DNA of 64,000 bases. Origin: Calditrichia bacterium (GTDB lineage Bacteria > Calditrichota > Calditrichia > RBG-13-44-9 > J075). This document shows positions 1 through 64,000 of this stretch, one piece after another. Numbering within the stretch: the first letter of the stretch is position 1; the number at the start of each line of letters is the position of its first letter. The notes below the pieces were generated by a model that was not told where the DNA came from, did no database searches, and saw only the letters and a list, made by a program, of their open reading frames with translations. The position numbers were made by a program, and so were the translations under genes. The stretch is taken from contig JANQQU010000012.1 of the NCBI GenBank assembly GCA_028284905.1, forward strand, positions 124,001-188,000, written 5' to 3'.

Positions 1-444
1 CAAACGGCTGGCTCCGGTCTGGAAGTCAGCAATCCCCGGGAATTGATCGTTTTATACGAACCCCTTTCCGAGGCAACTCAGGGAGTTATTTCCTCTGCTC
101 GAGTAGAAACACTGGTTGATCTAAAATTACGCGAATATAATATCAACCCGAGAAATAGCCGTTCGGTGCCAGCCGGCAGTGGCTTTTTGGTGGTGCAGGT
201 GCAGGTCGTTTCTACCGCATTTTCAATTAATCTCAGTTTTTACCGATTCGTGAACTATTCCGTTTTTAATAATGATTACGAGTCGCGGGCAAAAACCTGG
301 GATTCCGGATTGTTCGGTCAACTGTCGGAAGATGAAACTGCCGACCGGGAAACCGTCATATCTAATTATCTCACCCAACAACTGGAAGAATTTATCGATA
401 GCTTTCAGCAGGCCAATACCAGTGTGGATAGCGTCAGCAGGTAG
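1..444 (+). CDS. Partial hypothetical protein (C-terminal part)
   Basis: The frame is open from the first base, so this is the C-terminal 147 residues of a longer protein, ending in TAG at 442-444. An internal TTG at 43 is not needed as a start. The visible part is acidic and hydrophilic, with alternating beta-like stretches (for example GFLVVQVQVVSTAFSINLSFYR), then an acidic helical tail (LTQQLEEFIDSFQQAN). No catalytic motif, transmembrane segment or sorting domain is visible. I do not recognise the family. A hairpin follows immediately, which suggests it ends its transcription unit. Confidence 0.7.
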   Translation, partial: QTAGSGLEVSNPRELIVLYEPLSEATQGVISSARVETLVDLKLREYNINPRNSRSVPAGSGFLVVQVQVVSTAFSINLSFYRFVNYSVFNNDYESRAKTWDSGLFGQLSEDETADRETVISNYLTQQLEEFIDSFQQANTSVDSVSR

Positions 445-487
445 GAAATAAATTTGTTGCGAAATTGGTAATGCAAATTTACTTTCC
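444..487 (+). terminator. Hairpin after the first gene
   Basis: An inverted repeat (GGAAATAAATTTG at 444-456, CAAATTTACTTTCC at 474-487) pairs over about 13 bases with one bulge around a 17-base loop. It starts at the last base of the stop codon of the partial CDS. There is no long T run, so it may act as a 3' end stabiliser or a weak terminator. Confidence 0.4.
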
Positions 488-490
488 TAT

Positions 491-944
491 AAGGCCTTAG
501 GCAATGGGGGCTTAGGCCGTTGAATCTTTCAAAATAATCGGGGGATGTTATGAGAGATCATCGAAAGCTTAGGGCTTTTGTTTTAGCTGATGAAATTGCT
601 TTATTGATCTACAGGCTAACCAGCACTTTTCCTAGAAGTGAAATATATGGATTAACGTCTCAAATGAGACGTTCTGCAGTTTCAGTTCCTTCAAATATTG
701 TTGAAGGATGTGCACGGAATGGCTTGACAGAATACTTACGATTTTTAGAAATTGCATTTAGCTCTTTGAGAGAATTGCATTATCAATATTCTTTTGCAAG
801 CCGGCTCGGATACATTGCAGAGTGCGATAAGAACGAAGCAGAATCATTGATGTGCGAAGCAGAAAAGGTGTTAGCAGCCTTAATAAGATCGTTACGAAAA
901 ATGTAACTAACGTCTTAAGTATACTCTGTTTTGCCTAAAGCCTA
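491..944. repeat. Imperfect inverted repeat flanking the four-helix-bundle gene
   Basis: AAGGCCTTAGGCAA (491-504) and TTGCCTAAAGCCTA (931-944) are inverted copies matching at 12 of 14 positions. They bracket the four-helix-bundle gene, with about 45 bases on the left and 25 on the right. A second copy of the CTTAGGC core (511-517) lies next to the left arm, and ACGGTCTAA follows the right arm. The structure resembles the stem that encloses this gene family when it sits in 23S rRNA intervening sequences. Here it lies between ordinary genes. Confidence 0.5.
550..906 (+). CDS. Four-helix-bundle protein (23S rRNA intervening-sequence / S23 family)
   Basis: The 118-residue protein matches the usual length and signature of the four-helix-bundle family (TIGR02436), long known from 23S rRNA intervening sequences. 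An N-terminal K-A-F-x-L-A-x-E helix is followed by the hallmark Q-M-R-R-S-A-V-S-V-P-S-N-I-x-E-G (about residues 39-54). A helix with YLRFLEIAFSSLREL comes next, then a C-terminal helix carrying the conserved E. The molecular role of the family is not settled. The gene is AT-richer than its neighbours and lies inside inverted repeats, so it may have moved as a small element. The ATG at 550 follows a G-rich stretch (GGGGGATGTT). Confidence 0.88.
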   Translation: MRDHRKLRAFVLADEIALLIYRLTSTFPRSEIYGLTSQMRRSAVSVPSNIVEGCARNGLTEYLRFLEIAFSSLRELHYQYSFASRLGYIAECDKNEAESLMCEAEKVLAALIRSLRKM

Positions 945-986
945 CGGTCTAATTACCTTGATTTCGCCTAAATAAAAAGGAGCGCT

Positions 987-1883
987 GTGAACGATTCCGA
1001 AAACATCAAGATTGAAGATCAGGATTATCCGGCATTATTCCGCTCGGCGGATCAGGCTTCTATAAAAGCTCAAAGTAGTTATTTAGCCACTATCCGCTGG
1101 TATCTCATTTCTCTCATTGCCGGTGCCCTATTTACTTTACTGGCAGATGCGAACCCAATTAACGGCATAATTGCAACAATATTATTTTTAGCTTCTTTAT
1201 TCCTTTTTATTTTCCAGCAAAACCGAAAGAATGACACCGTCTGGTATAATGGCCGGGCTGTCGCGGAGTCCGTAAAAACCCGCACCTGGCGCTTTATGAT
1301 GAAAGCGATACCTTATCAGGATTATGATTCCCTGGAGGAGGTTAGCGAGGCATTTAGTAAAAATTTATATGATATTTTGCATCAGAATCGCGAACTGGGC
1401 TCTCATATTGGCGGGGTAGAAGCTGCCGGTGATCAGATAACCGATAAAATGAGAAAAGTCCGTGCGTTGGATTTTAAAGAGCGGGCGGAAATATATCTTC
1501 GGGAAAGAATCGACGATCAGCGAAACTGGTATGCCCGAAAGTCTGATTTTAATAAAAAGACTGCGCATCGATGGTTTATTTCTCTGGTGATAATTCATGC
1601 AGCTATTATAGGATTGTTACTGTACAAAATTTACCAACCGGAATTGCGTTATTTACCAATCGAAACTTTTATTGTTGCCGCCGGGGCAATGCTTACCTGG
1701 ATTCAATTAAAACGTTTTCAGGAATTGGCAACTGCCTACGCCCTGGCTGCCCATGAAATAGGAATTATCAAGAGCTCAATTAATCGTATAAATGATGATA
1801 GTAGTTTATCGGATTTTGTGCAGGACGCGGAGAACGCCTTCTCCCGGGAGCATACTCAGTGGGTGGCTCGTAAAGACAGGTAG
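987..1883 (+). CDS. Tandem SLATT-domain (DUF4231-like) four-TM membrane protein
   Basis: This 298-residue membrane protein starts at GTG 987, after AAGGAG at 977-982. It has two copies of a two-helix membrane unit. Helices at about 37-54 and 59-76 are followed by a cytoplasmic region with YNGRAVAESVKTRTWRFMM. A second pair lies at about 195-215 and 224-241, followed by a helix with QELATAYALAAHEI. This layout fits tandem SLATT domains (SLATT_3 plus SLATT_1/DUF4231). SLATT proteins are predicted pore-forming effectors, often coupled to nucleotide-second-messenger or SLOG sensors in conflict systems. No SMODS, SLOG, TIR or nuclease partner lies next to it, so a defence role is only a family-based inference. 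Confidence 0.75.
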   Translation: MNDSENIKIEDQDYPALFRSADQASIKAQSSYLATIRWYLISLIAGALFTLLADANPINGIIATILFLASLFLFIFQQNRKNDTVWYNGRAVAESVKTRTWRFMMKAIPYQDYDSLEEVSEAFSKNLYDILHQNRELGSHIGGVEAAGDQITDKMRKVRALDFKERAEIYLRERIDDQRNWYARKSDFNKKTAHRWFISLVIIHAAIIGLLLYKIYQPELRYLPIETFIVAAGAMLTWIQLKRFQELATAYALAAHEIGIIKSSINRINDDSSLSDFVQDAENAFSREHTQWVARKDR

Positions 1884-1897
1884 GGAAATATTTAAAA

Positions 1898-1937
1898 CAG
1901 CAGCAAGCGGCAGTTAATTATTTAACTGCCATCTGCT
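1898..1937. terminator. Bidirectional hairpin between convergent genes
   Basis: GGCAGTTAA (1909-1917) pairs perfectly with TTAACTGCC (1922-1930) around a 4-base loop. An outer AGCAG/CTGCT pairing (1899-1903 with 1933-1937) extends it. It lies between the ends of the rightward SLATT gene and the leftward ABC-F gene and could end both. Confidence 0.55.
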
Positions 1938-1967
1938 ACTGCAAACTGTACATCCCTTTGGGGCTAC

Positions 1968-3605
1968 TTAAATAGCGACCATCTGGCCGTATAACTCTTC
2001 TCGCTGTTGCTTAATCTGTTCCGAAGCAAGATACTCTTCAAAACTCAATAAGCTATCGATAATACCGTTCGGGGTAATCTCGATAATGCGGTTCGCTACA
2101 GTTTGAATCAACTGGTGGTCGTGAGTCGTAAAAACCATGCAGCCACTAAAGTCTTTCATTGCATTATTGAGCGAAGTAATCGATTCCAGGTCAAGGTGAC
2201 TGGTCGGTTCGTCCATCAGCAGGAAATTCGGCTTGCGTAGCATCATTTTGGAAAGCAGGCAACGCACTTTCTCGCCCCCGGATAATACGCTGGACTTCTT
2301 GTAAACTTCATCACCGGAGAAAAACATCCGTCCCAGAAAGCCACGGATAAATTGCTCATCTTTCTCTTCAGAAAATTCCCGCAGCCAGTTAATCAGATCG
2401 ACATCTTTTTCGTTGGAAAAGTAGCTGTCGTTTTCATTGGGCAGGTAATCGTACGTAATGGTTTGTCCGAATTCCAGATTGCCACTATCGGCAGGAATGT
2501 CGCCGGCAATAACATCGAGCAGGGCAGTTAACGCGGCGGAATCGCGACCAAGCAAGGCAATTTTATCACCGGGATTAATGGTAAAGGTGAGGTCGTTAAA
2601 ATAGGTCTCGCCATTTAATCCATTTTTGCTGAGGTTTTCAATTTTGAGAATACGATCGCCCGGCTCCCGCTCCGGCTGGAATTTGATAAAGGGATATTTC
2701 CGGCTGGAAGGGCGAATCTCGGCGAGATCCAATTTTTCCAGTGCTTTTTTACGACTGGTCGCCTGACGGGATTTTGCCGCGTTCGCGCTAAAGCGTTGAA
2801 TAAAGGCGAGCATCTCTTTCCGCTTCTGCTCGATCTTCTTGTTCTTGTTTTGTAATTGCTTGGTAATTAACTCGCTGGACTCATACCAGAAAGAGTAATT
2901 ACCGGTAAAGAGGCGGATATTGTTGTAGTCGATATCTACGATATGAGTACAAACCATATCAAGAAAATAACGGTCGTGGGATGCAACGATGACGGTGTTG
3001 CGGAAGTCTGCGAGAAAATCAGCCAGCCAGGTGACAGTCTGTGCATCAAGGTCGTTTGTAGGCTCATCGAGAATGAGAATATCCGGTTCTCCGAACAGTG
3101 CCTGGGCAAGTAACACTTTTACCTTTTCTGAACCGGTCAGTTCCTTCATTTTTTTATAATGATCTTCTTCACGGACGCCGAGGTTGCTGAGAATCTCCGC
3201 AGCATCGCTCTCCGCCAGCCAGCCACCCATCTCACCGAATTCGTTTTCTAGCTCGGCAGCGCGTAAACCATCTTCTTCGGTTGCATCGGGATTTTCGTAA
3301 ATGGCATTTTTTTCGAGCATAATATCATACATTTTTTTATGCCCCATAATAACCGTGCTCAGCACTTCCTCTTCCTCATACTCGAAGTGGTTCTGTTTCA
3401 GCACTGCCATGCGGTTACCGGGATCAATGTTCATGTGACCACGGGTTTGTTCAATTTCGCCGGAGAGGATTTTCAGGAACGTCGATTTTCCCGCGCCATT
3501 GGCACCGATAACGCCATAGCAATTTCCCCGGGTAAATTTCAGATTGACATCATCAAACAAGATGCGTTTGCCAAACTGTAAACCTAATTCGCTTATTGTA
3601 ATCAT
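1968..3605 (-). CDS. ABC-F family ATPase (YkpA/YbiT type)
   Basis: This is a soluble 545-residue protein with two ABC ATPase domains and no membrane segments, the length of the YbiT/YkpA branch of ABC-F proteins. Domain 1 has Walker A GANGAGKS (about 33-40), a signature-like LTGSEKVKVLLAQALF and Walker B ILILDEPTNDLD. A charged linker (about 245-315, QLQNKNKKIEQKRKEM) follows. Domain 2 has an intact LSGGEKVR signature and LLMDEPTSHLD, but its Walker A is degenerate (LLGRDSAALTALL), lacking the GxxxxGKT pattern. ABC-F proteins act on the ribosome, in translation regulation or antibiotic protection. This branch is mostly housekeeping-like, and no resistance role can be read from the sequence. 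Confidence 0.92.
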   Translation of the reverse strand: MITISELGLQFGKRILFDDVNLKFTRGNCYGVIGANGAGKSTFLKILSGEIEQTRGHMNIDPGNRMAVLKQNHFEYEEEEVLSTVIMGHKKMYDIMLEKNAIYENPDATEEDGLRAAELENEFGEMGGWLAESDAAEILSNLGVREEDHYKKMKELTGSEKVKVLLAQALFGEPDILILDEPTNDLDAQTVTWLADFLADFRNTVIVASHDRYFLDMVCTHIVDIDYNNIRLFTGNYSFWYESSELITKQLQNKNKKIEQKRKEMLAFIQRFSANAAKSRQATSRKKALEKLDLAEIRPSSRKYPFIKFQPEREPGDRILKIENLSKNGLNGETYFNDLTFTINPGDKIALLGRDSAALTALLDVIAGDIPADSGNLEFGQTITYDYLPNENDSYFSNEKDVDLINWLREFSEEKDEQFIRGFLGRMFFSGDEVYKKSSVLSGGEKVRCLLSKMMLRKPNFLLMDEPTSHLDLESITSLNNAMKDFSGCMVFTTHDHQLIQTVANRIIEITPNGIIDSLLSFEEYLASEQIKQQREELYGQMVAI

Positions 3606-3749
3606 TTTATATTCCGTTTCGATAAAGTGTTCTTATTCAGATCGCCCGTAATAACGGGGGTAAAGCCTTTTTGAGCGGCGGCCAAAGATATAAAATTTTC
3701 CGGGAGGAAGTAATGATAAAAAATAATTCTCGGAAAGAGTGTTAATTAA

Positions 3750-3843
3750 ATGGGCAAATGGGCAAACCCCAAAGGGGCAAGTGGGCAGATGAGCAGATGA
3801 GCAAATGAGCAAATGAGCAGATGAGCAAATTTGTAAATCTGCA
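3750..3843. repeat. Octamer tandem repeat array (TGRGCARA)
   Basis: About ten units of an 8-base motif follow one another: TGGGCAAA twice, a 15-base interruption, then TGGGCAGA, TGAGCAGA, TGAGCAAA and variants ending in TCTGCAAA. The same unit recurs, partly inverted, near 29.5 kb and 56.6 kb. Such short tandemly repeated sequences are known from cyanobacteria and other phyla; their function is unknown. Confidence 0.85.
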
Positions 3844-3880
3844 AACGATCAACGATCAACGAACAACGAATAACGATCAG
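3844..3880. repeat. Heptamer tandem repeat array (CGATCAA)
   Basis: Five consecutive 7-base units (ACGATCA, ACGATCA, ACGAACA, ACGAATA, ACGATCA) start directly after the octamer array. The change from an 8-base to a 7-base unit at one boundary is notable. Confidence 0.85.
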
Positions 3881-4023
3881 CCATTTCTTTACGGGAAGAT
3901 TCTCAAGGCTATTGGATAAATGCGCTAAAAGAATTAATATTGCCTGAACCGAGGGGAAACGAATCTGCCGGAAATGGGAAGCTGGCGTTTGTTGAATCTT
4001 CTTATTAAGCGAGAGGCACTGTG

Positions 4024-4617
4024 ATGAGAAAATTAATTTATCTGGTTATTTTGGGGGTAATTGCATTTGGTTTGTTCAGTTGGGGAACCAGTTATTATAA
4101 CAATTTCGTGACCCTGGATGAAGGCGTGAATCAGGCCTGGGCGCAGGTAGAGAACGTCTATCAGCGCCGCTATGATCTGATTCCTAATCTGGTAGAAACA
4201 GTTAAAGGCTATGCCAAGCAGGAAAAAGAAGTGCTCACCCAGGTTACCGAAGCCCGCTCCAAGATGGGAGGGATGGTCAATATCGGTCCGGAAATTCTCA
4301 ACGATCCGGCGGCGATGCAGCAGTATCAGCAAATGCAGGGTTCCCTGGGATCCGCATTGCAGCGCCTGATGGTTGTCGTGGAAAATTATCCCGAATTAAA
4401 ATCCGATAAACTCTTTCAGGATTTACAAACCCAGCTGGAAGGGACCGAAAACCGAATTTCCGTGGAACGTCGTCGTTTCAATGAATCAGTGCAGAATTAT
4501 AACGGCACTATCCGTCGTTTTCCTGCATCGCTGATTGCCAGTATTACCGGTTTCTCGCAAAAAGCTTATTTCCAGATGGATCCGGCTGCAGAAAAAGCAC
4601 CACAAGTGCAATTCTAA
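4024..4617 (+). CDS. LemA family protein
   Basis: This is a 197-residue membrane-anchored LemA protein. An N-terminal transmembrane helix (about 3-24) is followed by the typical helical core: YNNFVTLDEGVNQAWAQVENVYQRRYDLIPNLVETVKGYAKQE, the signature of the family. The C-terminal part has the RRRFNESVQNYNGTIRRFPASLIASITGF motif. I take ATG 4024, because GAGAGG at 4011-4016 is 7 bases upstream; GTG 4021 is in frame but too close. The exact function is unknown. LemA genes very commonly neighbour TPM-domain genes, as here, which implies a shared envelope role. Confidence 0.93.
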   Translation: MRKLIYLVILGVIAFGLFSWGTSYYNNFVTLDEGVNQAWAQVENVYQRRYDLIPNLVETVKGYAKQEKEVLTQVTEARSKMGGMVNIGPEILNDPAAMQQYQQMQGSLGSALQRLMVVVENYPELKSDKLFQDLQTQLEGTENRISVERRRFNESVQNYNGTIRRFPASLIASITGFSQKAYFQMDPAAEKAPQVQF

Positions 4618-4662
4618 GCATTGTCCTCAGGTACCATTTGAAGCGAGAGAATAACCGTCGAT

Positions 4663-5499
4663 ATGAAATTATTAACTGACAGTTACAGCAGTCAAGCTGT
4701 CCGTGCGCGGATGTACGGCTGGCTTGCCTGGATATTTCTGGGAAGTATTACTTTTTTATCTGCCCAAAATCCGGGAGATCCTCCTCCCGGTATACCCGCC
4801 AAACCGGACAGTTGGATAAACGACTACGCCGATGTGCTAACCATGTTCGAAGAACAAGGGCTGAACAAAAAGCTCTCCCAACTGGAATCGGAAACATCCA
4901 CCCAAATTTTTGTCGCAATTTTCAATCGTATACCGGAAAATTATGCGCTGGAAGATTTCACCACCCGCCTCTTCGAACAATGGCGCCCTGGTCTGGCGAA
5001 AGAAAATAACGGGGTGCTGTTAACCGTTTTCATTGAAGATCGCCGATTGCGCATTGAAACCGGCTATGGGTTAGAAGATGTGCTGACCGATGCACAGGCC
5101 GGAACGGTGATCCGCGAATACATCACCCCGCATTTTCGCGCGCAGGATTACTATCAGGGGATTTCCAGCGGACTGGATGTCATTATCAGCGCCGTCGAAG
5201 GTAAATTCCAGATTCCGGTGCGTCGCCCCCGGGATCGTGAAACCATTTCTCCCTTAGTAATATTTATTCTGCTTTTTTTGCTGCTACTGTTTATCAGCAG
5301 TATTCGCCGGAGAAGCACTACTTATTCGCGGCGCGGGGCTCGGTATAGTCCCTGGCTGTTTCCGCCGGTTAGCGGGGGGCGTTCCCGGGGAGGCTGGAGT
5401 TCCGGAGGTAGCCGCGGTTGGGGATCATCTGGTGGAGGAGGTTTCTCTGGCGGATTTGGCGGCTTTTCCGGCGGCGGTGGTGCTAGTGGTAGTTGGTAG
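4663..5499 (+). CDS. TPM domain protein (YgcG-like) with Gly/Ser-rich tail
   Basis: This 278-residue protein has a hydrophobic signal segment (MYGWLAWIFLGSITFLSA, about 17-34). A TPM domain follows (about 45-180, with WINDYADVLT, ENNGVLLTVFIEDRRLRIETGYGLEDVLTDAQAG and YYQGISSGL). Then come a transmembrane helix (about 198-212), an Arg-rich patch and a Gly/Ser-rich C-terminus ending SGGGGASGSW. This is the standard YgcG/BA42482-type layout. The domain faces the periplasm and the tail is predicted to be cytoplasmic or flexible. The gene follows lemA by 45 bases and is probably co-transcribed with it. TPM domains have been linked to membrane protein repair and phosphatase activity, but the reaction here is unproven. 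An alternative start is ATG 4711. Confidence 0.9.
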   Translation: MKLLTDSYSSQAVRARMYGWLAWIFLGSITFLSAQNPGDPPPGIPAKPDSWINDYADVLTMFEEQGLNKKLSQLESETSTQIFVAIFNRIPENYALEDFTTRLFEQWRPGLAKENNGVLLTVFIEDRRLRIETGYGLEDVLTDAQAGTVIREYITPHFRAQDYYQGISSGLDVIISAVEGKFQIPVRRPRDRETISPLVIFILLFLLLLFISSIRRRSTTYSRRGARYSPWLFPPVSGGRSRGGWSSGGSRGWGSSGGGGFSGGFGGFSGGGGASGSW

Positions 5500-5506
5500 G
5501 AAATGT

Positions 5507-5534
5507 CCAATGTCGAATTTCCAATAACCAATGT
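5507..5534. repeat. Heptamer tandem repeat (CCAATGT/CCAATAA)
   Basis: Four 7-base units (CCAATGT, CGAATTT, CCAATAA, CCAATGT) start 7 bases after the stop codon of the TPM gene. It is another member of the short tandem repeat class, with a different unit. Confidence 0.7.
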
Positions 5535-5578
5535 TCAAGTATAAAGGTGGGTGGTGTTAAAAAAATAATGCTGTAAGC

Positions 5579-5669
5579 TGTCATCGCGAGGAGTGCAACG
5601 ACGTGGCGATCTCTTTGGGGATGCAACTCATGAGATTGCTTCTCCCGGCAATCCGGGATCGCAATGACG
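5579..5669. repeat. Palindromic dispersed repeat (TGTCATCGCGAGG class)
   Basis: The element starts TGTCATCGCGAGGAG and ends GATCGCAATGACGG, with GGCGATCTC and GAGATTGCT as inner inverted segments. It can fold into a long imperfect hairpin. A better preserved relative lies at 30856-30946. Similar GTCATTGCGAGG...CCTCGCAATGAC elements are scattered in many bacterial genomes and behave like miniature palindromic repeats. Confidence 0.75.
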
Positions 5670-5730
5670 GTGGCAAATAGTATTAAATGTTCAACACCAT
5701 CGAAAAATTTAACCTGTTTTTGTGAGAATT

Positions 5731-6159
5731 ATGAAAACAATATTACCCAAGGCTGATTCGGAAACTATCGTTGCTGCCATTCGCGCAGCGGAAAAAACAA
5801 CTTCCGGGGAAATCCGGGTGCATGTGGAAGATCGTTGCTGGGGAAACCCGTTAAAACGCACCCGCAAGCTGTTTAAGCGCCTGAATATGCAGAATACCCG
5901 GGAGAGAAATGGTGTGCTGATCTATCTTTCCCTGAAAAGCCATAAATACGCCATTTTAGGTGATGAAGGTATCAACAATCAAGTTGAAGCTGATTTCTGG
6001 AATGACGTGCTTTCGGAGATGCATCCGCACTTTGCCAAAGGCGCTTTTGTCGAGGGACTCTGCCTGGGCGTTGAGCGCATTGGTATGAAATTGAATTCCC
6101 TCTTCCCCCCGAGCGATGATGATGTGAATGAGCTGAGCGATGAGATATCGACGGCTTGA
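5731..6159 (+). CDS. Small TPM-domain protein
   Basis: This 142-residue protein is a stand-alone TPM domain without signal peptide or membrane helix. The N-terminal part has IVAAIRAAEKTTSGEIRVHVED, the core has RERNGVLIYLSLKSHKYAILGDEGINNQV, and the C-terminal part has FAKGAFVEGLCLGVERIG. It matches the short YgcG-like proteins that often sit third after LemA and a full TPM protein. I prefer ATG 5731 to an in-frame GTG at 5722, since GTGAG lies just ahead of the ATG. The distance from the previous gene (about 230 bases, holding two repeats) leaves it open whether all three share one transcript. Confidence 0.88.
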   Translation: MKTILPKADSETIVAAIRAAEKTTSGEIRVHVEDRCWGNPLKRTRKLFKRLNMQNTRERNGVLIYLSLKSHKYAILGDEGINNQVEADFWNDVLSEMHPHFAKGAFVEGLCLGVERIGMKLNSLFPPSDDDVNELSDEISTA

Positions 6160-6453
6160 TTTAATTAGATCTTACTTCCTGACAAATTCTTCGAAGTTTT
6201 CTTCCGTTTCAAACCTCCCAAACTATTCCCATTAGGCATCCTTTTTGTAATTACTAAGACTAATAATCGCGGAAAACGGCCGGAAAAGCCCGCCGCAAGC
6301 GGTTATTAGGCCTTAATTCGCCGGTTTCTATCGTTTGATAGCCCGGTAATTACGAGCCCATTGTTAATAGTTGAATGCAATTTTGTAAACAATATATGCC
6401 CTTACCGTCAGTTTTGTCGACAGATAGTGTAAATAGGGTTAACAGGAGTTGTA
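6160..6453. other. Intergenic region, no gene seen
   Basis: No open frame with gene-like character is visible. The last 100 bases are AT-rich and probably hold the promoter of the large sensor-NTPase gene. I see no clear operator, repeat or terminator. Confidence 0.4.
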
Positions 6454-9400
6454 ATGGGAAACTTCTCGCAAAATTTAAATAAACTAAAATATTCGATTAT
6501 CACGCTGTTATTATTGATGATACCAATCGGATATTATTTCTACGAATACGTCCCTTCCCGGGAAGATTATTTCACCAGTCGGAATCTGCGTCTGCTGGGA
6601 GAAATGAGCGAGCATATCAATGAAAAAGTGAAAAATTACAAAACCAGTCTCGATAATGTGCTCATTAAAAATCAGCTGATAAAAACTGTATTGAATAATT
6701 CCCGAATAAGCCCGGTAACGCAGGATGAAATGCAGCTGATGAAGCGCCGAAAAGTCCGGAAAGCTGTCGAAGATCAACTGCATGGTATCGAAAACTTTTC
6801 TCTGCAGGAATACCGGATACAGCCGGGATTTAGTTTGCTGGATTCGGTTTTTAATGATTTATGCAGGCCGGCAAACGCAACCGAGATACAATCATTATCT
6901 TATCATCGTCAGTTCTCGCATACCCGTTTTTCTTTGGCGCCGTCAGCCGATGGAGCCAATCTTCACTTAAAATATCTCGGTCAGCGAAAAGATCCGGCAA
7001 ATGCCTGGGGAGGCACTTTTACGGTTTTTCTAAATGGCACAATTGGTTTGCAGGAATTGGTGGCACCATTAATACAACCGGAAATTTTCGATAATATTCT
7101 CGTCCTGAATCGAAGCAACGATAACACCGTTGTCTATCAGGCAGTGAAGAGAGAGTTTTTGGCAACCCGGCTGGATACATTGCTGAAATCTGCAGCGATT
7201 GGTGAACATGGCAGTTGGCGGGAAATCACCATGGGAAATACCCGCTATAAAATGTATACTCAGCCGATTCGCATTTCCTACCTGGGAGATCTTCCGGAAT
7301 TACACAGCGCACCATCGATAGACTGGGAGCTTGTTGGGTTGGTCGAAGCTGAAAAGTTTGAGGCTGCCAGCCGGGAAATTTCTCATTTCCGAATAACCCT
7401 TTTCATTTACCTGGTGTTTGTGGTGTTGATCAGCCTGCCGTTTATTAAGCTGCGCTATATCGGAGAACGTGAGGAATTAAAGAAAAATGACCTATTGCTC
7501 GGGCTATTTGCTATTCTCCTCGGGGCCGGCGGCCTCACATTTTTTCTGCTGACACTGTTTGCGGAAAGTAAAGATGTTGGGATACTGAATGACTCCCTGA
7601 AGAAGTTTGCTATGGAAATCGAAGAAAATTTCCATAGCGAAATCGATCAGGCGATATTGCAGGTCGATCACTTCAAGGAAAACTTCTCCTGGCAGGGAAA
7701 TGAAGCCCGAAAAACTTCCGTACTATTCGATCCCGACTATCGGGTGAATGCTGCTGAAAAAATACCTTATCCGTTTTTTAATCAAATCGCCTGGATTGCC
7801 GGTAACGGCGAGCAGGCCAGAAAAGTGGGCACCCGGCAAACGCTGACGCCATTGGTTAATGTGGAACAGCGGGAATATTTTCAGCGGATTAAAAATCGCC
7901 AGTATTGGTACCGCTCCGGTGGTAAACCGTTTTTTATTCAGCCGATCATTTCCATCACTACCGGCGAGAATAACGCTGTTATCAGCCTTCCCGATAGCGT
8001 CCGTGCCGATGTGTTAAAACCAGTCGATCCCGCGTTGAATGCGCTGCCGGACCAAGCAGTTGTGCCAACAGTCGTGGCGCTGTCCCTCAATTTCACCTCA
8101 CTGCAAAATACACTCTTCCCGCAAGGGTTTGGTTATAGCATTATTGATGAAAACGGCAAAGTATTATTTCATAGCGATGCCGATAAAAACCTCCAGGAAA
8201 ATTTCTTTACCGAATGTGATAACAACGAGCAGTTGAGAGGGGCAGTCTTCTCTCGGGTAGAGAGTGAAATTTACGTCGATTATATCGGCCGGGGGCATCG
8301 CATTTTTGTTCGCCCTTTACCGGATATGCCCTGGACGTTGATTACCTTTGCAGATGTCGCTTTATTGCGTACCCCGGAGCTAAGTTTGTTAAGCATTGCC
8401 GTTTTGCTCTTTCTGTTTTTGCTCAGCGCTTATGCCCTGGTGCTGGCCTTATCGAAATCGATCAATATTTTCAACGATCGCAACTGGTTTTGGCCGCAAA
8501 AAGGATTGGACAAAACCTATCGGCTATATATACCATTTATGTTTGGTGTTGCCGGATTCTGCTACGCCGCTTTTTTTCATTTGAATAATGGCGAGACGTT
8601 TTACCTGGGCATTTTATTGCCGTTGATAACTGTCGCAGTTACCCATTTTCTGTTCCGGGAGAAGATGGATTTTTCCCGATTGAAGCATTATGCGAATGAA
8701 TATCGTCGTGCGTTTCCGGCTCTGCTGGGAATCTTGCTCATTTCCGGTATCTGGCTGCATTATCAAGCCGTCGCCTATGCTGCCGTTTTTGCGCTTTTCG
8801 GCGCAATTCTCGCATCGGATCAAATAACCAAATTAGCGAATAAAGAGAAATTCCCGATTCACTACATCCGTTATGCGATGAGTGGCGTTGCCTTCCTGGT
8901 AATGATATCAATTCTGCCGGTGATCGCTTTTTTTAAGGTCGCCTACGATGCGGAAATGGAGCTGCTGATCAAACGTAGTCAGATCCATCTGTTGCAGGAC
9001 TATCATGAACGACAGCAACGTTTAAAGGCTGAATTACAGCAATTTAAGCCAGCGGAGAATTCTGGTCCTCAAAACGAATGCCGTTTAAATATTCTGGAAA
9101 GCAGGCGACTGGATTATCAGAATGCTGATGATATCTATGCCCGATTTTTCTTCCAATCCTATATCGGTAGCAAAGATTCGCTGCCAACTGCTGCGAATGG
9201 GCCGATGCGCGAGCGGTTTAAAGATTTTAGCACTTCAAATGGTGATTCGATCGTTTGGGAGCCGGAAACTGCCTCGCCCGTAGATTCCCTGCTGGCATTT
9301 TTTCGAGCGCGTCTGAAAATCGCTCATCACGAGACTCTCGCCCTTTTTCATAATCAAACTGCAGATAGTGCCTGGCAATGGCAGGTTGCCGCAAACCAGC

Positions 9401-10707
9401 TATTGCTCTTTCGAAAAAATAGTCCACCCTACGAGGGCATTCCGGTGATTGTCAGCCAGCTGAAATTCTTTACCAAGCCGACTGGCTGGATCTGGTTTTT
9501 AGGATTACCAATGTTGATTATCATGATTTTCCTCATGCTCATGTTTTTCGTTCAAAAGGTGTTTATTCATGATATCGCTATTCCAAATTATGCTGATGGA
9601 GACGAAATGACCATGCTGGCACTTTTACAGAATACTTTATATATCGGCCAGCCCAACTCCGGAAAAAGTGCGTTTATTCAGAGAATACATTATAAATATG
9701 TTATCGATATTCGCAAGATGGATGCCCCGGCAGATTTAACGAATGCATTACGGAATGTTTTAGAAACGCCTTGCTGGGAGAATCCGAAAACGGTGATTAT
9801 TCTCGATCATTTTGATCATCATCTTGGGCTGGCAGATTGGGATAAAGCTAAATTAACCTTGCTGGAATCTCTTATTTCCACCCATCAAAGAAATTTGGTG
9901 ATCGTAACTGCAATAGATCCGGAAATCTTCTTTACCCGCCGGTCGCTGGATGAACAGGTGAATCCGGGAGAAAACAAAAGGGAGAGTGAGCGCTGGGCGA
10001 TTGCTTTAAGCTCATTCACCAAAGCCTATCATAATATCCGGGCGAATAGCAAAATTTTTCATGAGTTCATAAAGGATGCTTCGGAAGCAGCTGTTTATTC
10101 CCGGGAAGATGAGAATGAAAAAGTGCGGATTGTCCAATTGTATCAAACGGTAGCGGACGAATGTGCCCATACGCTTTTTTTGCAAAATCTTGGGACGCAA
10201 TTGGTTTTAAATGTCGATTTCCGGAATGAGTTTTTTAATCCGGAAGTATTAGTTGATGAAATTCTACAACGGGCGGAACCTTATTACAAATCGATTTGGG
10301 CTGTTTTGGGAGTCGAAGAAAAAATAGTCCTCTATCATTTGGCCCGCAATGGTTTTGCCCCGCCAAAAGACGCCCGGGTGGTTCGTACCTTAACCAGAAA
10401 AGGGTTGCTCCATAAGGAATTGCGATTCCGCTTGCTCAACGAAAGTTTTCGGAAGTATGTATTGACGGCAGAGCCGGGCGGTGTGATCGAAAAGTGGAGA
10501 GAAAGCAGCGAAAGAGGCTGGCAGGATATCCGGACACCGCTGGTGACGGTTTTGATCGCACTTGCCTTATTTTTGTTCGTAACGCAACGGACAACATTTG
10601 ACGAAGGCATTGCCTGGCTCTCCGCAATTACCGCCGTTGTGCCTGTCCTGATGAAGCTGGTTAATGTTTTTCGTTTGCCATCGCGAAAGAAAACAGCTCA
10701 GGAATAG
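6454..10707 (+). CDS. Giant membrane sensor with Cache-like domains fused to a P-loop NTPase and winged helix
   Basis: This 1417-residue protein starts at ATG 6454, after CAGGAG. A transmembrane helix (14-31) leads to a first extracytoplasmic domain (about 32-312), helices at 313-332 and 346-369, and a dCache-like domain (about 370-640; REYFQRI, YSIIDENGKVLFHSD, VDYIGRGHRIFVRPL, PWTLITF). A block of about six helices follows (641-828), then a third extracytoplasmic stretch (829-1010) and a helix (1011-1033). The cytoplasmic part has Walker A GQPNSGKS (1065-1072), Walker B VIILDHFD (1114-1121), a sensor-like strand LVIVTAID (1148-1155) and a winged-helix-like region (about 1270-1340). Two more helices (1361-1405) close it. 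It looks like a ligand-gated membrane ATPase or signalling hub. I know no named family with this exact architecture, and no partner gene is evident. Confidence 0.8.
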   Translation: MGNFSQNLNKLKYSIITLLLLMIPIGYYFYEYVPSREDYFTSRNLRLLGEMSEHINEKVKNYKTSLDNVLIKNQLIKTVLNNSRISPVTQDEMQLMKRRKVRKAVEDQLHGIENFSLQEYRIQPGFSLLDSVFNDLCRPANATEIQSLSYHRQFSHTRFSLAPSADGANLHLKYLGQRKDPANAWGGTFTVFLNGTIGLQELVAPLIQPEIFDNILVLNRSNDNTVVYQAVKREFLATRLDTLLKSAAIGEHGSWREITMGNTRYKMYTQPIRISYLGDLPELHSAPSIDWELVGLVEAEKFEAASREISHFRITLFIYLVFVVLISLPFIKLRYIGEREELKKNDLLLGLFAILLGAGGLTFFLLTLFAESKDVGILNDSLKKFAMEIEENFHSEIDQAILQVDHFKENFSWQGNEARKTSVLFDPDYRVNAAEKIPYPFFNQIAWIAGNGEQARKVGTRQTLTPLVNVEQREYFQRIKNRQYWYRSGGKPFFIQPIISITTGENNAVISLPDSVRADVLKPVDPALNALPDQAVVPTVVALSLNFTSLQNTLFPQGFGYSIIDENGKVLFHSDADKNLQENFFTECDNNEQLRGAVFSRVESEIYVDYIGRGHRIFVRPLPDMPWTLITFADVALLRTPELSLLSIAVLLFLFLLSAYALVLALSKSINIFNDRNWFWPQKGLDKTYRLYIPFMFGVAGFCYAAFFHLNNGETFYLGILLPLITVAVTHFLFREKMDFSRLKHYANEYRRAFPALLGILLISGIWLHYQAVAYAAVFALFGAILASDQITKLANKEKFPIHYIRYAMSGVAFLVMISILPVIAFFKVAYDAEMELLIKRSQIHLLQDYHERQQRLKAELQQFKPAENSGPQNECRLNILESRRLDYQNADDIYARFFFQSYIGSKDSLPTAANGPMRERFKDFSTSNGDSIVWEPETASPVDSLLAFFRARLKIAHHETLALFHNQTADSAWQWQVAANQLLLFRKNSPPYEGIPVIVSQLKFFTKPTGWIWFLGLPMLIIMIFLMLMFFVQKVFIHDIAIPNYADGDEMTMLALLQNTLYIGQPNSGKSAFIQRIHYKYVIDIRKMDAPADLTNALRNVLETPCWENPKTVIILDHFDHHLGLADWDKAKLTLLESLISTHQRNLVIVTAIDPEIFFTRRSLDEQVNPGENKRESERWAIALSSFTKAYHNIRANSKIFHEFIKDASEAAVYSREDENEKVRIVQLYQTVADECAHTLFLQNLGTQLVLNVDFRNEFFNPEVLVDEILQRAEPYYKSIWAVLGVEEKIVLYHLARNGFAPPKDARVVRTLTRKGLLHKELRFRLLNESFRKYVLTAEPGGVIEKWRESSERGWQDIRTPLVTVLIALALFLFVTQRTTFDEGIAWLSAITAVVPVLMKLVNVFRLPSRKKTAQE

Positions 10708-11103
10708 ACCGTTATGTTAAGCGAATGCTGCAAAAATTACGCATCCGCTAGTTTTTGCAGCATCGCCTCGCATTTTTTCCGTTCGTTATTGAAAAGCACT
10801 CTTTCTTAATTCTATTAAAAATATACACTTAATGATCAATAATACGCTGGTTTTCCAAATTTTATCAAGAGATATTATGATAATTAATTTTATTTTTGTA
10901 ATTTGGGAAGCATTATTCGATCTGGTTATTGCGCGCGATGAAATTCTTTAAAAACAGGAATGTATAACGAAATCGTTTGCGTATCAGATGATGAGGAAGA
11001 TGGAGAACGGTGAGCACACCTCATCCTATAATGAAAAAATTCACCAGATAGATTTTCTAATTTATTTTAACTAACCGATCTAATTAAAGTTTGTGGAGGC
11101 TTT
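10708..11103. other. Intergenic region with a hairpin and an AT-rich leader
   Basis: No gene is visible. The first 70 bases hold the hairpin listed separately. The remaining 320 bases are AT-rich and must carry the promoter and leader of the TonB-dependent receptor gene. A Shine-Dalgarno sequence GTGGAGG (11093-11099) precedes ATG 11104. Confidence 0.5.
10721..10777 (+). terminator. Terminator-like hairpin after the sensor-NTPase gene
   Basis: ATGCTGCAAAAA (10725-10736) pairs perfectly with TTTTTGCAGCAT (10752-10763), with GCG/CGC extending the stem past a bulge. A run of six T follows at 10772-10777. It lies 14 bases after the stop codon. Confidence 0.6.
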
Positions 11104-13893
11104 ATGGTTCGTAAGTCACTATTAACAGTCATTCTGCTAGCGGCAATGTCTATAGGATTGCTGGCAGGATCCATAACGGGTAAGGTTACCGATGCGAGTT
11201 CCGGCGAAGCATTGATCGGTGCGAATGTCGTCGTTGAAGGCACCAGCCTTGGTGGTGCTACCGATATTAATGGCGATTATGCTATCGATAATGTCGATGA
11301 TGGTACTTATACCGTTATTGTATCCTACATCGGATACACAGAAGGTATTTTCACAGTTCGGGTTAGCGGCGGCTCCGGTTCTTTGGATGCATCCCTGCAG
11401 CCCAGTGGTATTGGTCTGAATGCTGTAACGATCAGTGCCTCTCGTCGTCCGGAAAAAACACTGGAAGCACCGGCTTCCGTTAGTGTTCTGGATGCACGGG
11501 AAGTTTCTACCAATTCCGGTTTAAGCTCTGTAGACGCGCTTCGTAATGTACCGGGTGTGGACGTGTCCACAACTGGTGTTGACCGTCGTGAATTGGTATT
11601 GCGTGGTTTTAACAACGCATTCTCCGGCGCAACTTATGTGCTTACCGATTATCGTCAGGCGGCGGTGCCCGCACTTGCGGTAAACATCCACTCTATTATG
11701 CCCAATATCGCCATTGATGTTGAAAAGGTAGAAGTGGTTCGCGGTCCTGGTTCTGCACTGTATGGTCCTGGTGTAGATGCTGGGGTTATTCATTATATTA
11801 CCAAGAATCCTTTTGATCATCCTGGTTCAACTGTTTCGGTTGGCTTTGGTGAGCGTGATGCTTTTGTCTATGCATTCCGTAATGCTGGCAAAATTTCTGA
11901 AACGCTTGGTTACAAAGTTACCGGTCAGTATGGCGAAGCAGACGACTGGGCATTGGATCCCAACGATCCGGATGATGCAGTCCAATTGGCTGGCGATGTA
12001 CGGCCGCGTGTTAATGATTTTGAGAAAAAGAATTTTAATGGCATGTTACAATGGCGCCCCGGTTCCAATGTAACGCTTACCGCTAATGCCGGTTATTCCG
12101 AACTGAAAGCGACCACGCTTACCGGTATTGGTACCACCCAGGCAGATGGTTTCGGATATGGCTATGGCCAGTTCCGCCTGCAGGCTGGTGGATTGTTTGC
12201 CCAGGTCTATTATAATAAGAATGATGCCGGTGAGTCTTTTGTATATGGTACTGGTAATCTGGTTGTTGACCGTGGTGAACAAATCAATGTTCAGTCCCAG
12301 TATGACTTTAGTTTGAGTGATAAGCAGCAGTTTATCATTGGAGCTGATGTTGATATGTTAACGCCGAAAACAGATGCGACGATTTACGGTCGTAACGAAG
12401 ATAATGACGACATCACCGAGTATGGTGGTTATATTCAGTCTTTAACCCGCTTATCTCCCAAGCTGGACCTGACCGTTGCACTGCGCGGTGACTATGACAA
12501 CATCATCGAAGAGATTTCTCTCTCTCCGCGTGTTGGTCTGGTTTTCAAGCCGACTGGTACTTCCGCACTTCGCGCTACATATAACCGCGCGTTTGCATTA
12601 CCGGGTTCCAACTCTCTCTTCCTCGATATCGTTGCTGGCCAGGCCGGCCCGATCACCGTTCGTGGTCTTGGCGCGAAAGATGGTCACGTATGGGAAAGAG
12701 ATGCTTCTTTTGCCGCACTTGCCGGTACCGATCTGGTTGCCCGCAGTCTTAATCCTGCCGCCGCTGGCGCCAAACAGCCGGTTGGTCTCACCCTGGATGC
12801 TGTGTATGGCTCCGTTTATGCCGGTCTTGCAGCTATTCCTACAGATAACCTTGCTGCATTACTTTCTGCACAACTTGGTCTGCCGATTGATGCCGCTACC
12901 GCAGGGGCACTGGTTGGCTTGTTAGCACCGGGCACCACCAATGTTACCGGTTTCTCTCAGGGACAAATGGTTATTCCGAACCTTTCCGGCGGCCCCGGAA
13001 AAGTGGTATCGGATTTGACCGATGTTGCCCCGCTGGAGCATGTTGTTTCCCAGACATTTGAAGTTGGCTATAAAGGTTTACTCGGCGACAAACTGTTGAT
13101 TGCAGTAGACGGTTACTATTCTCAGAAAGAGAATTTCACCGGACCGCTCATTCTTGAGACGCCGCTGGTTTACGTCCCGTCATTAGCCGGTGATCTCACA
13201 GGCGCTCTTGCAGCTGGTATTACCGGAAATGCTACACTTGCCGGAACACTGCAATTGTTGGGCGTTTCTCCGGAACAAGCTGCAGCATTGATCGTTGGCC
13301 TCGCAGCCGGCGAACTGCCGGATGCTTCTACACCGGTGGCAGCGGTTGTCTCCGGAAGTAATGCACCTGGTGCTGGCGCGTTACCGGAACTGATGCTCAC
13401 CTATCGTAACTTCGGTAAAGTTTCTTACTGGGGTATCGATGCCAGTCTGCAGTATTTTGCTGATGAGAATGTAAGTTTCTTCAGTAACGTTTCTTTCGTC
13501 AGCGACGATTTCTTCGACAATGAAGAGCTGGAAGAAAGCAATACTGCATTGTCCCTGGCACTTAATGCACCGACCTTTAAGATTAAGTCCGGAATTAATA
13601 TTAATATTCCGCGCGGCGCTAATGCCAGCGCAGCCGTTCGCTACGTGAAGGACTTCCCGGTACTTTCCGGTCCGTATGTTGGCGGTATTCCGGAGCCGTT
13701 CGGTACTGGTCGTGGCGGTGTTGATGATTATGTATTGTATGACTTCTCTATCGGCTATGACTTTGCCAAGTATGCTCAAGGTCTTCGTGTCGATTTAATT
13801 GCCCAGAACGCCCTGGATAATCGCCATCGTGAATTCGTAGGCGCTCCGCAAGTTGGCCGTGTAGGTATGGTTCGTTTGACTTACACTCGTTAA
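11104..13893 (+). CDS. TonB-dependent outer-membrane receptor
   Basis: This is a 929-residue outer-membrane receptor. A signal peptide (about 1-21) is followed by a carboxypeptidase-regulatory-like domain (about 22-100; SITGKVTDASSGEALIGANV). A TonB plug (about 115-235) carries the conserved VEVVRGPGSALYGPG, then comes a beta-barrel to the C-terminus. It would take up a large or scarce ligand with energy from TonB-ExbBD, which are not encoded here; no substrate can be named. Two Ala/Gly/Leu-rich segments (about 545-620 and 695-760) are unusual for barrel loops and look helical. Its codon choice favours GGT, GCT and CGT more than its neighbours, a sign of high expression. A strong intrinsic terminator follows. 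Confidence 0.9.
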   Translation: MVRKSLLTVILLAAMSIGLLAGSITGKVTDASSGEALIGANVVVEGTSLGGATDINGDYAIDNVDDGTYTVIVSYIGYTEGIFTVRVSGGSGSLDASLQPSGIGLNAVTISASRRPEKTLEAPASVSVLDAREVSTNSGLSSVDALRNVPGVDVSTTGVDRRELVLRGFNNAFSGATYVLTDYRQAAVPALAVNIHSIMPNIAIDVEKVEVVRGPGSALYGPGVDAGVIHYITKNPFDHPGSTVSVGFGERDAFVYAFRNAGKISETLGYKVTGQYGEADDWALDPNDPDDAVQLAGDVRPRVNDFEKKNFNGMLQWRPGSNVTLTANAGYSELKATTLTGIGTTQADGFGYGYGQFRLQAGGLFAQVYYNKNDAGESFVYGTGNLVVDRGEQINVQSQYDFSLSDKQQFIIGADVDMLTPKTDATIYGRNEDNDDITEYGGYIQSLTRLSPKLDLTVALRGDYDNIIEEISLSPRVGLVFKPTGTSALRATYNRAFALPGSNSLFLDIVAGQAGPITVRGLGAKDGHVWERDASFAALAGTDLVARSLNPAAAGAKQPVGLTLDAVYGSVYAGLAAIPTDNLAALLSAQLGLPIDAATAGALVGLLAPGTTNVTGFSQGQMVIPNLSGGPGKVVSDLTDVAPLEHVVSQTFEVGYKGLLGDKLLIAVDGYYSQKENFTGPLILETPLVYVPSLAGDLTGALAAGITGNATLAGTLQLLGVSPEQAAALIVGLAAGELPDASTPVAAVVSGSNAPGAGALPELMLTYRNFGKVSYWGIDASLQYFADENVSFFSNVSFVSDDFFDNEELEESNTALSLALNAPTFKIKSGININIPRGANASAAVRYVKDFPVLSGPYVGGIPEPFGTGRGGVDDYVLYDFSIGYDFAKYAQGLRVDLIAQNALDNRHREFVGAPQVGRVGMVRLTYTR

Positions 13894-13913
13894 TTTTGGG
13901 TAACATGATTTTG

Positions 13914-13947
13914 AAAAAGGCCGGTCTTTGTTACCGGCCTTTTTTTT
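13914..13947 (+). terminator. Rho-independent terminator
   Basis: AAAAAGGCCGGT (13914-13925), a 7-base loop, then ACCGGCC and eight T (ending at 13947). It is a textbook intrinsic terminator 20 bases after the TonB-receptor stop codon. Confidence 0.9.
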
Positions 13948-13980
13948 GTACTTTTCACTTCTCAGAAAGGATTCCTCCCA

Positions 13981-14694
13981 ATGAAGCGTCTGCTTGGCTT
14001 TTTGATTTTTTTGAAAACCATCATACCGATCCTCCTTGTCGCGATACTGCTGGTTTCCAGTTATATTGCCCTTAGTTCTCTTCAGGACATTGTGGAGGAA
14101 GCCACGCAATCATTTGATGAAAAAGCACAACTGGTGCAGGCAAAGGTAGATGCTGTCAAGGCTGAGGCTGCCCGCATCCTTGGGGAAGTACAAAAAATTC
14201 GTGATTCCGCTGCAACTTTCTCAACAGAAGTCGGAAAAATGATCACTCCGTTGAAAAGTTCCCTGTATGGATTACAGAACTCAATGAAAACTATTGCCGA
14301 GGCACTGGAAGGATTCATCAATGGGGTGGTTCGGGCAGTAAATAAAATTCCCGGAGTAAAGTTAAAACCATTGGATCTGAAAGGCGTTTTCAGGATTCCC
14401 GCTTTTGTCCCCACGCTGCCGGAGTTTGATTTGGATATTTCTCCGGATTTCAGCGCTATTCAGGAATTGGCAGTGATTTCCGAGGAAATGGCGGATGAAG
14501 CGCTGGCCAATATTCAACGGATCAATGAAGTGCTCGCTTTCTGGTGGCGAATGCTGCGGATTTTTTTGATCCTGATTATGCTTTGGTTGATACTTGCTGT
14601 CGTTGGATATGTGGTTCGGACCTTTGCGCGCCTGGATTACGGCTGGCGGTTGATGACCGGTAAAGCGGAAGAGGCCCGTTGGGAATTGTTGTAA
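13981..14694 (+). CDS. Hypothetical coiled-coil protein anchored by two TM helices
   Basis: This 237-residue protein has a transmembrane helix near the N-terminus (about 12-33) and another near the C-terminus (about 190-212). Between them lies a long heptad-rich helical stretch (about 35-115; DEKAQLVQAKVDAVKAEAARILGEVQKIRDSAATF) and then a Pro/Leu-rich linker. The membrane topology suggests a periplasmic coiled coil held at both ends. I do not recognise a family. It stands between two unrelated genes, preceded by a terminator, and so is probably transcribed alone. Confidence 0.75.
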   Translation: MKRLLGFLIFLKTIIPILLVAILLVSSYIALSSLQDIVEEATQSFDEKAQLVQAKVDAVKAEAARILGEVQKIRDSAATFSTEVGKMITPLKSSLYGLQNSMKTIAEALEGFINGVVRAVNKIPGVKLKPLDLKGVFRIPAFVPTLPEFDLDISPDFSAIQELAVISEEMADEALANIQRINEVLAFWWRMLRIFLILIMLWLILAVVGYVVRTFARLDYGWRLMTGKAEEARWELL

Positions 14695-14998
14695 ATTCTA
14701 GGAAAAAGACTCTTAATAGATCGTGAATTATATTTTATAAATTTTCAAAGTTACTGGTTACTTGTGGCTGGTAAAGACAATCCAGCAACCAGCAACAAAA
14801 GGCACAGGTTTAGTACACTTAGCTCACAATCTAATCAGTAATAACCAAGTCCTCCATTAGACGAATCACCGCACTGCCCGTTTGTTTAAGGAATTTGTAT
14901 CAAAAGCAACTTTACACTATCATGTCTGCGTAGCTTCGGTAACCAGATTCAAAATTTGTTTGCCGCTCAATTCAAAATTGAAAATAAAGGCATAGAAT
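14695..14998. other. Intergenic region with one heptamer array
   Basis: No gene is visible. The array at 14750-14796 is the only structure I recognise. The promoter of the beta-propeller gene is presumably in the last 150 bases. Confidence 0.4.
14750..14796. repeat. Heptamer array with inverted halves (GTTACTG / CAACCAG)
   Basis: Units GTTACTG, GTTACTT, GTGGCTG, GTAAAGA are followed by inverted-sense units CAATCCAG, CAACCAG, CAAC. The two halves can pair into an imperfect hairpin. It lies about 55 bases past the stop of the coiled-coil gene. Confidence 0.6.
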
Positions 14999-16243
14999 AT
15001 GAAAGTTGCTCGCTTACTTTTGATCCTCTTAATGTTGTCTCCCGTATTAGATTCTCTCATTGCTGAAGAAAGCTGGGATGCCTGGCGCGGCCCGAATCGA
15101 GATGGCAGCATCACCGGCCTGGAGTGGCAGGATAACCTGAAATCCCTCACGCCTAAATGGCAGTATCCTGCCGGGAAGACCTACAGCAGTCCAATAATTA
15201 CCCCGGACCGTGTATTTGATTTTAGTACTATCGATGATAATACTGTTGGTGTACGTGCGCTCTCCCGTCAGGATGGAAAAGTGCTCTGGGAGACGACCTG
15301 GGAAAGCAGTGGGGAAGTCCCTTTCTTTGCCCGCCGTAATGGCGCCTGGGTGCGCTCGACGCCGGCATGGGACGGAAAAACACTGTATGCCGGGGATATG
15401 CAAGAAGTGCTTGTTGCGCTCGACGGTGCCAGTGGCGAAGAACGCTGGCGGATTGATTTTCCTGCCACTTACAACCTACCGCGCCCGGATTTCGGCTTTT
15501 CATCTTCACCGTTAATTGATGGCGAGTTCCTTTATGTTCAGGCAGTAAACTCCATTCTTAAACTGGAGAAAAATAGCGGGAAGTTGATCTGGCGTGCTTT
15601 GGAAAACGAAGCAAATTTAGCAGATATGGCCTCTCGTGGTGCTTTTTCCTCACCTGTATTAACAGAAATCGCCGGTAAAAGACAACTGCTTGTTTTAACC
15701 CGTAGCAGTATGAACGGCCTTGATCCACAGGATGGGACGGTGCTCTGGTCTCAGGCGTTGCCATCTTTCCGGGGATGCCACATCCTGACACCGATTGTTT
15801 ACAAAAATTCGGTATTCACCAGTCCGCTGCGCGAACGCTCTTATTTGCTGGAGATTCAGCAGGAAAACGAACAATTCAGTGTGAATGAGTTATGGACGAA
15901 TAAGGCCAGTGGCTATATGTCTTCTCCCATTATTGTCGGCGATTATGTTTACCTCCATCTCGGGAATAAGCGACTGGAGTGTATCGATCTAAGAACCGGG
16001 GAAACCCGTTGGCGCACTTCAGAAACATATGGCGATTACGTCAGCATGATTTGGCAGGATGATAAAATGCTCATGCTTTCCCACGATGGCCGTTTGTCGC
16101 TGATTCGCCTCAATCCGGAGAAATTTGAGTTACTGGATACCTTCCAGGCGGCAAAATCGCAAACCTGGGCATATTTAGGGATTAGTAATCAGGAACTATA
16201 TGTCCGTTCGTTGGAAGGGCTGACGGTTTATAATTGGCAGTAG
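14999..16243 (+). CDS. Secreted PQQ-like beta-propeller protein
   Basis: This 414-residue protein has a signal peptide (about 1-22). It then has repeated beta-propeller blades of the PQQ-like type: DAWRGPNRDGSITG near the N-terminus, then LSRQDGKVLWETTW, LDGASGEERWRIDF, LEKNSGKLIWRA, LDPQDGTVLWSQ and IDLRTGETRWRT. The DWxxFRGPxxxG-like opening and the G-x-x-x-W blades are typical of BamB-like or PQQ-binding-like propellers in FCB and Planctomycetes genomes. Nothing shows that PQQ or metal is actually bound, so a scaffold or sensor role is as likely as enzyme activity. The ATG at 14999 follows AAAGG. Confidence 0.88.
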   Translation: MKVARLLLILLMLSPVLDSLIAEESWDAWRGPNRDGSITGLEWQDNLKSLTPKWQYPAGKTYSSPIITPDRVFDFSTIDDNTVGVRALSRQDGKVLWETTWESSGEVPFFARRNGAWVRSTPAWDGKTLYAGDMQEVLVALDGASGEERWRIDFPATYNLPRPDFGFSSSPLIDGEFLYVQAVNSILKLEKNSGKLIWRALENEANLADMASRGAFSSPVLTEIAGKRQLLVLTRSSMNGLDPQDGTVLWSQALPSFRGCHILTPIVYKNSVFTSPLRERSYLLEIQQENEQFSVNELWTNKASGYMSSPIIVGDYVYLHLGNKRLECIDLRTGETRWRTSETYGDYVSMIWQDDKMLMLSHDGRLSLIRLNPEKFELLDTFQAAKSQTWAYLGISNQELYVRSLEGLTVYNWQ

Positions 16244-16263
16244 TTTTTAGTCTTTAAATAAGA

Positions 16264-16290
16264 AAGCCCTTTGCAAATTGCAAAGGGCTT
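16264..16290. terminator. Perfect hairpin between convergent genes
   Basis: AAGCCCTTTGCAA and TTGCAAAGGGCTT are 13-base perfect arms around a single base. It sits between the convergent propeller and tetraheme cytochrome genes and can act on both strands. Confidence 0.75.
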
Positions 16291-16350
16291 AAGCAAGAAC
16301 TCCCCACACAGGGAGAGGATAGACGTTGATCTCTTCAGCTGAACGGTAAG

Positions 16351-16944
16351 CTATTTTTTTTCAGGTACTGGGTGCGCAATCTTATCCCAGCTTTCCTCAA
16401 AGTTAAACTCTTTATAAGTTGGGCTTTCCGAATTATGGCATTCGAGACATTGCTTCTCAGCAGAGCCATCCGCAACAAATATCGGTAGCATTCCTTTGGC
16501 AATCGAAGCTTCCCGGTCTTTCATAACTTTCTTTGGCTTATAGAGTGAACCGGCACCATGACAGGTTTCACACTGAACACCGGCTTCCATCTCAAATTTG
16601 GTCTTTTTAAGCTCATCGGCGACATCGTGACCAGTCACGTGGCATTTCAAGCATTCCGCTGACTGATGCGCCGGCTTTGCTAATCCTTGTTCTTTGGCAA
16701 TGCGATCCGCCTCTTCAGTCTTCAACGTTTCATAAGCCTGGGCATGCTTGGATGCTTCCCAGATCTTAAACTGCTTACCCTGTTTGGTGGTTTTATGGCA
16801 TTTTTTGCAGCCGATTGCCCCGATATACATTTGAACAGTTGAAGTTTCTTCTTCATCTTCTGCTTCTTCCACTTCGGCCTCCTGAGCAAGAGCGCCTACG
16901 GACATTGCCAGCAGGAATATCAGGCTTAAAAATATCGTTTTCAT
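16351..16944 (-). CDS. Tetraheme cytochrome c (cytochrome c554-like)
   Basis: This 197-residue periplasmic protein has a signal peptide (about 1-20), then a very acidic spacer (EAEVEEAEDEEE). Four CxxCH heme-attachment motifs follow: CKKCH, CLKCH, CETCH and CLECH. Spacing and context (YIGAIGCKKCH, SKHAQAYETL, GVQCETCHGAGS) fit the cytochrome c554 fold (Cytochrome_C554). It is the last gene of the leftward cytochrome operon, 70 bases after the NapC/NirT gene. It would carry electrons in the periplasm from the two inner-membrane quinol-oxidising proteins. The partner choice is inferred from position. Confidence 0.9.
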   Translation of the reverse strand: MKTIFLSLIFLLAMSVGALAQEAEVEEAEDEEETSTVQMYIGAIGCKKCHKTTKQGKQFKIWEASKHAQAYETLKTEEADRIAKEQGLAKPAHQSAECLKCHVTGHDVADELKKTKFEMEAGVQCETCHGAGSLYKPKKVMKDREASIAKGMLPIFVADGSAEKQCLECHNSESPTYKEFNFEESWDKIAHPVPEKK

Positions 16945-17017
16945 TTTTTTCTCCGAAATTTGGTTGAACTTATTCTCTATAGTTAATGGACATTTTTTCC
17001 TGTTGTACCGTGTGATA

Positions 17018-18523
17018 TTATGGATTTAAACCGGTATGGCAATCGGTGCAAAGTCCCTCACGCCAATCTTCATCACCATCCGGGTGCATGAATTCCAGGC
17101 CATTGCCGGTTTCCGCATAGGCCATTTCAGCAGGGGGCCCTTGGGCCGTGATCAAATGGCAAAGGTTACAATCCATGGAGATGGATTTACCACTTTCGCT
17201 AATATGCGTGTTGTTATGGCAGCGGAAACAACCGTTAAAATCTTTGTGGCCGATATGGTCCGGATAGGCATCCCAGCGCACCTTCATTTCCGGAAAAATA
17301 TTTTTCGAAAAAGCCTCCTGCATACCAAGAATTGCCTGAGCGACCAACTCTCTCTTCTCCTCATAAATTTCAGGATATTCTTCTTCGTAATAGTCGTTGA
17401 TGGTGCGGGCAATTTCCTGCATTGCAGAATCGTTGTTGGCAAATTCCTGATCACAGAGTTCTACGGCAATCATTTTGATTTCCGGCAACTCGACAGGAAT
17501 CGCCCCGGTGTTGATCGCTACGTTGACAAATTTCGCCGGGGTCTGATAGATATGCGAAGGGCGGTTATGACAGTCCATACAGTCCATCAGGCGTGTTTCC
17601 ATTATTGCCAGCGAATCAACGTCCACGTCGCTCTCTTCGTCCATGTAGATGGTCTCCTCACCGGTTTTCAGATTCGTGTATCGTACCCAGACGATCTCTT
17701 CCCGGGATTCATCACTGGGGATGTATTCAATTTTGACATCCGGATTGATATGCCAGTGAATCCCTTCTTTTAACCCATGATCAGAGTTTATCGCCCCGGT
17801 TTTCATCAGCAGCTGAATATCCCATTGAGTGTTTTCTTCATCGGAGAGATAGTGGCTTTGCTGATGAAGTTTTTGCGCATAGAACTGCGACGGCCAGTGA
17901 CAATTCTCGCAAGTTTCCCGGGCCGGTCGTAAATTAGCAATCGGCGTCGCAATTGGCCGGGGATACTTGTCCGCCAGGCTGGAATAGACCTGATATAGCC
18001 CGGATAGTTTCGAGCGCACATACCAGTCCGCGCCAGTACCGACATGACAATCCACACAGCTCACCCGGGCATGTGCGGAATTTTGATATGCTGTGAATTC
18101 CGGGTGCATAACTTTGTGACAGACCGTTCCGCAAAAAGTCACAGATTCGGTATAGTGAAATGCTTCATAGCTGCCAACCGCGGAGGCAAAAAGGAGAAAG
18201 GAAGTACCAACGGAAAAAACCATAAATGCATTCCGGTGCCGAACGATGTTTAAATCTACCCGAGGCCAGGCGGGTTGATCCGGATCGAGCGCCTTCTGGC
18301 GCCGTCTGGTTTCAATTAACATTCCGATGGGAATTAACAACAAGCCGAGAATCATTACCGCCGGCAGCAAAATATAAATTACCAGTCCCAAATAGGCATG
18401 CGTATCCCGCCAAAAGACCGAAATCGTAAAGAGAAATACAATCATTGAAAATGAGATAAACGCAATCATCGCACCGATAAGCGTTATCCAGTTTTGGGAA
18501 GAGCGGGGTAGCTTGAATTTCAT
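17018..18523 (-). CDS. Seven-heme NapC/NirT-type inner-membrane cytochrome (ImcH-like)
   Basis: This 501-residue protein has three N-terminal transmembrane helices (about 12-37, 45-70, 100-118) and a periplasmic heme domain. It has seven motifs: CGTVCH (CX3CH, about 131-136), CVDCH, CENCH, CMDCH, CFRCH, CNLCH and CTDCH. NapC/NirT proteins take electrons from quinol. Length, heme count and three helices match ImcH of Geobacter, an inner-membrane cytochrome needed for respiration of high-potential extracellular acceptors. I place the start at ATG 18523, with TCAGGAG 8 bases upstream. Longer in-frame starts at 18553 and 18556 overlap the stop of the preceding gene. Assignment to ImcH rests on architecture, not on alignment. 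Confidence 0.87.
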   Translation of the reverse strand: MKFKLPRSSQNWITLIGAMIAFISFSMIVFLFTISVFWRDTHAYLGLVIYILLPAVMILGLLLIPIGMLIETRRRQKALDPDQPAWPRVDLNIVRHRNAFMVFSVGTSFLLFASAVGSYEAFHYTESVTFCGTVCHKVMHPEFTAYQNSAHARVSCVDCHVGTGADWYVRSKLSGLYQVYSSLADKYPRPIATPIANLRPARETCENCHWPSQFYAQKLHQQSHYLSDEENTQWDIQLLMKTGAINSDHGLKEGIHWHINPDVKIEYIPSDESREEIVWVRYTNLKTGEETIYMDEESDVDVDSLAIMETRLMDCMDCHNRPSHIYQTPAKFVNVAINTGAIPVELPEIKMIAVELCDQEFANNDSAMQEIARTINDYYEEEYPEIYEEKRELVAQAILGMQEAFSKNIFPEMKVRWDAYPDHIGHKDFNGCFRCHNNTHISESGKSISMDCNLCHLITAQGPPAEMAYAETGNGLEFMHPDGDEDWREGLCTDCHTGLNP

Positions 18524-18552
18524 AATGATCTCCTGAGATGAGATTCTTTCCA

Positions 18553-21003
18553 TCAATTAGGTGACTCTTTTTCAGGTGATTCTTTGGTATCTGGTTTTTC
18601 GGTTTCTGCTTGTTCTTTTTCTGCTTCTATTTGTTGAATTCTTTCCCATTCTAACGGATGCTCGTGTGCCATTTCTTCCGCGCTCACTTTTCCGGTTAAC
18701 CAGGTGAAATTCATCGGGTAAACGTCCGGGTTAAAAATGACGTAGTAGAAATGCCAGACGACAATGGCGAGAAAAGCCAGCCAGGCTTCGAAATAGTGGA
18801 TCGCTTCACAAACATCGACGAACAATTTCGAGAACCAGGCCATCGATTGATTTTCAAACCAAAGGGCAAACCCGGTAACGCCCATAATGACCGTTCCCCA
18901 AATCAATGCCCAGTATTCGATTTTTTCCACGTAGTTAAAGCGATCGAATTTCGGTTTTTCCTTACCGAAGCCTAAATTATGTTTCATTGCCATTATCATG
19001 TCCCGGGCGTCCTGAATCCTTGGAAGCATGTCCTTAAAGAACTGGCGGCCTCGTTTGGTCCAGAGCACGTAATACATGTGATAGAAAGTAACTGCTGTCA
19101 TCACTACTGCAGCGATTCTATGCAAAAGGCCTCGCAGTTCGAAGATGCCTTCTCCGCCCATTTTGCGAATGCTGATCACCCACCACGCTTCCGGAAATTT
19201 CAGCATAAACCCGGTGATCACCAGCGCGATAAAGCTACTGGCGAGGGCGATGTGCTGGACGCGTTCCCCGACGGTCATTCGTAAATGAGGTTTAAGGCTC
19301 TGCAGCGGTTTGGCTTTCGGCACCGGGCTAAAGCGTTCCTGATACTTTTCCCGGGTTTTACTAACCCAGTCAAGAATATTATGGATGGACATGCTGCCGA
19401 CGGTTGCGATGATCAAGACCAGGTAAATATTGGCAATCCAGTAGATAATGTCCTTTTCCCCGGATTCGGTGGAGATATGCACTTTACCAATAGTAAAATT
19501 CTCATTTGCACCCGGGTGACATTGTCCGCAGGTTTCCGCCAGGCGAGTTTGGTGAATCATCGAACGTTCGTCGCTGGAAGGCAGAATATCATGCACGCCA
19601 TGGCAGCTGGCGCAATTGGCTGCTTCTACGTCCCCAAAGCGCACTGCCAGACCATGATAGCTGTCGTTATAAGCGGCAAAACGATCTGAAGAAATGCCAT
19701 ATTTTTCCGTCAGCTTTACAGAATTATGGCAAGGGCCGCAGACCTGCTCAGCAACATTCTGCGGGGCAACCGGAGAGCTGGCAATTTCATGCTCGATAAT
19801 CCGGTGTTCACCATGGCAGTCGGTGCAGGTTGGTGAATCTTCAATACCCTTGGCGAGTGCAACGCCATGAATGCTTTCGTTAAAATCCACCATAACGCTA
19901 TCATGGCAGCTGCCGCAGGTTTGTGCAATGTTAAACTTGTTCACCGGCGAAGCAGGATCGGAAGCTTTCATATTCTGATGCGCGCCGTGGCAGTCGCTGC
20001 AAATGGCAGAATTTTCATTGCCTTCGAGATATAAGCGACCGTGCACACTGTTTTCGTAGCCGGCGATAAAACCGGGATCGTGCGTTGTTCGGTCAATAAC
20101 ATCAGGACTATCGAGGTGGCAGGAAAGACAAACATCGATTTCCCGCTGGCGACTCATATTCGAGCGGCTATCGTCGCTGGCATAAATCTGATGTTCGCCA
20201 TGGCAGTCGACGCAATTCGGTGCATTCTCGAAACCGGCCGCTAATGCTTTTCCATGCTCGGATGCCATAAATTCTTCTGTAACATCATCATGGCATTCAT
20301 TACAGGTGGCGACGATATTACTGTGATTCACCGGAGAGTTTTCCGCATCGACGGAAAGAATATCATGGCCCCCGTGGCAGTCGCTGCATTCAAGGTCTTC
20401 AGCATGAATACTTTCCGAGTATGATTGCACAAACGCCAGGGTCGATTCAGTGTGACTTTTTTCTGCATACTCCTGATCACCATGGCAGGAGAGGCAATTG
20501 GCAGAGCTGGCTGCTTCTGCGCGGTGCGGCGAATGACAGTCAAAGCATCCCGGCCCATCTTCTGCTGTAAAGTGGATGGACTTCTTGATCGCTGCGATTG
20601 CTTCTTCATGGCAGTCCTGGCAGACGGCAGCGAGGCGTGCCGAATTTACTGGTTGGTGAATCTCGGTGTGGCAGGTTACACAATTTAATTCCCGGCGATG
20701 CGCACTGGCGGAAAACGCATGGACACTTTCTTCATGGCAGGAACTGCAATCCACCGGGGTAATGATTTCCTTGTGAGGATCTTCTTCCGGATCAAAACCG
20801 GTATGGCAATCGACACAAGTATTTTCCCTGTGTGCAGATTTCCGAAAAGCGTCCGTAGCGACATGGAGAGAGATTTCCTTGCCATTCTTTTCCATGGTAA
20901 ATTCCGGGTCATCATGGCAATCGAGGCAATCTTCAATAGTTTGTCCCGGCAATCCTGCGCTCAGCAGGATGAATATGAGGATGATTAAATGGAATGACTT
21001 CAT
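18553..21003 (-). CDS. 17-heme cytochrome c fused to diheme cytochrome b membrane domain (CbcL-like)
   Basis: This 816-residue fusion has a signal peptide (1-20) and a periplasmic domain with 17 CxxCH motifs (from CLDCH at 26-30 to CGQCH at 492-496). The repeats have a DxPxCxDCHGxH pattern. A cytochrome b561/HydC-like membrane domain of five helices follows (about 520-540, 584-602, 626-646, 697-715, 735-757). Candidate b-heme ligands are H584, H628, H642, H736 and H751. A charged C-terminal tail ends it. The fusion resembles CbcL of Geobacter, which joins about 15 c-hemes to a b-type quinol oxidase and serves low-potential acceptors. It lies 2 bases after the sigma-54 activator gene and just before the ImcH-like gene, in one operon. 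Confidence 0.9.
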   Translation of the reverse strand: MKSFHLIILIFILLSAGLPGQTIEDCLDCHDDPEFTMEKNGKEISLHVATDAFRKSAHRENTCVDCHTGFDPEEDPHKEIITPVDCSSCHEESVHAFSASAHRRELNCVTCHTEIHQPVNSARLAAVCQDCHEEAIAAIKKSIHFTAEDGPGCFDCHSPHRAEAASSANCLSCHGDQEYAEKSHTESTLAFVQSYSESIHAEDLECSDCHGGHDILSVDAENSPVNHSNIVATCNECHDDVTEEFMASEHGKALAAGFENAPNCVDCHGEHQIYASDDSRSNMSRQREIDVCLSCHLDSPDVIDRTTHDPGFIAGYENSVHGRLYLEGNENSAICSDCHGAHQNMKASDPASPVNKFNIAQTCGSCHDSVMVDFNESIHGVALAKGIEDSPTCTDCHGEHRIIEHEIASSPVAPQNVAEQVCGPCHNSVKLTEKYGISSDRFAAYNDSYHGLAVRFGDVEAANCASCHGVHDILPSSDERSMIHQTRLAETCGQCHPGANENFTIGKVHISTESGEKDIIYWIANIYLVLIIATVGSMSIHNILDWVSKTREKYQERFSPVPKAKPLQSLKPHLRMTVGERVQHIALASSFIALVITGFMLKFPEAWWVISIRKMGGEGIFELRGLLHRIAAVVMTAVTFYHMYYVLWTKRGRQFFKDMLPRIQDARDMIMAMKHNLGFGKEKPKFDRFNYVEKIEYWALIWGTVIMGVTGFALWFENQSMAWFSKLFVDVCEAIHYFEAWLAFLAIVVWHFYYVIFNPDVYPMNFTWLTGKVSAEEMAHEHPLEWERIQQIEAEKEQAETEKPDTKESPEKESPN

Positions 21004-21005
21004 AG

Positions 21006-22037
21006 CTATTCGCCTGTATTCTTTCCGTTCGTATGATTCGCTCTCAGATTGAATTTGTTGATCAGTCGATGTATTGTTCGCCGGTCGATCTCGCAGATGT
21101 TTGCTGTCCGACTAATATTCCATTTATGTTTTTTCAGGTGATGGCGAAGGTATTCCTTTTCAAATTTTTCCAGGACCATTTCCTTCGCTTCTTTATAGGT
21201 TAGTTTATCCCATTTTTGGCGATTATTTTCGATGTGATATTTGGCGATGTTCATCGGCAAATCGGTATGGCAGATCGTCGGTGGGGTTGCCAGGTAATAG
21301 GTGCGCTCGATAACATTTCGCAATTCACGCACGTTGCCTGGCCACTCATAGTCTTGCAGAATTTGTAAAGCCTGGGCGCCGATGCCGTTAATTTGCCGGC
21401 AATACTTTGTTTCAAATTGCTTCAGAAAAAAATCGGCGAGCAGCGGAATATCCCGGCGCCTTTCCCTTAATGGTGGTACTCGCAGTTGAATAGTGTTAAT
21501 CCGGAAATACAAATCTTCTCGCAATTTTCCGTTCTGCAAAAAACTTTCAACATCCCGGTTTGTTGCGGTAACGATTCTGACATTTACCGGTATTTCCGCT
21601 TTGCCGCCAATTCGGCGAATTTTGTTTTCCTCTAGCATGCGCAAGAGTTTTACCTGCAAAGTTTGCGATAGCTCGCAAATTTCATCGAGGAATAGCGTAC
21701 CTCCACTCGCCAATTCCACCAATCCAGGCTTTGATTGAAAGGCTCCGGTAAAAGCGCCTTTCTCATATCCAAAAAGTTCACTTTCAAATAGAGAATCGGG
21801 CAATGCACCGCAATTTATCGGGACAAAGGAGTGATTGCGGCGTTCAGAGAAATCATGGATGCTCCGGGCTACTAATTCTTTACCAACACCGCTTTCGCCG
21901 AAGATAAAAACTGCTGCATCCCCGAAGGCCACCTTTTTGATGATCTCAAAAACTTTCCGGATAGCTTTGCTTTTGCCGATCATATTATGAAAGCTGGGAA
22001 ATGAAGCTATCGTATCCGTGTAGTTGGTCGCTTTCAT
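21006..22037 (-). CDS. Sigma-54-dependent activator lacking a receiver domain
   Basis: This 343-residue protein is the AAA+ plus DNA-binding part of an NtrC-type activator. Walker A GESGVGKE is at 47-54, the sigma-54 contact loop GAFTGA at 94-99, and Walker B GGTLFLDEI at 112-120. An arginine-finger region (LREDLYFRIN) and a C-terminal Fis-type helix-turn-helix (about 296-332; NISRTANICEIDRRTIHRLI) follow. Only about 18 residues precede the AAA+ domain, so there is no receiver, PAS or GAF input. AAGGAT precedes ATG 22037. It is the first gene of the leftward cytochrome operon. It faces a receiver-like gene across a region with a sigma-54 promoter, which it probably controls. Confidence 0.95.
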   Translation of the reverse strand: MKATNYTDTIASFPSFHNMIGKSKAIRKVFEIIKKVAFGDAAVFIFGESGVGKELVARSIHDFSERRNHSFVPINCGALPDSLFESELFGYEKGAFTGAFQSKPGLVELASGGTLFLDEICELSQTLQVKLLRMLEENKIRRIGGKAEIPVNVRIVTATNRDVESFLQNGKLREDLYFRINTIQLRVPPLRERRRDIPLLADFFLKQFETKYCRQINGIGAQALQILQDYEWPGNVRELRNVIERTYYLATPPTICHTDLPMNIAKYHIENNRQKWDKLTYKEAKEMVLEKFEKEYLRHHLKKHKWNISRTANICEIDRRTIHRLINKFNLRANHTNGKNTGE

Positions 22038-22345
22038 TCAGTTATCCTTATCCGTGAACAATTCTGTATTCAGCAACGCTAAATCTCCTACTTTACTATA
22101 TTCTTATCCACAAATATTCTGCCAACTATTCGTGACCAATCCTATTTGCATGAAAAACTAATATTTAAGCAATTACCGCCCTCCTGAGAAGGTAAAGGAA
22201 GGGGTGCTTCATTTCTTCGGTAAGAAATTTTTGCAAATTTTTAAACAGTTGTTTTTTATGGAATAACGAGGTTTTGACTTGCGTATTTCTGTGGCAGGGT
22301 AGCTTTGTGGCTACTGTTAAAGTTGCTAAATAAGCACACTCAAAG

Positions 22346-22439
22346 TTGAGACATTGATACGACAGGTGAGACAGTTTTGTCTCAATGTTTAAGTATTTGT
22401 TTTTCAATATTTTAAAGGGGTATGTTTCAAAATGAAACA
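22346..22439. promoter_or_regulatory. Candidate enhancer (upstream activator) sites for the sigma-54 activator
   Basis: Five related heptamers occur. TTGAGACA (22346-22353) stands alone. TGAGACA (22367-22373) and TGTCTCA (22378-22384) form a perfect inverted repeat with a 4-base spacer. TGTTTCA (22423-22429) and TGAAACA (22433-22439) form a second one with a 3-base spacer. They lie about 90-180 bases upstream of the -24 element at 22530, where sigma-54 enhancers normally sit. Dyads suit a Fis-type helix-turn-helix dimer. Binding by the adjacent activator is inferred. Confidence 0.55.
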
Positions 22440-22528
22440 GTGAAAATCAACGAAATTTAGGAATTAAGCAAAATGTGAAAGGCTTTTAAGTGTAATAAAA
22501 ATAATTTTTTAAGGTGCTATAACGTAGA

Positions 22529-22544
22529 TGGCATAATTACTGCA
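22529..22544 (+). promoter_or_regulatory. Sigma-54 (-24/-12) promoter of the rightward cytochrome operon
   Basis: TGGCATAATTACTGCA matches the consensus TGGCAC-N5-TTGCA: GG at 22530-22531 and GC at 22542-22543, separated by exactly 10 bases. The expected start of transcription is near 22555, about 55 bases before the receiver-like gene. Confidence 0.75.
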
Positions 22545-22609
22545 ATATACCAAAATGATGATTTAGCGGACCGAATAAGTCGTGGTATAGTTCTTCCAGA
22601 GGTGACCTG

Positions 22610-23041
22610 ATGCAACAAGTCGAAATTAACAATCGCAGCATCAAAAGAAGAAACATGAAGGCTGATATTATGCGCACGATAATGGTTTTAACAGCAGAAC
22701 CTTCTCTTTTTATCAAGCGAAATCACCTGGAAGCGCAGGAAGAAACTATTGATATCCGTATTTATACCGATGTGCTGGATTTTATGGAAGCCTTCCTGCA
22801 GGCCCATCCACAATTGGTTATTCTCGATATTGATGTGTTCAATGGCCGCATTTCCCAAATGGTCAATATCCTGACTGCAATGGAGAAGCAACTAAAGTTA
22901 TTATTGCTGCTCCCCAAAGAAAAATTGAAAAGTATCTCCAGAAGAGTTGTCCTCAGTGATTTACCCTATCTGATCAAACCGGTGTTCCGGGAAAATATAT
23001 ATGAATATGCGACTTTAATGTTAAAAACTAGTCATAGATAG
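22610..23041 (+). CDS. Degenerate stand-alone receiver-domain protein
   Basis: This 143-residue protein looks like a response-regulator receiver without an output domain. Strand 3 LVILDID holds the candidate phospho-acceptor D73, and LIKPVF holds the conserved Lys (K123). The N-terminal acidic pair is missing (LTAEP, only E30), and the Thr/Ser switch after strand 4 is replaced (LLLLLPKE). It is therefore probably a pseudo-receiver or an atypically controlled one. AGAGG precedes ATG 22610. It is the first gene after the sigma-54 promoter, 26 bases ahead of the nonaheme lipoprotein. The divergent activator lacks exactly this kind of domain. Confidence 0.7.
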   Translation: MQQVEINNRSIKRRNMKADIMRTIMVLTAEPSLFIKRNHLEAQEETIDIRIYTDVLDFMEAFLQAHPQLVILDIDVFNGRISQMVNILTAMEKQLKLLLLLPKEKLKSISRRVVLSDLPYLIKPVFRENIYEYATLMLKTSHR

Positions 23042-23067
23042 GTCCCATTATCAGGAGGTGCACTACG

Positions 23068-24831
23068 ATGAGACAGTTACCATGTAAAAAGTTCGTTCAA
23101 GCTACGATTTTTGGTCTTTTTGCGATGCTGCTGTTGTTTAGTGCCTGCGAAAACGAAAAGACGGTGATTGAGACCGTCGTCGTTCGAGACACTGTAGAAA
23201 CAATTGTCAGCATTATCAGTGTGGATGAGGTTTATGCCGAACCGGATTCCATTAGCCAGGGTGGTTCGATTACGCTGGCTGCACAATTAACCCTGGGCCC
23301 GGAAGCCGGGAACATCACTCTGAAGTGGTTTGCCGAAGCGGGCACGCTCGATAAGGCTGAGGGCGATACGGTAATCTGGAAAGCACCGGACGATCCGGGT
23401 GCGTATATGATCTCGGTACATGCCACCGACGGGGATTACATCGGTATCGGCACACGACGGATTGGCGTTGGGATGTATGCCCCAACGGTGACGCCCTACT
23501 ATCTTGGTGATGTTAGTTGTATGAGTTGCCACCAGGATCAGCATAATAAGTGGGCGGAAACCGGACACGCCGAAGCTTGGGCTGGCTTGCAGGCAAGTGG
23601 TCATGTTCAGAGCTTCTGTATTCCCTGCCATTCGGTTGGTTATGAAGGGGAAATCGGCAACAGCGGCTACGACGAAGCCCCGATCGCGAAGTTTGAAAAC
23701 GTGCAGTGCGAAAACTGTCACGGTGCTGCTTCCGATCATATTGCCGGCGCTGCCCCGGATCCCACCAAGGTTCACGTTGGATACGAAGTTGAGCAGTGCG
23801 GTAAATGTCATGATGGCACTCATCATCCATTCCTGAGTGAATGGGAAAATTCACCGCATAATTTTGATCCGAACTTCTTCGCGGTTACCCGGGGAAGTTG
23901 TGCCGGCTGCCATGAAGGTGTTGCCTCGGCAATCCGCCTCTCCGGTAAATCCGCATCTCAGCCACTGGAGGTTTTTTATGGCAGTGGTACTGTTACTGAA
24001 CGGCCCGATACCAGCGTTTTTGCTTATGGCAATATCGGCTGTATTACCTGTCACGATCCGCATAATGACGAGAATCCCGGCCAAATCCGCACCGTTGCCG
24101 ACGTGCCGCTGGTAACTGCCAATGGCGCCTCTCCGGTAATCACCGAAGGTGGCGTTGGGAAACTCTGTATGCATTGCCACCACGCCCGCCGTGGTCCGGA
24201 TGATCAGGTTGTTAATGGATATGCCCACTTTGGCCCGCATGCCAATCCGCAGGCAGATATGATGCAGGGCGCCAGCGCTTATCATGGCGTGGCCGATGCA
24301 TCCTTCCCCTGGGCAGATCCTTCCCACCTGAGTGTGCAAAACAGCTGTAAAACCTGTCACATTCAAACAGCAGAATATGTGCCGGGTACCGGTGCAAAAA
24401 CCGGTCACACCTTCCTGCCTTCAGTGGAAGCATGTGTGAACTGCCATGGTCAGATTGCTGAATTTGGCGACATTATGGCCCTGGAAGACTTCGATGGTGA
24501 TGGTAGTGTTGAAGGCGTGATGCACGAAGTTGACGGGTTGATGGCAATTCTCGAAGCTGCATTGTTTGAATCCATCGTCAATCGCGGACAGGATACTACC
24601 GGATACAGCAATGACCTCGCGCATTTTCTCGGGGACGACTCGCTGACTGTTTTGATTGAACGGGAAGCCGGGTATAACTGGGTATTTGTCCATGACGACA
24701 AGAGCCATGGTATTCATAACCCGGATTATGCCGTGCAGTTGCTGCAGCAAAGCTTTCAGCACCTGACCGGTACACCGGTACCGAATGCCGCCATTATGGA
24801 TGGCACCCGAAAAGTTACCGCACAGTGGTGA
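23068..24831 (+). CDS. Nonaheme cytochrome c lipoprotein with N-terminal Ig-like domain
   Basis: This 587-residue protein has a lipoprotein signal (LLLFSAC, lipid-modified Cys near 27). A beta-sandwich Ig/PKD-like domain follows (about 45-135; ITLKWFAEAGTLDKAEGDTVIWKAPDDPGAYMISV). A heme domain carries nine CxxCH motifs: CMSCH, CIPCH, CENCH, CGKCH, CAGCH, CITCH, CMHCH, CKTCH and CVNCH. The last 130 residues lack hemes. A strong AGGAGG lies ahead of ATG 23068. It is probably an outer-membrane or surface cytochrome, since the Ig-like domain could hold the hemes away from the membrane. It directly precedes a beta-barrel gene, as in porin-cytochrome conduits. Confidence 0.9.
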   Translation: MRQLPCKKFVQATIFGLFAMLLLFSACENEKTVIETVVVRDTVETIVSIISVDEVYAEPDSISQGGSITLAAQLTLGPEAGNITLKWFAEAGTLDKAEGDTVIWKAPDDPGAYMISVHATDGDYIGIGTRRIGVGMYAPTVTPYYLGDVSCMSCHQDQHNKWAETGHAEAWAGLQASGHVQSFCIPCHSVGYEGEIGNSGYDEAPIAKFENVQCENCHGAASDHIAGAAPDPTKVHVGYEVEQCGKCHDGTHHPFLSEWENSPHNFDPNFFAVTRGSCAGCHEGVASAIRLSGKSASQPLEVFYGSGTVTERPDTSVFAYGNIGCITCHDPHNDENPGQIRTVADVPLVTANGASPVITEGGVGKLCMHCHHARRGPDDQVVNGYAHFGPHANPQADMMQGASAYHGVADASFPWADPSHLSVQNSCKTCHIQTAEYVPGTGAKTGHTFLPSVEACVNCHGQIAEFGDIMALEDFDGDGSVEGVMHEVDGLMAILEAALFESIVNRGQDTTGYSNDLAHFLGDDSLTVLIEREAGYNWVFVHDDKSHGIHNPDYAVQLLQQSFQHLTGTPVPNAAIMDGTRKVTAQW

Positions 24832-24913
24832 TAATATTTTTAATCCGCATGAAGCCCGGATATCCCGGGCTTCATACCGGTGAAACCATTCACCATAAAC
24901 GGAAAAAGATGCC

Positions 24914-26092
24914 ATGAAAAATCTTATTGTATTGACGATCCTCATACTTATCCTCGGAATGACTGAGCAACTACGCCCGCAGATTCATATTAGCGGAGCA
25001 ACCCAGTCATCAGCTTATTTCTTTGATACCCCAACCGTGGAGCAGGGTAATTTCTACCAGTCGCTACGTTTTCGATTGAGTTCGGAAGGCCTTCCCGGCA
25101 CTTACCTCGCCAGTTACGCCCGTTTGGCAAAAATCGGTGATGATAGCTGGGATGAGCAGGTCTACAACCTTTATCTCAACTGGCAGAATGCCAACCGTAA
25201 AGTGCAACTACGGGCCGGCCGGCAGTTTCTCTATGAGGGCGTTATTAACGGTACTGTTGATGGTGTAATGTTGGCAGTGAAACCCGCGAAGAAACTGACG
25301 CTGAAAGTGGTTGCCGGTTTGGAATCGCCCTTCGACCGGGATCTCAATTTAGTCGGTGGTGATAGCAGTGCCCTGGGAGGCTATCTCTCCTATCAACTAC
25401 CCTGGGACTCAAAAATAGACCTGAGCTATTTCAAGCGGGATCGGGAGAGCGGCACTGTCTGGCATTTGGTCGGTGCTTCTTTAACCGGAACTTACCGAGA
25501 TAACCTCTACTATCTCGCCCGCATCGATCAAAATCTGGAAACGGAAGAATTGCAGGGGATGCGCTACCGTTTAAGCTACTTCTACAAACACTGGTCCTTC
25601 TCCGGGGAATACAGCCAGCAACGGCCGCGTATTCTGGAAGATTCCTTTTTCCGGATTTTTCGGCAGCTGGCATATAAACAAACCCGGGCCGGGGTTACCT
25701 ATCAGCTCAATAATTATCGCTTCGGCGTGCAGTATGCCTTTACCGATTATGAGTTGGACCAGGGAAATCAGGTAACGGCTACCTTCGGGAATCAGTGGGG
25801 GATTGTCGGCGTGATCTTCCAGGAAGGGTATGGCGGCGAAAATCTCGGTGTTTATGGAGAGGCGCGTTATGATATTCTCCCGCAGCTGACCGTCCGCGCA
25901 TATAGCAGCTATTATCAGTATCAGCGTCAATCAATTCAGATTGATGAAGAGGCGATTGGCCTTTCCGGAGGATTGACCTGGCGGCCGCTGAAGGATTTGA
26001 TGTTGAGAGCGGAAATCCAGGAAAGTATTAACGAGTATTACGAAAACGATGTGAGAGGATTATTCAGGTTGCGTTACGCGTTTTCACTTTGA
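24914..26092 (+). CDS. Outer-membrane beta-barrel (porin-cytochrome conduit candidate)
   Basis: This 392-residue protein has a signal peptide (about 1-22). The rest is alternating amphipathic strands typical of an outer-membrane barrel (LRFRLSS, VQLRAGRQFLYEGV, GGYLSYQLPWDSKIDLSYFKR, RYRLSYFYKHWSFSGEY), ending in a C-terminal strand with Phe (LRLRYAFSL-like). It has no cysteine-heme motif and no TonB plug. It lies between a nonaheme lipoprotein and an 11-heme cytochrome, the gene order of porin-cytochrome complexes that move electrons across the outer membrane. It is not an obvious MtrB/PioB homologue, and the pore role is inferred from position and fold. Confidence 0.82.
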   Translation: MKNLIVLTILILILGMTEQLRPQIHISGATQSSAYFFDTPTVEQGNFYQSLRFRLSSEGLPGTYLASYARLAKIGDDSWDEQVYNLYLNWQNANRKVQLRAGRQFLYEGVINGTVDGVMLAVKPAKKLTLKVVAGLESPFDRDLNLVGGDSSALGGYLSYQLPWDSKIDLSYFKRDRESGTVWHLVGASLTGTYRDNLYYLARIDQNLETEELQGMRYRLSYFYKHWSFSGEYSQQRPRILEDSFFRIFRQLAYKQTRAGVTYQLNNYRFGVQYAFTDYELDQGNQVTATFGNQWGIVGVIFQEGYGGENLGVYGEARYDILPQLTVRAYSSYYQYQRQSIQIDEEAIGLSGGLTWRPLKDLMLRAEIQESINEYYENDVRGLFRLRYAFSL

Positions 26093-26126
26093 GACGACCT
26101 GATAGACCACTAGCTGGAGATTATCC

Positions 26127-27020
26127 ATGAAGAAAATATTAATTCTCTCGGTGCTGGTTTTTTCATTCGCATACTATCTGCAGCCACTGGCCAACAATGG
26201 TAAGGGTGAAAAACTGGATTATAATTTTTCCCATCAACTGCATGTTGTCGAAGAGGAACTGGAGTGTATCGACTGCCATGAAGGTGCGGAGATTAGCGTA
26301 AAGGGGACCGATGATCTGCTCCCGGCAATGAGTGTTTGTGTCGATTGCCATGAGGGAGATGAGATTAAGCTGGACAATCCGGAAGGACTGCCGCGCATCG
26401 ACCGCTATAACGAGAAGTTTTCGCACAAGCAACACGCTGATGCCGGTGAAGACTGTATGAGCTGTCATGCTGATGTGGTGCAAAAAGAGTTAGTTGATGC
26501 CTACACCTTACCAACAATGATGAGTTGTATGGATTGCCATGAAAATCGGGCGGTCACGGTTGAGTGTGCCAGTTGCCATCAACCGTTTGAGAATCTGCGA
26601 CCAATCAGCCATCGCGATGATTTTACCCATCACCACGGACAATTGGCGCGCAGCGATGCCCGGCAGATGTCTGCGGATATGTCCTGCGCAACTTGCCATA
26701 AAAATGATTTTTGCCAGGAATGTCACGAAGGGGATAATATCGCCCGGGTCGTCCATCCGCTCAATTATGAATTTACCCATGCGATCGAAGCACAGGGGAA
26801 AGAAAAAGACTGCGCAACCTGCCATACCGAACGGCAATTCTGTTTCGATTGCCACCGGGATAATCAGGTGCTCCCGCATAATCATACTGTCGGTTGGGTG
26901 AATAATTTCCCCAATGATGGCGGCAGACATAAAGTGGAAGCAATGAACGATCTGGAAGCTTGTTTATCCTGCCACGAGAACAATGCGCAGGAAATTTGTC
27001 AATCATGCCACGGGTTATAA
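26127..27020 (+). CDS. Periplasmic 11-heme cytochrome c
   Basis: This 297-residue protein has an N-terminal signal segment (about 1-22) without a lipobox. It has eleven CxxCH motifs: CIDCH, CVDCH, CMSCH, CMDCH, CASCH, CATCH, CQECH, CATCH, CFDCH, CLSCH and CQSCH. FSHQLHV, FSHKQHA and FTHAIEA segments supply candidate distal His ligands, as in cytochrome c7/c3-type domains. About 27 residues per heme means a densely packed wire. Between a barrel gene and a lipoprotein cytochrome, it is the natural periplasmic or pore-inserted electron carrier of the conduit. Confidence 0.9.
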   Translation: MKKILILSVLVFSFAYYLQPLANNGKGEKLDYNFSHQLHVVEEELECIDCHEGAEISVKGTDDLLPAMSVCVDCHEGDEIKLDNPEGLPRIDRYNEKFSHKQHADAGEDCMSCHADVVQKELVDAYTLPTMMSCMDCHENRAVTVECASCHQPFENLRPISHRDDFTHHHGQLARSDARQMSADMSCATCHKNDFCQECHEGDNIARVVHPLNYEFTHAIEAQGKEKDCATCHTERQFCFDCHRDNQVLPHNHTVGWVNNFPNDGGRHKVEAMNDLEACLSCHENNAQEICQSCHGL

Positions 27021-27036
27021 AAGAGGTGAAAGAGAC

Positions 27037-28083
27037 ATGCTACGGTTAAATACGAATTATATTCAGACGCTGTACAAAGCCTTTTGTAATCGTCACAACG
27101 GTCTGCTTGTCGTAGTAACGCTCGCACTGTTTTTCCTGAGCGGCTGTTTGGATGAGAAGCAACCGATGGGTGTTTCCACACACCCGGAAAACTGGTCGGT
27201 GGCCGGTAGTGCGGATTTTCACGGCACTGCAATATTGACAAAATCCTTTTCCCAGGAAAGCTGCCAAAGCTGTCATGGCGAAAGTTACGATGGCGGCAGC
27301 TCGAAGGTCTCCTGCTATAGCGCTGGCTGCCATGCTGTGTATCCGCATCCCGGTGGGTTTGCCGATGGCAGTTCGGAAAGCTTTCACAGCAAGTTTATTG
27401 CAGAAGAATTGAAATGGGATATCAATAGCTGCCAGAGTTGCCACGGTAGTGATTATGCCGGTGAAGGTACGCCGGAAAAGAACTGTTTATCCTGTCACTC
27501 CGCCCCGGATGGTCCGGAAAATTGTAGCTCTTGCCATGGCGATGCCAATAGTGCTGCACCACCAAAGGATCTCAGCGGTAACACCAGCACGAGTGTCGTA
27601 ACCGTTGGTGCCCATCAGGCACACTTGAATGGCAGCAAATGGAGTACTTTTCAAGCCGGAAACTGCTTTACCTGCCATAATCAAACACTGGTTTACAACA
27701 CCGCCGGACATATCGATGATTCGCCCCATAGCGAGGTGGTCTTCAACAATTTGGCATCATCTGTCGGAACGGATGCTACTACCTGGGAAAGAATGGATGC
27801 ATCCTGCAGTAATGTTTATTGCCATGGCGGATTCGAATTCAAGAAAGCGGATAGTGAGTATCCCTGGGCTTATACTGAGGACGCCATGCGGGGAAATAAT
27901 CCGCGGATGATCTGGAACGCCGTTGGTACTGGTCAGGCACTCTGCGGTAGCTGTCACGGTTTACCGCCACAGGGACATATCCCCGCTGCAACTTGCGAAG
28001 GTTGTCATAGCAGTGTCGTTGATGCGAATTTCAATATCATCAATAAGTATCTACACATTAACGGCAAGATCGATGTTTATTAA
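27037..28083 (+). CDS. Nonaheme lipoprotein with CxxxxCH and CxxCH motifs (Geobacter-type surface cytochrome)
   Basis: This 348-residue lipoprotein has lipobox FFLSGC (Cys near 37) and nine heme motifs. Seven are CxxCH (CQSCH, CQSCH, CLSCH, CSSCH, CFTCH, CGSCH, CEGCH) and two are CX4CH (CYSAGCH, CSNVYCH). The paired CX4CH/CX2CH pattern with a downstream CGSCHGLPPQGH is characteristic of the Geobacter CxxxxCH/CxxCH domain family (TIGR01904). Members include outer-surface cytochromes of the OmcX type. I start it at ATG 27037 after AGAGGTG; an in-frame ATG at 26983 lies inside the previous gene. It closes the rightward operon and is followed by a terminator. Confidence 0.9.
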   Translation: MLRLNTNYIQTLYKAFCNRHNGLLVVVTLALFFLSGCLDEKQPMGVSTHPENWSVAGSADFHGTAILTKSFSQESCQSCHGESYDGGSSKVSCYSAGCHAVYPHPGGFADGSSESFHSKFIAEELKWDINSCQSCHGSDYAGEGTPEKNCLSCHSAPDGPENCSSCHGDANSAAPPKDLSGNTSTSVVTVGAHQAHLNGSKWSTFQAGNCFTCHNQTLVYNTAGHIDDSPHSEVVFNNLASSVGTDATTWERMDASCSNVYCHGGFEFKKADSEYPWAYTEDAMRGNNPRMIWNAVGTGQALCGSCHGLPPQGHIPAATCEGCHSSVVDANFNIINKYLHINGKIDVY

Positions 28084-28136
28084 GGAGGCGTTAGTGGTTT
28101 AGGCGATAAACCTAAGACGAAAATAGTTCTGTAAGG

Positions 28137-28175
28137 AGAAAAAGCCTCACTGGGATGCCAGTGGGGCTTTTATTT
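28137..28175. terminator. Bidirectional terminator between convergent genes
   Basis: AAAAAGCCTCACTGG and CCAGTGGGGCTTTTA pair around GATG with one mismatch. A-rich and T-rich flanks suit termination from both sides. It ends the rightward cytochrome operon and the leftward NHL-propeller gene. Confidence 0.8.
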
Positions 28176-28194
28176 ATTCACCGATCACCCGGCT

Positions 28195-29364
28195 TTATCG
28201 CATTAATATCATTTTACGAACCTGGGAAAATTCCCCGGCTGATAACTTGTAGAAATAAATCCCGCTGGCCAGTTGAGCGCCATCCGTATTTTTACCATCC
28301 CAGCGAAGGCTATGCGTGCCGGCGGAAATTGTGCCGTTTAGCAGGTTTGCTACCAAGCGTCCATTCATATCAAATACTTTTAACGATCCCTCTTTTGCCG
28401 TTGCCATTTGAAAGCGAATGGTTGTTTCCGGATTGAAGGGGTTCGGATAATTCTGTTCGAGGTGGAATTGTGCAGGAATCCTCGATTCGGTTTCAAGATC
28501 GATGCTGGTCATTATGCCGCTAATTTCCCGGATACTTTTTGTGCCGTAATCGGAAATGTAGAGTTTGCTACCATCCGGGCTGGCGACAATACCATTCGGG
28601 TTGGCAAAACGAGCATCCGCAATGGGACCATTCAGCAATCCGGAAGCGCCGGTGCCCGCGAACACGGTCATCTCGCCGGCCAACGAAATACGATAAATAC
28701 GATGGACGCCAATACCGGTCGCGTAGATGTAGCCAGCGGAATACTCGATGAAGCCGATTGAGCCAAAGGAAGTGCCAGGGACATCGGCAATTTCGGTCAG
28801 CTGGTTACCGGGATCTACCCGTAAAATTTTTCCATCATTAAAATTTGCTATGTAAAGATTATCATCGTCATCATAAGCGAGACCGACCGGCCCATTTAAT
28901 GGTGCGCCAGAGAGAAAAGGCGTAACAACGCCATCCGGGGATATTTTAACCACCCGATTTGGACCATACTGGGTTACCAACAGGGTGTCGCTAAAACGGT
29001 CAAAATGCAGTCCACTGGGAGAATCAATCGGATTACCAAACTGCGTTTTAACACTATCCGTCGTCACTTTGTAAATGCGATCGCCGACGTTATCCGCGAC
29101 ATATAAAATTCCCTGGGTATCAAAGGCCAGTCCGTTCGGGGTATTAAATCCGCCCATGTAGACGCTTCTTTCGCCAGATGGTGTCACCTTAAAAACTGCT
29201 GAGCCATCATAGTTGGAACCATATAAATTTCCTTCAGCATCCCAGATGAGGTCATCATCTATACTGATGTTAGGACCAATGAATGTAGAGACTGTTTGTG
29301 CAGGTAAGTAAGCCGCAAACAAGAGGCTGATGATAAAAATACAGATCGGAAACAATGATTTCAT
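28195..29364 (-). CDS. T9SS-secreted NHL-repeat beta-propeller protein
   Basis: This 389-residue protein has a signal peptide (1-22) and an NHL/SMP30-like propeller (about 25-285). Its blades read GLAFDTQGILYVADNVGDRIYKV, GLAYDDDDNLYIANFNDGKILRV and GIVASPDGSKLYISDYGTKSIREI. A T9SS type A sorting domain follows (about 305-389) with QNYPNPFNPETTIRF, a WDGKNTDG box and SGIYFYKLSAGEF, ending KMILMR. It is exported by type IX secretion, and the propeller probably binds a ligand or scaffold. It ends near the conduit operon but is transcribed toward it, so no functional link can be claimed. Confidence 0.92.
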   Translation of the reverse strand: MKSLFPICIFIISLLFAAYLPAQTVSTFIGPNISIDDDLIWDAEGNLYGSNYDGSAVFKVTPSGERSVYMGGFNTPNGLAFDTQGILYVADNVGDRIYKVTTDSVKTQFGNPIDSPSGLHFDRFSDTLLVTQYGPNRVVKISPDGVVTPFLSGAPLNGPVGLAYDDDDNLYIANFNDGKILRVDPGNQLTEIADVPGTSFGSIGFIEYSAGYIYATGIGVHRIYRISLAGEMTVFAGTGASGLLNGPIADARFANPNGIVASPDGSKLYISDYGTKSIREISGIMTSIDLETESRIPAQFHLEQNYPNPFNPETTIRFQMATAKEGSLKVFDMNGRLVANLLNGTISAGTHSLRWDGKNTDGAQLASGIYFYKLSAGEFSQVRKMILMR

Positions 29365-29470
29365 GGAATACCTCCAGAATGAATTTGAGATTTTTTTTGT
29401 CTCAATATGGGGAATTTTATGTGGAAATCGTTCTTCCCGATGGAGGAGGACGGGTTTTTAGATGAGAAAA

Positions 29471-29532
29471 ATGGGCAAATGGGCAAATGAGCAGTTTTGC
29501 AATTTTGCCCATTTGCCCATTTGCCCATTTGC
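29471..29532. repeat. Octamer array with inverted halves (GGGCAAAT / ATTTGCCC)
   Basis: ATGGGCAAATGGGCAAATGA is followed, after a short T-rich loop, by TTGCCCATTTGCCCATTTGC. The halves are inverted and can form a hairpin of more than 20 base pairs. The unit matches the array at 3750-3843. It lies just past the 3' end of the AraC-type regulator gene. Confidence 0.85.
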
Positions 29533-29547
29533 ATATTTACGCATCTA

Positions 29548-30753
29548 CTACCCGGCTTGCTGAGTCAACTCCGCATTTTTTTTCAGGTAGGAAGAAGGTG
29601 TCAATCCCGTACACTTCTTAAACATCCTGTTGAAAGACGTTTTGCTGTTAAATCCGGCATCGAGTGCAATTCCGAGAATGGTATAATCTTTATACGCGGG
29701 ATCGAGCATTCGTTGCTGCGCTTCTTTAATGCGGTAGACGTTCACAAATTCGTAGAAGCTTTGTTGCATTTCCTGGTTAAGCACCTGGGAAAGATGATAG
29801 GTCGATAAGTCCAGCATCTCAGCGAGGTCCGGTAACTTCAGTTCGCTGTTCAGATATGGTTTTTCCTTCTCCATTAATCTTAACAACCGGGCGAGATGCT
29901 TTTGGGCATCGGCAGGGGAGAGGGCGGAATTTTGATATTTCTTTTTAAACGGAGCGATGCTTAACACTTGCGCTGCCTGCAGTTTTGTGGTCATCACAGG
30001 CATTTTTTCTTCCGGAAAGAGCTTTTGGGGATCGCGCACGGCGGTATATGCAACGATGAATACGAATAAGGTCATTATCATCATTGTTAAGCGGGAAAGG
30101 CTTTCTGCATCGTTGCCCTGGGAAAGTAAGAGATAGCCCATAACGGTATCGAAAACAAGATAGGCGGTAAAAGCGATTAATAGCGTACGCACCCAGCTGA
30201 GATGAGCGATTTCAAAAAAACGCGATGCTTCTTTTTTGAGGGATATCGAACGGGTTAACCCCCGAACGCTGATAAAAAAATATCCCAGCAATAAAACGGA
30301 AAGAAAGAGGTAGCTCAATTGATAGCTGGGCGTGCGGCTTACTGCCATTTCAAACAGTGCCACTTTACGATCGGCCGGGAGAAGATAGAAGCGACTCATC
30401 TGCGCCATAATGTAAATAAAAGGAAGTAAATGCAGCGCATCCCACCAGGAAAAACGAAATTCGTGATCCCCCAATAAACGGGTGTAAATGTATACCAGTC
30501 CGCCAAGCATGTACCAAAAAACAAAGCCAGTCCCAATAACATGAGGAAAGTAGCGATGCAGCCCGGAAAGCATAATAACTTCCGCTGTCAGAAAGTAAGC
30601 AACGAGAAAAACCAACAGGGCCAGCCAACGATTTGCGCGAATATTGCCCTGTTTTTGGAAAGCGAGCAAACTGGCAAAAAAATATCCCTGGAGTGCGCCA
30701 AAGCCCATTAACAACAGGCTCCAGTCATTTTTGATCGTTATCATCTCATCCAT
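29548..30753 (-). CDS. Membrane-bound AraC-family transcriptional regulator
   Basis: This protein of about 401 residues has about seven transmembrane helices in its N-terminal 250 residues and a cytoplasmic AraC helix-turn-helix pair at the C-terminus (about 300-398). The latter reads LPDLAEMLDLSTYHLSQVLNQ, then YTILGIALDAGFNSKTSFNRMFKKCTGLTPSSYLKK. This arrangement is common in Bacteroidota and relatives and suggests a regulator that senses a membrane or periplasmic signal directly. The start is uncertain: ATG 30753 and 30744 are in frame, and a longer frame reaches 30804. None has a strong ribosome-binding site. Targets are unknown. Confidence 0.88.
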   Translation of the reverse strand: MDEMITIKNDWSLLLMGFGALQGYFFASLLAFQKQGNIRANRWLALLVFLVAYFLTAEVIMLSGLHRYFPHVIGTGFVFWYMLGGLVYIYTRLLGDHEFRFSWWDALHLLPFIYIMAQMSRFYLLPADRKVALFEMAVSRTPSYQLSYLFLSVLLLGYFFISVRGLTRSISLKKEASRFFEIAHLSWVRTLLIAFTAYLVFDTVMGYLLLSQGNDAESLSRLTMMIMTLFVFIVAYTAVRDPQKLFPEEKMPVMTTKLQAAQVLSIAPFKKKYQNSALSPADAQKHLARLLRLMEKEKPYLNSELKLPDLAEMLDLSTYHLSQVLNQEMQQSFYEFVNVYRIKEAQQRMLDPAYKDYTILGIALDAGFNSKTSFNRMFKKCTGLTPSSYLKKNAELTQQAG

Positions 30754-30855
30754 AACACAGTATAACGATTGAGAAGCAAAAATGTTATTCCCCAAAAGGG
30801 GCATTTGTTAGAATTTAGATGATATTAGTAGCCGTGATACAGAAAATTGTTCATG

Positions 30856-30946
30856 CTGTCATCGCGAGGCGCTTTTTGCCGAAGCGATCTCTCGGCTGCA
30901 TGCACCTTTGTAGATTGCTTCGGCAAAAAGCGCCTCGCAATGACAG
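30856..30946. repeat. Long palindromic repeat with 35-base arms
   Basis: The arm starting CTGTCATCGCGAGGCGC (30856-30890) and the arm ending GCCTCGCAATGACAG (30912-30946) match at 33 of 35 positions around a 21-base loop. Both mismatches become G-U pairs in RNA read from the minus strand. The outer sequence is shared with the element at 5579-5669, but the inner stem differs. Confidence 0.9.
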
Positions 30947-31051
30947 TAATAAATACTTTCAAGGTTTCTTTTTGAACACTACGAGAATCTTGGGCTTGAT
31001 TTATGATCGCATTTAAAAAAAACAGGTAGGGTAAGCCAGATAAATATCTCC

Positions 31052-31087
31052 AACTGCGCCGCCGGAGAAACGCCCGGCAGCACAGTT
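31052..31087 (-). terminator. Hairpin downstream of the rhodanese gene
   Basis: AACTGCGCCGCCGG (31052-31065) and CCGGCAGCACAGTT (31074-31087) form a 14-base stem around an 8-base loop. The two non-Watson-Crick positions are G-U pairs only in minus-strand RNA, which fits a role in the leftward rhodanese transcript. No T run follows. Confidence 0.5.
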
Positions 31088-31110
31088 ATCCCCTCAAAGA
31101 AGTCTATGTT

Positions 31111-31953
31111 CTATCCTTTCTCGATAGGAGCACCAACGAGGTTACCCCATTCCGTCCAGGATCCGTCATAATTTTTGACATTCTCGTAACCGAGTAAATA
31201 TTTCAGCACAAACCAGGTATGGCTGGATCTTTCCCCGATGCGGCAATAAGCAATGACGTCCTTGTCCGCTGTAACATCATGGCCGCCATATAGTGCCTGT
31301 AATTCGCCGAAGTTTTTGAAGCTGCCATCCTCATTACAAGCCAGTCCCCAACCAATATTTTTGGCGCCGGGAATATGCCCACCGCGCTGGCAAGTTTCCG
31401 GTAGTCCCGGAGGGGCGAGTACCTTGCCGGTAAACTCATCACCGGAACGCACATCGACCAGGGCGGTTTTACCAGCTTTTACAGCGTCCATCACTTCCGG
31501 TAGAAAGGCACGCAGGCTATTGTCGGGGTCTGCAGCACGATAGCTGGTAGGCGTCGGATTCGCAGCATCGGTGCTTAGCTCACGGTTTTCCGCCAGCCAT
31601 TTCTTCCGGCCACCATCCATAAGGCGAACATCTTTATGGCCATACACTTTTAACTGCCAAAAAGCCCAGGCAGCAAACCAGTTGCTATTGTCGCCATAAA
31701 GCACGATGGTGGTATCGTTGCCGATGCCATTATTCGCAAGCAACTTTTCCAGATCTGCCTTCGGGATGATATCCCGCTGAACAGTGTCGCATAACTGCGT
31801 TTGCCAATTCCAGCCGATCGCCCCGGGCACATGGCCCTGGTCGTAGGCTGCTGTATCAACATCGACTTCCACAATTGCCAGATTGTCATCATTGAGATGC
31901 TCTGCCACCCAGGTGGTGGAAACCAAAACTTCAGGATGGGCATAACTAGACAT
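31111..31953 (-). CDS. Thiosulfate sulfurtransferase (two-domain rhodanese)
   Basis: This 280-residue cytoplasmic enzyme has two rhodanese domains. The N-terminal one (about 8-125) is inactive, with DQGHVPGAIGWNW and YGDNSNWFAAWAFW. The catalytic one (about 150-275) has LVDVRSGDEF, RGGHIPGAKNIGW and the active-site loop YCRIGERSSHTWF, whose Cys carries the persulfide. The loop matches thiosulfate sulfurtransferases of the SseA/CysA class rather than mercaptopyruvate enzymes (CGSGVTA). It transfers sulfane sulfur from thiosulfate to acceptors such as cyanide or thiols. No signal peptide is present, and no sulfur-metabolism genes adjoin it. Confidence 0.94.
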   Translation of the reverse strand: MSSYAHPEVLVSTTWVAEHLNDDNLAIVEVDVDTAAYDQGHVPGAIGWNWQTQLCDTVQRDIIPKADLEKLLANNGIGNDTTIVLYGDNSNWFAAWAFWQLKVYGHKDVRLMDGGRKKWLAENRELSTDAANPTPTSYRAADPDNSLRAFLPEVMDAVKAGKTALVDVRSGDEFTGKVLAPPGLPETCQRGGHIPGAKNIGWGLACNEDGSFKNFGELQALYGGHDVTADKDVIAYCRIGERSSHTWFVLKYLLGYENVKNYDGSWTEWGNLVGAPIEKG

Positions 31954-32250
31954 ACACTACTCCTTCTTTTCGTCTCTCGACTTGGATAAATGATTAAATT
32001 AGTTTGGTAAAATATGATTAAGACAATATACGTAAGAAGCATAATAACAGTTATGCCATCAATGTCTGCTGTCATTTTTATATATCAGATTTTTTTGTAA
32101 AAGTTGGTGCGAATGTTCCTGAGCAGGAGATATTCGTACTTACTTCATAAAAATCATCCTGGCCTCCATCACTAAGATTTTCTTAAAAAGATTTGCTATC
32201 GCCGCCCGGACTCAGGAGGTTAGACGAGTAGAAGCCTGGGCATTCATCGC
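31954..32250. other. Intergenic region between the rhodanese and the kelch remnant
   Basis: No intact gene is visible. The part nearest 32250 may contain further decayed sequence of the kelch gene, but I cannot recognise a motif there. The promoter of the rhodanese gene is presumably just above 31953. Confidence 0.35.
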
Positions 32251-32559
32251 TTAATCTTGAGAGTTGCGTTTATACGTCTCTGCTGTTCTCAGGTAAGATT
32301 CTTCCGCTGAAAACAACCAGGTGTCGTTTAGGAATTCCTTCTTGGATCTGCCACCAAAGATGATCATGCTGCCATCACTCAGCCGGGCGCTGGAAAAATC
32401 GACTCTTCGTACCGCTTCGGCGCCGGTCGCGATTTTTTTCCAGGTGTTCGTCTCGCAGTTGCAAGTCCAGGCATCAGTGTATAATTTGATATTTGCTACG
32501 CCGCCAAACATAATGACCTCATTATTTTTGAGATAATCCATCTGATGGCTGACGCAGCC
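32251..32559 (-). pseudogene. Kelch-repeat protein remnant
   Basis: About two kelch blades survive: SHQMDYLKNNEVIMFGGV with TDAWTCNCETNTWKKI, then RLSDGSMIIFGGRSKKEFLNDTWLF. Kelch homology continues upstream of the first ATG (32541) through Gly-Cys-Val-Ser-His-Gln, but an in-frame TAA stands at 32578-32580. A working kelch propeller needs five to seven blades and these proteins normally have a signal peptide; neither is present. I read it as a decayed fragment of a larger secreted protein. Confidence 0.65.
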
Positions 32560-32576
32560 TTCCGAAGAAATGGGTA

Positions 32577-32620
32577 ATTAATAATCGATCATTGATTATC
32601 AATTATCCGTCAATATTAAA
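32577..32620. repeat. Degenerate heptamer repeat (GATTATC/AATTATC)
   Basis: Successive 7-base units GATCATT, GATTATC, AATTATC, CGTCAAT lie next to the kelch remnant. It is more degenerate than the other arrays. Confidence 0.45.
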
Positions 32621-32851
32621 TTCTTCTGTTATAATTACTTTTTTGCCAATGAAAAATTTCCCTCCAGGCACCTGGTATTTTGGAGATATTTATGTAAGAA
32701 CGTATATTCCACTTCTCGCCGTCTGGGCGATCAACTTTGCCAAAGAAAGTTCGATGTCGATAAAATGTTTATTCAACCCACCTTCAAAAATGCATTCAAG
32801 CCTAAAAGTGCCGGCAGACTGGCGCGGTGTTGAATCTGTACGAGTAAATAA

Positions 32852-34936
32852 ATGACCGATAAACAAAAATTCGTTCGCTTTAATGATGTTATTACTGCTC
32901 TGGCGCCCCACTTGCCAGCATTGGGCGGGGAACGCCGTTTCTATAAACCGGACGAACCGATTATCCGGGAAAATGAAAAACATGACACCCTCTATTTCAT
33001 TGAATCCGGCAATGCCCGGGTGGAGTGGGGGAAAGAACGCTTTGTGCTGGCAATGGTTGGAGATGGGAGTCTGCTAGGAGAACTTTCCTATCTGGAAAAT
33101 ATTCCCCATACTGCATCAGTCGTTGCAGAAGAAGAGTGTTCTGTGCTGATTATGAGCCGGGCGGCAATGGGGCAGTTGCAAACTCAAAACCCGGATATTT
33201 ATCTCCGCTTTACCGAAAAACTGGTTCAGGTGTTGGCGACCCGCTTTCGCAATAATGCGGAAATGCGCCAACAGCTCGAACGTCAGAAAAAAGAAATTAG
33301 TGACCTGACCGAACAGCTGCAGGAGCTCGATCAACTCAAATCCCGCTTCTTTGCCAATCTTTCCCACGAGTTTCGCACGCCACTTACTTTGATTCTGGGT
33401 CCCATCGACAAGATTATGGAAGATGTGGAGAGTCCGGTTACCCGAAAAACCCTGGCGGGAATGAAACGAAATGCCTGGCGCTTGCTGAAACTGGTAAATC
33501 AATTACTGGACCTTTCCAAGATCGATGCCGGCCGTATGAAGCTGCAGGTGCAGGAAAATGATTGCATTCCGCTCGTTCAGGGAATCGTTGGTTCCTATGA
33601 ATTTCTCTCGAAGATGCGCGATATCGAATTACGCTTGGAAGCACCGAAGTCTTTACAGCTTTGGTTCGAGACTGATAAGATCGAAGCAGTGTTGCATAAT
33701 CTCCTATCCAATGCTTTTAAATTTACACCGGATGGTGGCAAAATTATCGTTACAATGGATGTTGAAACGCCCGGCAAAAAGAAGAAATCAGCAGAAGACA
33801 TATTCCCAGAAGGGAAGACTCGCATCACCATTATGGATAGCGGCAGCGGCATTCCAGATCATCAGTTGGCGCATATTTTCGATCGTTTTCATCAGGTAGA
33901 AGGATCGGCAATACGGGAAGCGGGAGGTGCTGGTATCGGCCTGGCATTGGTGAAAGAATTTGTCCAGTTGCATCACGGCACCGTTAAGGTCGATAGCACT
34001 CCTGGAAAGGGAACAACCTTTACGATATTATTACCACTTGGCAGATCCTTGTTTGCGGATCATGAAATATTTGCTTCGCCTGAAAGCGGACCATTGATCC
34101 CTGATGGGGAAGCGGCAAATACAGTTCCCGACCTGGCCCCGGAGGTTGCTGAGGATGATCAGCTATCGGTGTTGACTGAAACAGATAAACCGTTGTTATT
34201 ATTGGTTGAAGACAATCCGGAAATGCTCAATTATATTCGAAGTTCTTTACTCGATGATTATCGGATTATAACCGCAGCGGACGGTGTCGCAGGTATTAAT
34301 AAGGCTCAAAATCAGATGCCGGATATTATCGTCAGCGACGTAATGATGCCAAAAATGGACGGCTATGAAGTCTGCAAAACTTTGAAAACCGATATCAACA
34401 CCAGCCATATTCCGGTGATTTTGTTAACTGCAAAAGCAGCGCAGGAAGACAAACAGGAAGGCCTGGAAACCGGCGCAGATGCCTATCTTACCAAGCCATT
34501 TAATGCCCGGGAATTACGCACCCGAATCAAAAATTTGATTCATCTGCGCCGGCAGCTACGGGAGCGTTATCGTCGGGAAAGCGGTTTAAATCCGGTTGAT
34601 GTCACCGCTACCAGCATCGATCGCCGTTTCCTGGAAAAAATCATGACGATTATCGAAGCGCGCATCAGCGATGAACTTTTTGACGTCAAAGCACTCAGTA
34701 AAGAAGTGGCGATGAGCGAAAGCCAATTGCGTCGCAAATTGAAGGCGCTTCTGAATCAATCGCCCAAATTGTTTATCCGTTCGTTCCGTCTGCAACGGGC
34801 CCGCCAAATGCTGGCCGAAAAGCAAGGCAGTATTTCCGATGTCGCCTACGATACCGGTTTCCGCAGCCTTGCCTATTTCACCAAATGTTTCCGGGAGGAA
34901 TTTAAACAAACCCCCTCGGAATTTTTGCGCGGGTAA
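32852..34936 (+). CDS. Cyclic-nucleotide-binding-like sensor / histidine kinase / receiver / AraC hybrid
   Basis: This 694-residue cytoplasmic protein joins four modules. A CNB (CRP-like) domain is at about 25-125. A kinase has H172 in FFANLSHEFRTPLTL, an N box (NLLSNAFKF), DSGSGIP and GAGIGLALVKE. A receiver (about 450-565) has VSDVMMPKMDG and YLTKPF, and an AraC DNA-binding domain (about 590-694) follows. In the CNB phosphate-binding cassette, GELSYLENIPHTASV keeps the Glu but has His where cyclic-nucleotide binders have Arg. It may therefore sense something else. All steps from input to DNA binding are in one soluble chain, unlike the membrane-anchored hybrids at 49.8 and 56.6 kb. Targets are unknown. 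Confidence 0.93.
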   Translation: MTDKQKFVRFNDVITALAPHLPALGGERRFYKPDEPIIRENEKHDTLYFIESGNARVEWGKERFVLAMVGDGSLLGELSYLENIPHTASVVAEEECSVLIMSRAAMGQLQTQNPDIYLRFTEKLVQVLATRFRNNAEMRQQLERQKKEISDLTEQLQELDQLKSRFFANLSHEFRTPLTLILGPIDKIMEDVESPVTRKTLAGMKRNAWRLLKLVNQLLDLSKIDAGRMKLQVQENDCIPLVQGIVGSYEFLSKMRDIELRLEAPKSLQLWFETDKIEAVLHNLLSNAFKFTPDGGKIIVTMDVETPGKKKKSAEDIFPEGKTRITIMDSGSGIPDHQLAHIFDRFHQVEGSAIREAGGAGIGLALVKEFVQLHHGTVKVDSTPGKGTTFTILLPLGRSLFADHEIFASPESGPLIPDGEAANTVPDLAPEVAEDDQLSVLTETDKPLLLLVEDNPEMLNYIRSSLLDDYRIITAADGVAGINKAQNQMPDIIVSDVMMPKMDGYEVCKTLKTDINTSHIPVILLTAKAAQEDKQEGLETGADAYLTKPFNARELRTRIKNLIHLRRQLRERYRRESGLNPVDVTATSIDRRFLEKIMTIIEARISDELFDVKALSKEVAMSESQLRRKLKALLNQSPKLFIRSFRLQRARQMLAEKQGSISDVAYDTGFRSLAYFTKCFREEFKQTPSEFLRG

Positions 34937-34953
34937 TCCCGGAAATTGAATCC

Positions 34954-34990
34954 CTGATTGCCTAATTACCTAATTACCTAATTACCTAAT
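34954..34990. repeat. Octamer array (CCTAATTA) running into a gene end
   Basis: Four units (GCCTAATT, ACCTAATT, ACCTAATT, ACCTAATC) lie between two convergent genes. On the minus strand, the last sense codon and the stop codon of the giant secreted protein (AGG TAA) are themselves part of the array. Confidence 0.8.
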
Positions 34991-37900
34991 CAACACCATT
35001 TTCCGACTTTGCACAAAATCGCCGGCCTGCAGGCGATAAAAATAAATGCCGGAACTGACTTGCTCTCCACTGTCGTTTTTTCCATCCCAAATTATTTTGT
35101 ACTCCCCGCTGGATAGTTGATTATTCACCAGCGTTTTTATCCGCTGCCCCAGCACATTAAAGATAGTCAATTTGGCATCCACCGCTTTTGCCAGACTAAA
35201 ACGGATCTGCGTGCTGGGGTTAAACGGGTTGGGATAATTGGGAAACAGCGCAAAACTGAGCGGCACACTTTCTTCATTTGTAATGCCGAGGGCATCCAGT
35301 GGGTTAAAGGTGTAGATATTACCGATTGTTATCCCTTTCTGATAATAGAAGAAAAGATCAAAATTATCCTGGAAGAAGGAATAGCCATCCCGCAATCTTG
35401 ACCATATTCCCCAGACCACATCTGCAGTCGGACCAAAATTGTCATCATCATAGCCGCCGCCGTTTAGCGAATCATAATCGCTATGCATAATGAAAAGATA
35501 CTCCCTGCCACCAACAATATCGTCAGTAGGATTCCAGATTTTGTCGGCGGGTTTGACATCATTATCTTCCGCGTAAACGATATTTATGCGGCGGGGATTC
35601 TCCGGATCGGAAATATCATAAGCTTCTCCGTAAAATATACCCAGGCCATCAAATGCGTAGTTCATATCCCGGCGATATACCGCACAATTCGTCGTTTTTG
35701 TAGAATCAAAGACAATTTTCACACTATGATGCTCGCCTTCCATTAATCCGGTGCCGAAGAAATTTCTCCCCAGGTCCGCACCTCCGAAAAATATCGAGGC
35801 GCCCCAATTTACACCGGTTAGCCAACGCTCTCCGTTTGCTGAGTCCCAATCGAGGAGATCGGAGGGCAGGGTGCTGCCGCGGGTAACGAAGAAACCATCG
35901 GCGGGTAAGCTATTATGCCCGTATTCGTCGGGATAAGGCTGATCGCTGAAAATAATGTTACCGCTGTTCAGGTTTTTCAATTGATAATGCGGCGGACTGG
36001 TTTCGCTGGAGTCATTAAAATTGACTTCATAAACATCCCCGGTAAGTGCTGCGGGATCAAAAATGCGAAAACCGAGCGCACCGTCAGAGATGCCACTCAC
36101 CTGATCCATCAGGAAATCAGTGGATTGATACTCGAGCGGCGCAACCCAGATAGATGCGGTATCCTGCCAGATATTGTAATCGTCATCGATCATTTGGATC
36201 AGGAAGGAAATGTAGTCATTTCCCGGATGGGTATCGAGAATATCGAATTGAAAATAAGGCATCTCATTGCTGAAAGGCCAGCTATAGGTGGTGTTGCCCG
36301 GCAGCGTAGTAATCGTATGATGGCCCAATGGCGCTTCAATGTTGGTAACAAATTCCGGTGTCAGGGACTTTACCTGAAAAATTCTAATATTGCTGAATGC
36401 CTGATTGCCGTTATTGTTTATTTCCAGGGTATAGCGAATATTCTCGCCGGGGTTGGCGATACCGTCATGGTTGAGATGATCCGACCCTACGAGGGCATCG
36501 GCAATTACCAACGGTCCGCCGGTCGTCAGGTTTTTGTTGAGATTGTCCCAGGTATAGGAGAAACCTGCCTGGTATGCCACTTCAGCATCGACCCAAAGGC
36601 CGTTGTTAAAGGGAACGGTGTCCCAACTATTACCAAAGATACCGTCGCCGGCTGCACCGTCATCGTGTTGGCCATCGTCGAACAAACTCAGGGAGATCAC
36701 CGGTGTTTCATCGGGATGCTGAATATGCAGGGTGATTGCTACGGCATCCGGGTTCTCTGCCCGGAATTTTACCCGCGTCTGGGCAGTGGTCAAATATTCG
36801 ATCTCATCATTCAGTTCGACAAAAGAAGGAATATTGTTGAATAAGGTGTTATAGAGCGTCCGGGCATTTTCCAGGTTACTTTTCATGGCGTTAATAGCGG
36901 TGAGATAATGATCGCTACTGCCACCGACGATTGTATAGATGACCTCCTGCGAGTCGCCGGGCATCATGTAAAACGGACCAGTGGCACTGACAATTCGTCG
37001 ATCGCCGGGGGCGCGATTCAGTCCTTCACCGTCGATGTCACCATTGCCTAATACCGGATCACCATTCAGGGGAAACTTAGTGGGAAGCCCGGAAAAAGGA
37101 CCACTGCCATGGAGATAAAAGAAATAAGGACCATGGCTTAGATAAGGACGGTAACCGTTCAGTAAATGATACCACTGTAGTGTACCTTCATAATGGCCCA
37201 GCGTGGGGTCCTTAATTGCATCCCCGGCAGCAAGATAGCCAAAGGAAGTCATCGGCAAATTTTTGTGATCGGGTAATTCCCGAAGGTTGAAGATCGCTGT
37301 ATTGCCCGGTGAAGACACTACCGGTCCCTGCAGCAAGGCATAGCCAGAGGCAGCCGGCGCTAAACCATAAACGCTAAATTCGCTGTCGTTGGGGTAGCCG
37401 TTGTAAGCATAAGCGAGGTCCAGCAGTGAATCACAGCCGGCGAAATCATCCCGATAGTTGCCGATATCCGGATCGGACCAGCGCGCAACAAACATCGAAT
37501 CGATCTGGTTGCCGGATTTGTTGATGAGCAGATAGCGTTGAAAGCTGAGTTGCCCGAGCGGGGTATTCTCACCTTTATATCCCCACATGGTAATCTGCAG
37601 CTCGATGCCGATTGGCGGGGAACCGTAGAGGTTGCTGGTCGCATCTTCATTAACATCGTTGCAGACTAACCATACGACCTGATCGGCGGAGGCGATACCG
37701 GCGATATCGATTGCCGGATCATAAACGCCGTTCCCATTTATATCTTCGAATGGCGCGCCGAGTGTAGCCGGCCAGTTTGCCCAGTCCAGCGCGTATTGAT
37801 CGAGTACTGCCTGTGCCATGGCGTCGGTAACATCATCGATGTCTACGAGGTTGACTTCCGCGGCATCCCGGCGTACTTCCGGATCATTAATCGTTAAGGT

Positions 37901-38368
37901 TTCCCAGTCGCGACGAATTCGATAGATGCGCGCCAGTGCGGGGTCGGAGGGAATCGGATCGTTATTTACGTCCCCGGCAACGGCAATATGCCCCGGTATG
38001 GTGCCGCTGCGATAAGTTTGTCCACCAACCCTGATTTTCGGCCAGATGGGATTGCGACTGCTCTGAACAATGCCGCCCCAAACCAGGCCGTCCTGGAAAA
38101 TAGTCGTCGTGGTGCTGCGAGGATAGGTTACTCCGGAAGAAAAATCGGGCGAATTAGCGGAGCTGCCATCAGCAGATATCCAACCGGCGATATTGTTGAC
38201 GTTCCAGAGTGTGCGAAAAGTATTGTTCGAATTTTGAGGGTTGATACTATGAAAATGTTCTTTGTCGAGATCTTTCTGAGCAAACGCCAGAAAGGGGATA
38301 AATGTAATGAAAACAATTATTCTTAACCAATGATAGCACGAATGCCATCGATTTTGTTGCTGACTCAT
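34982..38368 (-). CDS. Giant T9SS-secreted protein, tandem paralog 1
   Basis: This 1128-residue protein starts at ATG 38368 after AGGAGGGG, with a signal peptide (about 1-30). The N-terminal region has LWNVNNIAGWISADG, YPRSTTTTIFQDGLVWGG and RVGGQTYRSGTIPG. A middle region has QITMWGYKGENTPLGQLSFQRYLLINKSG and PGDSQEVIYTIVGGSSDHY. Ig-like or FN3-like stretches follow, and a T9SS type A sorting domain (NYPNPFNPSTQIRFSL, WDGKNDSG, SGIYFYRLQAG) ends it. It is a surface or released protein of unknown function, very similar throughout to the next gene. The NxDGxxDP-like loops (DINGNGVYDPAID) look like calcium sites. A longer frame to 38542 overlaps the preceding gene and is rejected. Confidence 0.88.
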   Translation of the reverse strand: MSQQQNRWHSCYHWLRIIVFITFIPFLAFAQKDLDKEHFHSINPQNSNNTFRTLWNVNNIAGWISADGSSANSPDFSSGVTYPRSTTTTIFQDGLVWGGIVQSSRNPIWPKIRVGGQTYRSGTIPGHIAVAGDVNNDPIPSDPALARIYRIRRDWETLTINDPEVRRDAAEVNLVDIDDVTDAMAQAVLDQYALDWANWPATLGAPFEDINGNGVYDPAIDIAGIASADQVVWLVCNDVNEDATSNLYGSPPIGIELQITMWGYKGENTPLGQLSFQRYLLINKSGNQIDSMFVARWSDPDIGNYRDDFAGCDSLLDLAYAYNGYPNDSEFSVYGLAPAASGYALLQGPVVSSPGNTAIFNLRELPDHKNLPMTSFGYLAAGDAIKDPTLGHYEGTLQWYHLLNGYRPYLSHGPYFFYLHGSGPFSGLPTKFPLNGDPVLGNGDIDGEGLNRAPGDRRIVSATGPFYMMPGDSQEVIYTIVGGSSDHYLTAINAMKSNLENARTLYNTLFNNIPSFVELNDEIEYLTTAQTRVKFRAENPDAVAITLHIQHPDETPVISLSLFDDGQHDDGAAGDGIFGNSWDTVPFNNGLWVDAEVAYQAGFSYTWDNLNKNLTTGGPLVIADALVGSDHLNHDGIANPGENIRYTLEINNNGNQAFSNIRIFQVKSLTPEFVTNIEAPLGHHTITTLPGNTTYSWPFSNEMPYFQFDILDTHPGNDYISFLIQMIDDDYNIWQDTASIWVAPLEYQSTDFLMDQVSGISDGALGFRIFDPAALTGDVYEVNFNDSSETSPPHYQLKNLNSGNIIFSDQPYPDEYGHNSLPADGFFVTRGSTLPSDLLDWDSANGERWLTGVNWGASIFFGGADLGRNFFGTGLMEGEHHSVKIVFDSTKTTNCAVYRRDMNYAFDGLGIFYGEAYDISDPENPRRINIVYAEDNDVKPADKIWNPTDDIVGGREYLFIMHSDYDSLNGGGYDDDNFGPTADVVWGIWSRLRDGYSFFQDNFDLFFYYQKGITIGNIYTFNPLDALGITNEESVPLSFALFPNYPNPFNPSTQIRFSLAKAVDAKLTIFNVLGQRIKTLVNNQLSSGEYKIIWDGKNDSGEQVSSGIYFYRLQAGDFVQSRKMVLIR

Positions 38369-38433
38369 AACCCCTCCTGTTGGAATTTGTTGAAGATTGA
38401 TGAGTTTAATCAATACATCAGAAAAGGCAGTAA

Positions 38434-41400
38434 TTACCTGATCAATACCATTTTCCGGCTTTGTACAAAGTCGCCGGCCTGTAGACGATAAAAATAAATT
38501 CCCGAGCTGACCTGCTCTCCATTGTCGTTTTTTCCATCCCAAATCATTTTATAATCACCGCTGGATAGTTGATTGTTCACCAGGGATTTTACGCGTTGCC
38601 CCAGCACATTGAAGATCGTCAACTTGGTATTCACCATTTTCGCCAGTGTAAAATGAATCTGTGTGCTTGGGTTGAATGGATTGGGATAATTGGGGAACAG
38701 CGCAAAACTGAGCGGCGTATTTTCTTCATTATTAACACCTAATGCATCGAGAGGATTAAACGTGTAGATATTTCCGGTAGTCATCCCTTTCTGGTAATAG
38801 AAAAATAGGTCAAAATTGTCGTGCTGAAAGAACCGTCCTCCTCGAGCTTGCGGCCAAATTGCCCAGACCACATCGGCGGCAGGGCCATAATTGCTATCAT
38901 CGTATCCACCACCGTTCACCGGGTCATAATCACTATTCATGATAAAGAGGAATTCCCGCCCCCCCAAGTCGCCCATGGTGAAGGTCACGGGATTCCATGC
39001 CATGTCCCAAATTAAGTTTGCAGACGTGCCATTCGCATTAGAAGCATTTTCATCTTCGACGAAACAGATATTAATACGCCGGGGATTTTCAGGGTTGGAA
39101 ATATCATAGGCTTCACCGTGAAAGGTTCCCAGTCCGCTATAAGCGTAGGCCAAATCCCGGCGATAAACTGCACAGGTGGTAGTTTTCGTAGAATCAAAAA
39201 TAATTTTTACACTATGATATTCGCCATCTGTCAAAGTGCTGCCAAAAAAATTTTCTCCTAGATCTGCACCGCCGAAAAATAGCGCTCCGCCCCAGTTAAC
39301 GCCGGAAACCCAACGGTCGCCATTTCCCCAATCCCAATCGGTAAAATCATCCGGGCGGGTGCTGCCGCGGGTAACGAAAAAACCATCGGTTGGCAAGCTG
39401 TTATGGCCGTATTCGTCTGGATAAGGTTGGCTGCTGAAAATGATGTTGCCGCTGCTCAGATTTTTGAGTTGATAGAACGGTGCAGCGGTTTGGCTGGAAT
39501 CGTTAAAGTTGATTTCATAAACATCCCCGGTGAGCGCAGCGGGATCAAATATTCGGAACCCTAAAGAACCACCGGAAACGCCGCTGACCTGTTCCATTAA
39601 AAAATCAGTGGATTGGTATTCAAGCGGAGTAACCCAGATAGAAGCAGTATCTTGCCAGAGGTTATAATCGTCATCCAACAATTGAATGAGGAAAGAGACA
39701 TAATCATTCCCGGGGTGAGTGTCAAGAATGTCGAATTGAAAATAAGGCATTTCGTTGCTAAAAGGCCAAGTATAGCTAGTGTTACCGGGGAGGGTCGCGA
39801 TCGTATGATGGCCCTGTGGTGTTGCAAGATTAATAACAAATTCCGGAGTCAGCGATTTAATCTGAAAGATACGAATATTGTTGAATTCCTGGACACCGTT
39901 GTTATGTATCGCTAGAGTGTAGCGGATATTCTCACCGGGATTGGCGATGCCATCATGATTGAGATGATCTGAGCCTACCAGGGCATCGGTGATGACCAGC
40001 GGCCCGCCAGTGGTTAGGTGCTTTTCTAAATTATCCCAGGTGTAAGTGAAGCCCGTCTGGTAAGCGACTTCTGCATCGATCCAAAGACCAGTACTAAAGG
40101 GATTGGTATCCCAGCTATTACCAAAGATGCCATCTCCGGCTATACCGTCATCATGCTGCCCATCATCAAATAATGGAAGAGATGTTACCGGCGTTTCATC
40201 CGGCTGCTGAACATATAAAGTAATGGTTGTGGCATCCTGGTTTTCTGCCCGGAATTTTACGCGGGTTTGAGCGGTGGTTAGAAATTCGATCTCATAATCA
40301 AGATCAACATAAGTGGGAATATTGCTAAATAAAGTAGCATGTAATGCAGCGGCGTTTTCCAGATTCTTTTTTAATTCATTAATGCTTGTTAGATAATGAT
40401 CGCTGCTGCCCCCGACAATGGCATAAATAACTTCTTGTGAATCTCCCGGTAACATAGTAAATGGGCCAGAGGCGCTAACCATTCGTCGATCGCCGGGCGG
40501 GAGGTTTTGCCCCTGTCCGTCAATATCCCCGGTGCCGAGTACTGGATCTCCGTTTAGGGGAAATTTGGTAGGCTGGCCGATATTGGGGCCACTACCGTAA
40601 ACGTAAGGTGTGGGATTTTGAAGATCATCTGTTGGCGTATAACCATTCAGCAAGTTATACCACTGCAATGTGCCTTCATAACTTCCCAGTATCGGATCGC
40701 TAATGGAACTGCCAGCGGCAAAATAGCAGTAGGAAGTCATTGGCAGATTGGTATGATCAGGTAATGGCTGAAAATTGAAAATGGCGTTACTGCCCGGATC
40801 GGGGACAATAGGTCCTTGCAATAATACATATCCACCCGCACCCGGGGGCAGTCCGAAGGCAGCGAAATCATTGTCATGAGGATATCCGTTGTAACTGTAT
40901 GCTAAATTGCGTTGCGGATCACAACCGCTTAAATCATTGGTGTAATCGCCGATATCTGGGTCGGACCATCTGCTGACAAACATAGAATCTATTTGCTGGC
41001 CGGATTTGTTGATCATCAAATAGCGTTGAAAGCTCAACTGCGCCAGCGGATTGTCTATGCCTTTATATCCCCACATAGTGATTTGCAATTCAATGCCAAT
41101 TGGTGGGGAGCCGTATAGATTAGTAATGTTGCCTTGATCAAGGTCGTTACAAACCAGCCAGACGACCTGATCGGCAGAGGCAATGCCAGGACTGTCGATA
41201 CCGGGATCATATGTATTGTTATTGTTCACATCATGAAAAGGTGCGCCGAGGCCAACCGGCCATTGTTGCCAGTCCAGTGCGTATTGATCCAATACAGCCT
41301 GGGCCATGGCATCGGTTACATCATCAATAGCGACCAGGTATATTTCTGCAGCGTCTTGACGGATTTCCGGATCGTTAATGGTTAACGACTCCCAGTCACT

Positions 41401-41856
41401 GCGAATCCGATAAACGCGCGCTGAATTTGGATCGGAAGGTATGGGATCATAGATGGCAGTTCCAGGGGAAGAGATGTGCCCCGGTGTAGTACCAATGCGA
41501 TAGGTTTGACCACCGACCCGCAATGCTGGCCAATCCGGATTGCGGCTATCTTGTACATAACCGCCCCAAATTAAGCCGTCCTGATATATAACACCTGCTG
41601 TGCCCCGGGGATATTTTACACCAACGCTACCAGTGGGAGAGTGGGCGGATTGACCATTGGCAGCTATCCATCCGGAAATATTATTGATATTCCATAAGGT
41701 AAAAAAAGGGTCAGCAGCTGTTTGTTCGGGAACAGGATTTTTATCCTTACTACCTGGTAATTCTTTGGCTGATACCATACCACCCATTATTGTTAATAAG
41801 AGTGGTATTAGTAGCCAGTGAAAACTTTCTACATAACGGTCCTGTCTCTGCTCCAT
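38434..41856 (-). CDS. Giant T9SS-secreted protein, tandem paralog 2
   Basis: This 1140-residue protein starts at ATG 41856 after GGAGGG, with a signal peptide (about 10-30). It is collinear with paralog 1 over its whole length, with the same N-terminal block, QITMWGYKG region, PGDSQEVIYAIVGGSSDHY and C-terminal sorting domain. It differs by small insertions (for example ASNANGTSANLIWDMAWNP near the C-terminal third). The DVNNNNTYDPGID loop again suggests calcium binding. The gap to paralog 1 is only 65 bases. The pair is a recent tandem duplication and may be co-transcribed. Confidence 0.88.
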   Translation of the reverse strand: MEQRQDRYVESFHWLLIPLLLTIMGGMVSAKELPGSKDKNPVPEQTAADPFFTLWNINNISGWIAANGQSAHSPTGSVGVKYPRGTAGVIYQDGLIWGGYVQDSRNPDWPALRVGGQTYRIGTTPGHISSPGTAIYDPIPSDPNSARVYRIRSDWESLTINDPEIRQDAAEIYLVAIDDVTDAMAQAVLDQYALDWQQWPVGLGAPFHDVNNNNTYDPGIDSPGIASADQVVWLVCNDLDQGNITNLYGSPPIGIELQITMWGYKGIDNPLAQLSFQRYLMINKSGQQIDSMFVSRWSDPDIGDYTNDLSGCDPQRNLAYSYNGYPHDNDFAAFGLPPGAGGYVLLQGPIVPDPGSNAIFNFQPLPDHTNLPMTSYCYFAAGSSISDPILGSYEGTLQWYNLLNGYTPTDDLQNPTPYVYGSGPNIGQPTKFPLNGDPVLGTGDIDGQGQNLPPGDRRMVSASGPFTMLPGDSQEVIYAIVGGSSDHYLTSINELKKNLENAAALHATLFSNIPTYVDLDYEIEFLTTAQTRVKFRAENQDATTITLYVQQPDETPVTSLPLFDDGQHDDGIAGDGIFGNSWDTNPFSTGLWIDAEVAYQTGFTYTWDNLEKHLTTGGPLVITDALVGSDHLNHDGIANPGENIRYTLAIHNNGVQEFNNIRIFQIKSLTPEFVINLATPQGHHTIATLPGNTSYTWPFSNEMPYFQFDILDTHPGNDYVSFLIQLLDDDYNLWQDTASIWVTPLEYQSTDFLMEQVSGVSGGSLGFRIFDPAALTGDVYEINFNDSSQTAAPFYQLKNLSSGNIIFSSQPYPDEYGHNSLPTDGFFVTRGSTRPDDFTDWDWGNGDRWVSGVNWGGALFFGGADLGENFFGSTLTDGEYHSVKIIFDSTKTTTCAVYRRDLAYAYSGLGTFHGEAYDISNPENPRRINICFVEDENASNANGTSANLIWDMAWNPVTFTMGDLGGREFLFIMNSDYDPVNGGGYDDSNYGPAADVVWAIWPQARGGRFFQHDNFDLFFYYQKGMTTGNIYTFNPLDALGVNNEENTPLSFALFPNYPNPFNPSTQIHFTLAKMVNTKLTIFNVLGQRVKSLVNNQLSSGDYKMIWDGKNDNGEQVSSGIYFYRLQAGDFVQSRKMVLIR

Positions 41857-41962
41857 GATAATTCCCTCCTTTAATAATTGTTTATAAAAGAATTATATGA
41901 TTGTCTTGATGTGTATTCTCCGCTCGTAATTCAGTTTTGAATCAGCACGAGGTATGCAGAAA

Positions 41963-44900
41963 CTATTTCAACAAAATCATTTTTTTCGCTTTTAGATGGT
42001 CCCGACTTCGCAGTACGTAAAAGTATAAACCGGAAGAAACCCTGAGTCCCTGATCATTTAGTCCGTCCCAGCGGATGATATGTTGACCCTGTTCCCCCTG
42101 CCCTTTTAGCAGTCGTTTCACTCGTTGCCCGAGGATGTTGTAAATATCGATGGTTATCTCCGCAGCCTCCGGCAGTTGATAGGGGATGATCGTCTCGCTG
42201 TTAAAGGGATTGGGGTAGTTTTGTAATACCTGAAAATCGGTAATGATCAAAGGCAGGCTATCCGGCAGGGCAGACGGAGCCACAACACGAAATAGATCGC
42301 CGTCCCGAAAAGGTTTGTCAGTAATCAGGCGGAAAATTGTGCCGGTTTCCGGATGATCCTGAACGGTTGCGGAATTACCGCCAAAAATACGTTCGACCAG
42401 TACCATACCGGCCATTACCTGTTGTAACGAATCTGTTTGCCAGGCGCCGTTCATAATTTGCTCAGCAGCTGCGAAATAGCCGCTTTCTCCCGGAGTTTTA
42501 TCAAGCGGGTCATACCAGTAAAACCAATCCGTATAAGGATCAACATCACTGCTGGTAAGACTATGGTTTGATCCACTCAAGTTAAAAGTGCCGGAACTAT
42601 CCACATCTTTGATAACAGGTATCATGCGATAATCATCTGTGGAATCATCTGGGGTGTTAAACCCGATATTCCATAATTCAAAAGGGATTTGTAGAGGATT
42701 GCCGTTATTCATAAAATTGCCGGCAACGCTTCCTTCTGTTGTAAATCGTATTTCAAAATCATTACCAATAATGCGCCTCCAGTTGGCGCCATTCGCGGAA
42801 ATGCGCTCAAGAAATTTTTCGTAGCGTCGATTTTCCCCATCTTCATCGGCGATATGGATAACCCAGCGATTATCACTTTGGCTTTGCTGATTGTAGCTGG
42901 GGAAAGAGCCGGGAAAACCGGTTGAGCTATATGGAGATGCGCCGAGCGGCGTACTAAACGTACCGTTTCCATTTGCAATTGTTAAAAAATCTCTGAATTC
43001 ATTTTTGTGCCGAAATACTTTAAATAAAAGTCCATCGACATGTGGGTAGGGGAATGGTGTCTCATCGGCCAATGGTTGATCGCTCAGTTTGATATCGCCG
43101 GTATGATAATCCATCAGATGCCAAAGTATATTGTTAGCATTATCTTCCGTAAAGGAAATTTGATAGGTGTGGCCGGTTAAATTTGCCGGAGTTGCGATAC
43201 GGATCTCAATATTGGTTCTATCACCGGTAATTTCTTCTATCGAGAGTTTTGTGCCGCGGGAATCGTCCGGATACCATTGCTGCAGAGGGAATACTTCTTC
43301 CTGCCAGGTAAAATGGTTATCAAAATTTATGCTAATGGAAATCCGTAGTGAATCGCCATCGTGGGGCGCCGTTATCACAAAGTATTGATCCTCTGCCTGC
43401 CGTATATCGGCTGAAGGGAGCATGTTTAGGCGCAAGTCCGGCTGGGATTGCGTGAATCCGGAATTGGAGATAAAACTGACTGGCAGGCCAGAGAGTCCAC
43501 TACTGGTAAAATCGGCGCGTAGAAGCAATGAGTCGATGCTGTGGCGGGCATCGGGATTTTCGATATCGAATGAAAGGAAAGAAGTTTCCCGAAAGTTGAA
43601 TAATCCATCCTGCGGTCCGTTTTCCCAAATAAGCCGCCAGTTGCTTAATCGGGGAGAAAGACGAAAAGAGAGTTGTGGCAAAAATTCGGGGTAGGTAATG
43701 GTCGAATCCGTGGTATAAATATTCAACGCTGCCTGATAGGGATATTTCAGTGTTTCCAGTATCAAACGGTTGCCCCAAATCCCATCATTGCTCAAACTGT
43801 CATTATGATTGCCGTCATCATAGAGTGCAATGGGAATATCATCGCTGTTGCCGATTTTATCGGTAAGGTGTAGCCTGGCGGTTGAAATTCCGGTAAAGTC
43901 AGTTAAATCCATCCGCACGGCAAATTCTATTTCACCAGGATTAATCGGGGTTATCGAGTGACGTATATCTGTCGGGGAAATGAAACCGTTTTCGAAGGCC
44001 TGTTTCACAGCGACCGCATTCGTCTTTAAAGCTTGTAAGGACGTTAGATGGTTTCCGACGATCGAATTTCCCCCGACCAATGCATAGATGATTTCCTGAG
44101 TATCTCCCGGCTGCATGGTAAACGGACCGCTGCTAACCAAAATTCGTTGATCGTGTGGACTTCTATTGTTGCCAAGCCCGTCAATATCACCTGTTTGCAG
44201 AAATGGATCACCGGAAAGGGGAAAGATTGTAGTTTGCCCGGCATTAGGGCCGGATCCGACAGTAAAAGAAGTAAGCTCTCCACGATATGCATATTGGTAG
44301 CCGTTCAATAAAGCGTAGTGTAACTGCGAGTATTCATGGCAATTGACACAGGGCTCTTCCAGGGTGTAACGAAAGCTATTAAATGAAGTCATCGGTAGCC
44401 GGGAAAGATAACCGGCGAACGATTTTTCGGGACCCTGCAGTAAAAGCGTGCCTCCGGCGGATGGGGCAATATTAAAGCGTTTAAAGTTATAATCGAAAGG
44501 CGATGCATTGTAAATATAGCCCATATTGAGCAGGGTGTCGCAACCGGCGTAATCATCAGTGTATGCACCAATATCCATATCGGAGTAATGACCAACAAAC
44601 ATGGAATCTATCATAAATTCCGATTTATTAATGATGCGGTATCGTTTGAATATTGCCTGTCCAAGTGGCGAATTCGGCTGTTCGTATCCCCAGACTGTTC
44701 CTTGAATTTCCAAACCGATAGCGGGAGAACCATAAGCATTTCGTGTAATTGTCTCATCGACATCGTTGCAGGCATACCAGGCAACCTGATCGGCGTTGGC
44801 AATCCCTGGTGTCTCTCCCAGGGCGGGTTCGTAAATGCCATTATCATTCAAATCATAGAACGGTGCCCCGAATTCAGTCGGCCACTCTTCCCAATCCAGT

Positions 44901-45427
44901 TGGTATTGCCGGCGGACAAGGTTGATATTCCCGGGAGTAACCCGAGTCACATCTCCTTGATAGAACAGTGCCGCTGCATCTTGTCGCATAGCTTCATCGC
45001 TGGCGGTTAAATAATCGCGGCGAATGCGGTAAACCCGGGTAGCAGGATCATCGGGATCTTGGGCAATTCCGGGAGCGATTATTCTGCCTGGAGTCGTGCT
45101 GGGGCGATAGGCATGTCCATTTACCCGTAATGAGGGCTTGCTGGAATCCGGATCATCAACAAAGCCACCCCAAAACAGGCCATCGGTGTAAATGACCGAG
45201 GCAGTGCCCTTTGGATAGATGCCACCGGGTGCGCCGATATGATGATCATAGCCGCCCCGCCCATCATTGGAAACCCAATAGGTAAAATTGCCAATATTGA
45301 TTTGCGCCTGGTATAGCGTGTAGTCGTTTACCTGGGAGGCCTTGGATGTTTGTCCCGGCTCTTTTGCTGCTGCGATTTGAAATAATAACGGCAGGCAGAT
45401 TACGAAAAATAGCTTTTTCGCTCTCAT
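41963..45427 (-). CDS. Giant T9SS-secreted protein, divergent paralog 3 with one CxxCH
   Basis: This 1154-residue protein has a signal peptide MRAKKLFFVICLPLLFQIAAA. It shares with the two neighbours the YPKGTASVIYTDGLFWGG block, DLNDNGIYEPALGE loop, GTVWGYEQPNSPLGQAIFKRYRIINKSE and PGDTQEIIYALVGG. Its C-terminal half differs, but it ends in the same sorting domain. Near residue 360 it has EEPCVNCHEYSQLHYALLNGY, where the paralogs have a cysteine-free loop. This gives one CxxCH motif. ATG 45427 has a G-rich ribosome-binding site (AAGGGG); ATG 45454 directly abuts CGGAGG and is too close. Confidence 0.85.
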   Translation of the reverse strand: MRAKKLFFVICLPLLFQIAAAKEPGQTSKASQVNDYTLYQAQINIGNFTYWVSNDGRGGYDHHIGAPGGIYPKGTASVIYTDGLFWGGFVDDPDSSKPSLRVNGHAYRPSTTPGRIIAPGIAQDPDDPATRVYRIRRDYLTASDEAMRQDAAALFYQGDVTRVTPGNINLVRRQYQLDWEEWPTEFGAPFYDLNDNGIYEPALGETPGIANADQVAWYACNDVDETITRNAYGSPAIGLEIQGTVWGYEQPNSPLGQAIFKRYRIINKSEFMIDSMFVGHYSDMDIGAYTDDYAGCDTLLNMGYIYNASPFDYNFKRFNIAPSAGGTLLLQGPEKSFAGYLSRLPMTSFNSFRYTLEEPCVNCHEYSQLHYALLNGYQYAYRGELTSFTVGSGPNAGQTTIFPLSGDPFLQTGDIDGLGNNRSPHDQRILVSSGPFTMQPGDTQEIIYALVGGNSIVGNHLTSLQALKTNAVAVKQAFENGFISPTDIRHSITPINPGEIEFAVRMDLTDFTGISTARLHLTDKIGNSDDIPIALYDDGNHNDSLSNDGIWGNRLILETLKYPYQAALNIYTTDSTITYPEFLPQLSFRLSPRLSNWRLIWENGPQDGLFNFRETSFLSFDIENPDARHSIDSLLLRADFTSSGLSGLPVSFISNSGFTQSQPDLRLNMLPSADIRQAEDQYFVITAPHDGDSLRISISINFDNHFTWQEEVFPLQQWYPDDSRGTKLSIEEITGDRTNIEIRIATPANLTGHTYQISFTEDNANNILWHLMDYHTGDIKLSDQPLADETPFPYPHVDGLLFKVFRHKNEFRDFLTIANGNGTFSTPLGASPYSSTGFPGSFPSYNQQSQSDNRWVIHIADEDGENRRYEKFLERISANGANWRRIIGNDFEIRFTTEGSVAGNFMNNGNPLQIPFELWNIGFNTPDDSTDDYRMIPVIKDVDSSGTFNLSGSNHSLTSSDVDPYTDWFYWYDPLDKTPGESGYFAAAEQIMNGAWQTDSLQQVMAGMVLVERIFGGNSATVQDHPETGTIFRLITDKPFRDGDLFRVVAPSALPDSLPLIITDFQVLQNYPNPFNSETIIPYQLPEAAEITIDIYNILGQRVKRLLKGQGEQGQHIIRWDGLNDQGLRVSSGLYFYVLRSRDHLKAKKMILLK

Positions 45428-45508
45428 ACTAATCCCCTTGAGCAATAGATTCATCCTCCGGTTTTAGGTCTCTGTCCCTCCGGAAAATGCTTTGCTGCCG
45501 GGTAATTG

Positions 45509-45524
45509 TGTAATGCATATTACA
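45509..45524. promoter_or_regulatory. Small dyad upstream of paralog 3
   Basis: TGTAAT-GCAT-ATTACA is a 16-base dyad about 80 bases upstream of the start of paralog 3. It could be an operator. Nothing identifies the protein that would bind it. Confidence 0.3.
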
Positions 45525-45625
45525 TTTTGCTGGCGCTGATTAAAAGGGATTTTTAAAAAACTAATCGATTGATTTGATAATTTTTAATTGAATTGATGTT
45601 CCATTGCAGGGGATTTGATTACGCC

Positions 45626-45661
45626 CCCTGTAGAGAAAATTCATGAATTTTCTCTACAGGG
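45626..45661. repeat. Perfect 36-base palindrome after the ELWxxDGT gene
   Basis: Two 18-base arms (CCCTGTAGAGAAAATTCA and its exact complement) meet without a loop. It lies 36 bases past the stop of the leftward ELWxxDGT gene. A related palindrome sits at the same place after the paralog at 61061. TGTAGAGA...TCTCTACA palindromes recur in many bacterial genomes as dispersed elements. Confidence 0.85.
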
Positions 45662-45697
45662 TGATATACGAAAGCATGGATAGATTGGTCCGATGGG

Positions 45698-48600
45698 TTA
45701 TTTAATCAACATCATTTTCCGAACCTGCTGGAATTTTTTTCCGGCCTTGAGGTGATAGAAATACAATCCACTGGCCACCCGTTGGCCGTTTTGGTTTTGG
45801 CCGTTCCAGATGACATTGTGGTATCCTGCATTCATATTTTTATTAATCAAAGTACTAACTAGCTGCCCGGTAATGTTATAAATCTTTAAAGATACAACAT
45901 TCGCTTCCGGCAGGGCAAACTTAATTGTCGTACTTGGATTGAACGGATTCGGATAGTTCTGGCTCAGTTCGAATTTCTCCGGAATCAGTGCATTACCGTT
46001 TTCGTTTTCCTTGCGCAAGCCGCGTCCGTGTTCCAGGCCGATACGGGCATCTTCCCAGGCATCCCGGTATTCCTTGATGGCACGGTCCGGGTCGCCGCTG
46101 GCGATTTCCGCCTCGGCATCAGCCATATCCGCTTGGGCAGCAGCAATGCGGCTATCGACATCGGGATTGCCGGCATAGGCCTGTGCTTCCGCCAGCTTCA
46201 CCTCGGCGAGCATTTTCGCCAGATCAACGATCTCGTCAATTTCATCGTTGGCATCGGCACCATCTGTTTCCGCATCCTGCAACTGCTCCACGGCATCCTG
46301 GAGATCATTATAGCCGTTTTTAATATCGCCATCATTGAAGTCAGCAATAGCATCATTCAACTCATCGATGGCGTCCGCCAGTTCGTCATTTGCAGCAGCG
46401 GAGTAGCCGCCATTGTCGATTAAATCCTGGATGTTCGTAATCGCGGTATTGACATCATCTTCCGCATTCATTCCCTGGGCAATGGCGCTACCGAGATGGA
46501 TCGCCCAGTGCAGCTCCTTGCGGGCATCGGCGAAGCGGCGGATGGCAAGGTCCGGATTTCCACCTGCCAGCTCGTCCTGGGCATCGCTGATAAAGTCCAG
46601 GGCATCCTGGATGTAGTCGTCCACTACCGGATCGCCGGCAAATGTGTTCGCTTCGGTCAGGGCATCCTGTACCAGGTTATTGGCTAGCGCGAGAATTTCA
46701 TCAATCAGGTCAGAAACATTAGCACCGTCATCTGCTGCCTTCATCAGGTCTTTGATGGCATCCTCCAGATCTTTGAAAGCTTCCTGCACATCGTTGCTGT
46801 TCATATCATCGATAGCGTCCTGCAATTCGTCTTTGGCATTCTCCAGATCGTTTGCTGCGGCGGCAGGCAGGCCAGGATCATTAAGCAGCTCATTGATATC
46901 CGTGATGAAATCCCCGGTTATATCTCCGAGCGGACGGTGAAGCACCCAAATTTCTGCCCCATGAGCACCGTCGTCGGCGCTGAAATATAAGGCATCCTCA
47001 TGAACAAAGAATGATTGAGGATCGGAGTTGCTAACGCCGGGGAAGATGTCTGCGGCGAGTTCTGTGCCGTTTGAAGTACCATCACTTTTCCAGAGCTCGT
47101 TACCATTGATACCTTCATTCGCGTTAAAGTATAGTGTTTTGTTAAAAACAATCAATGACGTCGGTTCGCTGCCGGTATTTCCCGGCCGAATATCTTTCAC
47201 CATTTGGGTGCCGTTGCTGCTGCCATCTGTTTTCCAGAGTTCTTTGCCATGTGTGCCGTTATCTGCCTGGAAGTATAGGGCACCATCGAAAACCGTTAAA
47301 TCACTCGGAGAAGAGCTGCTGGAACCATTTCGAATATTTTTTACCAGCTCGGTGCCGCCAAGGGTGCCATCACTTTTCCAGAGTTCGATGCCGCTGTTGC
47401 CATCATTGGCGCTAAAGTAGAGTTCGTTGTTAAATACTGTTAAATATTTGGGAGTAGAACTGCTGTTGCCGGAACGGAGATTTATTGCCAACGTGGTACC
47501 ATTCTTGGTGCCATCGCTTTTCCAGATTTCCGTGCCGCCTGTTGAGCCTCTTGCGCTAAAATAAAGCTGATTATCAAATACAGTTAAATAAGCCGGTGAA
47601 CTCGAGCTACCCCCTGGGCGGATATCTTTTACTATCAATGTACCATCTTTGGTGCCGTCACTTTTCCAGAGTTCATAGCCAGAGCCACCACTGGCCGAGA
47701 AATAAAGGTTGTTATCGAAAACGACAAAATTCTTTGGTATGGAAAAACCACCTCCGGCGCGAATATTTTTTAGTATTTGGGTATTGCCGGCCGTGCCGTC
47801 ACTTTTCCAGAGTTCTGTTCCATTAAAGCCGTCATTAGCAGCAAAAAAGAGATTGTTGCTCATAGCGGTTAATCCGGAGATTAAAGAAGTATGTATACCG
47901 GTACGAATATCCTTCACCAGTGCGGTGCCGCCAATGCTGCCATTGCTCTGCCATAGTTCAGTTCCGCTGATGCCATCGTTCGCGGCAAAATAAAATTGGT
48001 TCTTTAGTGCTGCAAAATCTTTCGGAGATGAAGAAAGGTTGGTGGTGTTGATGTCTTTAAAAAGCATGGTACCGGCAGCAGTGCCATCGCTTTTCCACAA
48101 TTCAAATCCCGTCGAACTGGTAGTCGCACTAAAGTAAAGAGAATTGTTAAAGATAGTAAAATAACTCGGCCCCGAAGCGTCGCTGCCGGGATAAATATCT
48201 TTTACCCGCTCAGTGCCGTTAGTAGTGCCATCGGTTTTCCAGAATTCAGCGCCGCTACTCCCATCGTCAGCCCGGAAATAGAGCGTATTGTTAAAAACGG
48301 TAAAAAATACCGGGTTAGAACTTCCACTATTGGGATTAATATCTTTAACCAACGTAGTCCCACCCAATGTGCCATTACTCTTCCATAATTCTGTGCCATT
48401 ACTGCCAACCCTGGCGCTGAAGTAAAGTAGATTGTTGAAAACAGTTAGATAACTGGGGTAAGAACTAACGTTTCCAGGAGCAAGGTTTACTGCCAGTATT
48501 GTGCCATTTTTGGTGCCATTGGTTTTCCAAATTTCTGTACCGCCAGTTGACCCTGTTGCCCGAAAATAAAGAATATTATTTAAAACGGCGAAATATGCCG

Positions 48601-49300
48601 GGTCGGAGTTTAAACTGCCGCCACGAATGTCTTTTACCATTTGGGTGCCGTTTACGGTACCATCACTTTTCCAAAGCTCCCAACCATTGATACCATTCGA
48701 TGCTTTAAAATAAAATTCATTATTGTAAGTTATAAAAGGGACGCGTAATCCGCCAAAAGCAGAACCACTACCGAGCCGAATATCTTTGAACAGCTTGGTG
48801 TTGCCAGTAGTACCATCGCTTTTCCAGAGCTCTCGCCCTTTTACACCATCAAAGGCTTTAAAATAAAGACTGTTGTTAAATACGTGGATATTATCAGGAT
48901 TTGAATCACCACTACCGGGCCGGATATCTTTAACCAGCATGGTACCTCCGGGGGTCCCATCACTTTTCCAAAGCTCGTTGCCATGAATGCCGTCTTTGGC
49001 GCTAAAATAAAGTGTATTATTGAGAACAGCTAAATAATTCGGGTTAGATGAAGCGCTGCCGGGCCAAATATCTACTACCAGCATTGTGCCCTCCACAGTG
49101 CCATCGGTTTTCCATAGTTCCTTTCCGGTAAAACCATCATCCGCTGCAAAATAGAATACGCCGTTGAGTTCTACAAAATCTTCAGGCTTCGACCCATCCG
49201 GTAGGGTGTTGATGTCAACCAATAATTCCGGGGTTTGACTAAAGGCTGTAGTGGCGCTTATTAATAAGAATAAAAGAATCGTACATAGCTGCATTTTCAT
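45698..49300 (-). CDS. T9SS-secreted ELWxxDGT-repeat protein with helical stalk
   Basis: This 1200-residue protein starts at ATG 49300 after AAGGAGAGG, with a signal peptide (1-21). Fifteen ELWKSDGT-type repeats and a sixteenth truncated one fill about residues 24-800, each about 48 residues with F-N-N-x-L-Y-F-x-A and K-D-I-x-x-G. They should form a beta-propeller-like or solenoid array (ELWxxDGT repeats, TIGR04534). A purely helical, Asp/Ala-rich region follows (about 805-1105; ANDELADAIDELNDAIADF), built of two similar halves. A T9SS sorting domain (QNYPNPFNPSTTIKFALPEA) ends it. It is a surface protein of unknown function, and the helical part may be a stalk. Confidence 0.92.
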   Translation of the reverse strand: MKMQLCTILLFLLISATTAFSQTPELLVDINTLPDGSKPEDFVELNGVFYFAADDGFTGKELWKTDGTVEGTMLVVDIWPGSASSNPNYLAVLNNTLYFSAKDGIHGNELWKSDGTPGGTMLVKDIRPGSGDSNPDNIHVFNNSLYFKAFDGVKGRELWKSDGTTGNTKLFKDIRLGSGSAFGGLRVPFITYNNEFYFKASNGINGWELWKSDGTVNGTQMVKDIRGGSLNSDPAYFAVLNNILYFRATGSTGGTEIWKTNGTKNGTILAVNLAPGNVSSYPSYLTVFNNLLYFSARVGSNGTELWKSNGTLGGTTLVKDINPNSGSSNPVFFTVFNNTLYFRADDGSSGAEFWKTDGTTNGTERVKDIYPGSDASGPSYFTIFNNSLYFSATTSSTGFELWKSDGTAAGTMLFKDINTTNLSSSPKDFAALKNQFYFAANDGISGTELWQSNGSIGGTALVKDIRTGIHTSLISGLTAMSNNLFFAANDGFNGTELWKSDGTAGNTQILKNIRAGGGFSIPKNFVVFDNNLYFSASGGSGYELWKSDGTKDGTLIVKDIRPGGSSSSPAYLTVFDNQLYFSARGSTGGTEIWKSDGTKNGTTLAINLRSGNSSSTPKYLTVFNNELYFSANDGNSGIELWKSDGTLGGTELVKNIRNGSSSSSPSDLTVFDGALYFQADNGTHGKELWKTDGSSNGTQMVKDIRPGNTGSEPTSLIVFNKTLYFNANEGINGNELWKSDGTSNGTELAADIFPGVSNSDPQSFFVHEDALYFSADDGAHGAEIWVLHRPLGDITGDFITDINELLNDPGLPAAAANDLENAKDELQDAIDDMNSNDVQEAFKDLEDAIKDLMKAADDGANVSDLIDEILALANNLVQDALTEANTFAGDPVVDDYIQDALDFISDAQDELAGGNPDLAIRRFADARKELHWAIHLGSAIAQGMNAEDDVNTAITNIQDLIDNGGYSAAANDELADAIDELNDAIADFNDGDIKNGYNDLQDAVEQLQDAETDGADANDEIDEIVDLAKMLAEVKLAEAQAYAGNPDVDSRIAAAQADMADAEAEIASGDPDRAIKEYRDAWEDARIGLEHGRGLRKENENGNALIPEKFELSQNYPNPFNPSTTIKFALPEANVVSLKIYNITGQLVSTLINKNMNAGYHNVIWNGQNQNGQRVASGLYFYHLKAGKKFQQVRKMMLIK

Positions 49301-49325
49301 GATGCCTCTCCTTGTTTGGGTAAGG

Positions 49326-49353
49326 GTTCAACGTTCAAAGTTCAGGGTTCAGA
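49326..49353. repeat. Heptamer array (GTTCARN)
   Basis: Four exact 7-base units GTTCAAC, GTTCAAA, GTTCAGG, GTTCAGA lie 25 bases upstream of the ELWxxDGT start codon. Confidence 0.75.
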
Positions 49354-49426
49354 GTCGCTCACTTGTGCATTTCTTTTGAGTGGAATGGTCTGTACGTGTT
49401 CCTATACAACGATGCAGAAGAACTCA

Positions 49427-49436
49427 AAAATCTTTG
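49427..49436 (-). promoter_or_regulatory. CAAAGATTTT motif, copy 1
   Basis: The minus-strand sequence GCGTCAAAGATTTTTGAG lies about 130 bases upstream of the ELWxxDGT gene. Related copies at 49797-49806 and 54096-54105 lie upstream of leftward genes or at a gene boundary. This may be a shared regulator site. Confidence 0.3.
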
Positions 49437-49796
49437 ACGCAAATTGATAAATTGGTAAAACAGTCTTCGACAGAGAGGAATCAAGCACCTGTTACCCCGG
49501 TGTAATGTGCCGGGGCAAAAGGAAGTGTTACGTGGGGAGGTTAGGGGATAATCCCGCTTTTTCTAGAATGGGTAGAAAAAGTGCACGGATAAGTAAAATA
49601 CATTTATGCTGTATCCACTTAGATAATGCGTTTCTGATTCGCTAAATAAGGTTAGCGATCCTCTCCTTGTTACAAATGGCTCCTCAACCAAACGAATTGA
49701 ATAATTAATAATGCCGAAATTCGCTCCTCAGCTTTTATCGGAATTCGCTTAATTTTAAAATAATATTTTCGGGGGGATAATCTTTAACATATGTCC

Positions 49797-49806
49797 AAAA
49801 TCTTTG
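49797..49806 (-). promoter_or_regulatory. CAAAGATTTT motif, copy 2
   Basis: The minus-strand sequence TGTGCAAAGATTTTGGACA lies just past the end of the hybrid kinase gene. It matches copy 3 over CAAAGATTTTGG. Confidence 0.3.
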
Positions 49807-49829
49807 CACAAATGTTTATTTCTTAAAGA

Positions 49830-52800
49830 TTACTGTTCTAATTGTCCGTTTCGCTGAAATGCTTTTGGGGTCATACCAAACTGCTTCTGGAAACAGCGGG
49901 TAAAATAGGATTGGCTGCCAAACCCCACCTGATAGGTTATTTCCGCGATGGTGCCGGCATTTTGTTTGATCAACTCCGCTGCCCGGTGCAGGCGCATGGT
50001 GCGGATAAACTCGCTCGCGGATTGACCGGTCAGCGCTTTCAGTTTGGCGTGCAGATTACTACGGCTCAGACCGATCTCTTTCTGAAAGGTTTCCACTTGA
50101 AAATGTTCGTCATCAATGTGCGCTTCCACGATGAGCATCGCTTTTTTCAGGAAGGATTCATCCATTGAGTTTACGGTAATTTCCGATGGTTTCAGCACCA
50201 TTTGTTGTTGAAAGCGGCGTTGCAACTTTTGTCGTTGTTCAATCAAATTGCTAACGCGCACCAACAGTTCCCGGGAGTCGAAGGGTTTACTGAGATAATC
50301 GTCTGCGCCGGTCTTCAGGCCGGTTAACTTGTCTTCTTGTCCGGCTCGGGCCGTCAATAATATAATTGGAATGTGGCTGGTGCGTTCGTCAATTTTTAAA
50401 GCTTCGCATAATTGATAGCCATTCATCTTTGGCATCATCACATCGCTGATCACCAAATCCGGCATTTGCTCAATGGCCATATCAAGTCCTTCCCGGCCAT
50501 TTTGTGCTTCCAATATCCGATACTTTTCCGGGTGGTCCGAACGATTTAGCAAGCACTCCCGAATGTAGGTGCGAAATTCGTTTTGATCTTCCACAATCAG
50601 AATGATTTGAGATTTCGACCTGCCCCTTTCGGATTTTTCGGTGGTTGTGGCACTATTTGTTTCAGGGGTATGATTTAAGGTTTGATGATTGGAAATCTGG
50701 GGAACCATGACGGGCTTGTGAGTGCTTCCATTTTGGGAAGCTGAATTCTCAGCGACGATTTCATCGGCGGCAAAGCAGGCTGAGCCCAGGGGCAATCGCA
50801 CTGTAAATTTGCTGCCTTCCGCCTCTTCGCTCTCCACAGTTATGCTGCCGTAATGGCGCTCTACCAATTCCTTAGTTAATGCCAGGCCGATGCCAGTGCC
50901 TTCATATGCCCGGGTGGAAGTATAATCTACCTGGTAGAAGCGGTCGAAAATATGCGGGAGAAGCTCAGCAGGAATGCCAATGCCAGTATCTTTGACGGTA
51001 ATTATTAGCCAGTTATCAGTTGTCAGTGAACGGTTGTCAGTTATCAATTTATCATCTCTTGATTGACTATTGTTAATTGCTAATTGATCATTGCCAACTG
51101 ATAACTGATAACCGTCAACTGACAATTGCACACTGATCTTACCGCCTTCCGGCGTAAATTTCAGAGCATTGGAGAGCAAGTTGTTAATTATTTTTTCAAC
51201 GATATCCCGGTCAAAATAGATATTGTTCGGTGTTTCATTGGCTATAAACTGCAGGGAAATATTCTTTTGTTCTCCCCAGGATGAGAAACCTAATACCAGC
51301 CTGTTTATGAATTGCACGATATTACCCGGTGCAACCTGCAGCGGCAGTTTTTTTGCGTCCAGGCGGGAGATATCTAATAACTGATTAATCAATTGGTTCA
51401 AGCGACTGGCATTTCTATACACAGTGTTCAACTTTTGTTGGAGTTCCACGGGTTTTATCTTTTCACTGATTTGCTCCAACGATCCTAAAACCAGGGCGAG
51501 CGGAGTGCGGAACTCATGAGAGATATTCGCAAAAAAGCGGGTTTTCAGCTTATCCATTTCCTGCAGTTTTTCGGCCTGTGTTTCCAGTTGGTCTCGCTGT
51601 TGCCGTACTTCCCGGGTGCGCTGGGCGATAACTGTTTCCAAATGTTTTGAGCGATGGCGCAGGGCGCGCTCCCGATAACGAACGATTGCGGTGATTCCTA
51701 ATGTCAGGAGGAATATCGCGAGGGAGTAAGCCCACCAAGTACGATACCATGGTGAAAGAATATTGAATTGAAAAACCGCTGCTTCACTAATATGTTCATA
51801 AACATTTTTTGCCCGCACCCGAAAGGTGTAATTACCTTCCGGCAAATTAGTATAATCAGTTTGGCTTTCGTTGTGCCAATCGGACCAGCCTGCATCGAAA
51901 CCATCTAAAAACACCTGGTAGCGATTTTTTTCCGGCATCTGGTAGGAATGAGCCGCATAGCTAAATCGGATGGTGTTATCGGCATAATTCAATTGGATTT
52001 TTTGTTCCCCGCCAGAGTCGGAAATGCCGCTATCTCCAGCTAACAAACTGTCATTGTTGACCAATATCCGGCGGATTGATACTGTAAAATCTCGCTGATA
52101 ATTTTTGTGTATGTCTGGATCATAGCGTATCAGCCCGTCGGCACCGCCAAACCAGACAATACCGTTTGTGTCGGAATAGATTGTGCCGACACTATAATCC
52201 GCTATTGGCAAAAACGGTTTTTTCGTAACCTTTATCGTATCGCCTTCTTCTGAAATTGATGGCGATATTATCGCGCTTTCGCCACCCATATTGATCCATA
52301 TCCGGCCCTGTTTATCCTCCTGGAAAACATAATCTTCAAACACCTTGGCCACTTTTCTGGAGACAAACTGGTAAGTGCTATCAACATAAAAGGCGCTGGT
52401 GGATTCCCGAAAGCGGTAAAGGCCGGACATTGCCACAAGGTAAGGGCTGCCATCCACCTGACGTAGCATCGCCTCTTCACTCACTGGATCTCCATTAATG
52501 GTAAATTTCTCGATATCGTACAACTTGCCCGGTAGCGTGTAGAAGTTATATTTTAAACGCATTCCACTATATCCCGCTCCCAGCCAGAGTTCCCCTGCTT
52601 TGAACTCGAAGATTGACCGTATCGATCCTCTGATTTCCGGATATTTTCCTTCGTCGACCCACTTGCCGTTTTGCAGGCTGAGTACAATCAGTCCCCGGGT
52701 AGCCCCGGCAAATATTCGGCGAGGATCCAGGCGGGATTGGTGCAGGGATAGGCCATATAGATCTCTGTTAAGGGATGGACGAATATTACGGGAACGGTTA

Positions 52801-54065
52801 TCGAAAATTTCATAAACGCCATCGGATGCTGCTGCCAGCAAGCGCTGCCTGTCGTTTTCAGGATCCTCTACGGTTAGGAATTGGGAGCAAAGGGTTTGCA
52901 AACCGGCAACCTGCCGGAAGCGGTTTGCTACTTCGTCATGATAAAAAGCGCCGAGACGAGTACCGATATACAATCTATCCTGATGGCGATGAATGGTATG
53001 AATGCGTCCTTTAAAGCCATCATACTCATTATAAAAGGATAGCGGTGAAGCAATTGCTAACCTGGAAAGACCGTTGTCCAGCGCCAGCCATAGTCCGCCT
53101 TCGCGATCCTGATAGGTGGCCCAGACGGTATTGCCCTGCAAGCCGTCTTCACTGCTGATGGTTTTAACCATTTTTCCTTGCCGATCAATGATGACTATGC
53201 CGCCGCTTCGCGTGTTAAATACAAACCGTCCGTCTGCCAGGGCGGTGCCGTTTTGATAAATCCTATGCTGTTTTAAATACGATGTTGCCACTTCTTCCAG
53301 AGGAAATGGTTGCAGGGAATCTCCATCAAAAAGCAGCAAACCATTGTAGTAAGTGACGATTAGCAATCTGTCCTCGTCAAAGGGAAAAATGCCGCAAATA
53401 AATGCATCAGCAAGCGGTTCGGTATTGTTTACTAATCGGAAATCGTCACCGTCGGGAACCATTAGCCCGCTGTCGCGCAGCGGGAAATATAGTTGACCAT
53501 TCACTTCGTGCGCAGAACGGAAAGGATATTGAATCTTTTTGGCCTTAGCCTCCCGGGGAGACCAAAGAAAGGTGCCTTCATTAGCAATAAAGTAAACCTT
53601 GTTGTCTGCGGCAAAGGTATGCCAAACCTCCCGGAAAGAGCGATCTTTTTCCTGAACGGTATTTAAAAGAGAAACGTATTGTAATTCTCCCTGAACGTCC
53701 GCCGCCAGGTAGCCGAAATCGCCGGCAGCGCCCACATAAACCCGGCCATTGTTATGATCGACATCGAGCGAGAATACCGGAGAATTATTTGGGACGGGAA
53801 TGCGGCGCCAGGAAACTCCGTCAAACATTAGTATGCCGATACCATTAGCAACATAAATTATACCGTTAGGGTCCTGGACAATTGCCCAATTTTGCGGAAA
53901 TGCATTGTAGTCTTTGGCATCGTAATTTTGAATAAAGGGGAGCCCATTGGGAGCTGAGGAAAGCCATGATGCGGAATTTAAACTATCTCCGGTTTCTCCA
54001 AGGGCTGGCAGTATTAAAGCGGTCGCGATAAACAATAGATGAAGCTGTATCCGTAGAAGAAACAT
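49830..54065 (-). CDS. Hybrid two-component system: periplasmic propeller / kinase / receiver / AraC (1)
   Basis: This 1411-residue one-protein signalling system has a signal peptide (about 1-23). A large periplasmic two-propeller sensor with Reg_prop-like blades follows (about 40-690; GNTVWATYQDREGGLWLALDNGLSRL), then a Y_Y_Y domain (about 700-780) and one transmembrane helix (about 788-808). The kinase has ANISHEFRTPLALVLG, NNLLSNALKF, DTGIGIP and GTGIGLALTKE. A receiver (VISDVMMPKMNG, YLSKPF) and an AraC DNA-binding domain complete it. Such hybrids in Bacteroidota detect glycans and activate nearby uptake loci, but no glycan genes lie here. A repeat-derived insertion of about 40 residues lies between DNA-encoded strands of the ATP-binding domain (about 978-1020). 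Confidence 0.95.
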   Translation of the reverse strand: MFLLRIQLHLLFIATALILPALGETGDSLNSASWLSSAPNGLPFIQNYDAKDYNAFPQNWAIVQDPNGIIYVANGIGILMFDGVSWRRIPVPNNSPVFSLDVDHNNGRVYVGAAGDFGYLAADVQGELQYVSLLNTVQEKDRSFREVWHTFAADNKVYFIANEGTFLWSPREAKAKKIQYPFRSAHEVNGQLYFPLRDSGLMVPDGDDFRLVNNTEPLADAFICGIFPFDEDRLLIVTYYNGLLLFDGDSLQPFPLEEVATSYLKQHRIYQNGTALADGRFVFNTRSGGIVIIDRQGKMVKTISSEDGLQGNTVWATYQDREGGLWLALDNGLSRLAIASPLSFYNEYDGFKGRIHTIHRHQDRLYIGTRLGAFYHDEVANRFRQVAGLQTLCSQFLTVEDPENDRQRLLAAASDGVYEIFDNRSRNIRPSLNRDLYGLSLHQSRLDPRRIFAGATRGLIVLSLQNGKWVDEGKYPEIRGSIRSIFEFKAGELWLGAGYSGMRLKYNFYTLPGKLYDIEKFTINGDPVSEEAMLRQVDGSPYLVAMSGLYRFRESTSAFYVDSTYQFVSRKVAKVFEDYVFQEDKQGRIWINMGGESAIISPSISEEGDTIKVTKKPFLPIADYSVGTIYSDTNGIVWFGGADGLIRYDPDIHKNYQRDFTVSIRRILVNNDSLLAGDSGISDSGGEQKIQLNYADNTIRFSYAAHSYQMPEKNRYQVFLDGFDAGWSDWHNESQTDYTNLPEGNYTFRVRAKNVYEHISEAAVFQFNILSPWYRTWWAYSLAIFLLTLGITAIVRYRERALRHRSKHLETVIAQRTREVRQQRDQLETQAEKLQEMDKLKTRFFANISHEFRTPLALVLGSLEQISEKIKPVELQQKLNTVYRNASRLNQLINQLLDISRLDAKKLPLQVAPGNIVQFINRLVLGFSSWGEQKNISLQFIANETPNNIYFDRDIVEKIINNLLSNALKFTPEGGKISVQLSVDGYQLSVGNDQLAINNSQSRDDKLITDNRSLTTDNWLIITVKDTGIGIPAELLPHIFDRFYQVDYTSTRAYEGTGIGLALTKELVERHYGSITVESEEAEGSKFTVRLPLGSACFAADEIVAENSASQNGSTHKPVMVPQISNHQTLNHTPETNSATTTEKSERGRSKSQIILIVEDQNEFRTYIRECLLNRSDHPEKYRILEAQNGREGLDMAIEQMPDLVISDVMMPKMNGYQLCEALKIDERTSHIPIILLTARAGQEDKLTGLKTGADDYLSKPFDSRELLVRVSNLIEQRQKLQRRFQQQMVLKPSEITVNSMDESFLKKAMLIVEAHIDDEHFQVETFQKEIGLSRSNLHAKLKALTGQSASEFIRTMRLHRAAELIKQNAGTIAEITYQVGFGSQSYFTRCFQKQFGMTPKAFQRNGQLEQ
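51008..51130. repeat. Heptamer array translated in frame inside the kinase gene
   Basis: On the coding (minus) strand about ten CARTTRN heptamers run in succession: CAATTGT, CAGTTGA, CGGTTAT, CAGTTAT, CAGTTGG, CAATGAT, CAATTAG, CAATTAA and others. An inverted set follows (TGATAAC, TGACAAC and similar). It encodes a low-complexity stretch rich in Q, L, N, D and S, without a stop codon. Confidence 0.88.
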
Positions 54066-54679
54066 GTTTTTCCCTTTTTAAATAGGATATATACCAAAAT
54101 CTTTGAAACGAAAAAGTAGATCCAAATGGTCCGGGGTAAACAGCAAAGAAGGAATGAGAATATAGGATATGGGGATGCGGCTGTCACCGGCATCGGTCAA
54201 TAATTTTGATAGCACTAATTAGCTTAACTTGTGGGTACTATCGAATAGGATTATGCCTCCCCTGTTGCATATCTATCGCTCCCGTAGATATGCCTTCGCC
54301 TTTTCATCTCCAGAGCCATGCTGTGCCTGATACGACATGGCATCGTTTATAATCTTTCCTGTAAAGAAATCCCACAATTATCTTAAGTATTATTCTCGCT
54401 TTGGGGTTTGATGTAAATCGTTTCCAAAGTTAGGCTTTTTTGAATGTTTTTGATATAATTACCGCTTTTTCAGCCTTCCTTCAGAAGTAGAGAACCTTAT
54501 GAATATAAATGAAAATAGCCATCATCTGAATATTTGTTAATGGAAAACCAGCCTTTAGGCGGGAGAAAAACATTAATAATAACGAAGGTGTAATGCAAAT
54601 TTTCTAACCACAAAACATGATTTTTATCGTGATAAATTCTCCGACGTTTCAGGGGAAATATACTATTGCATGAAATGAT
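54066..54679. other. Long intergenic region with hairpins, no gene recognised
   Basis: This 614-base region has no plausible CDS. It has a 9-base perfect hairpin (GCATATCTA/TAGATATGC, 54267-54293), a smaller one (GCCATG/CATGGC, 54315-54341) and AT-rich flanks. The promoter of the leftward hybrid kinase is expected close to 54066. I cannot assign the hairpins to an RNA family. Confidence 0.45.
54096..54105 (-). promoter_or_regulatory. CAAAGATTTT motif, copy 3
   Basis: The minus-strand sequence TTTCAAAGATTTTGGTATAT lies 31 bases upstream of the first hybrid kinase gene, in promoter position. TTTTGGTATAT may also overlap a -10-like element. Confidence 0.35.
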
Positions 54680-56341
54680 TTATTTTACCAATATCATCCG
54701 CCGAACTTTTTCAAATTGATTGCCAATCCGGATGCGATAAAAATACGGTCCACTGGCAACATGCTGCCCGGCGTTGTTTTTTCCATCCCAGACCACATTA
54801 TAATTGCCAGCCTGCAATGATTCGTTTACCAACGTCTTCACCTTCCTCCCGGTTATATCAAAAACCATTAATTCTACAAGCCCTGATTGTGACATCGCAA
54901 ATCCAATGTTCGTTGCTGGGTTAAAAGGATTGGGATAATTTTGCGCCAGATGAAATTCATTCGGATGTATTTCTGGCGCAGAAATCGCAGTAGGGTTTGC
55001 TTGTAAAAGCGCCTGATAAATATTCAAACGGCCCCAGTTCTGCCCACTGACAGGATCACTACTGCCAATCAATATCTCTTTAATTTCACCAGGTGAAAGC
55101 GATGGTTGCGCGGACTGCAGCAACGCAACCGCTCCTGTAACAAACGGTGTTGCCATAGAAGTGCCGTAGATATATCCGTAGCTTTCACTGTTGGGACTGT
55201 AGAAGGTCGGATAGCCGGGGAGGGTTGAATATATGTCTTCGCCATTATTTGAACCGGAGTGCCCACCCGGTGCGCCGATGTCGATTTGCCAGCCACTATA
55301 GCCACCGCCATAGTTGGAATAGGGCGCCCGTTCGTCATGATGATTGGTGGCCGCTACAGCGATGACATTCTCGTAGCGCACATTCAGGTTGGCGGGAAAT
55401 CCAACCCACTCCCGGCCGTTATTACCGGCGGCAGCGCAGATGACTACATTATGTTCAAGCGCGTCGCTCACTGCTGCTTCGACCATGGGATGATTGTCAA
55501 GCAGTGCACCGGCACTAACGTTGATTACCGTTGCGCCATCTTCGATAGATGCCCAGATGCCATGAGCAAGTGTTTCAATGCTTCCCCAACCGGTACCGAG
55601 AATTTGGTGAACGATGATCTGCGTGTTCCAGGCAACGCCGGAGATACCAATTGAGTTATTTACTTCCGCGCCGATGATGCCTAAAACATGAGTGCCATGT
55701 CCCAACTCATCGCGAATACCGGGAGAGTTCTGGGGGCTGGCAGGAAGAAAATCCTGCCCACGAATAAATTTGGTGGGATCATCAAGGTCCGGATGGGAAA
55801 AATTGCCGGCCGTATCCAACGGCATCCCGGAATCCAGCACGGCGACTCGTGCGTTTGAATTTCCGGTGCTGATGTCCCAGGCTGGCAGGGCACGAACATC
55901 CGCGTAAGGTGTACCGGCAGAAGGCGCTTGTCCGAAATTATTCAATGCCCACTGCAGGTTAAAATCCGGATCATTGGTTTCCGCGAAGGGACGAATCACC
56001 AGATTCGGTAGACAAAATTCGAAGTAAGGATGATTTTCCCAGGTCGTTAACTGCTCAAGCGCGTTAAAACCTTCCGGCAGGCGAATTTTCCCCCAGCGCC
56101 GCTCGGGATGAAATGCTGTTGCCAGGGTGGCATTGTTGGTGGCGAGCACCTCTGTTAACTTTTCAGTGGAGATGCTGGATTTAAGTTTAAGCAGCAATTC
56201 ATTAACAATATATTCAACTTCCTGCCCCTGCCATTTCCCCCGGGAGATTTTAACTGATTCGGATTGTGCAAAAGTGGTTTGCTGAAAAACGACATACATC
56301 ATAATAAAAAAGATTCCGTGAAAAATTATACTGCGACTCAT
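54680..56341 (-). CDS. T9SS-secreted subtilisin-like serine protease (S8)
   Basis: This 553-residue protease starts at ATG 56341 after AAGGGG, with a signal peptide (about 1-26). A pro-region (about 27-130; VNELLLKLKSSISTEKLTEVLA) precedes the S8 domain (about 145-460), which has the full triad: D170 in VAVLDSG, H215 in GHGTH, S395 in GTSMATP. The oxyanion Asn is in AAAGNNG. A T9SS type A sorting domain (QNYPNPFNPATNIGFAM, WDGKNNAG, SGPYFYRIRIG) ends it. It should be an active surface or released protease, able to process secreted proteins or degrade peptides. A longer frame to 56431 is unlikely, because the signal peptide begins at 56341. Confidence 0.94.
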   Translation of the reverse strand: MSRSIIFHGIFFIMMYVVFQQTTFAQSESVKISRGKWQGQEVEYIVNELLLKLKSSISTEKLTEVLATNNATLATAFHPERRWGKIRLPEGFNALEQLTTWENHPYFEFCLPNLVIRPFAETNDPDFNLQWALNNFGQAPSAGTPYADVRALPAWDISTGNSNARVAVLDSGMPLDTAGNFSHPDLDDPTKFIRGQDFLPASPQNSPGIRDELGHGTHVLGIIGAEVNNSIGISGVAWNTQIIVHQILGTGWGSIETLAHGIWASIEDGATVINVSAGALLDNHPMVEAAVSDALEHNVVICAAAGNNGREWVGFPANLNVRYENVIAVAATNHHDERAPYSNYGGGYSGWQIDIGAPGGHSGSNNGEDIYSTLPGYPTFYSPNSESYGYIYGTSMATPFVTGAVALLQSAQPSLSPGEIKEILIGSSDPVSGQNWGRLNIYQALLQANPTAISAPEIHPNEFHLAQNYPNPFNPATNIGFAMSQSGLVELMVFDITGRKVKTLVNESLQAGNYNVVWDGKNNAGQHVASGPYFYRIRIGNQFEKVRRMILVK

Positions 56342-56631
56342 GGTATTCCCCTTGCAGATTTGATTTTGTTTTTCCAGTTGCGTTGGGAAACAGGAAGTGC
56401 CGATCACCTGAATCCCGTGAAAAACTATCAAAAAAGCGGGGCGAAATATTTCACCCTGGTCGCGAATCGTTTCAGATATGTCGTGGGAAAAAGAAAGGCT
56501 GAAAGGCCTGTTGCAAGAGGCTTCCAGTAAAAACGGTTTGTTTTGAAATTATGTCGTACGAGTTATCAATTATGTCGTACGGAAGGGAAGAAAGAGTGTA
56601 AATGGGCAAATGGGCAAGAGTGCTCATTTGC
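56342..56631. other. Intergenic region upstream of the protease gene
   Basis: No gene is visible. It holds the 14-base direct repeat (56547-56581) and the octamer array (56600-56650). The leftward protease promoter must lie here. Confidence 0.5.
56547..56581. promoter_or_regulatory. Tandem 14-base direct repeat with 21-base period (AraC-type operator candidate)
   Basis: AATTATGTCGTACG occurs at 56547-56560 and again at 56568-56581, a 21-base period, which is two turns of the helix. AraC-family proteins bind direct repeats with this spacing, as at araI. It lies about 205 bases upstream of the protease start and just past the end of an AraC-type hybrid kinase gene, which could be its regulator. 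Confidence 0.5.
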
Positions 56632-56650
56632 TCATTTGCTCATTTGCCGT
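56600..56650. repeat. Octamer array with inverted halves reaching into a gene end
   Basis: AAATGGGCAAATGGGCAA is followed by GCTCATTTGCTCATTTGC, the inverted sense of the same octamer. On the minus strand the array supplies the final codons (Q-M-S-K) and the TGA stop of the second hybrid kinase. Confidence 0.8.
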
Positions 56651-59600
56651 CGATACTCGCTGGGGGTGCAACCAAATAAATCCTGAAAGCTGCGGGTGAA
56701 ATAGGCTTGACTGCTAAATCCCACCATGTAGGCAATTTCTGCCATGTTGCCCGCATCTTGACGAATAAGATCCGCTGCGCGTTGCAGGCGGAAATTCCGG
56801 ATAAATTCGCTGGGAGATTGATCGATGAGTGCTTTCAGTTTCCGATGTAATTGCCCCCGGCTCATGCCAATTTCCGAACCAAGCGTTTCGACGTTAAAAT
56901 TTTCGTCCTCAATGTGTTCCTCTAAAATCTCATTCAGGCGTTCCAGGAAAATTTTTTGCGTAGAAGGCACTGTCACTTCCGCGGGCCCCAATCGCATCTC
57001 CTGGCTGAATTTTTCACGCATTTGCTGACGAATATTGATTAGATTGCGAACCCGAATTTGCAACTCTTCAGGATCGAACGGTTTGGTTAAGTAATCGTCA
57101 GCACCAAATTCCAGGCCGGCAATTTTTTTCTCGCGGGCCGCGCGGGCGGTTAATAGAACAACGGGAATATGATTGGTCTTAATATTTCGTTTTAAGGCAT
57201 CACAGAGCTGGTATCCATCCATTTCCGGCATCATGACATCGCTGATGACCAGATCCGGGATGGTCTCCATTGCTTTCTCCAGCCCGGCCTTTCCGTTCTC
57301 TGCCTCAATAACCCGATATTCCGCCGAGAGATTCTCCCGGATAAAGGAACGCAAATCCGTATGATCTTCTACAATTAGGATCAAGGTCGCATCTGTCAAT
57401 GCTTCTGTTTGTTGCGGACGATTGTTTTCAGGACCTGTCAGCTCTGTGTCTTCTACGGGAATCATGGCAGTAGGCAGATCTTGCGCCGTTTGATCCGTCG
57501 GTTCAACAATCTCTTCCAACTGCAGATGTTTTTTGCCCATGGGAAGCAACACCGTAAAGGTGGTTGTATCGTCGACGATGCTTGTCGCGCTAACCGCGCC
57601 ATGATGTAATTCTACCAACTCTTTTACCAGCGCCAGTCCGATACCGGTGCCTTCGTGCTTGCGTGTGTTATCGTCATCCGCCTGGTAAAAACGGTCGAAT
57701 ATATTGGGAAGTTTATCTGCGGGAATTCCCGGTCCGGTATTGCTAATCCGAATTTCAACAAACTCGGAAGCAGCACTTCGCTCAGGCAATCGTCTGTCAT
57801 TGTCGCTGCCAACCGAGACGTTCACACTTATCTTTCCTTCTGCGGGCGTAAATTTAAAAGCATTGGAAAGTATATTATAGAATACTTGCTCAAGCTTATC
57901 TCGGTCGAAATAAATGTTAATAGCGGTTAATCCGTTGCTGTTATGCAGGGGGGCGTTGTTAAACGCCAGGGTGATTTGTTTGCGTTCGGCCAGCGATGAA
58001 AAGGTGGTGAATATTCTACGCAATAACTGAGCGATATCACCATTCGCTGCCTGGAGCTTAACCGCCCCCGCTTCCAGCTTAGCTAATTCCAGTAATTGAT
58101 TGATTAGCTGGCGCAAGCGAGTCGCATTATTGTGCATCATCTTAAACTGCGGTTTCAGAGAATCCGCAATATTTTTATCCTTCATCCAGTTTTCCAAAGG
58201 GCCAAGAATCAGGGTTAGCGGGGTGCGAAATTCGTGTGAGATGTTCGCAAAGAAGCGGGACTTCATCCGGTCGACTTCCTGCAGTTGCTCGCTATGGGCC
58301 AATTCCATTTCCAGCTGATGCTTCAAGCGTTGCCTGTGAAGATCGTAACGGCGTAGTGAATATAGAATTGCACCCGCCAGGATGAAATAGAGCAGATACG
58401 CCCACCAGGTGCGCCACCAGGGAGGGGTGATGAGAATGCGCAGGGAAGTCCCGTTTTCATTCCAGATACCATCATAGTTTGAACCCTTCACCCGAAAAGT
58501 ATATGTGCCCGGGTCGAGATTGGTGAAGGTGGCATCGCGTTTATTTCCAGTATTAATCCAGTTTTCACTGAATCCTTCCAGTTTATAGGCATATTGATTC
58601 TTTTCCGGATTGGTGTAATCCAGCGAAGCAAACTCCAGGGAAAAAACATTCTCATCGTACGGAAGGCGAAGTGTCTGAATTTTCGTAACGGCCGTATCCA
58701 ATGAGACAGTTTTATTGAACTTTTTAAAACCGGTTAAAACAACCGGGGCAATATGAGATTTTTTGATAATGCTATCGGGATGAAATACCATAAATCCATT
58801 ATTGCCACCAAAAAACATTTCTCCGGCAGCGTTTTGAAAATTGGCCCGGGCGTTAAACATATTCCCCGGAAGGCCATCCTCCTTGTAGTAAACTTTGAAC
58901 CTGTTTTCCCGAGGATCAAATACGCACAGACCGTAGTTCGTACTGATCCATAAATTTCCGGAACCATCTTCCAGGATGCCGCCGATGATATTTCCCGGCA
59001 GACCATCGGCAGTTGTGTAATTGATAGAACTGGCGCTACCATCTTTTACAACCATTTTGCTTAAACCGTTGTTGGTGCCTAACCAGAGCGTGCCGGATTT
59101 ATCTTCGAAAATTGTTTCGATATTATTGTCGATTAATCCCGGAAATTGCTGTGAAGAAGAGTGATAATGTGTAAATGTTGTGGTTTTTCGGTCAAATTTA
59201 TTTAATCCGTTTAAAGTCGCCAGCCAAAGCGTGCCGGATTTATCTTCGTAAATTGTATGTATATCATTGGATGGATTCTCAGGGTTAACGTTATCATATT
59301 GGTATTGCGTAAATGTATTCGTTTGCGGGTCAAACTTGTTCAAGGCTTTGGCAGCGCCAACCCAGATGACGTCCTCGCTATCTACAAAAATGGAATTAAC
59401 ACCCCGCGTGCTTAATCCATGTTGATCTGCAGAATCCTCCAGATATTGATGTCGTGGATTGCCGTTACTGTCAAAAGTGAATACCCCGTTTTCGGCGCCG
59501 ATCCAAATTGTCCCTGCGCTGTCCTGATTGATAGCATAGACGGTTTCCCGCTGTAATAATACTTTACCAGTTTGTTCTTTCCGGTCAAAAAGGGTGAGGT

Positions 59601-60870
59601 CTATCTTGGTGCCAATCCAAAGCCGATCCCGGGATTCATCCTCATAAATAGCGGTAACTTCGTTGATAAAACTGCTGCCCGGTCCCTGTCCAAACCGGAT
59701 GTAATTGGAAAAGGGACTTCCCGACGGTTTAAATTTGTTAACACCGCCTCCCCAGGTACCCAGCCAAAAAATGCCGGAACGATCTTCGTAAATATTAAAG
59801 ACGACATTATGACTTAAACTTTTCGGATCAAGCGGATCGTAAGTATAATCGGTTAAGATGTTTGTGAGAGGATCAAGCTTGTTGATGCCCCCTTCCCAGG
59901 TGCCAAACCAAATATTGCTCTTATCATCTTCCCAGATACACTTGATCCAATCTTTACTGATTGAATATGATTCTTTAAAATTGCCCCTGTGCACAGAAAA
60001 AGTTTCGGTTTGCCGGTCAAAATTGTTTAAGCCGCCGTTGGTGCCAATCCAAAGATTTCCGCGTTTATCTTCATGTATTGCCGTCACCCAATTATCACTC
60101 AAGCTGCCCGGGTTGTTATCATCACGTTCGTAACTGTAAAAAGTGTCAGTCGCCTTATTGTACTTATGCAGACCGCCATGACTTGCATCGTAATGCCCTA
60201 CCCCAATCCAGAGAACATTAAAGCGATCTTCGCGTATCACGTTAATGAAGCCATTGCGTATCGTACCAGGGGTGTGGATATCGGGAAGATACCTTTTGAA
60301 TGAAAGCTGATTTTTGTCGCTTGATTCCCTTTCATTTCCCTCGGCCGCTTTTGTACCTGTTCGCTTATTGAGGCCATTGGCGGTACCGATCCAAAATGTG
60401 CCGGATTCATCCTGATATATTACCCGGATTTCATTATTGGATAAACTGTTCGGATCTTGCGAGTCGTGGTGAAACCTGCTAAATGTCTCTGTGATAAGAT
60501 CGAATTTGTTTAAACCGTTTTGAGTGCCAATCCAAAGGTTGTTTTCCCTATCTTCATAAAGTGACCAAATTTTATTGTCACTTAAGCTATTAACATTATT
60601 CGAATTATGGTAATAATTAGTGAAGCGATACCCATCATAGCGGGATAAACCGCTTTGGGTGCCGAACCACATAAACCCCTGCCGATCCTGGATGATAACA
60701 TTGACATAACCATGTGGCAATCCATCCTCCACGGCCAGATGATCGAAAGTAATGTTGTCTTTACCGGAAAGTTTAAATATCGAATTGACGGTGGATTGTG
60801 GCAGCAGTCCGGAGGTGGCTGCTAAAAAGAAGCAAAGTATTGATACTATAAGATTATAATTAGTAGTCAT
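56632..60870 (-). CDS. Hybrid two-component system: periplasmic propeller / kinase / receiver / AraC (2)
   Basis: This 1412-residue hybrid regulator has a signal peptide (1-25). A periplasmic sensor of about fourteen Reg_prop blades follows (about 40-700; IYEDKSGTLWLATLNGLNKFD and many near copies), then a Y_Y_Y domain (about 745-815) and a transmembrane helix (about 822-842). The kinase (FFANISHEFRTPLTLILG, YNILSNAFKF, NTGPGIP, GTGIGLALVKE), receiver (VISDVMMPEMDG, YLTKPF) and AraC domain (GQLHRKLKALIDQSPSEFIRNFRLQRA) complete it. Its blades are more regular than those of the first hybrid. The last residues come from an octamer repeat. The nearest plausible target is the protease gene beyond its 3' end, which has a tandem repeat upstream. 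Confidence 0.95.
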   Translation of the reverse strand: MTTNYNLIVSILCFFLAATSGLLPQSTVNSIFKLSGKDNITFDHLAVEDGLPHGYVNVIIQDRQGFMWFGTQSGLSRYDGYRFTNYYHNSNNVNSLSDNKIWSLYEDRENNLWIGTQNGLNKFDLITETFSRFHHDSQDPNSLSNNEIRVIYQDESGTFWIGTANGLNKRTGTKAAEGNERESSDKNQLSFKRYLPDIHTPGTIRNGFINVIREDRFNVLWIGVGHYDASHGGLHKYNKATDTFYSYERDDNNPGSLSDNWVTAIHEDKRGNLWIGTNGGLNNFDRQTETFSVHRGNFKESYSISKDWIKCIWEDDKSNIWFGTWEGGINKLDPLTNILTDYTYDPLDPKSLSHNVVFNIYEDRSGIFWLGTWGGGVNKFKPSGSPFSNYIRFGQGPGSSFINEVTAIYEDESRDRLWIGTKIDLTLFDRKEQTGKVLLQRETVYAINQDSAGTIWIGAENGVFTFDSNGNPRHQYLEDSADQHGLSTRGVNSIFVDSEDVIWVGAAKALNKFDPQTNTFTQYQYDNVNPENPSNDIHTIYEDKSGTLWLATLNGLNKFDRKTTTFTHYHSSSQQFPGLIDNNIETIFEDKSGTLWLGTNNGLSKMVVKDGSASSINYTTADGLPGNIIGGILEDGSGNLWISTNYGLCVFDPRENRFKVYYKEDGLPGNMFNARANFQNAAGEMFFGGNNGFMVFHPDSIIKKSHIAPVVLTGFKKFNKTVSLDTAVTKIQTLRLPYDENVFSLEFASLDYTNPEKNQYAYKLEGFSENWINTGNKRDATFTNLDPGTYTFRVKGSNYDGIWNENGTSLRILITPPWWRTWWAYLLYFILAGAILYSLRRYDLHRQRLKHQLEMELAHSEQLQEVDRMKSRFFANISHEFRTPLTLILGPLENWMKDKNIADSLKPQFKMMHNNATRLRQLINQLLELAKLEAGAVKLQAANGDIAQLLRRIFTTFSSLAERKQITLAFNNAPLHNSNGLTAINIYFDRDKLEQVFYNILSNAFKFTPAEGKISVNVSVGSDNDRRLPERSAASEFVEIRISNTGPGIPADKLPNIFDRFYQADDDNTRKHEGTGIGLALVKELVELHHGAVSATSIVDDTTTFTVLLPMGKKHLQLEEIVEPTDQTAQDLPTAMIPVEDTELTGPENNRPQQTEALTDATLILIVEDHTDLRSFIRENLSAEYRVIEAENGKAGLEKAMETIPDLVISDVMMPEMDGYQLCDALKRNIKTNHIPVVLLTARAAREKKIAGLEFGADDYLTKPFDPEELQIRVRNLINIRQQMREKFSQEMRLGPAEVTVPSTQKIFLERLNEILEEHIEDENFNVETLGSEIGMSRGQLHRKLKALIDQSPSEFIRNFRLQRAADLIRQDAGNMAEIAYMVGFSSQAYFTRSFQDLFGCTPSEYRRQMSK

Positions 60871-61005
60871 CGCAAATCTTATCCCGCTATGAAATTTTCC
60901 GCTAATTCGAAATTCTCCCTTTGATGTTTTTCGTAGCGGACTGTTTCTTAAGCATTGTAAGAAATATTCCCAATTATTCCAAAAATGATCCAGGGGAAAT
61001 AACGC

Positions 61006-61035
61006 TGCAGGGAAAATTCACGAATTTTCCCTGCA
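61006..61035. repeat. Near-perfect 30-base palindrome after the second ELWxxDGT gene
   Basis: TGCAGGGAAAATTC pairs perfectly with GAATTTTCCCTGCA, with one unmatched central pair. It lies 25 bases past the stop of the leftward gene at 61061. It shares the GAAAATTCAYGAATTTTC core with the palindrome at 45626-45661, which follows the paralogous gene. Confidence 0.8.
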
Positions 61036-61060
61036 TAGGCAATTGCAACCGCCCAAACAA

Positions 61061-64000
61061 TTATTTAATCAGTATCATCTTTCGCACCTGCTGGAATTTT
61101 TTACCGACCTGGATGTGGTAGAAATACAATCCGCTCGCTACCTGGTTGCCGCCGGTGGTTTTACCGTTCCAGCGCAGATTATGGTAACCCGCCGCCATAT
61201 TTTCATTTACCAGGGTATTCACCAATTGTCCTGCCACGTTGTAAATTTTCAAGGTTACGTGGTTTGCTTCCGGCAGAGCGAATTTGATAATAGTACTTGG
61301 GTTAAACGGATTCGGATAATTCTGCGAAAGCGCATAAGTCTCCGGCAACGCTGCTCCTGTTACTGCCACGTCCTTCCGCAAACCGCGTCCGTGTTCCAGG
61401 GCGATATGCGCATCCCTCCAGGCGTCTCGGAACTCCTTGACAGCCGAATCGTGGTCGCCGGCGTCAATTTCTTGCTGCGCGTCCTCCATGTCTTCCTGAG
61501 CATCTGCTATTTTGTTATCGACCGACGGGTTGCCGGCGTATGCCTGGGCTTCCGCCAATTTTACTTCAGCCAGCATTTTTGCCAAGTCGACGATTTCATT
61601 TATTTCATCGGTTGCCACTGCACCGTCTGCTTCCGCGTCCTGTAGTTGTTCGACAGCGTCGCGCAGATCGTCGAAACCATCACGAATTTCACCTTCATTG
61701 AAATCTTCAATGGCGTCTTCCAGCTGTTCAATCGCATCTTCCAGATCCGCATTGGCGTTATTGTTATAACCGCCGTTATCGATTAAATCCTGAATACTGC
61801 TGATTGCGATATTTACATCTTTCTCTGCATCCATACCCTGGGCAATGGCGCTGCCGAGGTGGATGGCGCGCTGTAATTCCTTGCGGGCACTGGCCAGGCG
61901 GCGGATGGCCTGGTCCGGGTTGCCGTCCGCCAGCTCCTGCATCGCGTCATCGATCAGCTCCTGGGCATCGGCGATATAATCATCGATTGCCGGATTGCCG
62001 GCGTAGCTACTGGCTTCTGCCAAATCATCCTGCACAATATTATCCGCGACGGCAACTACTTCATCAATCGCGCCATCGGCATCTGCGCCGTCTTCCACTG
62101 CTTTTAAGAGGTCTTCGACCGCGTCTTCCAGGTCCTTATACGCTTCCTGGTAATCGTTATGGGTAAAGTCATCAACCGCCTCCTGTAAATCTTCACAGGC
62201 ATCTTCAACATGATCAACGGCACCGGCAGGCAGGTTGGGGTCGCTAAGCAGCGTTGTCAGATTGTCGATAATATCATCCAGCACATGCCAGGGCAGGGTC
62301 TCGCCACCGATCTCCAATTTCCAGAGTTCGCCTCCGGAAAAGCCGTCATCGGCAGAAAAATATAAATCATTATTAAAATTAACCAGGCTGAGCGGATCGG
62401 CGCCAATAGCACCCGGGTAGAGATCCGTTAACCGCGTGGTGCCGCCTGCCGTACCATCGCTTTGCCAGATTTCATAACCGCTAATGCCGTCATTGGCGGA
62501 AAAATAGAGCATATTGTCAATAATCGTAAAGCCACTCGGGGAAGCATGGTTAAAATCACCGGGATATATTTCCAGCACTTGCTCTACCTGACCACCAGCG
62601 CTTAATTTCCATAATTCCCCACCACTCAGGTACGAACCGGTTGCCCGGAAAAATAATTCACCATCATACGCGATTAAGCTTCCCGGGGAAGAAGAGCCGC
62701 TGCCTTGCAGAATATCTGCTACCTGCTGGAAATTACCTACCTCTCCATTGGTTTTCCATAGCTCACGGCCATCGTTGCCATCGTTTGCCTGGAAATAAAG
62801 TTCCCCATTAAAAACGGCAAACTCCGCAGGATGGGCACCACGGTTGCCGGGGCGAATTTCCCCAATTTGCATCGTATTAGCCGCTGTACCATCGCTTTTC
62901 CATAATTCCCGGCCCGTGCTTGTGGTGAAGGCCGAAAAAACCAGGGTATTGTTAAAAACCATTAAATCCTGGGGTGTTGAGCCGCCACTGCCGCTGACAA
63001 TCTCCACAGCCAATACAGCCTGGCCGCTCACCTTGTCTATTTTCCACAATTCTCGGCCGTTCTGCCCGTCATCTGCGCTAAAAAAGAGGGTGTTATTAAA
63101 AACGGCCAGGTCAATCGGCGAAGCGCTTGCACTGCCGTTGCGTATATTGGCAACCAATGTTACGCTGCCATCCGCACCGCTTAATTTGTACAGCTCTTCA
63201 CCATTTACCGGTTCATACGCCTTGAAATAAAGATCATTACCACAAACCGTTAAATGTTGCGGATAAGCATTTCCACTACCCGGAAAAATATCCGCCACCC
63301 GCGATACACTACCGCTTGCATTATCGTAACGCCATAACTCTGACCCGCTAATGCCATCATTCGCGGCAAAAACCAGACCATCCTGAAATACAGTCATTGT
63401 TTCATTGATGCTGGCGGATAGCGTTGCCGTGTTCAAATCTTTCAGCTGCGCTGTGCCGCCGGTTGTGCCATCGCTTTTCCAGAGTTCGGTATTCTCCCCG
63501 CCATCCTTTGCCCCAAAAAAGAATGCGTTCCCCATTGTGGTCATGTTAAAGAGTTCGCTATTCCCGCTGCCGGGCAGAATATCTTTCACAAGCACCGCCT
63601 GGCCACTATTATTGTCCAGTTTCCACAATTCCGGGCCTTTACTGCCGTCATCCGCTGCAAAAAAGAGTTCGCCATTCAAAACTGTAAAATAAAAGGGAAA
63701 TGATCCTTCATTACCATCGTTGATATCTGCAACTTGTTCGGCGTTACCAACAGTGCCGTTTGTTTTCCACAATTCGGAACCCGTAAAACCGTTATTCGCC
63801 TGGAAATAAAGCGCGCCGTTAAATGGAATCATCCCTACCGGATAACTGTCACCGCCGTCCGGATAAATATCGGTAACCCTGAGGGCATTGCCTGCTGAGC
63901 CATTCGTTTTCCATAACTCCTGTCCGTTCGTATTATCCCGCGCGGAAAAAAACAATTCACCGTTGAAGACCGTTAAGTATTCCGGGGAAGCCGAACGCGA
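61061..64000 (-). CDS. T9SS-secreted ELWxxDGT-repeat protein (partial, N-terminus beyond the window)
   Basis: The frame is open to the last base of the window, so the N-terminus and signal peptide are missing; 979 residues are visible. Eleven ELWK-type repeats plus a terminal one are present, more varied than in the paralog at 45.7 kb (ELWKLDNNSGQ, ELWRYDNASGS, ELYKLSGADGS). A helical Asp/Ala/Glu-rich region (about 300 residues) is very similar to that of the paralog (DAVEQLQDAEADGA, EIVDLAKMLAEVKLAEAQAYAGNP). A T9SS sorting domain (QNYPNPFNPSTIIKFALPEANHV) follows. The helical and sorting regions are better conserved between the two genes than the repeats. Surface location is expected; the function is unknown. 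Confidence 0.92.
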   Translation of the reverse strand, partial: SRSASPEYLTVFNGELFFSARDNTNGQELWKTNGSAGNALRVTDIYPDGGDSYPVGMIPFNGALYFQANNGFTGSELWKTNGTVGNAEQVADINDGNEGSFPFYFTVLNGELFFAADDGSKGPELWKLDNNSGQAVLVKDILPGSGNSELFNMTTMGNAFFFGAKDGGENTELWKSDGTTGGTAQLKDLNTATLSASINETMTVFQDGLVFAANDGISGSELWRYDNASGSVSRVADIFPGSGNAYPQHLTVCGNDLYFKAYEPVNGEELYKLSGADGSVTLVANIRNGSASASPIDLAVFNNTLFFSADDGQNGRELWKIDKVSGQAVLAVEIVSGSGGSTPQDLMVFNNTLVFSAFTTSTGRELWKSDGTAANTMQIGEIRPGNRGAHPAEFAVFNGELYFQANDGNDGRELWKTNGEVGNFQQVADILQGSGSSSPGSLIAYDGELFFRATGSYLSGGELWKLSAGGQVEQVLEIYPGDFNHASPSGFTIIDNMLYFSANDGISGYEIWQSDGTAGGTTRLTDLYPGAIGADPLSLVNFNNDLYFSADDGFSGGELWKLEIGGETLPWHVLDDIIDNLTTLLSDPNLPAGAVDHVEDACEDLQEAVDDFTHNDYQEAYKDLEDAVEDLLKAVEDGADADGAIDEVVAVADNIVQDDLAEASSYAGNPAIDDYIADAQELIDDAMQELADGNPDQAIRRLASARKELQRAIHLGSAIAQGMDAEKDVNIAISSIQDLIDNGGYNNNANADLEDAIEQLEDAIEDFNEGEIRDGFDDLRDAVEQLQDAEADGAVATDEINEIVDLAKMLAEVKLAEAQAYAGNPSVDNKIADAQEDMEDAQQEIDAGDHDSAVKEFRDAWRDAHIALEHGRGLRKDVAVTGAALPETYALSQNYPNPFNPSTIIKFALPEANHVTLKIYNVAGQLVNTLVNENMAAGYHNLRWNGKTTGGNQVASGLYFYHIQVGKKFQQVRKMILIK

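What the first reader, a model, noticed from the sequence alone, without database searches (positions are those of the whole stretch)
23068..28083. Candidate new-type outer-membrane electron conduit: two cytochrome lipoproteins, a barrel and an 11-heme carrier
Seen: gene order is 9-heme lipoprotein with an Ig-like domain, plug-free beta-barrel, 11-heme periplasmic cytochrome, and 9-heme CxxxxCH/CxxCH lipoprotein. Known: porin-cytochrome conduits combine a barrel with a pore cytochrome and a surface cytochrome. Inference: with 29 hemes and a barrel not obviously like MtrB, this could be a distinct conduit class.
Basis: partly seen in the sequence, partly recalled or inferred. Interest (0 to 1): 0.72.

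Follow-up and report, generated by a model that had tools for sequence, protein, structure and literature searches.

The report
Geobacter-type electron conduit in Calditrichota
These genes most likely build a wire of heme proteins that passes through an outer-membrane barrel to carry electrons out of the cell; it is a real but ordinary new member of the porin-cytochrome conduits known from Geobacter, not a new class.

Summary
23068-28083 encodes a 9-heme lipoprotein, a 392-aa plug-free barrel, an 11-heme periplasmic cytochrome and a 9-heme (7 CxxCH + 2 CxxxxCH) lipoprotein, on one strand, closed by a terminator-like hairpin. The inference of a distinct conduit class is not supported. The barrel matches no Pfam/NCBIfam family at cut-off, lacks an MtrB signature and is not ExtI. 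But its profile matches barrels that sit in an OrfR-OmbB-OmaB-OmcB arrangement in Desulfuromonadia genomes (hhalign 99.9%, E 8e-32, 351 columns; ExtI control 3.9%), and the 11-heme cytochrome matches their 8-heme OmaB-type partner (E 1e-22). The pair is adjacent in 73 of 80 barrel matches with room downstream, and co-diverges. The 22-strand model and 11 hemes fall inside published Pcc ranges (18-22 strands, 5-14 hemes). A Pcc porin was already reported in Caldithrix abyssi. ImcH-like and CbcL-like quinol oxidases and a sigma-54 activator lie next door. Mildly new: 11-12-heme partners are the rule in this phylum, and a homologue of the first surface cytochrome carries a type IX secretion tail instead of a lipid anchor. 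A separate cluster of 10-31-heme cytochromes with a larger barrel, also in this genome, deserves its own look.

The parts
22529..22544 (+). sigma-54-like -24/-12 site (TGGCATAATTACTGCA), 65 nt upstream of the first ORF of the unit
   Evidence: 9 of 12 consensus positions, weak alone (16 sites of score 9 and 2 of score 10 in the window on both strands); better sites (10-11 of 12) lie upstream of the corresponding operons in L029, L028, L034 and L048
22610..23041 (+). small receiver-like protein (143 aa), probable first gene of the unit
   Evidence: Response_reg E 0.064, below cut-off; ORFs of 127-142 aa sit just upstream of the first cytochrome or barrel in L032, L034, L044, L045
23068..24831 (+). 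9-heme surface lipoprotein cytochrome with N-terminal Ig/PKD-like region
   Evidence: orthologues in all 7 genomes of its family, 58-65% identical; homologue in L032 has a T9SS tail
24914..26092 (+). 22-strand plug-free barrel, Pcc (OmbB-type) porin
26127..27020 (+). 11-heme periplasmic cytochrome, OmaB-type partner with an extended N-terminal c7-like part
27037..28083 (+). 9-heme lipoprotein cytochrome (7 CxxCH + 2 CxxxxCH), probable surface cytochrome of the conduit
   Evidence: TIGR01904 E 8e-14; conserved third gene of the core
28140..28171 (+). terminator-like hairpin at the end of the unit
   Evidence: 14 pairs, T-rich tail
21006..22037 (-). sigma-54-dependent activator without receiver domain
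   Evidence: Sigma54_activat E 4e-67, HTH_8; orthologues beside the conduit in L028, L029, L032, L034, L044, L045, L048, L050
18553..21003 (-). CbcL-like quinol oxidase: 17 hemes plus C-terminal cytochrome b561-type domain
   Evidence: PF01292 E 6e-17 at residues 575-759
17018..18520 (-). ImcH-like NapC/NirT cytochrome: 6 CxxCH + 1 CxxxCH
   Evidence: PF03264 E 2e-9; the atypical CX3CH matches published ImcH features (PMC6295460)
16351..16944 (-). small tetraheme cytochrome, possible periplasmic carrier
   Evidence: beside imcH in L028, L029, L034, L044, L045

Best explanation
A Calditrichota porin-cytochrome (Pcc) conduit of the Geobacter OmbB-OmaB kind. The 22-strand barrel is a sheath in the outer membrane. 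The 11-heme cytochrome is inserted in it from the periplasm and forms the heme wire through the membrane. The CxxxxCH lipoprotein, and probably also the 9-heme Ig-like lipoprotein, take electrons on the outer face and pass them to an extracellular acceptor (iron or manganese oxide, humics, or a partner cell). Electrons come from menaquinol through the ImcH-like and CbcL-like proteins encoded next door, perhaps by way of the tetraheme protein. Expression is probably driven by the neighbouring sigma-54 activator. Shown here: motifs, homology, linkage, co-divergence, predicted barrel strand count. Inferred: insertion of the cytochrome in the barrel, surface location, outward direction, acceptor, regulation.
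For: Barrel profile vs OmbB-type barrels: hhalign 99.9%, E 8e-32, 351 columns; against ExtI the same barrel profile gives 3.9% and the OmbB-type profile 0.7%. Cytochrome vs 8-heme OmaB-type: 99.5%, E 1e-22. Barrel followed by this cytochrome in 73 of 80 matches with room downstream, over Calditrichota, many other phyla and Desulfuromonadia. Pairwise distances of barrel and cytochrome correlate: rho 0.66 over all, 0.76 within Calditrichota, 0.94 within Desulfuromonadia, 0 of 1000 permutations as high. 22 strands, no plug; ideal-barrel CA diameter about 40 A against about 47 A for 26 strands. ImcH-like and CbcL-like genes adjacent. Homologue of the first cytochrome carries a T9SS tail, which points to the cell surface.
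Against: No complex could be modelled. The 11-heme model is poor (pLDDT 59). The foldseek hits of the barrel are substrate porins of the OprD/Occ kind at TM about 0.45, so the fold alone does not mark it as a conduit. The OmbB and OmaB references are recognised by gene arrangement, not by named records. The surface lipoproteins were not shown to be homologous to OmcB. Neither expression nor physiology is known.
Confidence: 0.86

Rival explanations
1. A distinct, new conduit class. The barrel and the 11-heme wire evolved independently of Mtr and Pcc.
For: No Pfam or NCBIfam family covers the barrel; no MtrB; not ExtI; surface cytochromes of other types than 12-heme OmcB.
Against: Profile-profile homology of both core proteins to OmbB-type and OmaB-type proteins; published Pcc ranges of 18-22 strands and 5-14 hemes include it (PMC4245776); a Pcc-porin homologue with associated cytochromes was reported in Caldithrix abyssi (PMC6137239).
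Confidence: 0.05
2. Same conduit, opposite direction: it takes electrons up from outside (Fe(II), a partner cell) and feeds the quinone pool.
For: CbcL/MtrH/MtoC-type proteins occur in both iron reducers and iron oxidizers (PMC6295460). Porin-cytochrome conduits are not intrinsically one-way.
Against: ImcH has so far been implicated only in quinol oxidation (PMC6295460); an ImcH-like gene lies beside the conduit here and immediately upstream of the barrel in L044, L045 and L050.
Confidence: 0.15
3. The 11-heme protein is a soluble periplasmic carrier and the barrel is a diffusion porin for a small substrate or chelated metal; adjacency is operonic only.
For: Foldseek places the barrel nearest OprD/Occ substrate porins; weak NCBIfam match to an Opr porin (E 0.004). 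The N-terminal half of the cytochrome resembles c7-type nanowire and ActA-like proteins.
Against: Linkage and co-divergence across many phyla; 22 strands is wider than the 18 usual in Occ porins (general knowledge); known Pcc homologues are required for Fe(III) reduction in Geobacter (PMC4589669, PMC6148476).
Confidence: 0.07

Closest known systems
Pcc conduit OmbB-OmaB-OmcB of Geobacter (Desulfuromonadia)
   Same: Homologous barrel (about 20% identity, E 8e-32), homologous periplasmic multiheme partner directly downstream, lipoprotein multiheme surface cytochrome in the operon, ImcH and CbcL as likely quinol oxidases.
   Different: 11 hemes instead of 8 in the periplasmic wire (extra N-terminal c7-like part); surface cytochrome of the CxxxxCH type and a second Ig-like 9-heme lipoprotein instead of 12-heme OmcB; sigma-54 activator instead of the TetR-type OrfR.
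Pcc of Ignavibacterium album, Anaeromyxobacter and Kuenenia (PMC4245776)
   Same: Pcc porin with a larger 12-14-heme periplasmic cytochrome.
   Different: Those of Anaeromyxobacter and Kuenenia lack a surface cytochrome gene; this cluster has two. Not compared by sequence here; unnamed 14-heme relatives (L099, L100, L050) may be of this kind.
MtrCAB / MtoAB / PioAB
   Same: Same working principle: barrel sheath, periplasmic heme wire, surface cytochrome.
   Different: Barrel unrelated by PF11854; 22 rather than 26-28 strands; cytochrome not of the DmsE/MtrA family (TIGR03508 17 bits against a cut-off of 192).
ExtHIJKL (ExtI) of Geobacter
   Same: Barrel beside cytochromes; a second Calditrichota subtype (L047-L049, L051) also carries a rhodanese-like protein upstream, as extH does.
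   Different: ExtI-type barrels, identified beside ExtN and a rhodanese gene, do not align with this barrel.
PCC3 of He et al. 2017 (PMC5566968)
   Same: Porin plus multiheme cytochromes.
   Different: PCC3 has 20-60-heme proteins and a 5-helix membrane protein; the finding does not. A different cluster in this genome resembles PCC3 more (see Noticed in passing).

Membership tests
Pcc (OmbB-OmaB-OmcB type) | Outer-membrane porin homologous to OmbB-type barrels | tested here: met
Pcc (OmbB-OmaB-OmcB type) | Periplasmic multiheme cytochrome homologous to OmaB, 5-14 hemes | tested here: met
   E 1e-22 over the C-terminal half; 11 hemes
Pcc (OmbB-OmaB-OmcB type) | Porin gene next to periplasmic cytochrome gene | tested here: met
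Pcc (OmbB-OmaB-OmcB type) | 18-22 transmembrane strands | tested here: met
   (22 strands in the model); range from PMC4245776
Pcc (OmbB-OmaB-OmcB type) | Surface lipoprotein multiheme cytochrome in the cluster | tested here: met
   lipoboxes in both flanking cytochromes; surface location inferred
Pcc (OmbB-OmaB-OmcB type) | Surface cytochrome homologous to OmcB | not tested
   not compared directly; PMC4245776 reports lack of sequence conservation among Pcc cytochromes, so this is not a defining feature
[quoted passage not shown]
   needs protein or a cultured relative
Mtr/Mto/Pio | MtrB_PioB barrel (PF11854) | tested here: not met
Mtr/Mto/Pio | DmsE/MtrA-family decaheme cytochrome | tested here: not met
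   TIGR03508 at 17 bits, cut-off 192
ExtHIJKL | ExtI-type barrel | tested here: not met
   probability 3.9%; control
ExtEFG / ExtABCD | ExtE or ExtB barrel | tested here: inconclusive
   barrels followed by a 5-heme gene (L159, L161, L162, L163) match the profile at E 1e-14 to 1e-22, but could not be named
OetABI | OetI barrel | not tested
   no OetI sequence at hand
ImcH (window 17018-18520) | N-terminal membrane helices, NapC/NirT-like part, CX3CH motif, 5-9 CX2CH | tested here: met
   features from PMC6295460; helices judged from sequence, not with a helix predictor
CbcL (window 18553-21003) | Multiheme N-terminus (3-23 motifs) and cytochrome-b C-terminus | tested here: met
   17 CxxCH and PF01292

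The most novel reading that the evidence does not exclude
In part of the Calditrichota the Pcc conduit is capped by a surface multiheme cytochrome that crosses the outer membrane by the type IX secretion system instead of as a lipoprotein. The window's lipid-anchored 9-heme protein and the T9SS-tailed protein of L032 would be two delivery modes of one cap, so that heme-loaded cytochromes are T9SS cargo docking on an electron conduit.
Probability: 0.3. Interest if true: 0.5.

Novelty: new member of a known kind. Interest (0 to 1): 0.3.

Why it matters
It places a complete inner-membrane-to-surface electron route (ImcH-like, CbcL-like, Pcc, surface cytochromes) in a little-cultured phylum whose iron-reducing ability is, according to PMC6137239, not known and not explicitly tested. 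It shows that the Geobacter-type Pcc porin is a widely spread family for which no Pfam or NCBIfam model matched and no solved relative was found by sequence, so such clusters are easily mistaken for new classes. A family model built from these loci would prevent that.

Tried and rejected
MtrB/PioB and ExtI rejected as the barrel family. Single-sequence scan of genome contigs with the barrel found nothing; alignment A2 was too diverse for pattern search; the closer set A3 found only Calditrichota-type loci, a few of them labelled otherwise. PDB sequence search with the barrel profiles: no relative. Foldseek gives OprD/Occ porins, not informative for function. AlphaFold2 of the 11-heme protein failed (pLDDT 59) and was not used. 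A barrel-cytochrome complex could not be submitted. Literature on T9SS-secreted multiheme cytochromes: no paper held the terms together. Sigma-70 promoter scan not above chance.

Full report
WHAT IS THERE. The four genes exist as described: 9 CxxCH, barrel, 11 CxxCH, and 7 CxxCH + 2 CxxxxCH. The first and last proteins have clear lipoboxes. Gaps between the genes are 16-82 nt, and a 14-bp terminator-like hairpin follows the last gene at 28140-28171. A receiver-like ORF (22610-23041) precedes them. On the opposite strand lie a sigma-54 activator without receiver domain, a 17-heme protein with a C-terminal cytochrome b561-type domain (CbcL-like), a NapC/NirT-type protein with 6 CxxCH and one CxxxCH (ImcH-like) and a tetraheme protein. 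The window lies in an 8.55-Mb genome of a phylum that, from record titles, is Calditrichota.

CONSERVATION. The barrel is found in 24 of 40 genomes of the phylum. In nearly every locus long enough to judge, the next genes are the 11-12-heme cytochrome and a CxxxxCH-type or related lipoprotein cytochrome. The first gene is less tied. It is present in all 7 genomes of the window's family and in 17 of 40 of the phylum, but is adjacent to the barrel only in the window genome, L028 and L029, and as a 33%-identical relative in L032. Elsewhere it is replaced by other multiheme genes or lies away from the barrel (for example about 20 kb away in G039). So the unit of conservation is a three-gene core, not the four-gene order.

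BEYOND THE PHYLUM. Neighbourhoods were read for 70-odd loci. Of 80 barrel matches with room downstream, 73 have a relative of the 11-heme cytochrome within 450 nt on the same strand. Of the 7 exceptions, 3 are partial profile matches whose cytochrome is still about 1 kb on, and 4 have none. Barrel and cytochrome distances correlate: Spearman 0.66 overall, 0.76 in Calditrichota, 0.94 in Desulfuromonadia, 0 of 1000 permutations as high. Shared species history contributes to this. Heme numbers of the partner are mostly 11-12 in Calditrichota, 5-14 elsewhere (apart from one 33-heme neighbour in L118) and 8-10 (5 in four loci) in Desulfuromonadia.

IDENTITY OF THE FAMILY. In the Desulfuromonadia-like genomes the barrel sits in an arrangement known from the literature. 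In L154 a 198-aa TetR-like gene (judged from its N-terminal sequence) precedes barrel (403 aa), 8-heme (229 aa) and 12-heme (767 aa) genes; L153 has barrel, 8-heme and a 12-heme lipoprotein of 768 aa. In L146 and L147 two such sets stand in tandem. PMC4245776 and PMC6148476 describe orfR-ombB-omaB-omcB with a second adjacent copy. Contig lengths of 5,136,364, 4,304,501 and 4,615,150 agree, from memory, with G. uraniireducens, G. daltonii and G. bemidjiensis, the first two of which are reported to have adjacent pcc clusters and the third only one (PMC4245776); the loci agree. Profile-profile comparison: window family vs these OmbB-type barrels 99.9%, E 8e-32, 351 columns. The 11-heme family vs the 8-heme OmaB-type family: 99.5%, E 1e-22, over the C-terminal part. 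Control: barrels next to ExtN and a rhodanese gene, hence ExtI-type, give 3.9% and 0.7%. PF11854 is absent.

HOW IT LIKELY WORKS. The AlphaFold2 barrel has 22 strands, no plug and short loops (pLDDT 85). An ideal 22-strand barrel is about 40 A across between CA atoms, against about 47 A for 26 strands, so a slim cytochrome can fit. PMC4245776 gives 18-22 strands and 5-14 hemes for Pcc. The likely path is menaquinol, ImcH-like or CbcL-like protein, periplasmic carrier, 11-heme wire in the barrel, CxxxxCH lipoprotein and Ig-like lipoprotein, extracellular acceptor. Outward flow is favoured because ImcH has so far been implicated only in quinol oxidation (PMC6295460), and an imcH-like gene lies directly upstream of the barrel in L044, L045 and L050. 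A sigma-54-like site (9 of 12) stands 65 nt before the first ORF; sites of 10-11 of 12 stand upstream of the corresponding operons in L028, L029, L034 and L048, while the 64-kb window has only 2 of score 10. This is suggestive of control by the neighbouring activator.

SURFACE CYTOCHROME. The window's first protein and its orthologues in L028 and L029 are lipoproteins. The homologue in L032 (33% identical over 473 residues, 9 hemes) has an ordinary signal peptide and a type IX secretion tail (PF18962 E 1e-7). Other tailed cytochromes stand near the conduit in L034, L037, L044, L045 and, in another phylum, L099. As T9SS cargo is exported over the outer membrane, this supports a surface place for the first gene's product. 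No paper joining T9SS and multiheme cytochromes was found in the held library.

WHAT WAS KNOWN. [quoted passage not shown] PMC6295460 lists one CbcL-type and one ImcH-type homologue in Calditrichaeota. In the barrel tree the window belongs to a Calditrichota clade of 19 rows, separate from the rhodanese-associated subtype of the single-contig genome G001 (4,978,541 bases; probably C. abyssi, from length). Two genomes (G003, G007) carry both. So the window cluster is a new member, of a subtype not singled out before as far as the held papers show.

LIMITS. No complex model, no expression or physiology, reference proteins identified by context, and a quick tree with long branches.

Noticed in passing
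L206 6270-10139 (own genome G000:C30); L188, L191, L194, L196, L198, L200, L034 12627-19254: A second, different barrel/cytochrome cluster in Calditrichota: one to three cytochromes of 10-31 hemes (typically 20 + 22 + 10), a 530-625-aa barrel only weakly like the Pcc barrel, and a membrane-anchored 4Fe-4S + FAD/NAD(P) oxidoreductase of 432-474 aa, in fixed order in 11 loci including the window's genome. PCC3-like heme numbers, but the inner-membrane partner differs; a better candidate for a new conduit type than the given finding.
   Followed up: partly
L032 5295-7916; L034 5947-7896; L037 707-2152; L044 1209-3140; L099 3142-5919: Multiheme cytochromes with a type IX secretion C-terminal sorting domain beside Pcc conduits, one of them a homologue of the window's lipid-anchored 9-heme protein.
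   Followed up: partly
L047, L048, L049, L051, L052 (Calditrichota) and L096-L098 (other phyla): A second Pcc subtype with a 9+1-heme cytochrome and a lipoprotein (rhodanese-like in L048) upstream of the barrel, and a 12-heme (11 in L097 and L098) partner; it recalls the extH-extI order although the barrel is Pcc-type.
   Followed up: partly
window 21006-22037; compare L032 8324-11159, L034 2451-5323, L044 3660-6547: Relatives have a sensor-like gene with one CxxCH motif and a full-length (about 457 aa) sigma-54 regulator beside the conduit; the window copy is only 343 aa, lacks a receiver domain, and has no such sensor next to it.
   Followed up: no
L056, L058: MAG records titled Deltaproteobacteria (PRO9) and Bacteroidota (CSMAG_3093) carry barrels 48% identical to the window's; L056 has the length and match position of contig G030:C524, placed in the window's own family, so the record title is probably wrong.
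   Followed up: no
L106 7524-8777; L118 7337-12481: Pcc-like barrels without the usual cytochrome partner: L106 has none downstream, L118 has a 33-heme and a 12-heme gene instead.
   Followed up: no

Follow-up and report, generated by a model that had tools for sequence, protein, structure and literature searches.

Short tandem repeats and small dispersed repeats exist in cyanobacteria, and the repeat units of the P6b stem-loop in the cyanobacterial tRNA-Leu intron are heptamers. Two repeat classes occur in this stem-loop, one of which has repeatedly replaced the other at a single site (PMC4476775). Rickettsia palindromic elements (RPEs; Ogata et al.) are dispersed palindromic repeats that lie both between genes and within protein-coding genes, where they are in frame and free of stops; ERIC and other bacterial MITEs are short non-autonomous repeats that form in-frame ORF fusions (for both, PMC10969869, PMC2229807). 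The heptameric GGGAATC and GGGGAYT repeats of Xanthomonas and Nostoc are mostly intergenic and are under-represented in coding regions (PMC4692102).

We analysed a 64,000-nucleotide stretch of a Calditrichia genome (the window), in which a hairpin of CARTTRN heptamers is translated inside a hybrid sensor kinase. The heptamer hairpins of this genome resemble RPEs in that they are dispersed (56 sites, six of them in ORFs), palindromic and able to form a long hairpin, and in that copies within genes, such as the kinase inserts, are in frame without stops (PMC10969869, PMC2229807). Whereas RPEs are described from many unrelated genes, the in-gene copies of the heptamer repeat belong almost all to a single protein family, where they lie in one loop and in two linkers; six of six in-ORF sites of the type considered first below are in this family. 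An RPE is also a fixed element of about 150 bp, whereas heptamer arms are variable-length arrays that differ by units, with spacers that vary from copy to copy outside genes (PMC10969869, PMC2229807). With P6b the insert shares complementary repeat arms, one fixed site and length changes by repeat units, although P6b is an intron RNA stem free of any reading-frame constraint and the kinase insert is a translated protein loop (PMC4476775). The Xanthomonas and Nostoc repeats are likewise 7-nt arrays found mostly between genes, but they are G-rich quadruplex formers without palindromic arms, and the parts of the source used here report no fixed protein site for them (PMC4692102). ERIC and other MITEs are also short repeats fused in frame to ORFs; as a group they are set apart by terminal inverted repeats that are defined and, often, by target duplications (PMC2229807, PMC10969869).

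In-frame palindromic repeats are already known; a literature search found no report of repeats in this kinase loop. We consider it probable that a repeat-accepting loop was colonised several times, and that one coding-compatible insert spread by copying from paralogue to paralogue, its length changing in steps of 21 nt.

The window kinase and its heptamer insert

The features of the locus, in window coordinates, are as follows.

49830..54065, minus strand: hybrid two-component sensor kinase of 1411 aa (ORF scan and Pfam)
51010..51135, minus strand: CARTTRN heptamer hairpin, with direct and then inverted units on the coding strand (arm pairing, folding and unit scan)
50997..51128, minus strand: in-frame insert of 132 nt, or 44 codons (QLSV...LIIT), flanked by the native strands GGKISV and VKDTGIGIP
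51096..51135, minus strand: 5' arm of the hairpin on the coding strand, with CAGTTAT-like units, encoding QLSVDGYQLSV
51010..51049, minus strand: 3' arm of the hairpin on the coding strand, with inverted units, encoding LITDNRSLTTDN
51037..51056 (C40:175037-175056), minus strand: the window's version of the core GATAAAAAACTGATAACTGA, with 3 mismatches
50610..50632, minus strand: diverged copy of the CCCCGAAGGGGCAGGTC repeat, in the linker immediately before the receiver domain (SERGRSKSQIILIVEDQ)

Pfam assigns to the window kinase a Reg_prop propeller and Y_Y_Y, HisKA, HATPase_c, Response_reg and AraC-type HTH domains. The HisKA domain, the HATPase_c domain with N and G boxes and the receiver domain of a hybrid sensor kinase are all present. 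The HATPase_c match is broken by the insert, its best stretch beginning at profile position 34, and the key residues of the N and G boxes are invariant across 45 aligned kinases, including those that carry the repeat. The nearest named kinase matches are in MAGs labelled BMS3Abin03, Calditrichaeota and candidate division KSB1. Adjoining the kinase gene, at window positions 45698-49300, is a 1200-aa ORF with repeated ELWKSDGT modules and a C-terminal sorting-type motif.

An earlier note on this DNA had described direct CARTTRN units followed by inverted copies, in frame within a histidine kinase ATP-binding domain, at 51008-51130. We confirm the array at 51010-51135 and locate it, in frame, at the tip of the beta-hairpin of the ATP-binding domain. 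On the coding strand, direct units are followed by inverted ones, and a unit scan of the plus strand gives +6, -11, +4. Between the outer arms (51010-51049 and 51096-51135), complementarity is 80% across 40 nt. The hairpin folds as DNA with a z of -5.3, none of 200 shuffles being equally good, and its coding strand folds as RNA at -47.4 kcal/mol (z -6.7). The 132-nt insert is 6 mod 7 and 0 mod 3 in length. As the note had also observed, the loops of the window's two other kinases are variable at this point (after KIIVTMDV and KISVNVSV); neither holds heptamers (period-7 z -0.4 in both).

The repeat across the genome and its reading frame

The genome that holds the window comprises 8.55 Mb in 93 contigs. 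With up to two mismatches, a CAGTTAT 19-mer matches it 274 times, against zero matches for a reversed control. Runs of at least five units number 74 in a set of 957,650 bases partly selected for containing the repeat, compared with one in a Markov-simulated counterpart of that set. An 860-kb sample of 43 regions, nearly blind to the repeat (three of the regions had been chosen for holding a site), includes several families of heptamers and octamers. This sample contains 31 period-7 arrays, one of which lies within an ORF of at least 200 aa, near its upstream end.

Sites were taken at no more than one mismatch to three patterns, two of CAGTTAT type and one of GAATTCC type, which misses degenerate arrays such as that of L141. 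The two CAGTTAT-type 19-mers have 56 such matches genome-wide, all of which were examined. Six of the 56 are internal to ORFs (40 or more residues to either side of the site), and all six occupy the same HATPase loop of hybrid kinases; one site is at an ORF edge, and other ORFs contain none of the 56. Kinases account for about 5% of coding sequence, as estimated without a gene call, so that six of six by chance is very unlikely, although the sites are not all independent. A looser cut-off of three units is near background (31 simulated runs), and we therefore take as chance the 37 matches in other ORFs at that cut-off, one of which overlaps itself on both strands.

Several further arrays were seen in the course of this work. 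Open frames of about 560-1300 codons terminate within a heptamer hairpin at L166 9912, L169 17539, L170 9831, L176 9506, L177 9455 and L185 7569, where the hairpin may supply the stop codon or replace the gene end. Extragenic paralogous elements that follow kinase genes (L177 9455-9622 and L178 446-578) have the same hairpin and flanks that are about 91% identical; the two hairpins differ by 49 nt, or seven units, a number not divisible by three. Octamer arrays with inverted partners in the window (3748-3879, 29469-29538 and 56600-56647; AAATGAGC, AAATGGGC / TTTGCCCA, TGCTCATT) form a further short-unit hairpin repeat family that is also common elsewhere in the genome. Octamer arrays of the CCTAAT/GATTAGGG type, a telomere-like sequence, are found at window positions 34953-34990, L299 16364-16460 and L298 1086-1154, those of L299 being paired in inverted orientation.

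Perfect direct units encode QLSVISY in every frame, and perfect inverted units encode LITDN followed by two stops in every frame. After four rows of other repeat families had been dropped, an open frame was found in one of the 23 two-armed elements outside kinases, compared with all five two-armed elements in kinases, each of which is open in exactly one frame. The inverted arm of the kinase copies stays in frame because its unit order and variants avoid TGA TAA; in the window kinase, the order of units in the 3' arm sidesteps the TGA TAA that perfect inverted units would produce. Because two-armed extragenic copies are almost never open-framed, the kinase version is a coding-compatible lineage of the repeat. 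The lack of an open frame in most of them would also explain why the same stop-free version recurs.

It could be that repeats insert anywhere and independently, and that selection leaves those in a harmless loop of a large, redundant kinase family. The 151 HATPase_c matches provide many targets, the interior of the insert is predicted to be disordered while the core is intact, the loops of other genomes hold unrelated repeats, and one array lies in a peptide-synthetase-like protein. Yet tolerant linkers are common in other proteins, in which none of the 56 CAGTTAT-type sites lies, and most extragenic copies would close the frame. We regard this explanation as unlikely.

Carriers, the shared core and length steps

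Seven kinases of the genome carry the repeat, the seventh of which, L141 (C66:62837), is too degenerate for the site patterns. The inserts of L155, L159, L128, L136 and L141 have their interior and 3' arm in common, and the window copy is a diverged version. L191 is a separate event, since its array of 13 units is single-armed and has no core. In the 8.55 Mb, the core GATAAAAAACTGATAACTGA occurs with zero or one mismatch in four places, all of them kinase loops (L159, L128, L136 and L141). Allowing up to three mismatches yields eight places: five kinase loops including that of the window, a heptamer element outside genes on C24, and matches on C10 and C52, at which no array was found. L155 differs from the 20-mer at more than three positions.

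The six core-type loops measure 96 nt (one loop), 117 nt (two) and 159 nt (three); each length is 5 mod 7 and divisible by 3, whereas the lengths of 24 other loops of the same genome fall over all residues mod 7. The six differ solely by multiples of 21 nt, equal to three heptamers or seven residues, in a comparison of unit numbers between paralogous copies with one genome per species. A constraint of the frame on total length, as proposed in the earlier note, is thus visible in these steps, which set the loops apart from phase-variable repeats, where unit changes shift the frame. Neither a private core nor a common length class is expected from independent insertions.

Over the last 66 nt of the insert, five carriers are 77-89% identical, high identity within a heptamer array being partly a property of the unit. 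For the same five, identity in the upstream flank (150 nt) is 49-75%, and in the downstream flank 59-79%. The window copy has a different end and an identity of 0.48-0.55 to the carriers over the last 66 nt. In the 30 nt that lead up to the insert, identity is 0.72 among carriers and 0.69 among other kinases; in the 30 nt that follow it, the values are 0.68 and 0.60. A long gene-conversion tract is unsupported, as flank identity next to the insert is barely raised and no tract is visible.

In a tree of 52 kinases built with the loop removed, the seven carriers do not form one clade. They require six changes, at least five of which are forced by supported branches, and kinases of other genomes are interleaved with them. 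It is improbable that the insert was present in the common ancestor of these kinases and was then lost or overwritten in most descendants. Such vertical inheritance would account for the common core and position, and also for L155 and L159, which are true sisters with equal insert length, but it is opposed by the forced changes, by the interleaved non-carriers of other genomes and by insert identity that exceeds flank identity. The best fit is copying confined to the insert, with little of its flanks.

Under the favoured account, in which a repeat-accepting loop was colonised several times, the source would be a dispersed heptamer-hairpin repeat that is mostly intergenic. A variant without in-frame stops in its inverted arm would have landed in one hybrid kinase, in the loop of the beta-hairpin of its ATP-binding domain, and this stop-free variant would then have been copied into the equivalent loop of several paralogues. 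Arms would lengthen or shorten by whole heptamers, and just the three-unit changes (21 nt, seven residues) would stay in frame and survive. Repeat-accepting sites would be this loop and two linkers that join the ATPase domain to the receiver domain; a second heptamer family of this genome and unrelated palindromes of related genomes are found in that loop as well. We infer a direction of copying between kinase loops and its molecular route, which may be short gene conversion or template switching. A possible but doubtful extension is that this is a homing-like coding repeat, a stop-free hairpin copied between the loops of paralogues, with the hairpin serving unrelated repeats and genomes as a safe harbour. 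Copying in a homing-like manner would proceed, we suggest tentatively, by template switching or very short gene conversion, and kinase loops would be rebuilt in seven-residue steps.

Other occupants of the loop and its predicted structure

The GAATTCC-type family has 42 sites (no more than one mismatch to a 21-mer), 11 of which are in kinases; one further site in a kinase loop is cut by a contig end. Its arrays in kinases keep to three sites whose distance from the G1 box is fixed: the ATPase loop, a position 76-86 residues past the box, and a position 118-129 residues past it, just before the receiver domain. Two sites fall in other ORFs and two more at ORF edges (protein readings by eye), and one of the two non-kinase ORF sites is probably upstream of the true start. 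A clear copy in a gene other than a kinase gene is found once, at L416 (G000 C67:70752), where a GAATTCC-type array and SPKGQA lie in a 1882-aa open frame resembling a peptide-synthetase adenylation domain. Among the matches listed, a subset of the genome, the palindromic 17-mer CCCCGAAGGGGCAGGTC is found almost solely in kinases. A GGATTTC-type heptamer-like sequence (CCCCCAAGGGGCAGGTC) occurs in C-terminal sorting-type domains (NYPNPFNP...) at L183 390-418, L188 9456-9484 and L179 1312, and looks as if it sits in a hairpin of that domain.

Kinase loops of related genomes were parsed with regular expressions, which cover part of the kinases (11 loops from 30 loci in G034, 14 of 30 in G008, 14 of 30 in G005 and 23 of 30 in G003, where one 108-aa row was wrongly parsed through a second N-box). 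The first loops taken from the window's genome (G000) were partly picked for long HATPase matches, and their repeat fraction is not a rate; the 860-kb sample and the census of pattern sites give less biased counts. C/G-run palindromes, unrelated to the heptamers, are present in two of the 14 parsed loops of G005 and in three of the 14 of G008, one of the latter three being of the PPVSPPPSG type. The 21-nt palindrome CCCGTCTGGCCACCGGACAGG occupies the same loop in four distinct kinases, all from one genus; an additional match, within a long ORF, looks like chance. No repeat was found in the 23 parsed kinase loops of G003 or in the 11 of G034. G034 has 36 sites of the same heptamer, none of them in kinases, and the proposition that any genome with the heptamer has arrays in its kinases is unsupported. 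Three of its heptamer sites are in open frames of at least 200 aa, of which, read by eye, two are made largely of repeat translation and one is a native sorting-domain motif. Because G034 and G003 show no kinase-loop repeats, neither intergenic repeats nor many kinases would alone be sufficient. We also rejected the idea that CAGTTAT is widespread in relatives: it has matches in six of 60 genomes, a table that includes the window's own genome, and in none of six same-family genomes (G001-G006). No CAGTTAT-type loop was seen among the relatives' parsed kinase loops.

Comparison with other kinases supports the earlier note's view of the array as a DNA repeat and not ancient protein sequence, the insert being unseen in loops parsed from other genomes (81 loops and the G034, G008, G005 and G003 sets). 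Its suggestion that the repeat had entered a tolerant hairpin holds for the hairpin of the ATP-binding domain, but not as a single entry, as there are seven inserts in paralogues of the same genome. The shared core, the 21-nt steps, the second heptamer family and the unrelated palindromes in relatives' loops had all been missed.

Predicted folds of the window and L159 kinase cores have mean pLDDT values of 84.9 and 85.6, with a confident ATPase fold. In the two models, the native strands (131-139/174-181 and 131-141/172-181) take in the outermost repeat-coded residues, and most of the insert interior is below a pLDDT of 50 in both. We infer that the loop is probably disordered and would be harmless to the kinase. 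A long protein beta-ribbon arising from the palindromic DNA, with QLSVISY facing LITDN, is rejected for now on the basis of the low interior pLDDT, in a test weakened by the insert having no homologues in the alignment.

Selection could also have driven the spread, if the length or charge of the insert tuned ATP binding, dimer contacts or partner specificity. The seven-residue quanta, the conservation of a KLITDNCLLIT-like peptide end among carriers and the three recurrent sites at domain junctions speak for such an adaptive loop. A predicted disordered interior speaks against it, as do the occupation of the site by differing repeats with differing peptides and conservation at the DNA level, beyond peptide alone; we consider it very improbable.

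Palindromic repeats that lie in frame are usually seen spread among unrelated genes; in the present case they concern one protein hairpin, in many paralogues and several genera. That one hairpin takes up each genome's resident palindromic repeats, and the same stop-free version recurs. These kinases are a natural experiment in how short repeats move, in why repeats are kept out of genes (22 of the 23 two-armed copies outside kinases close every frame), and in how repeats generate length variation in signalling proteins in fixed seven-residue steps.
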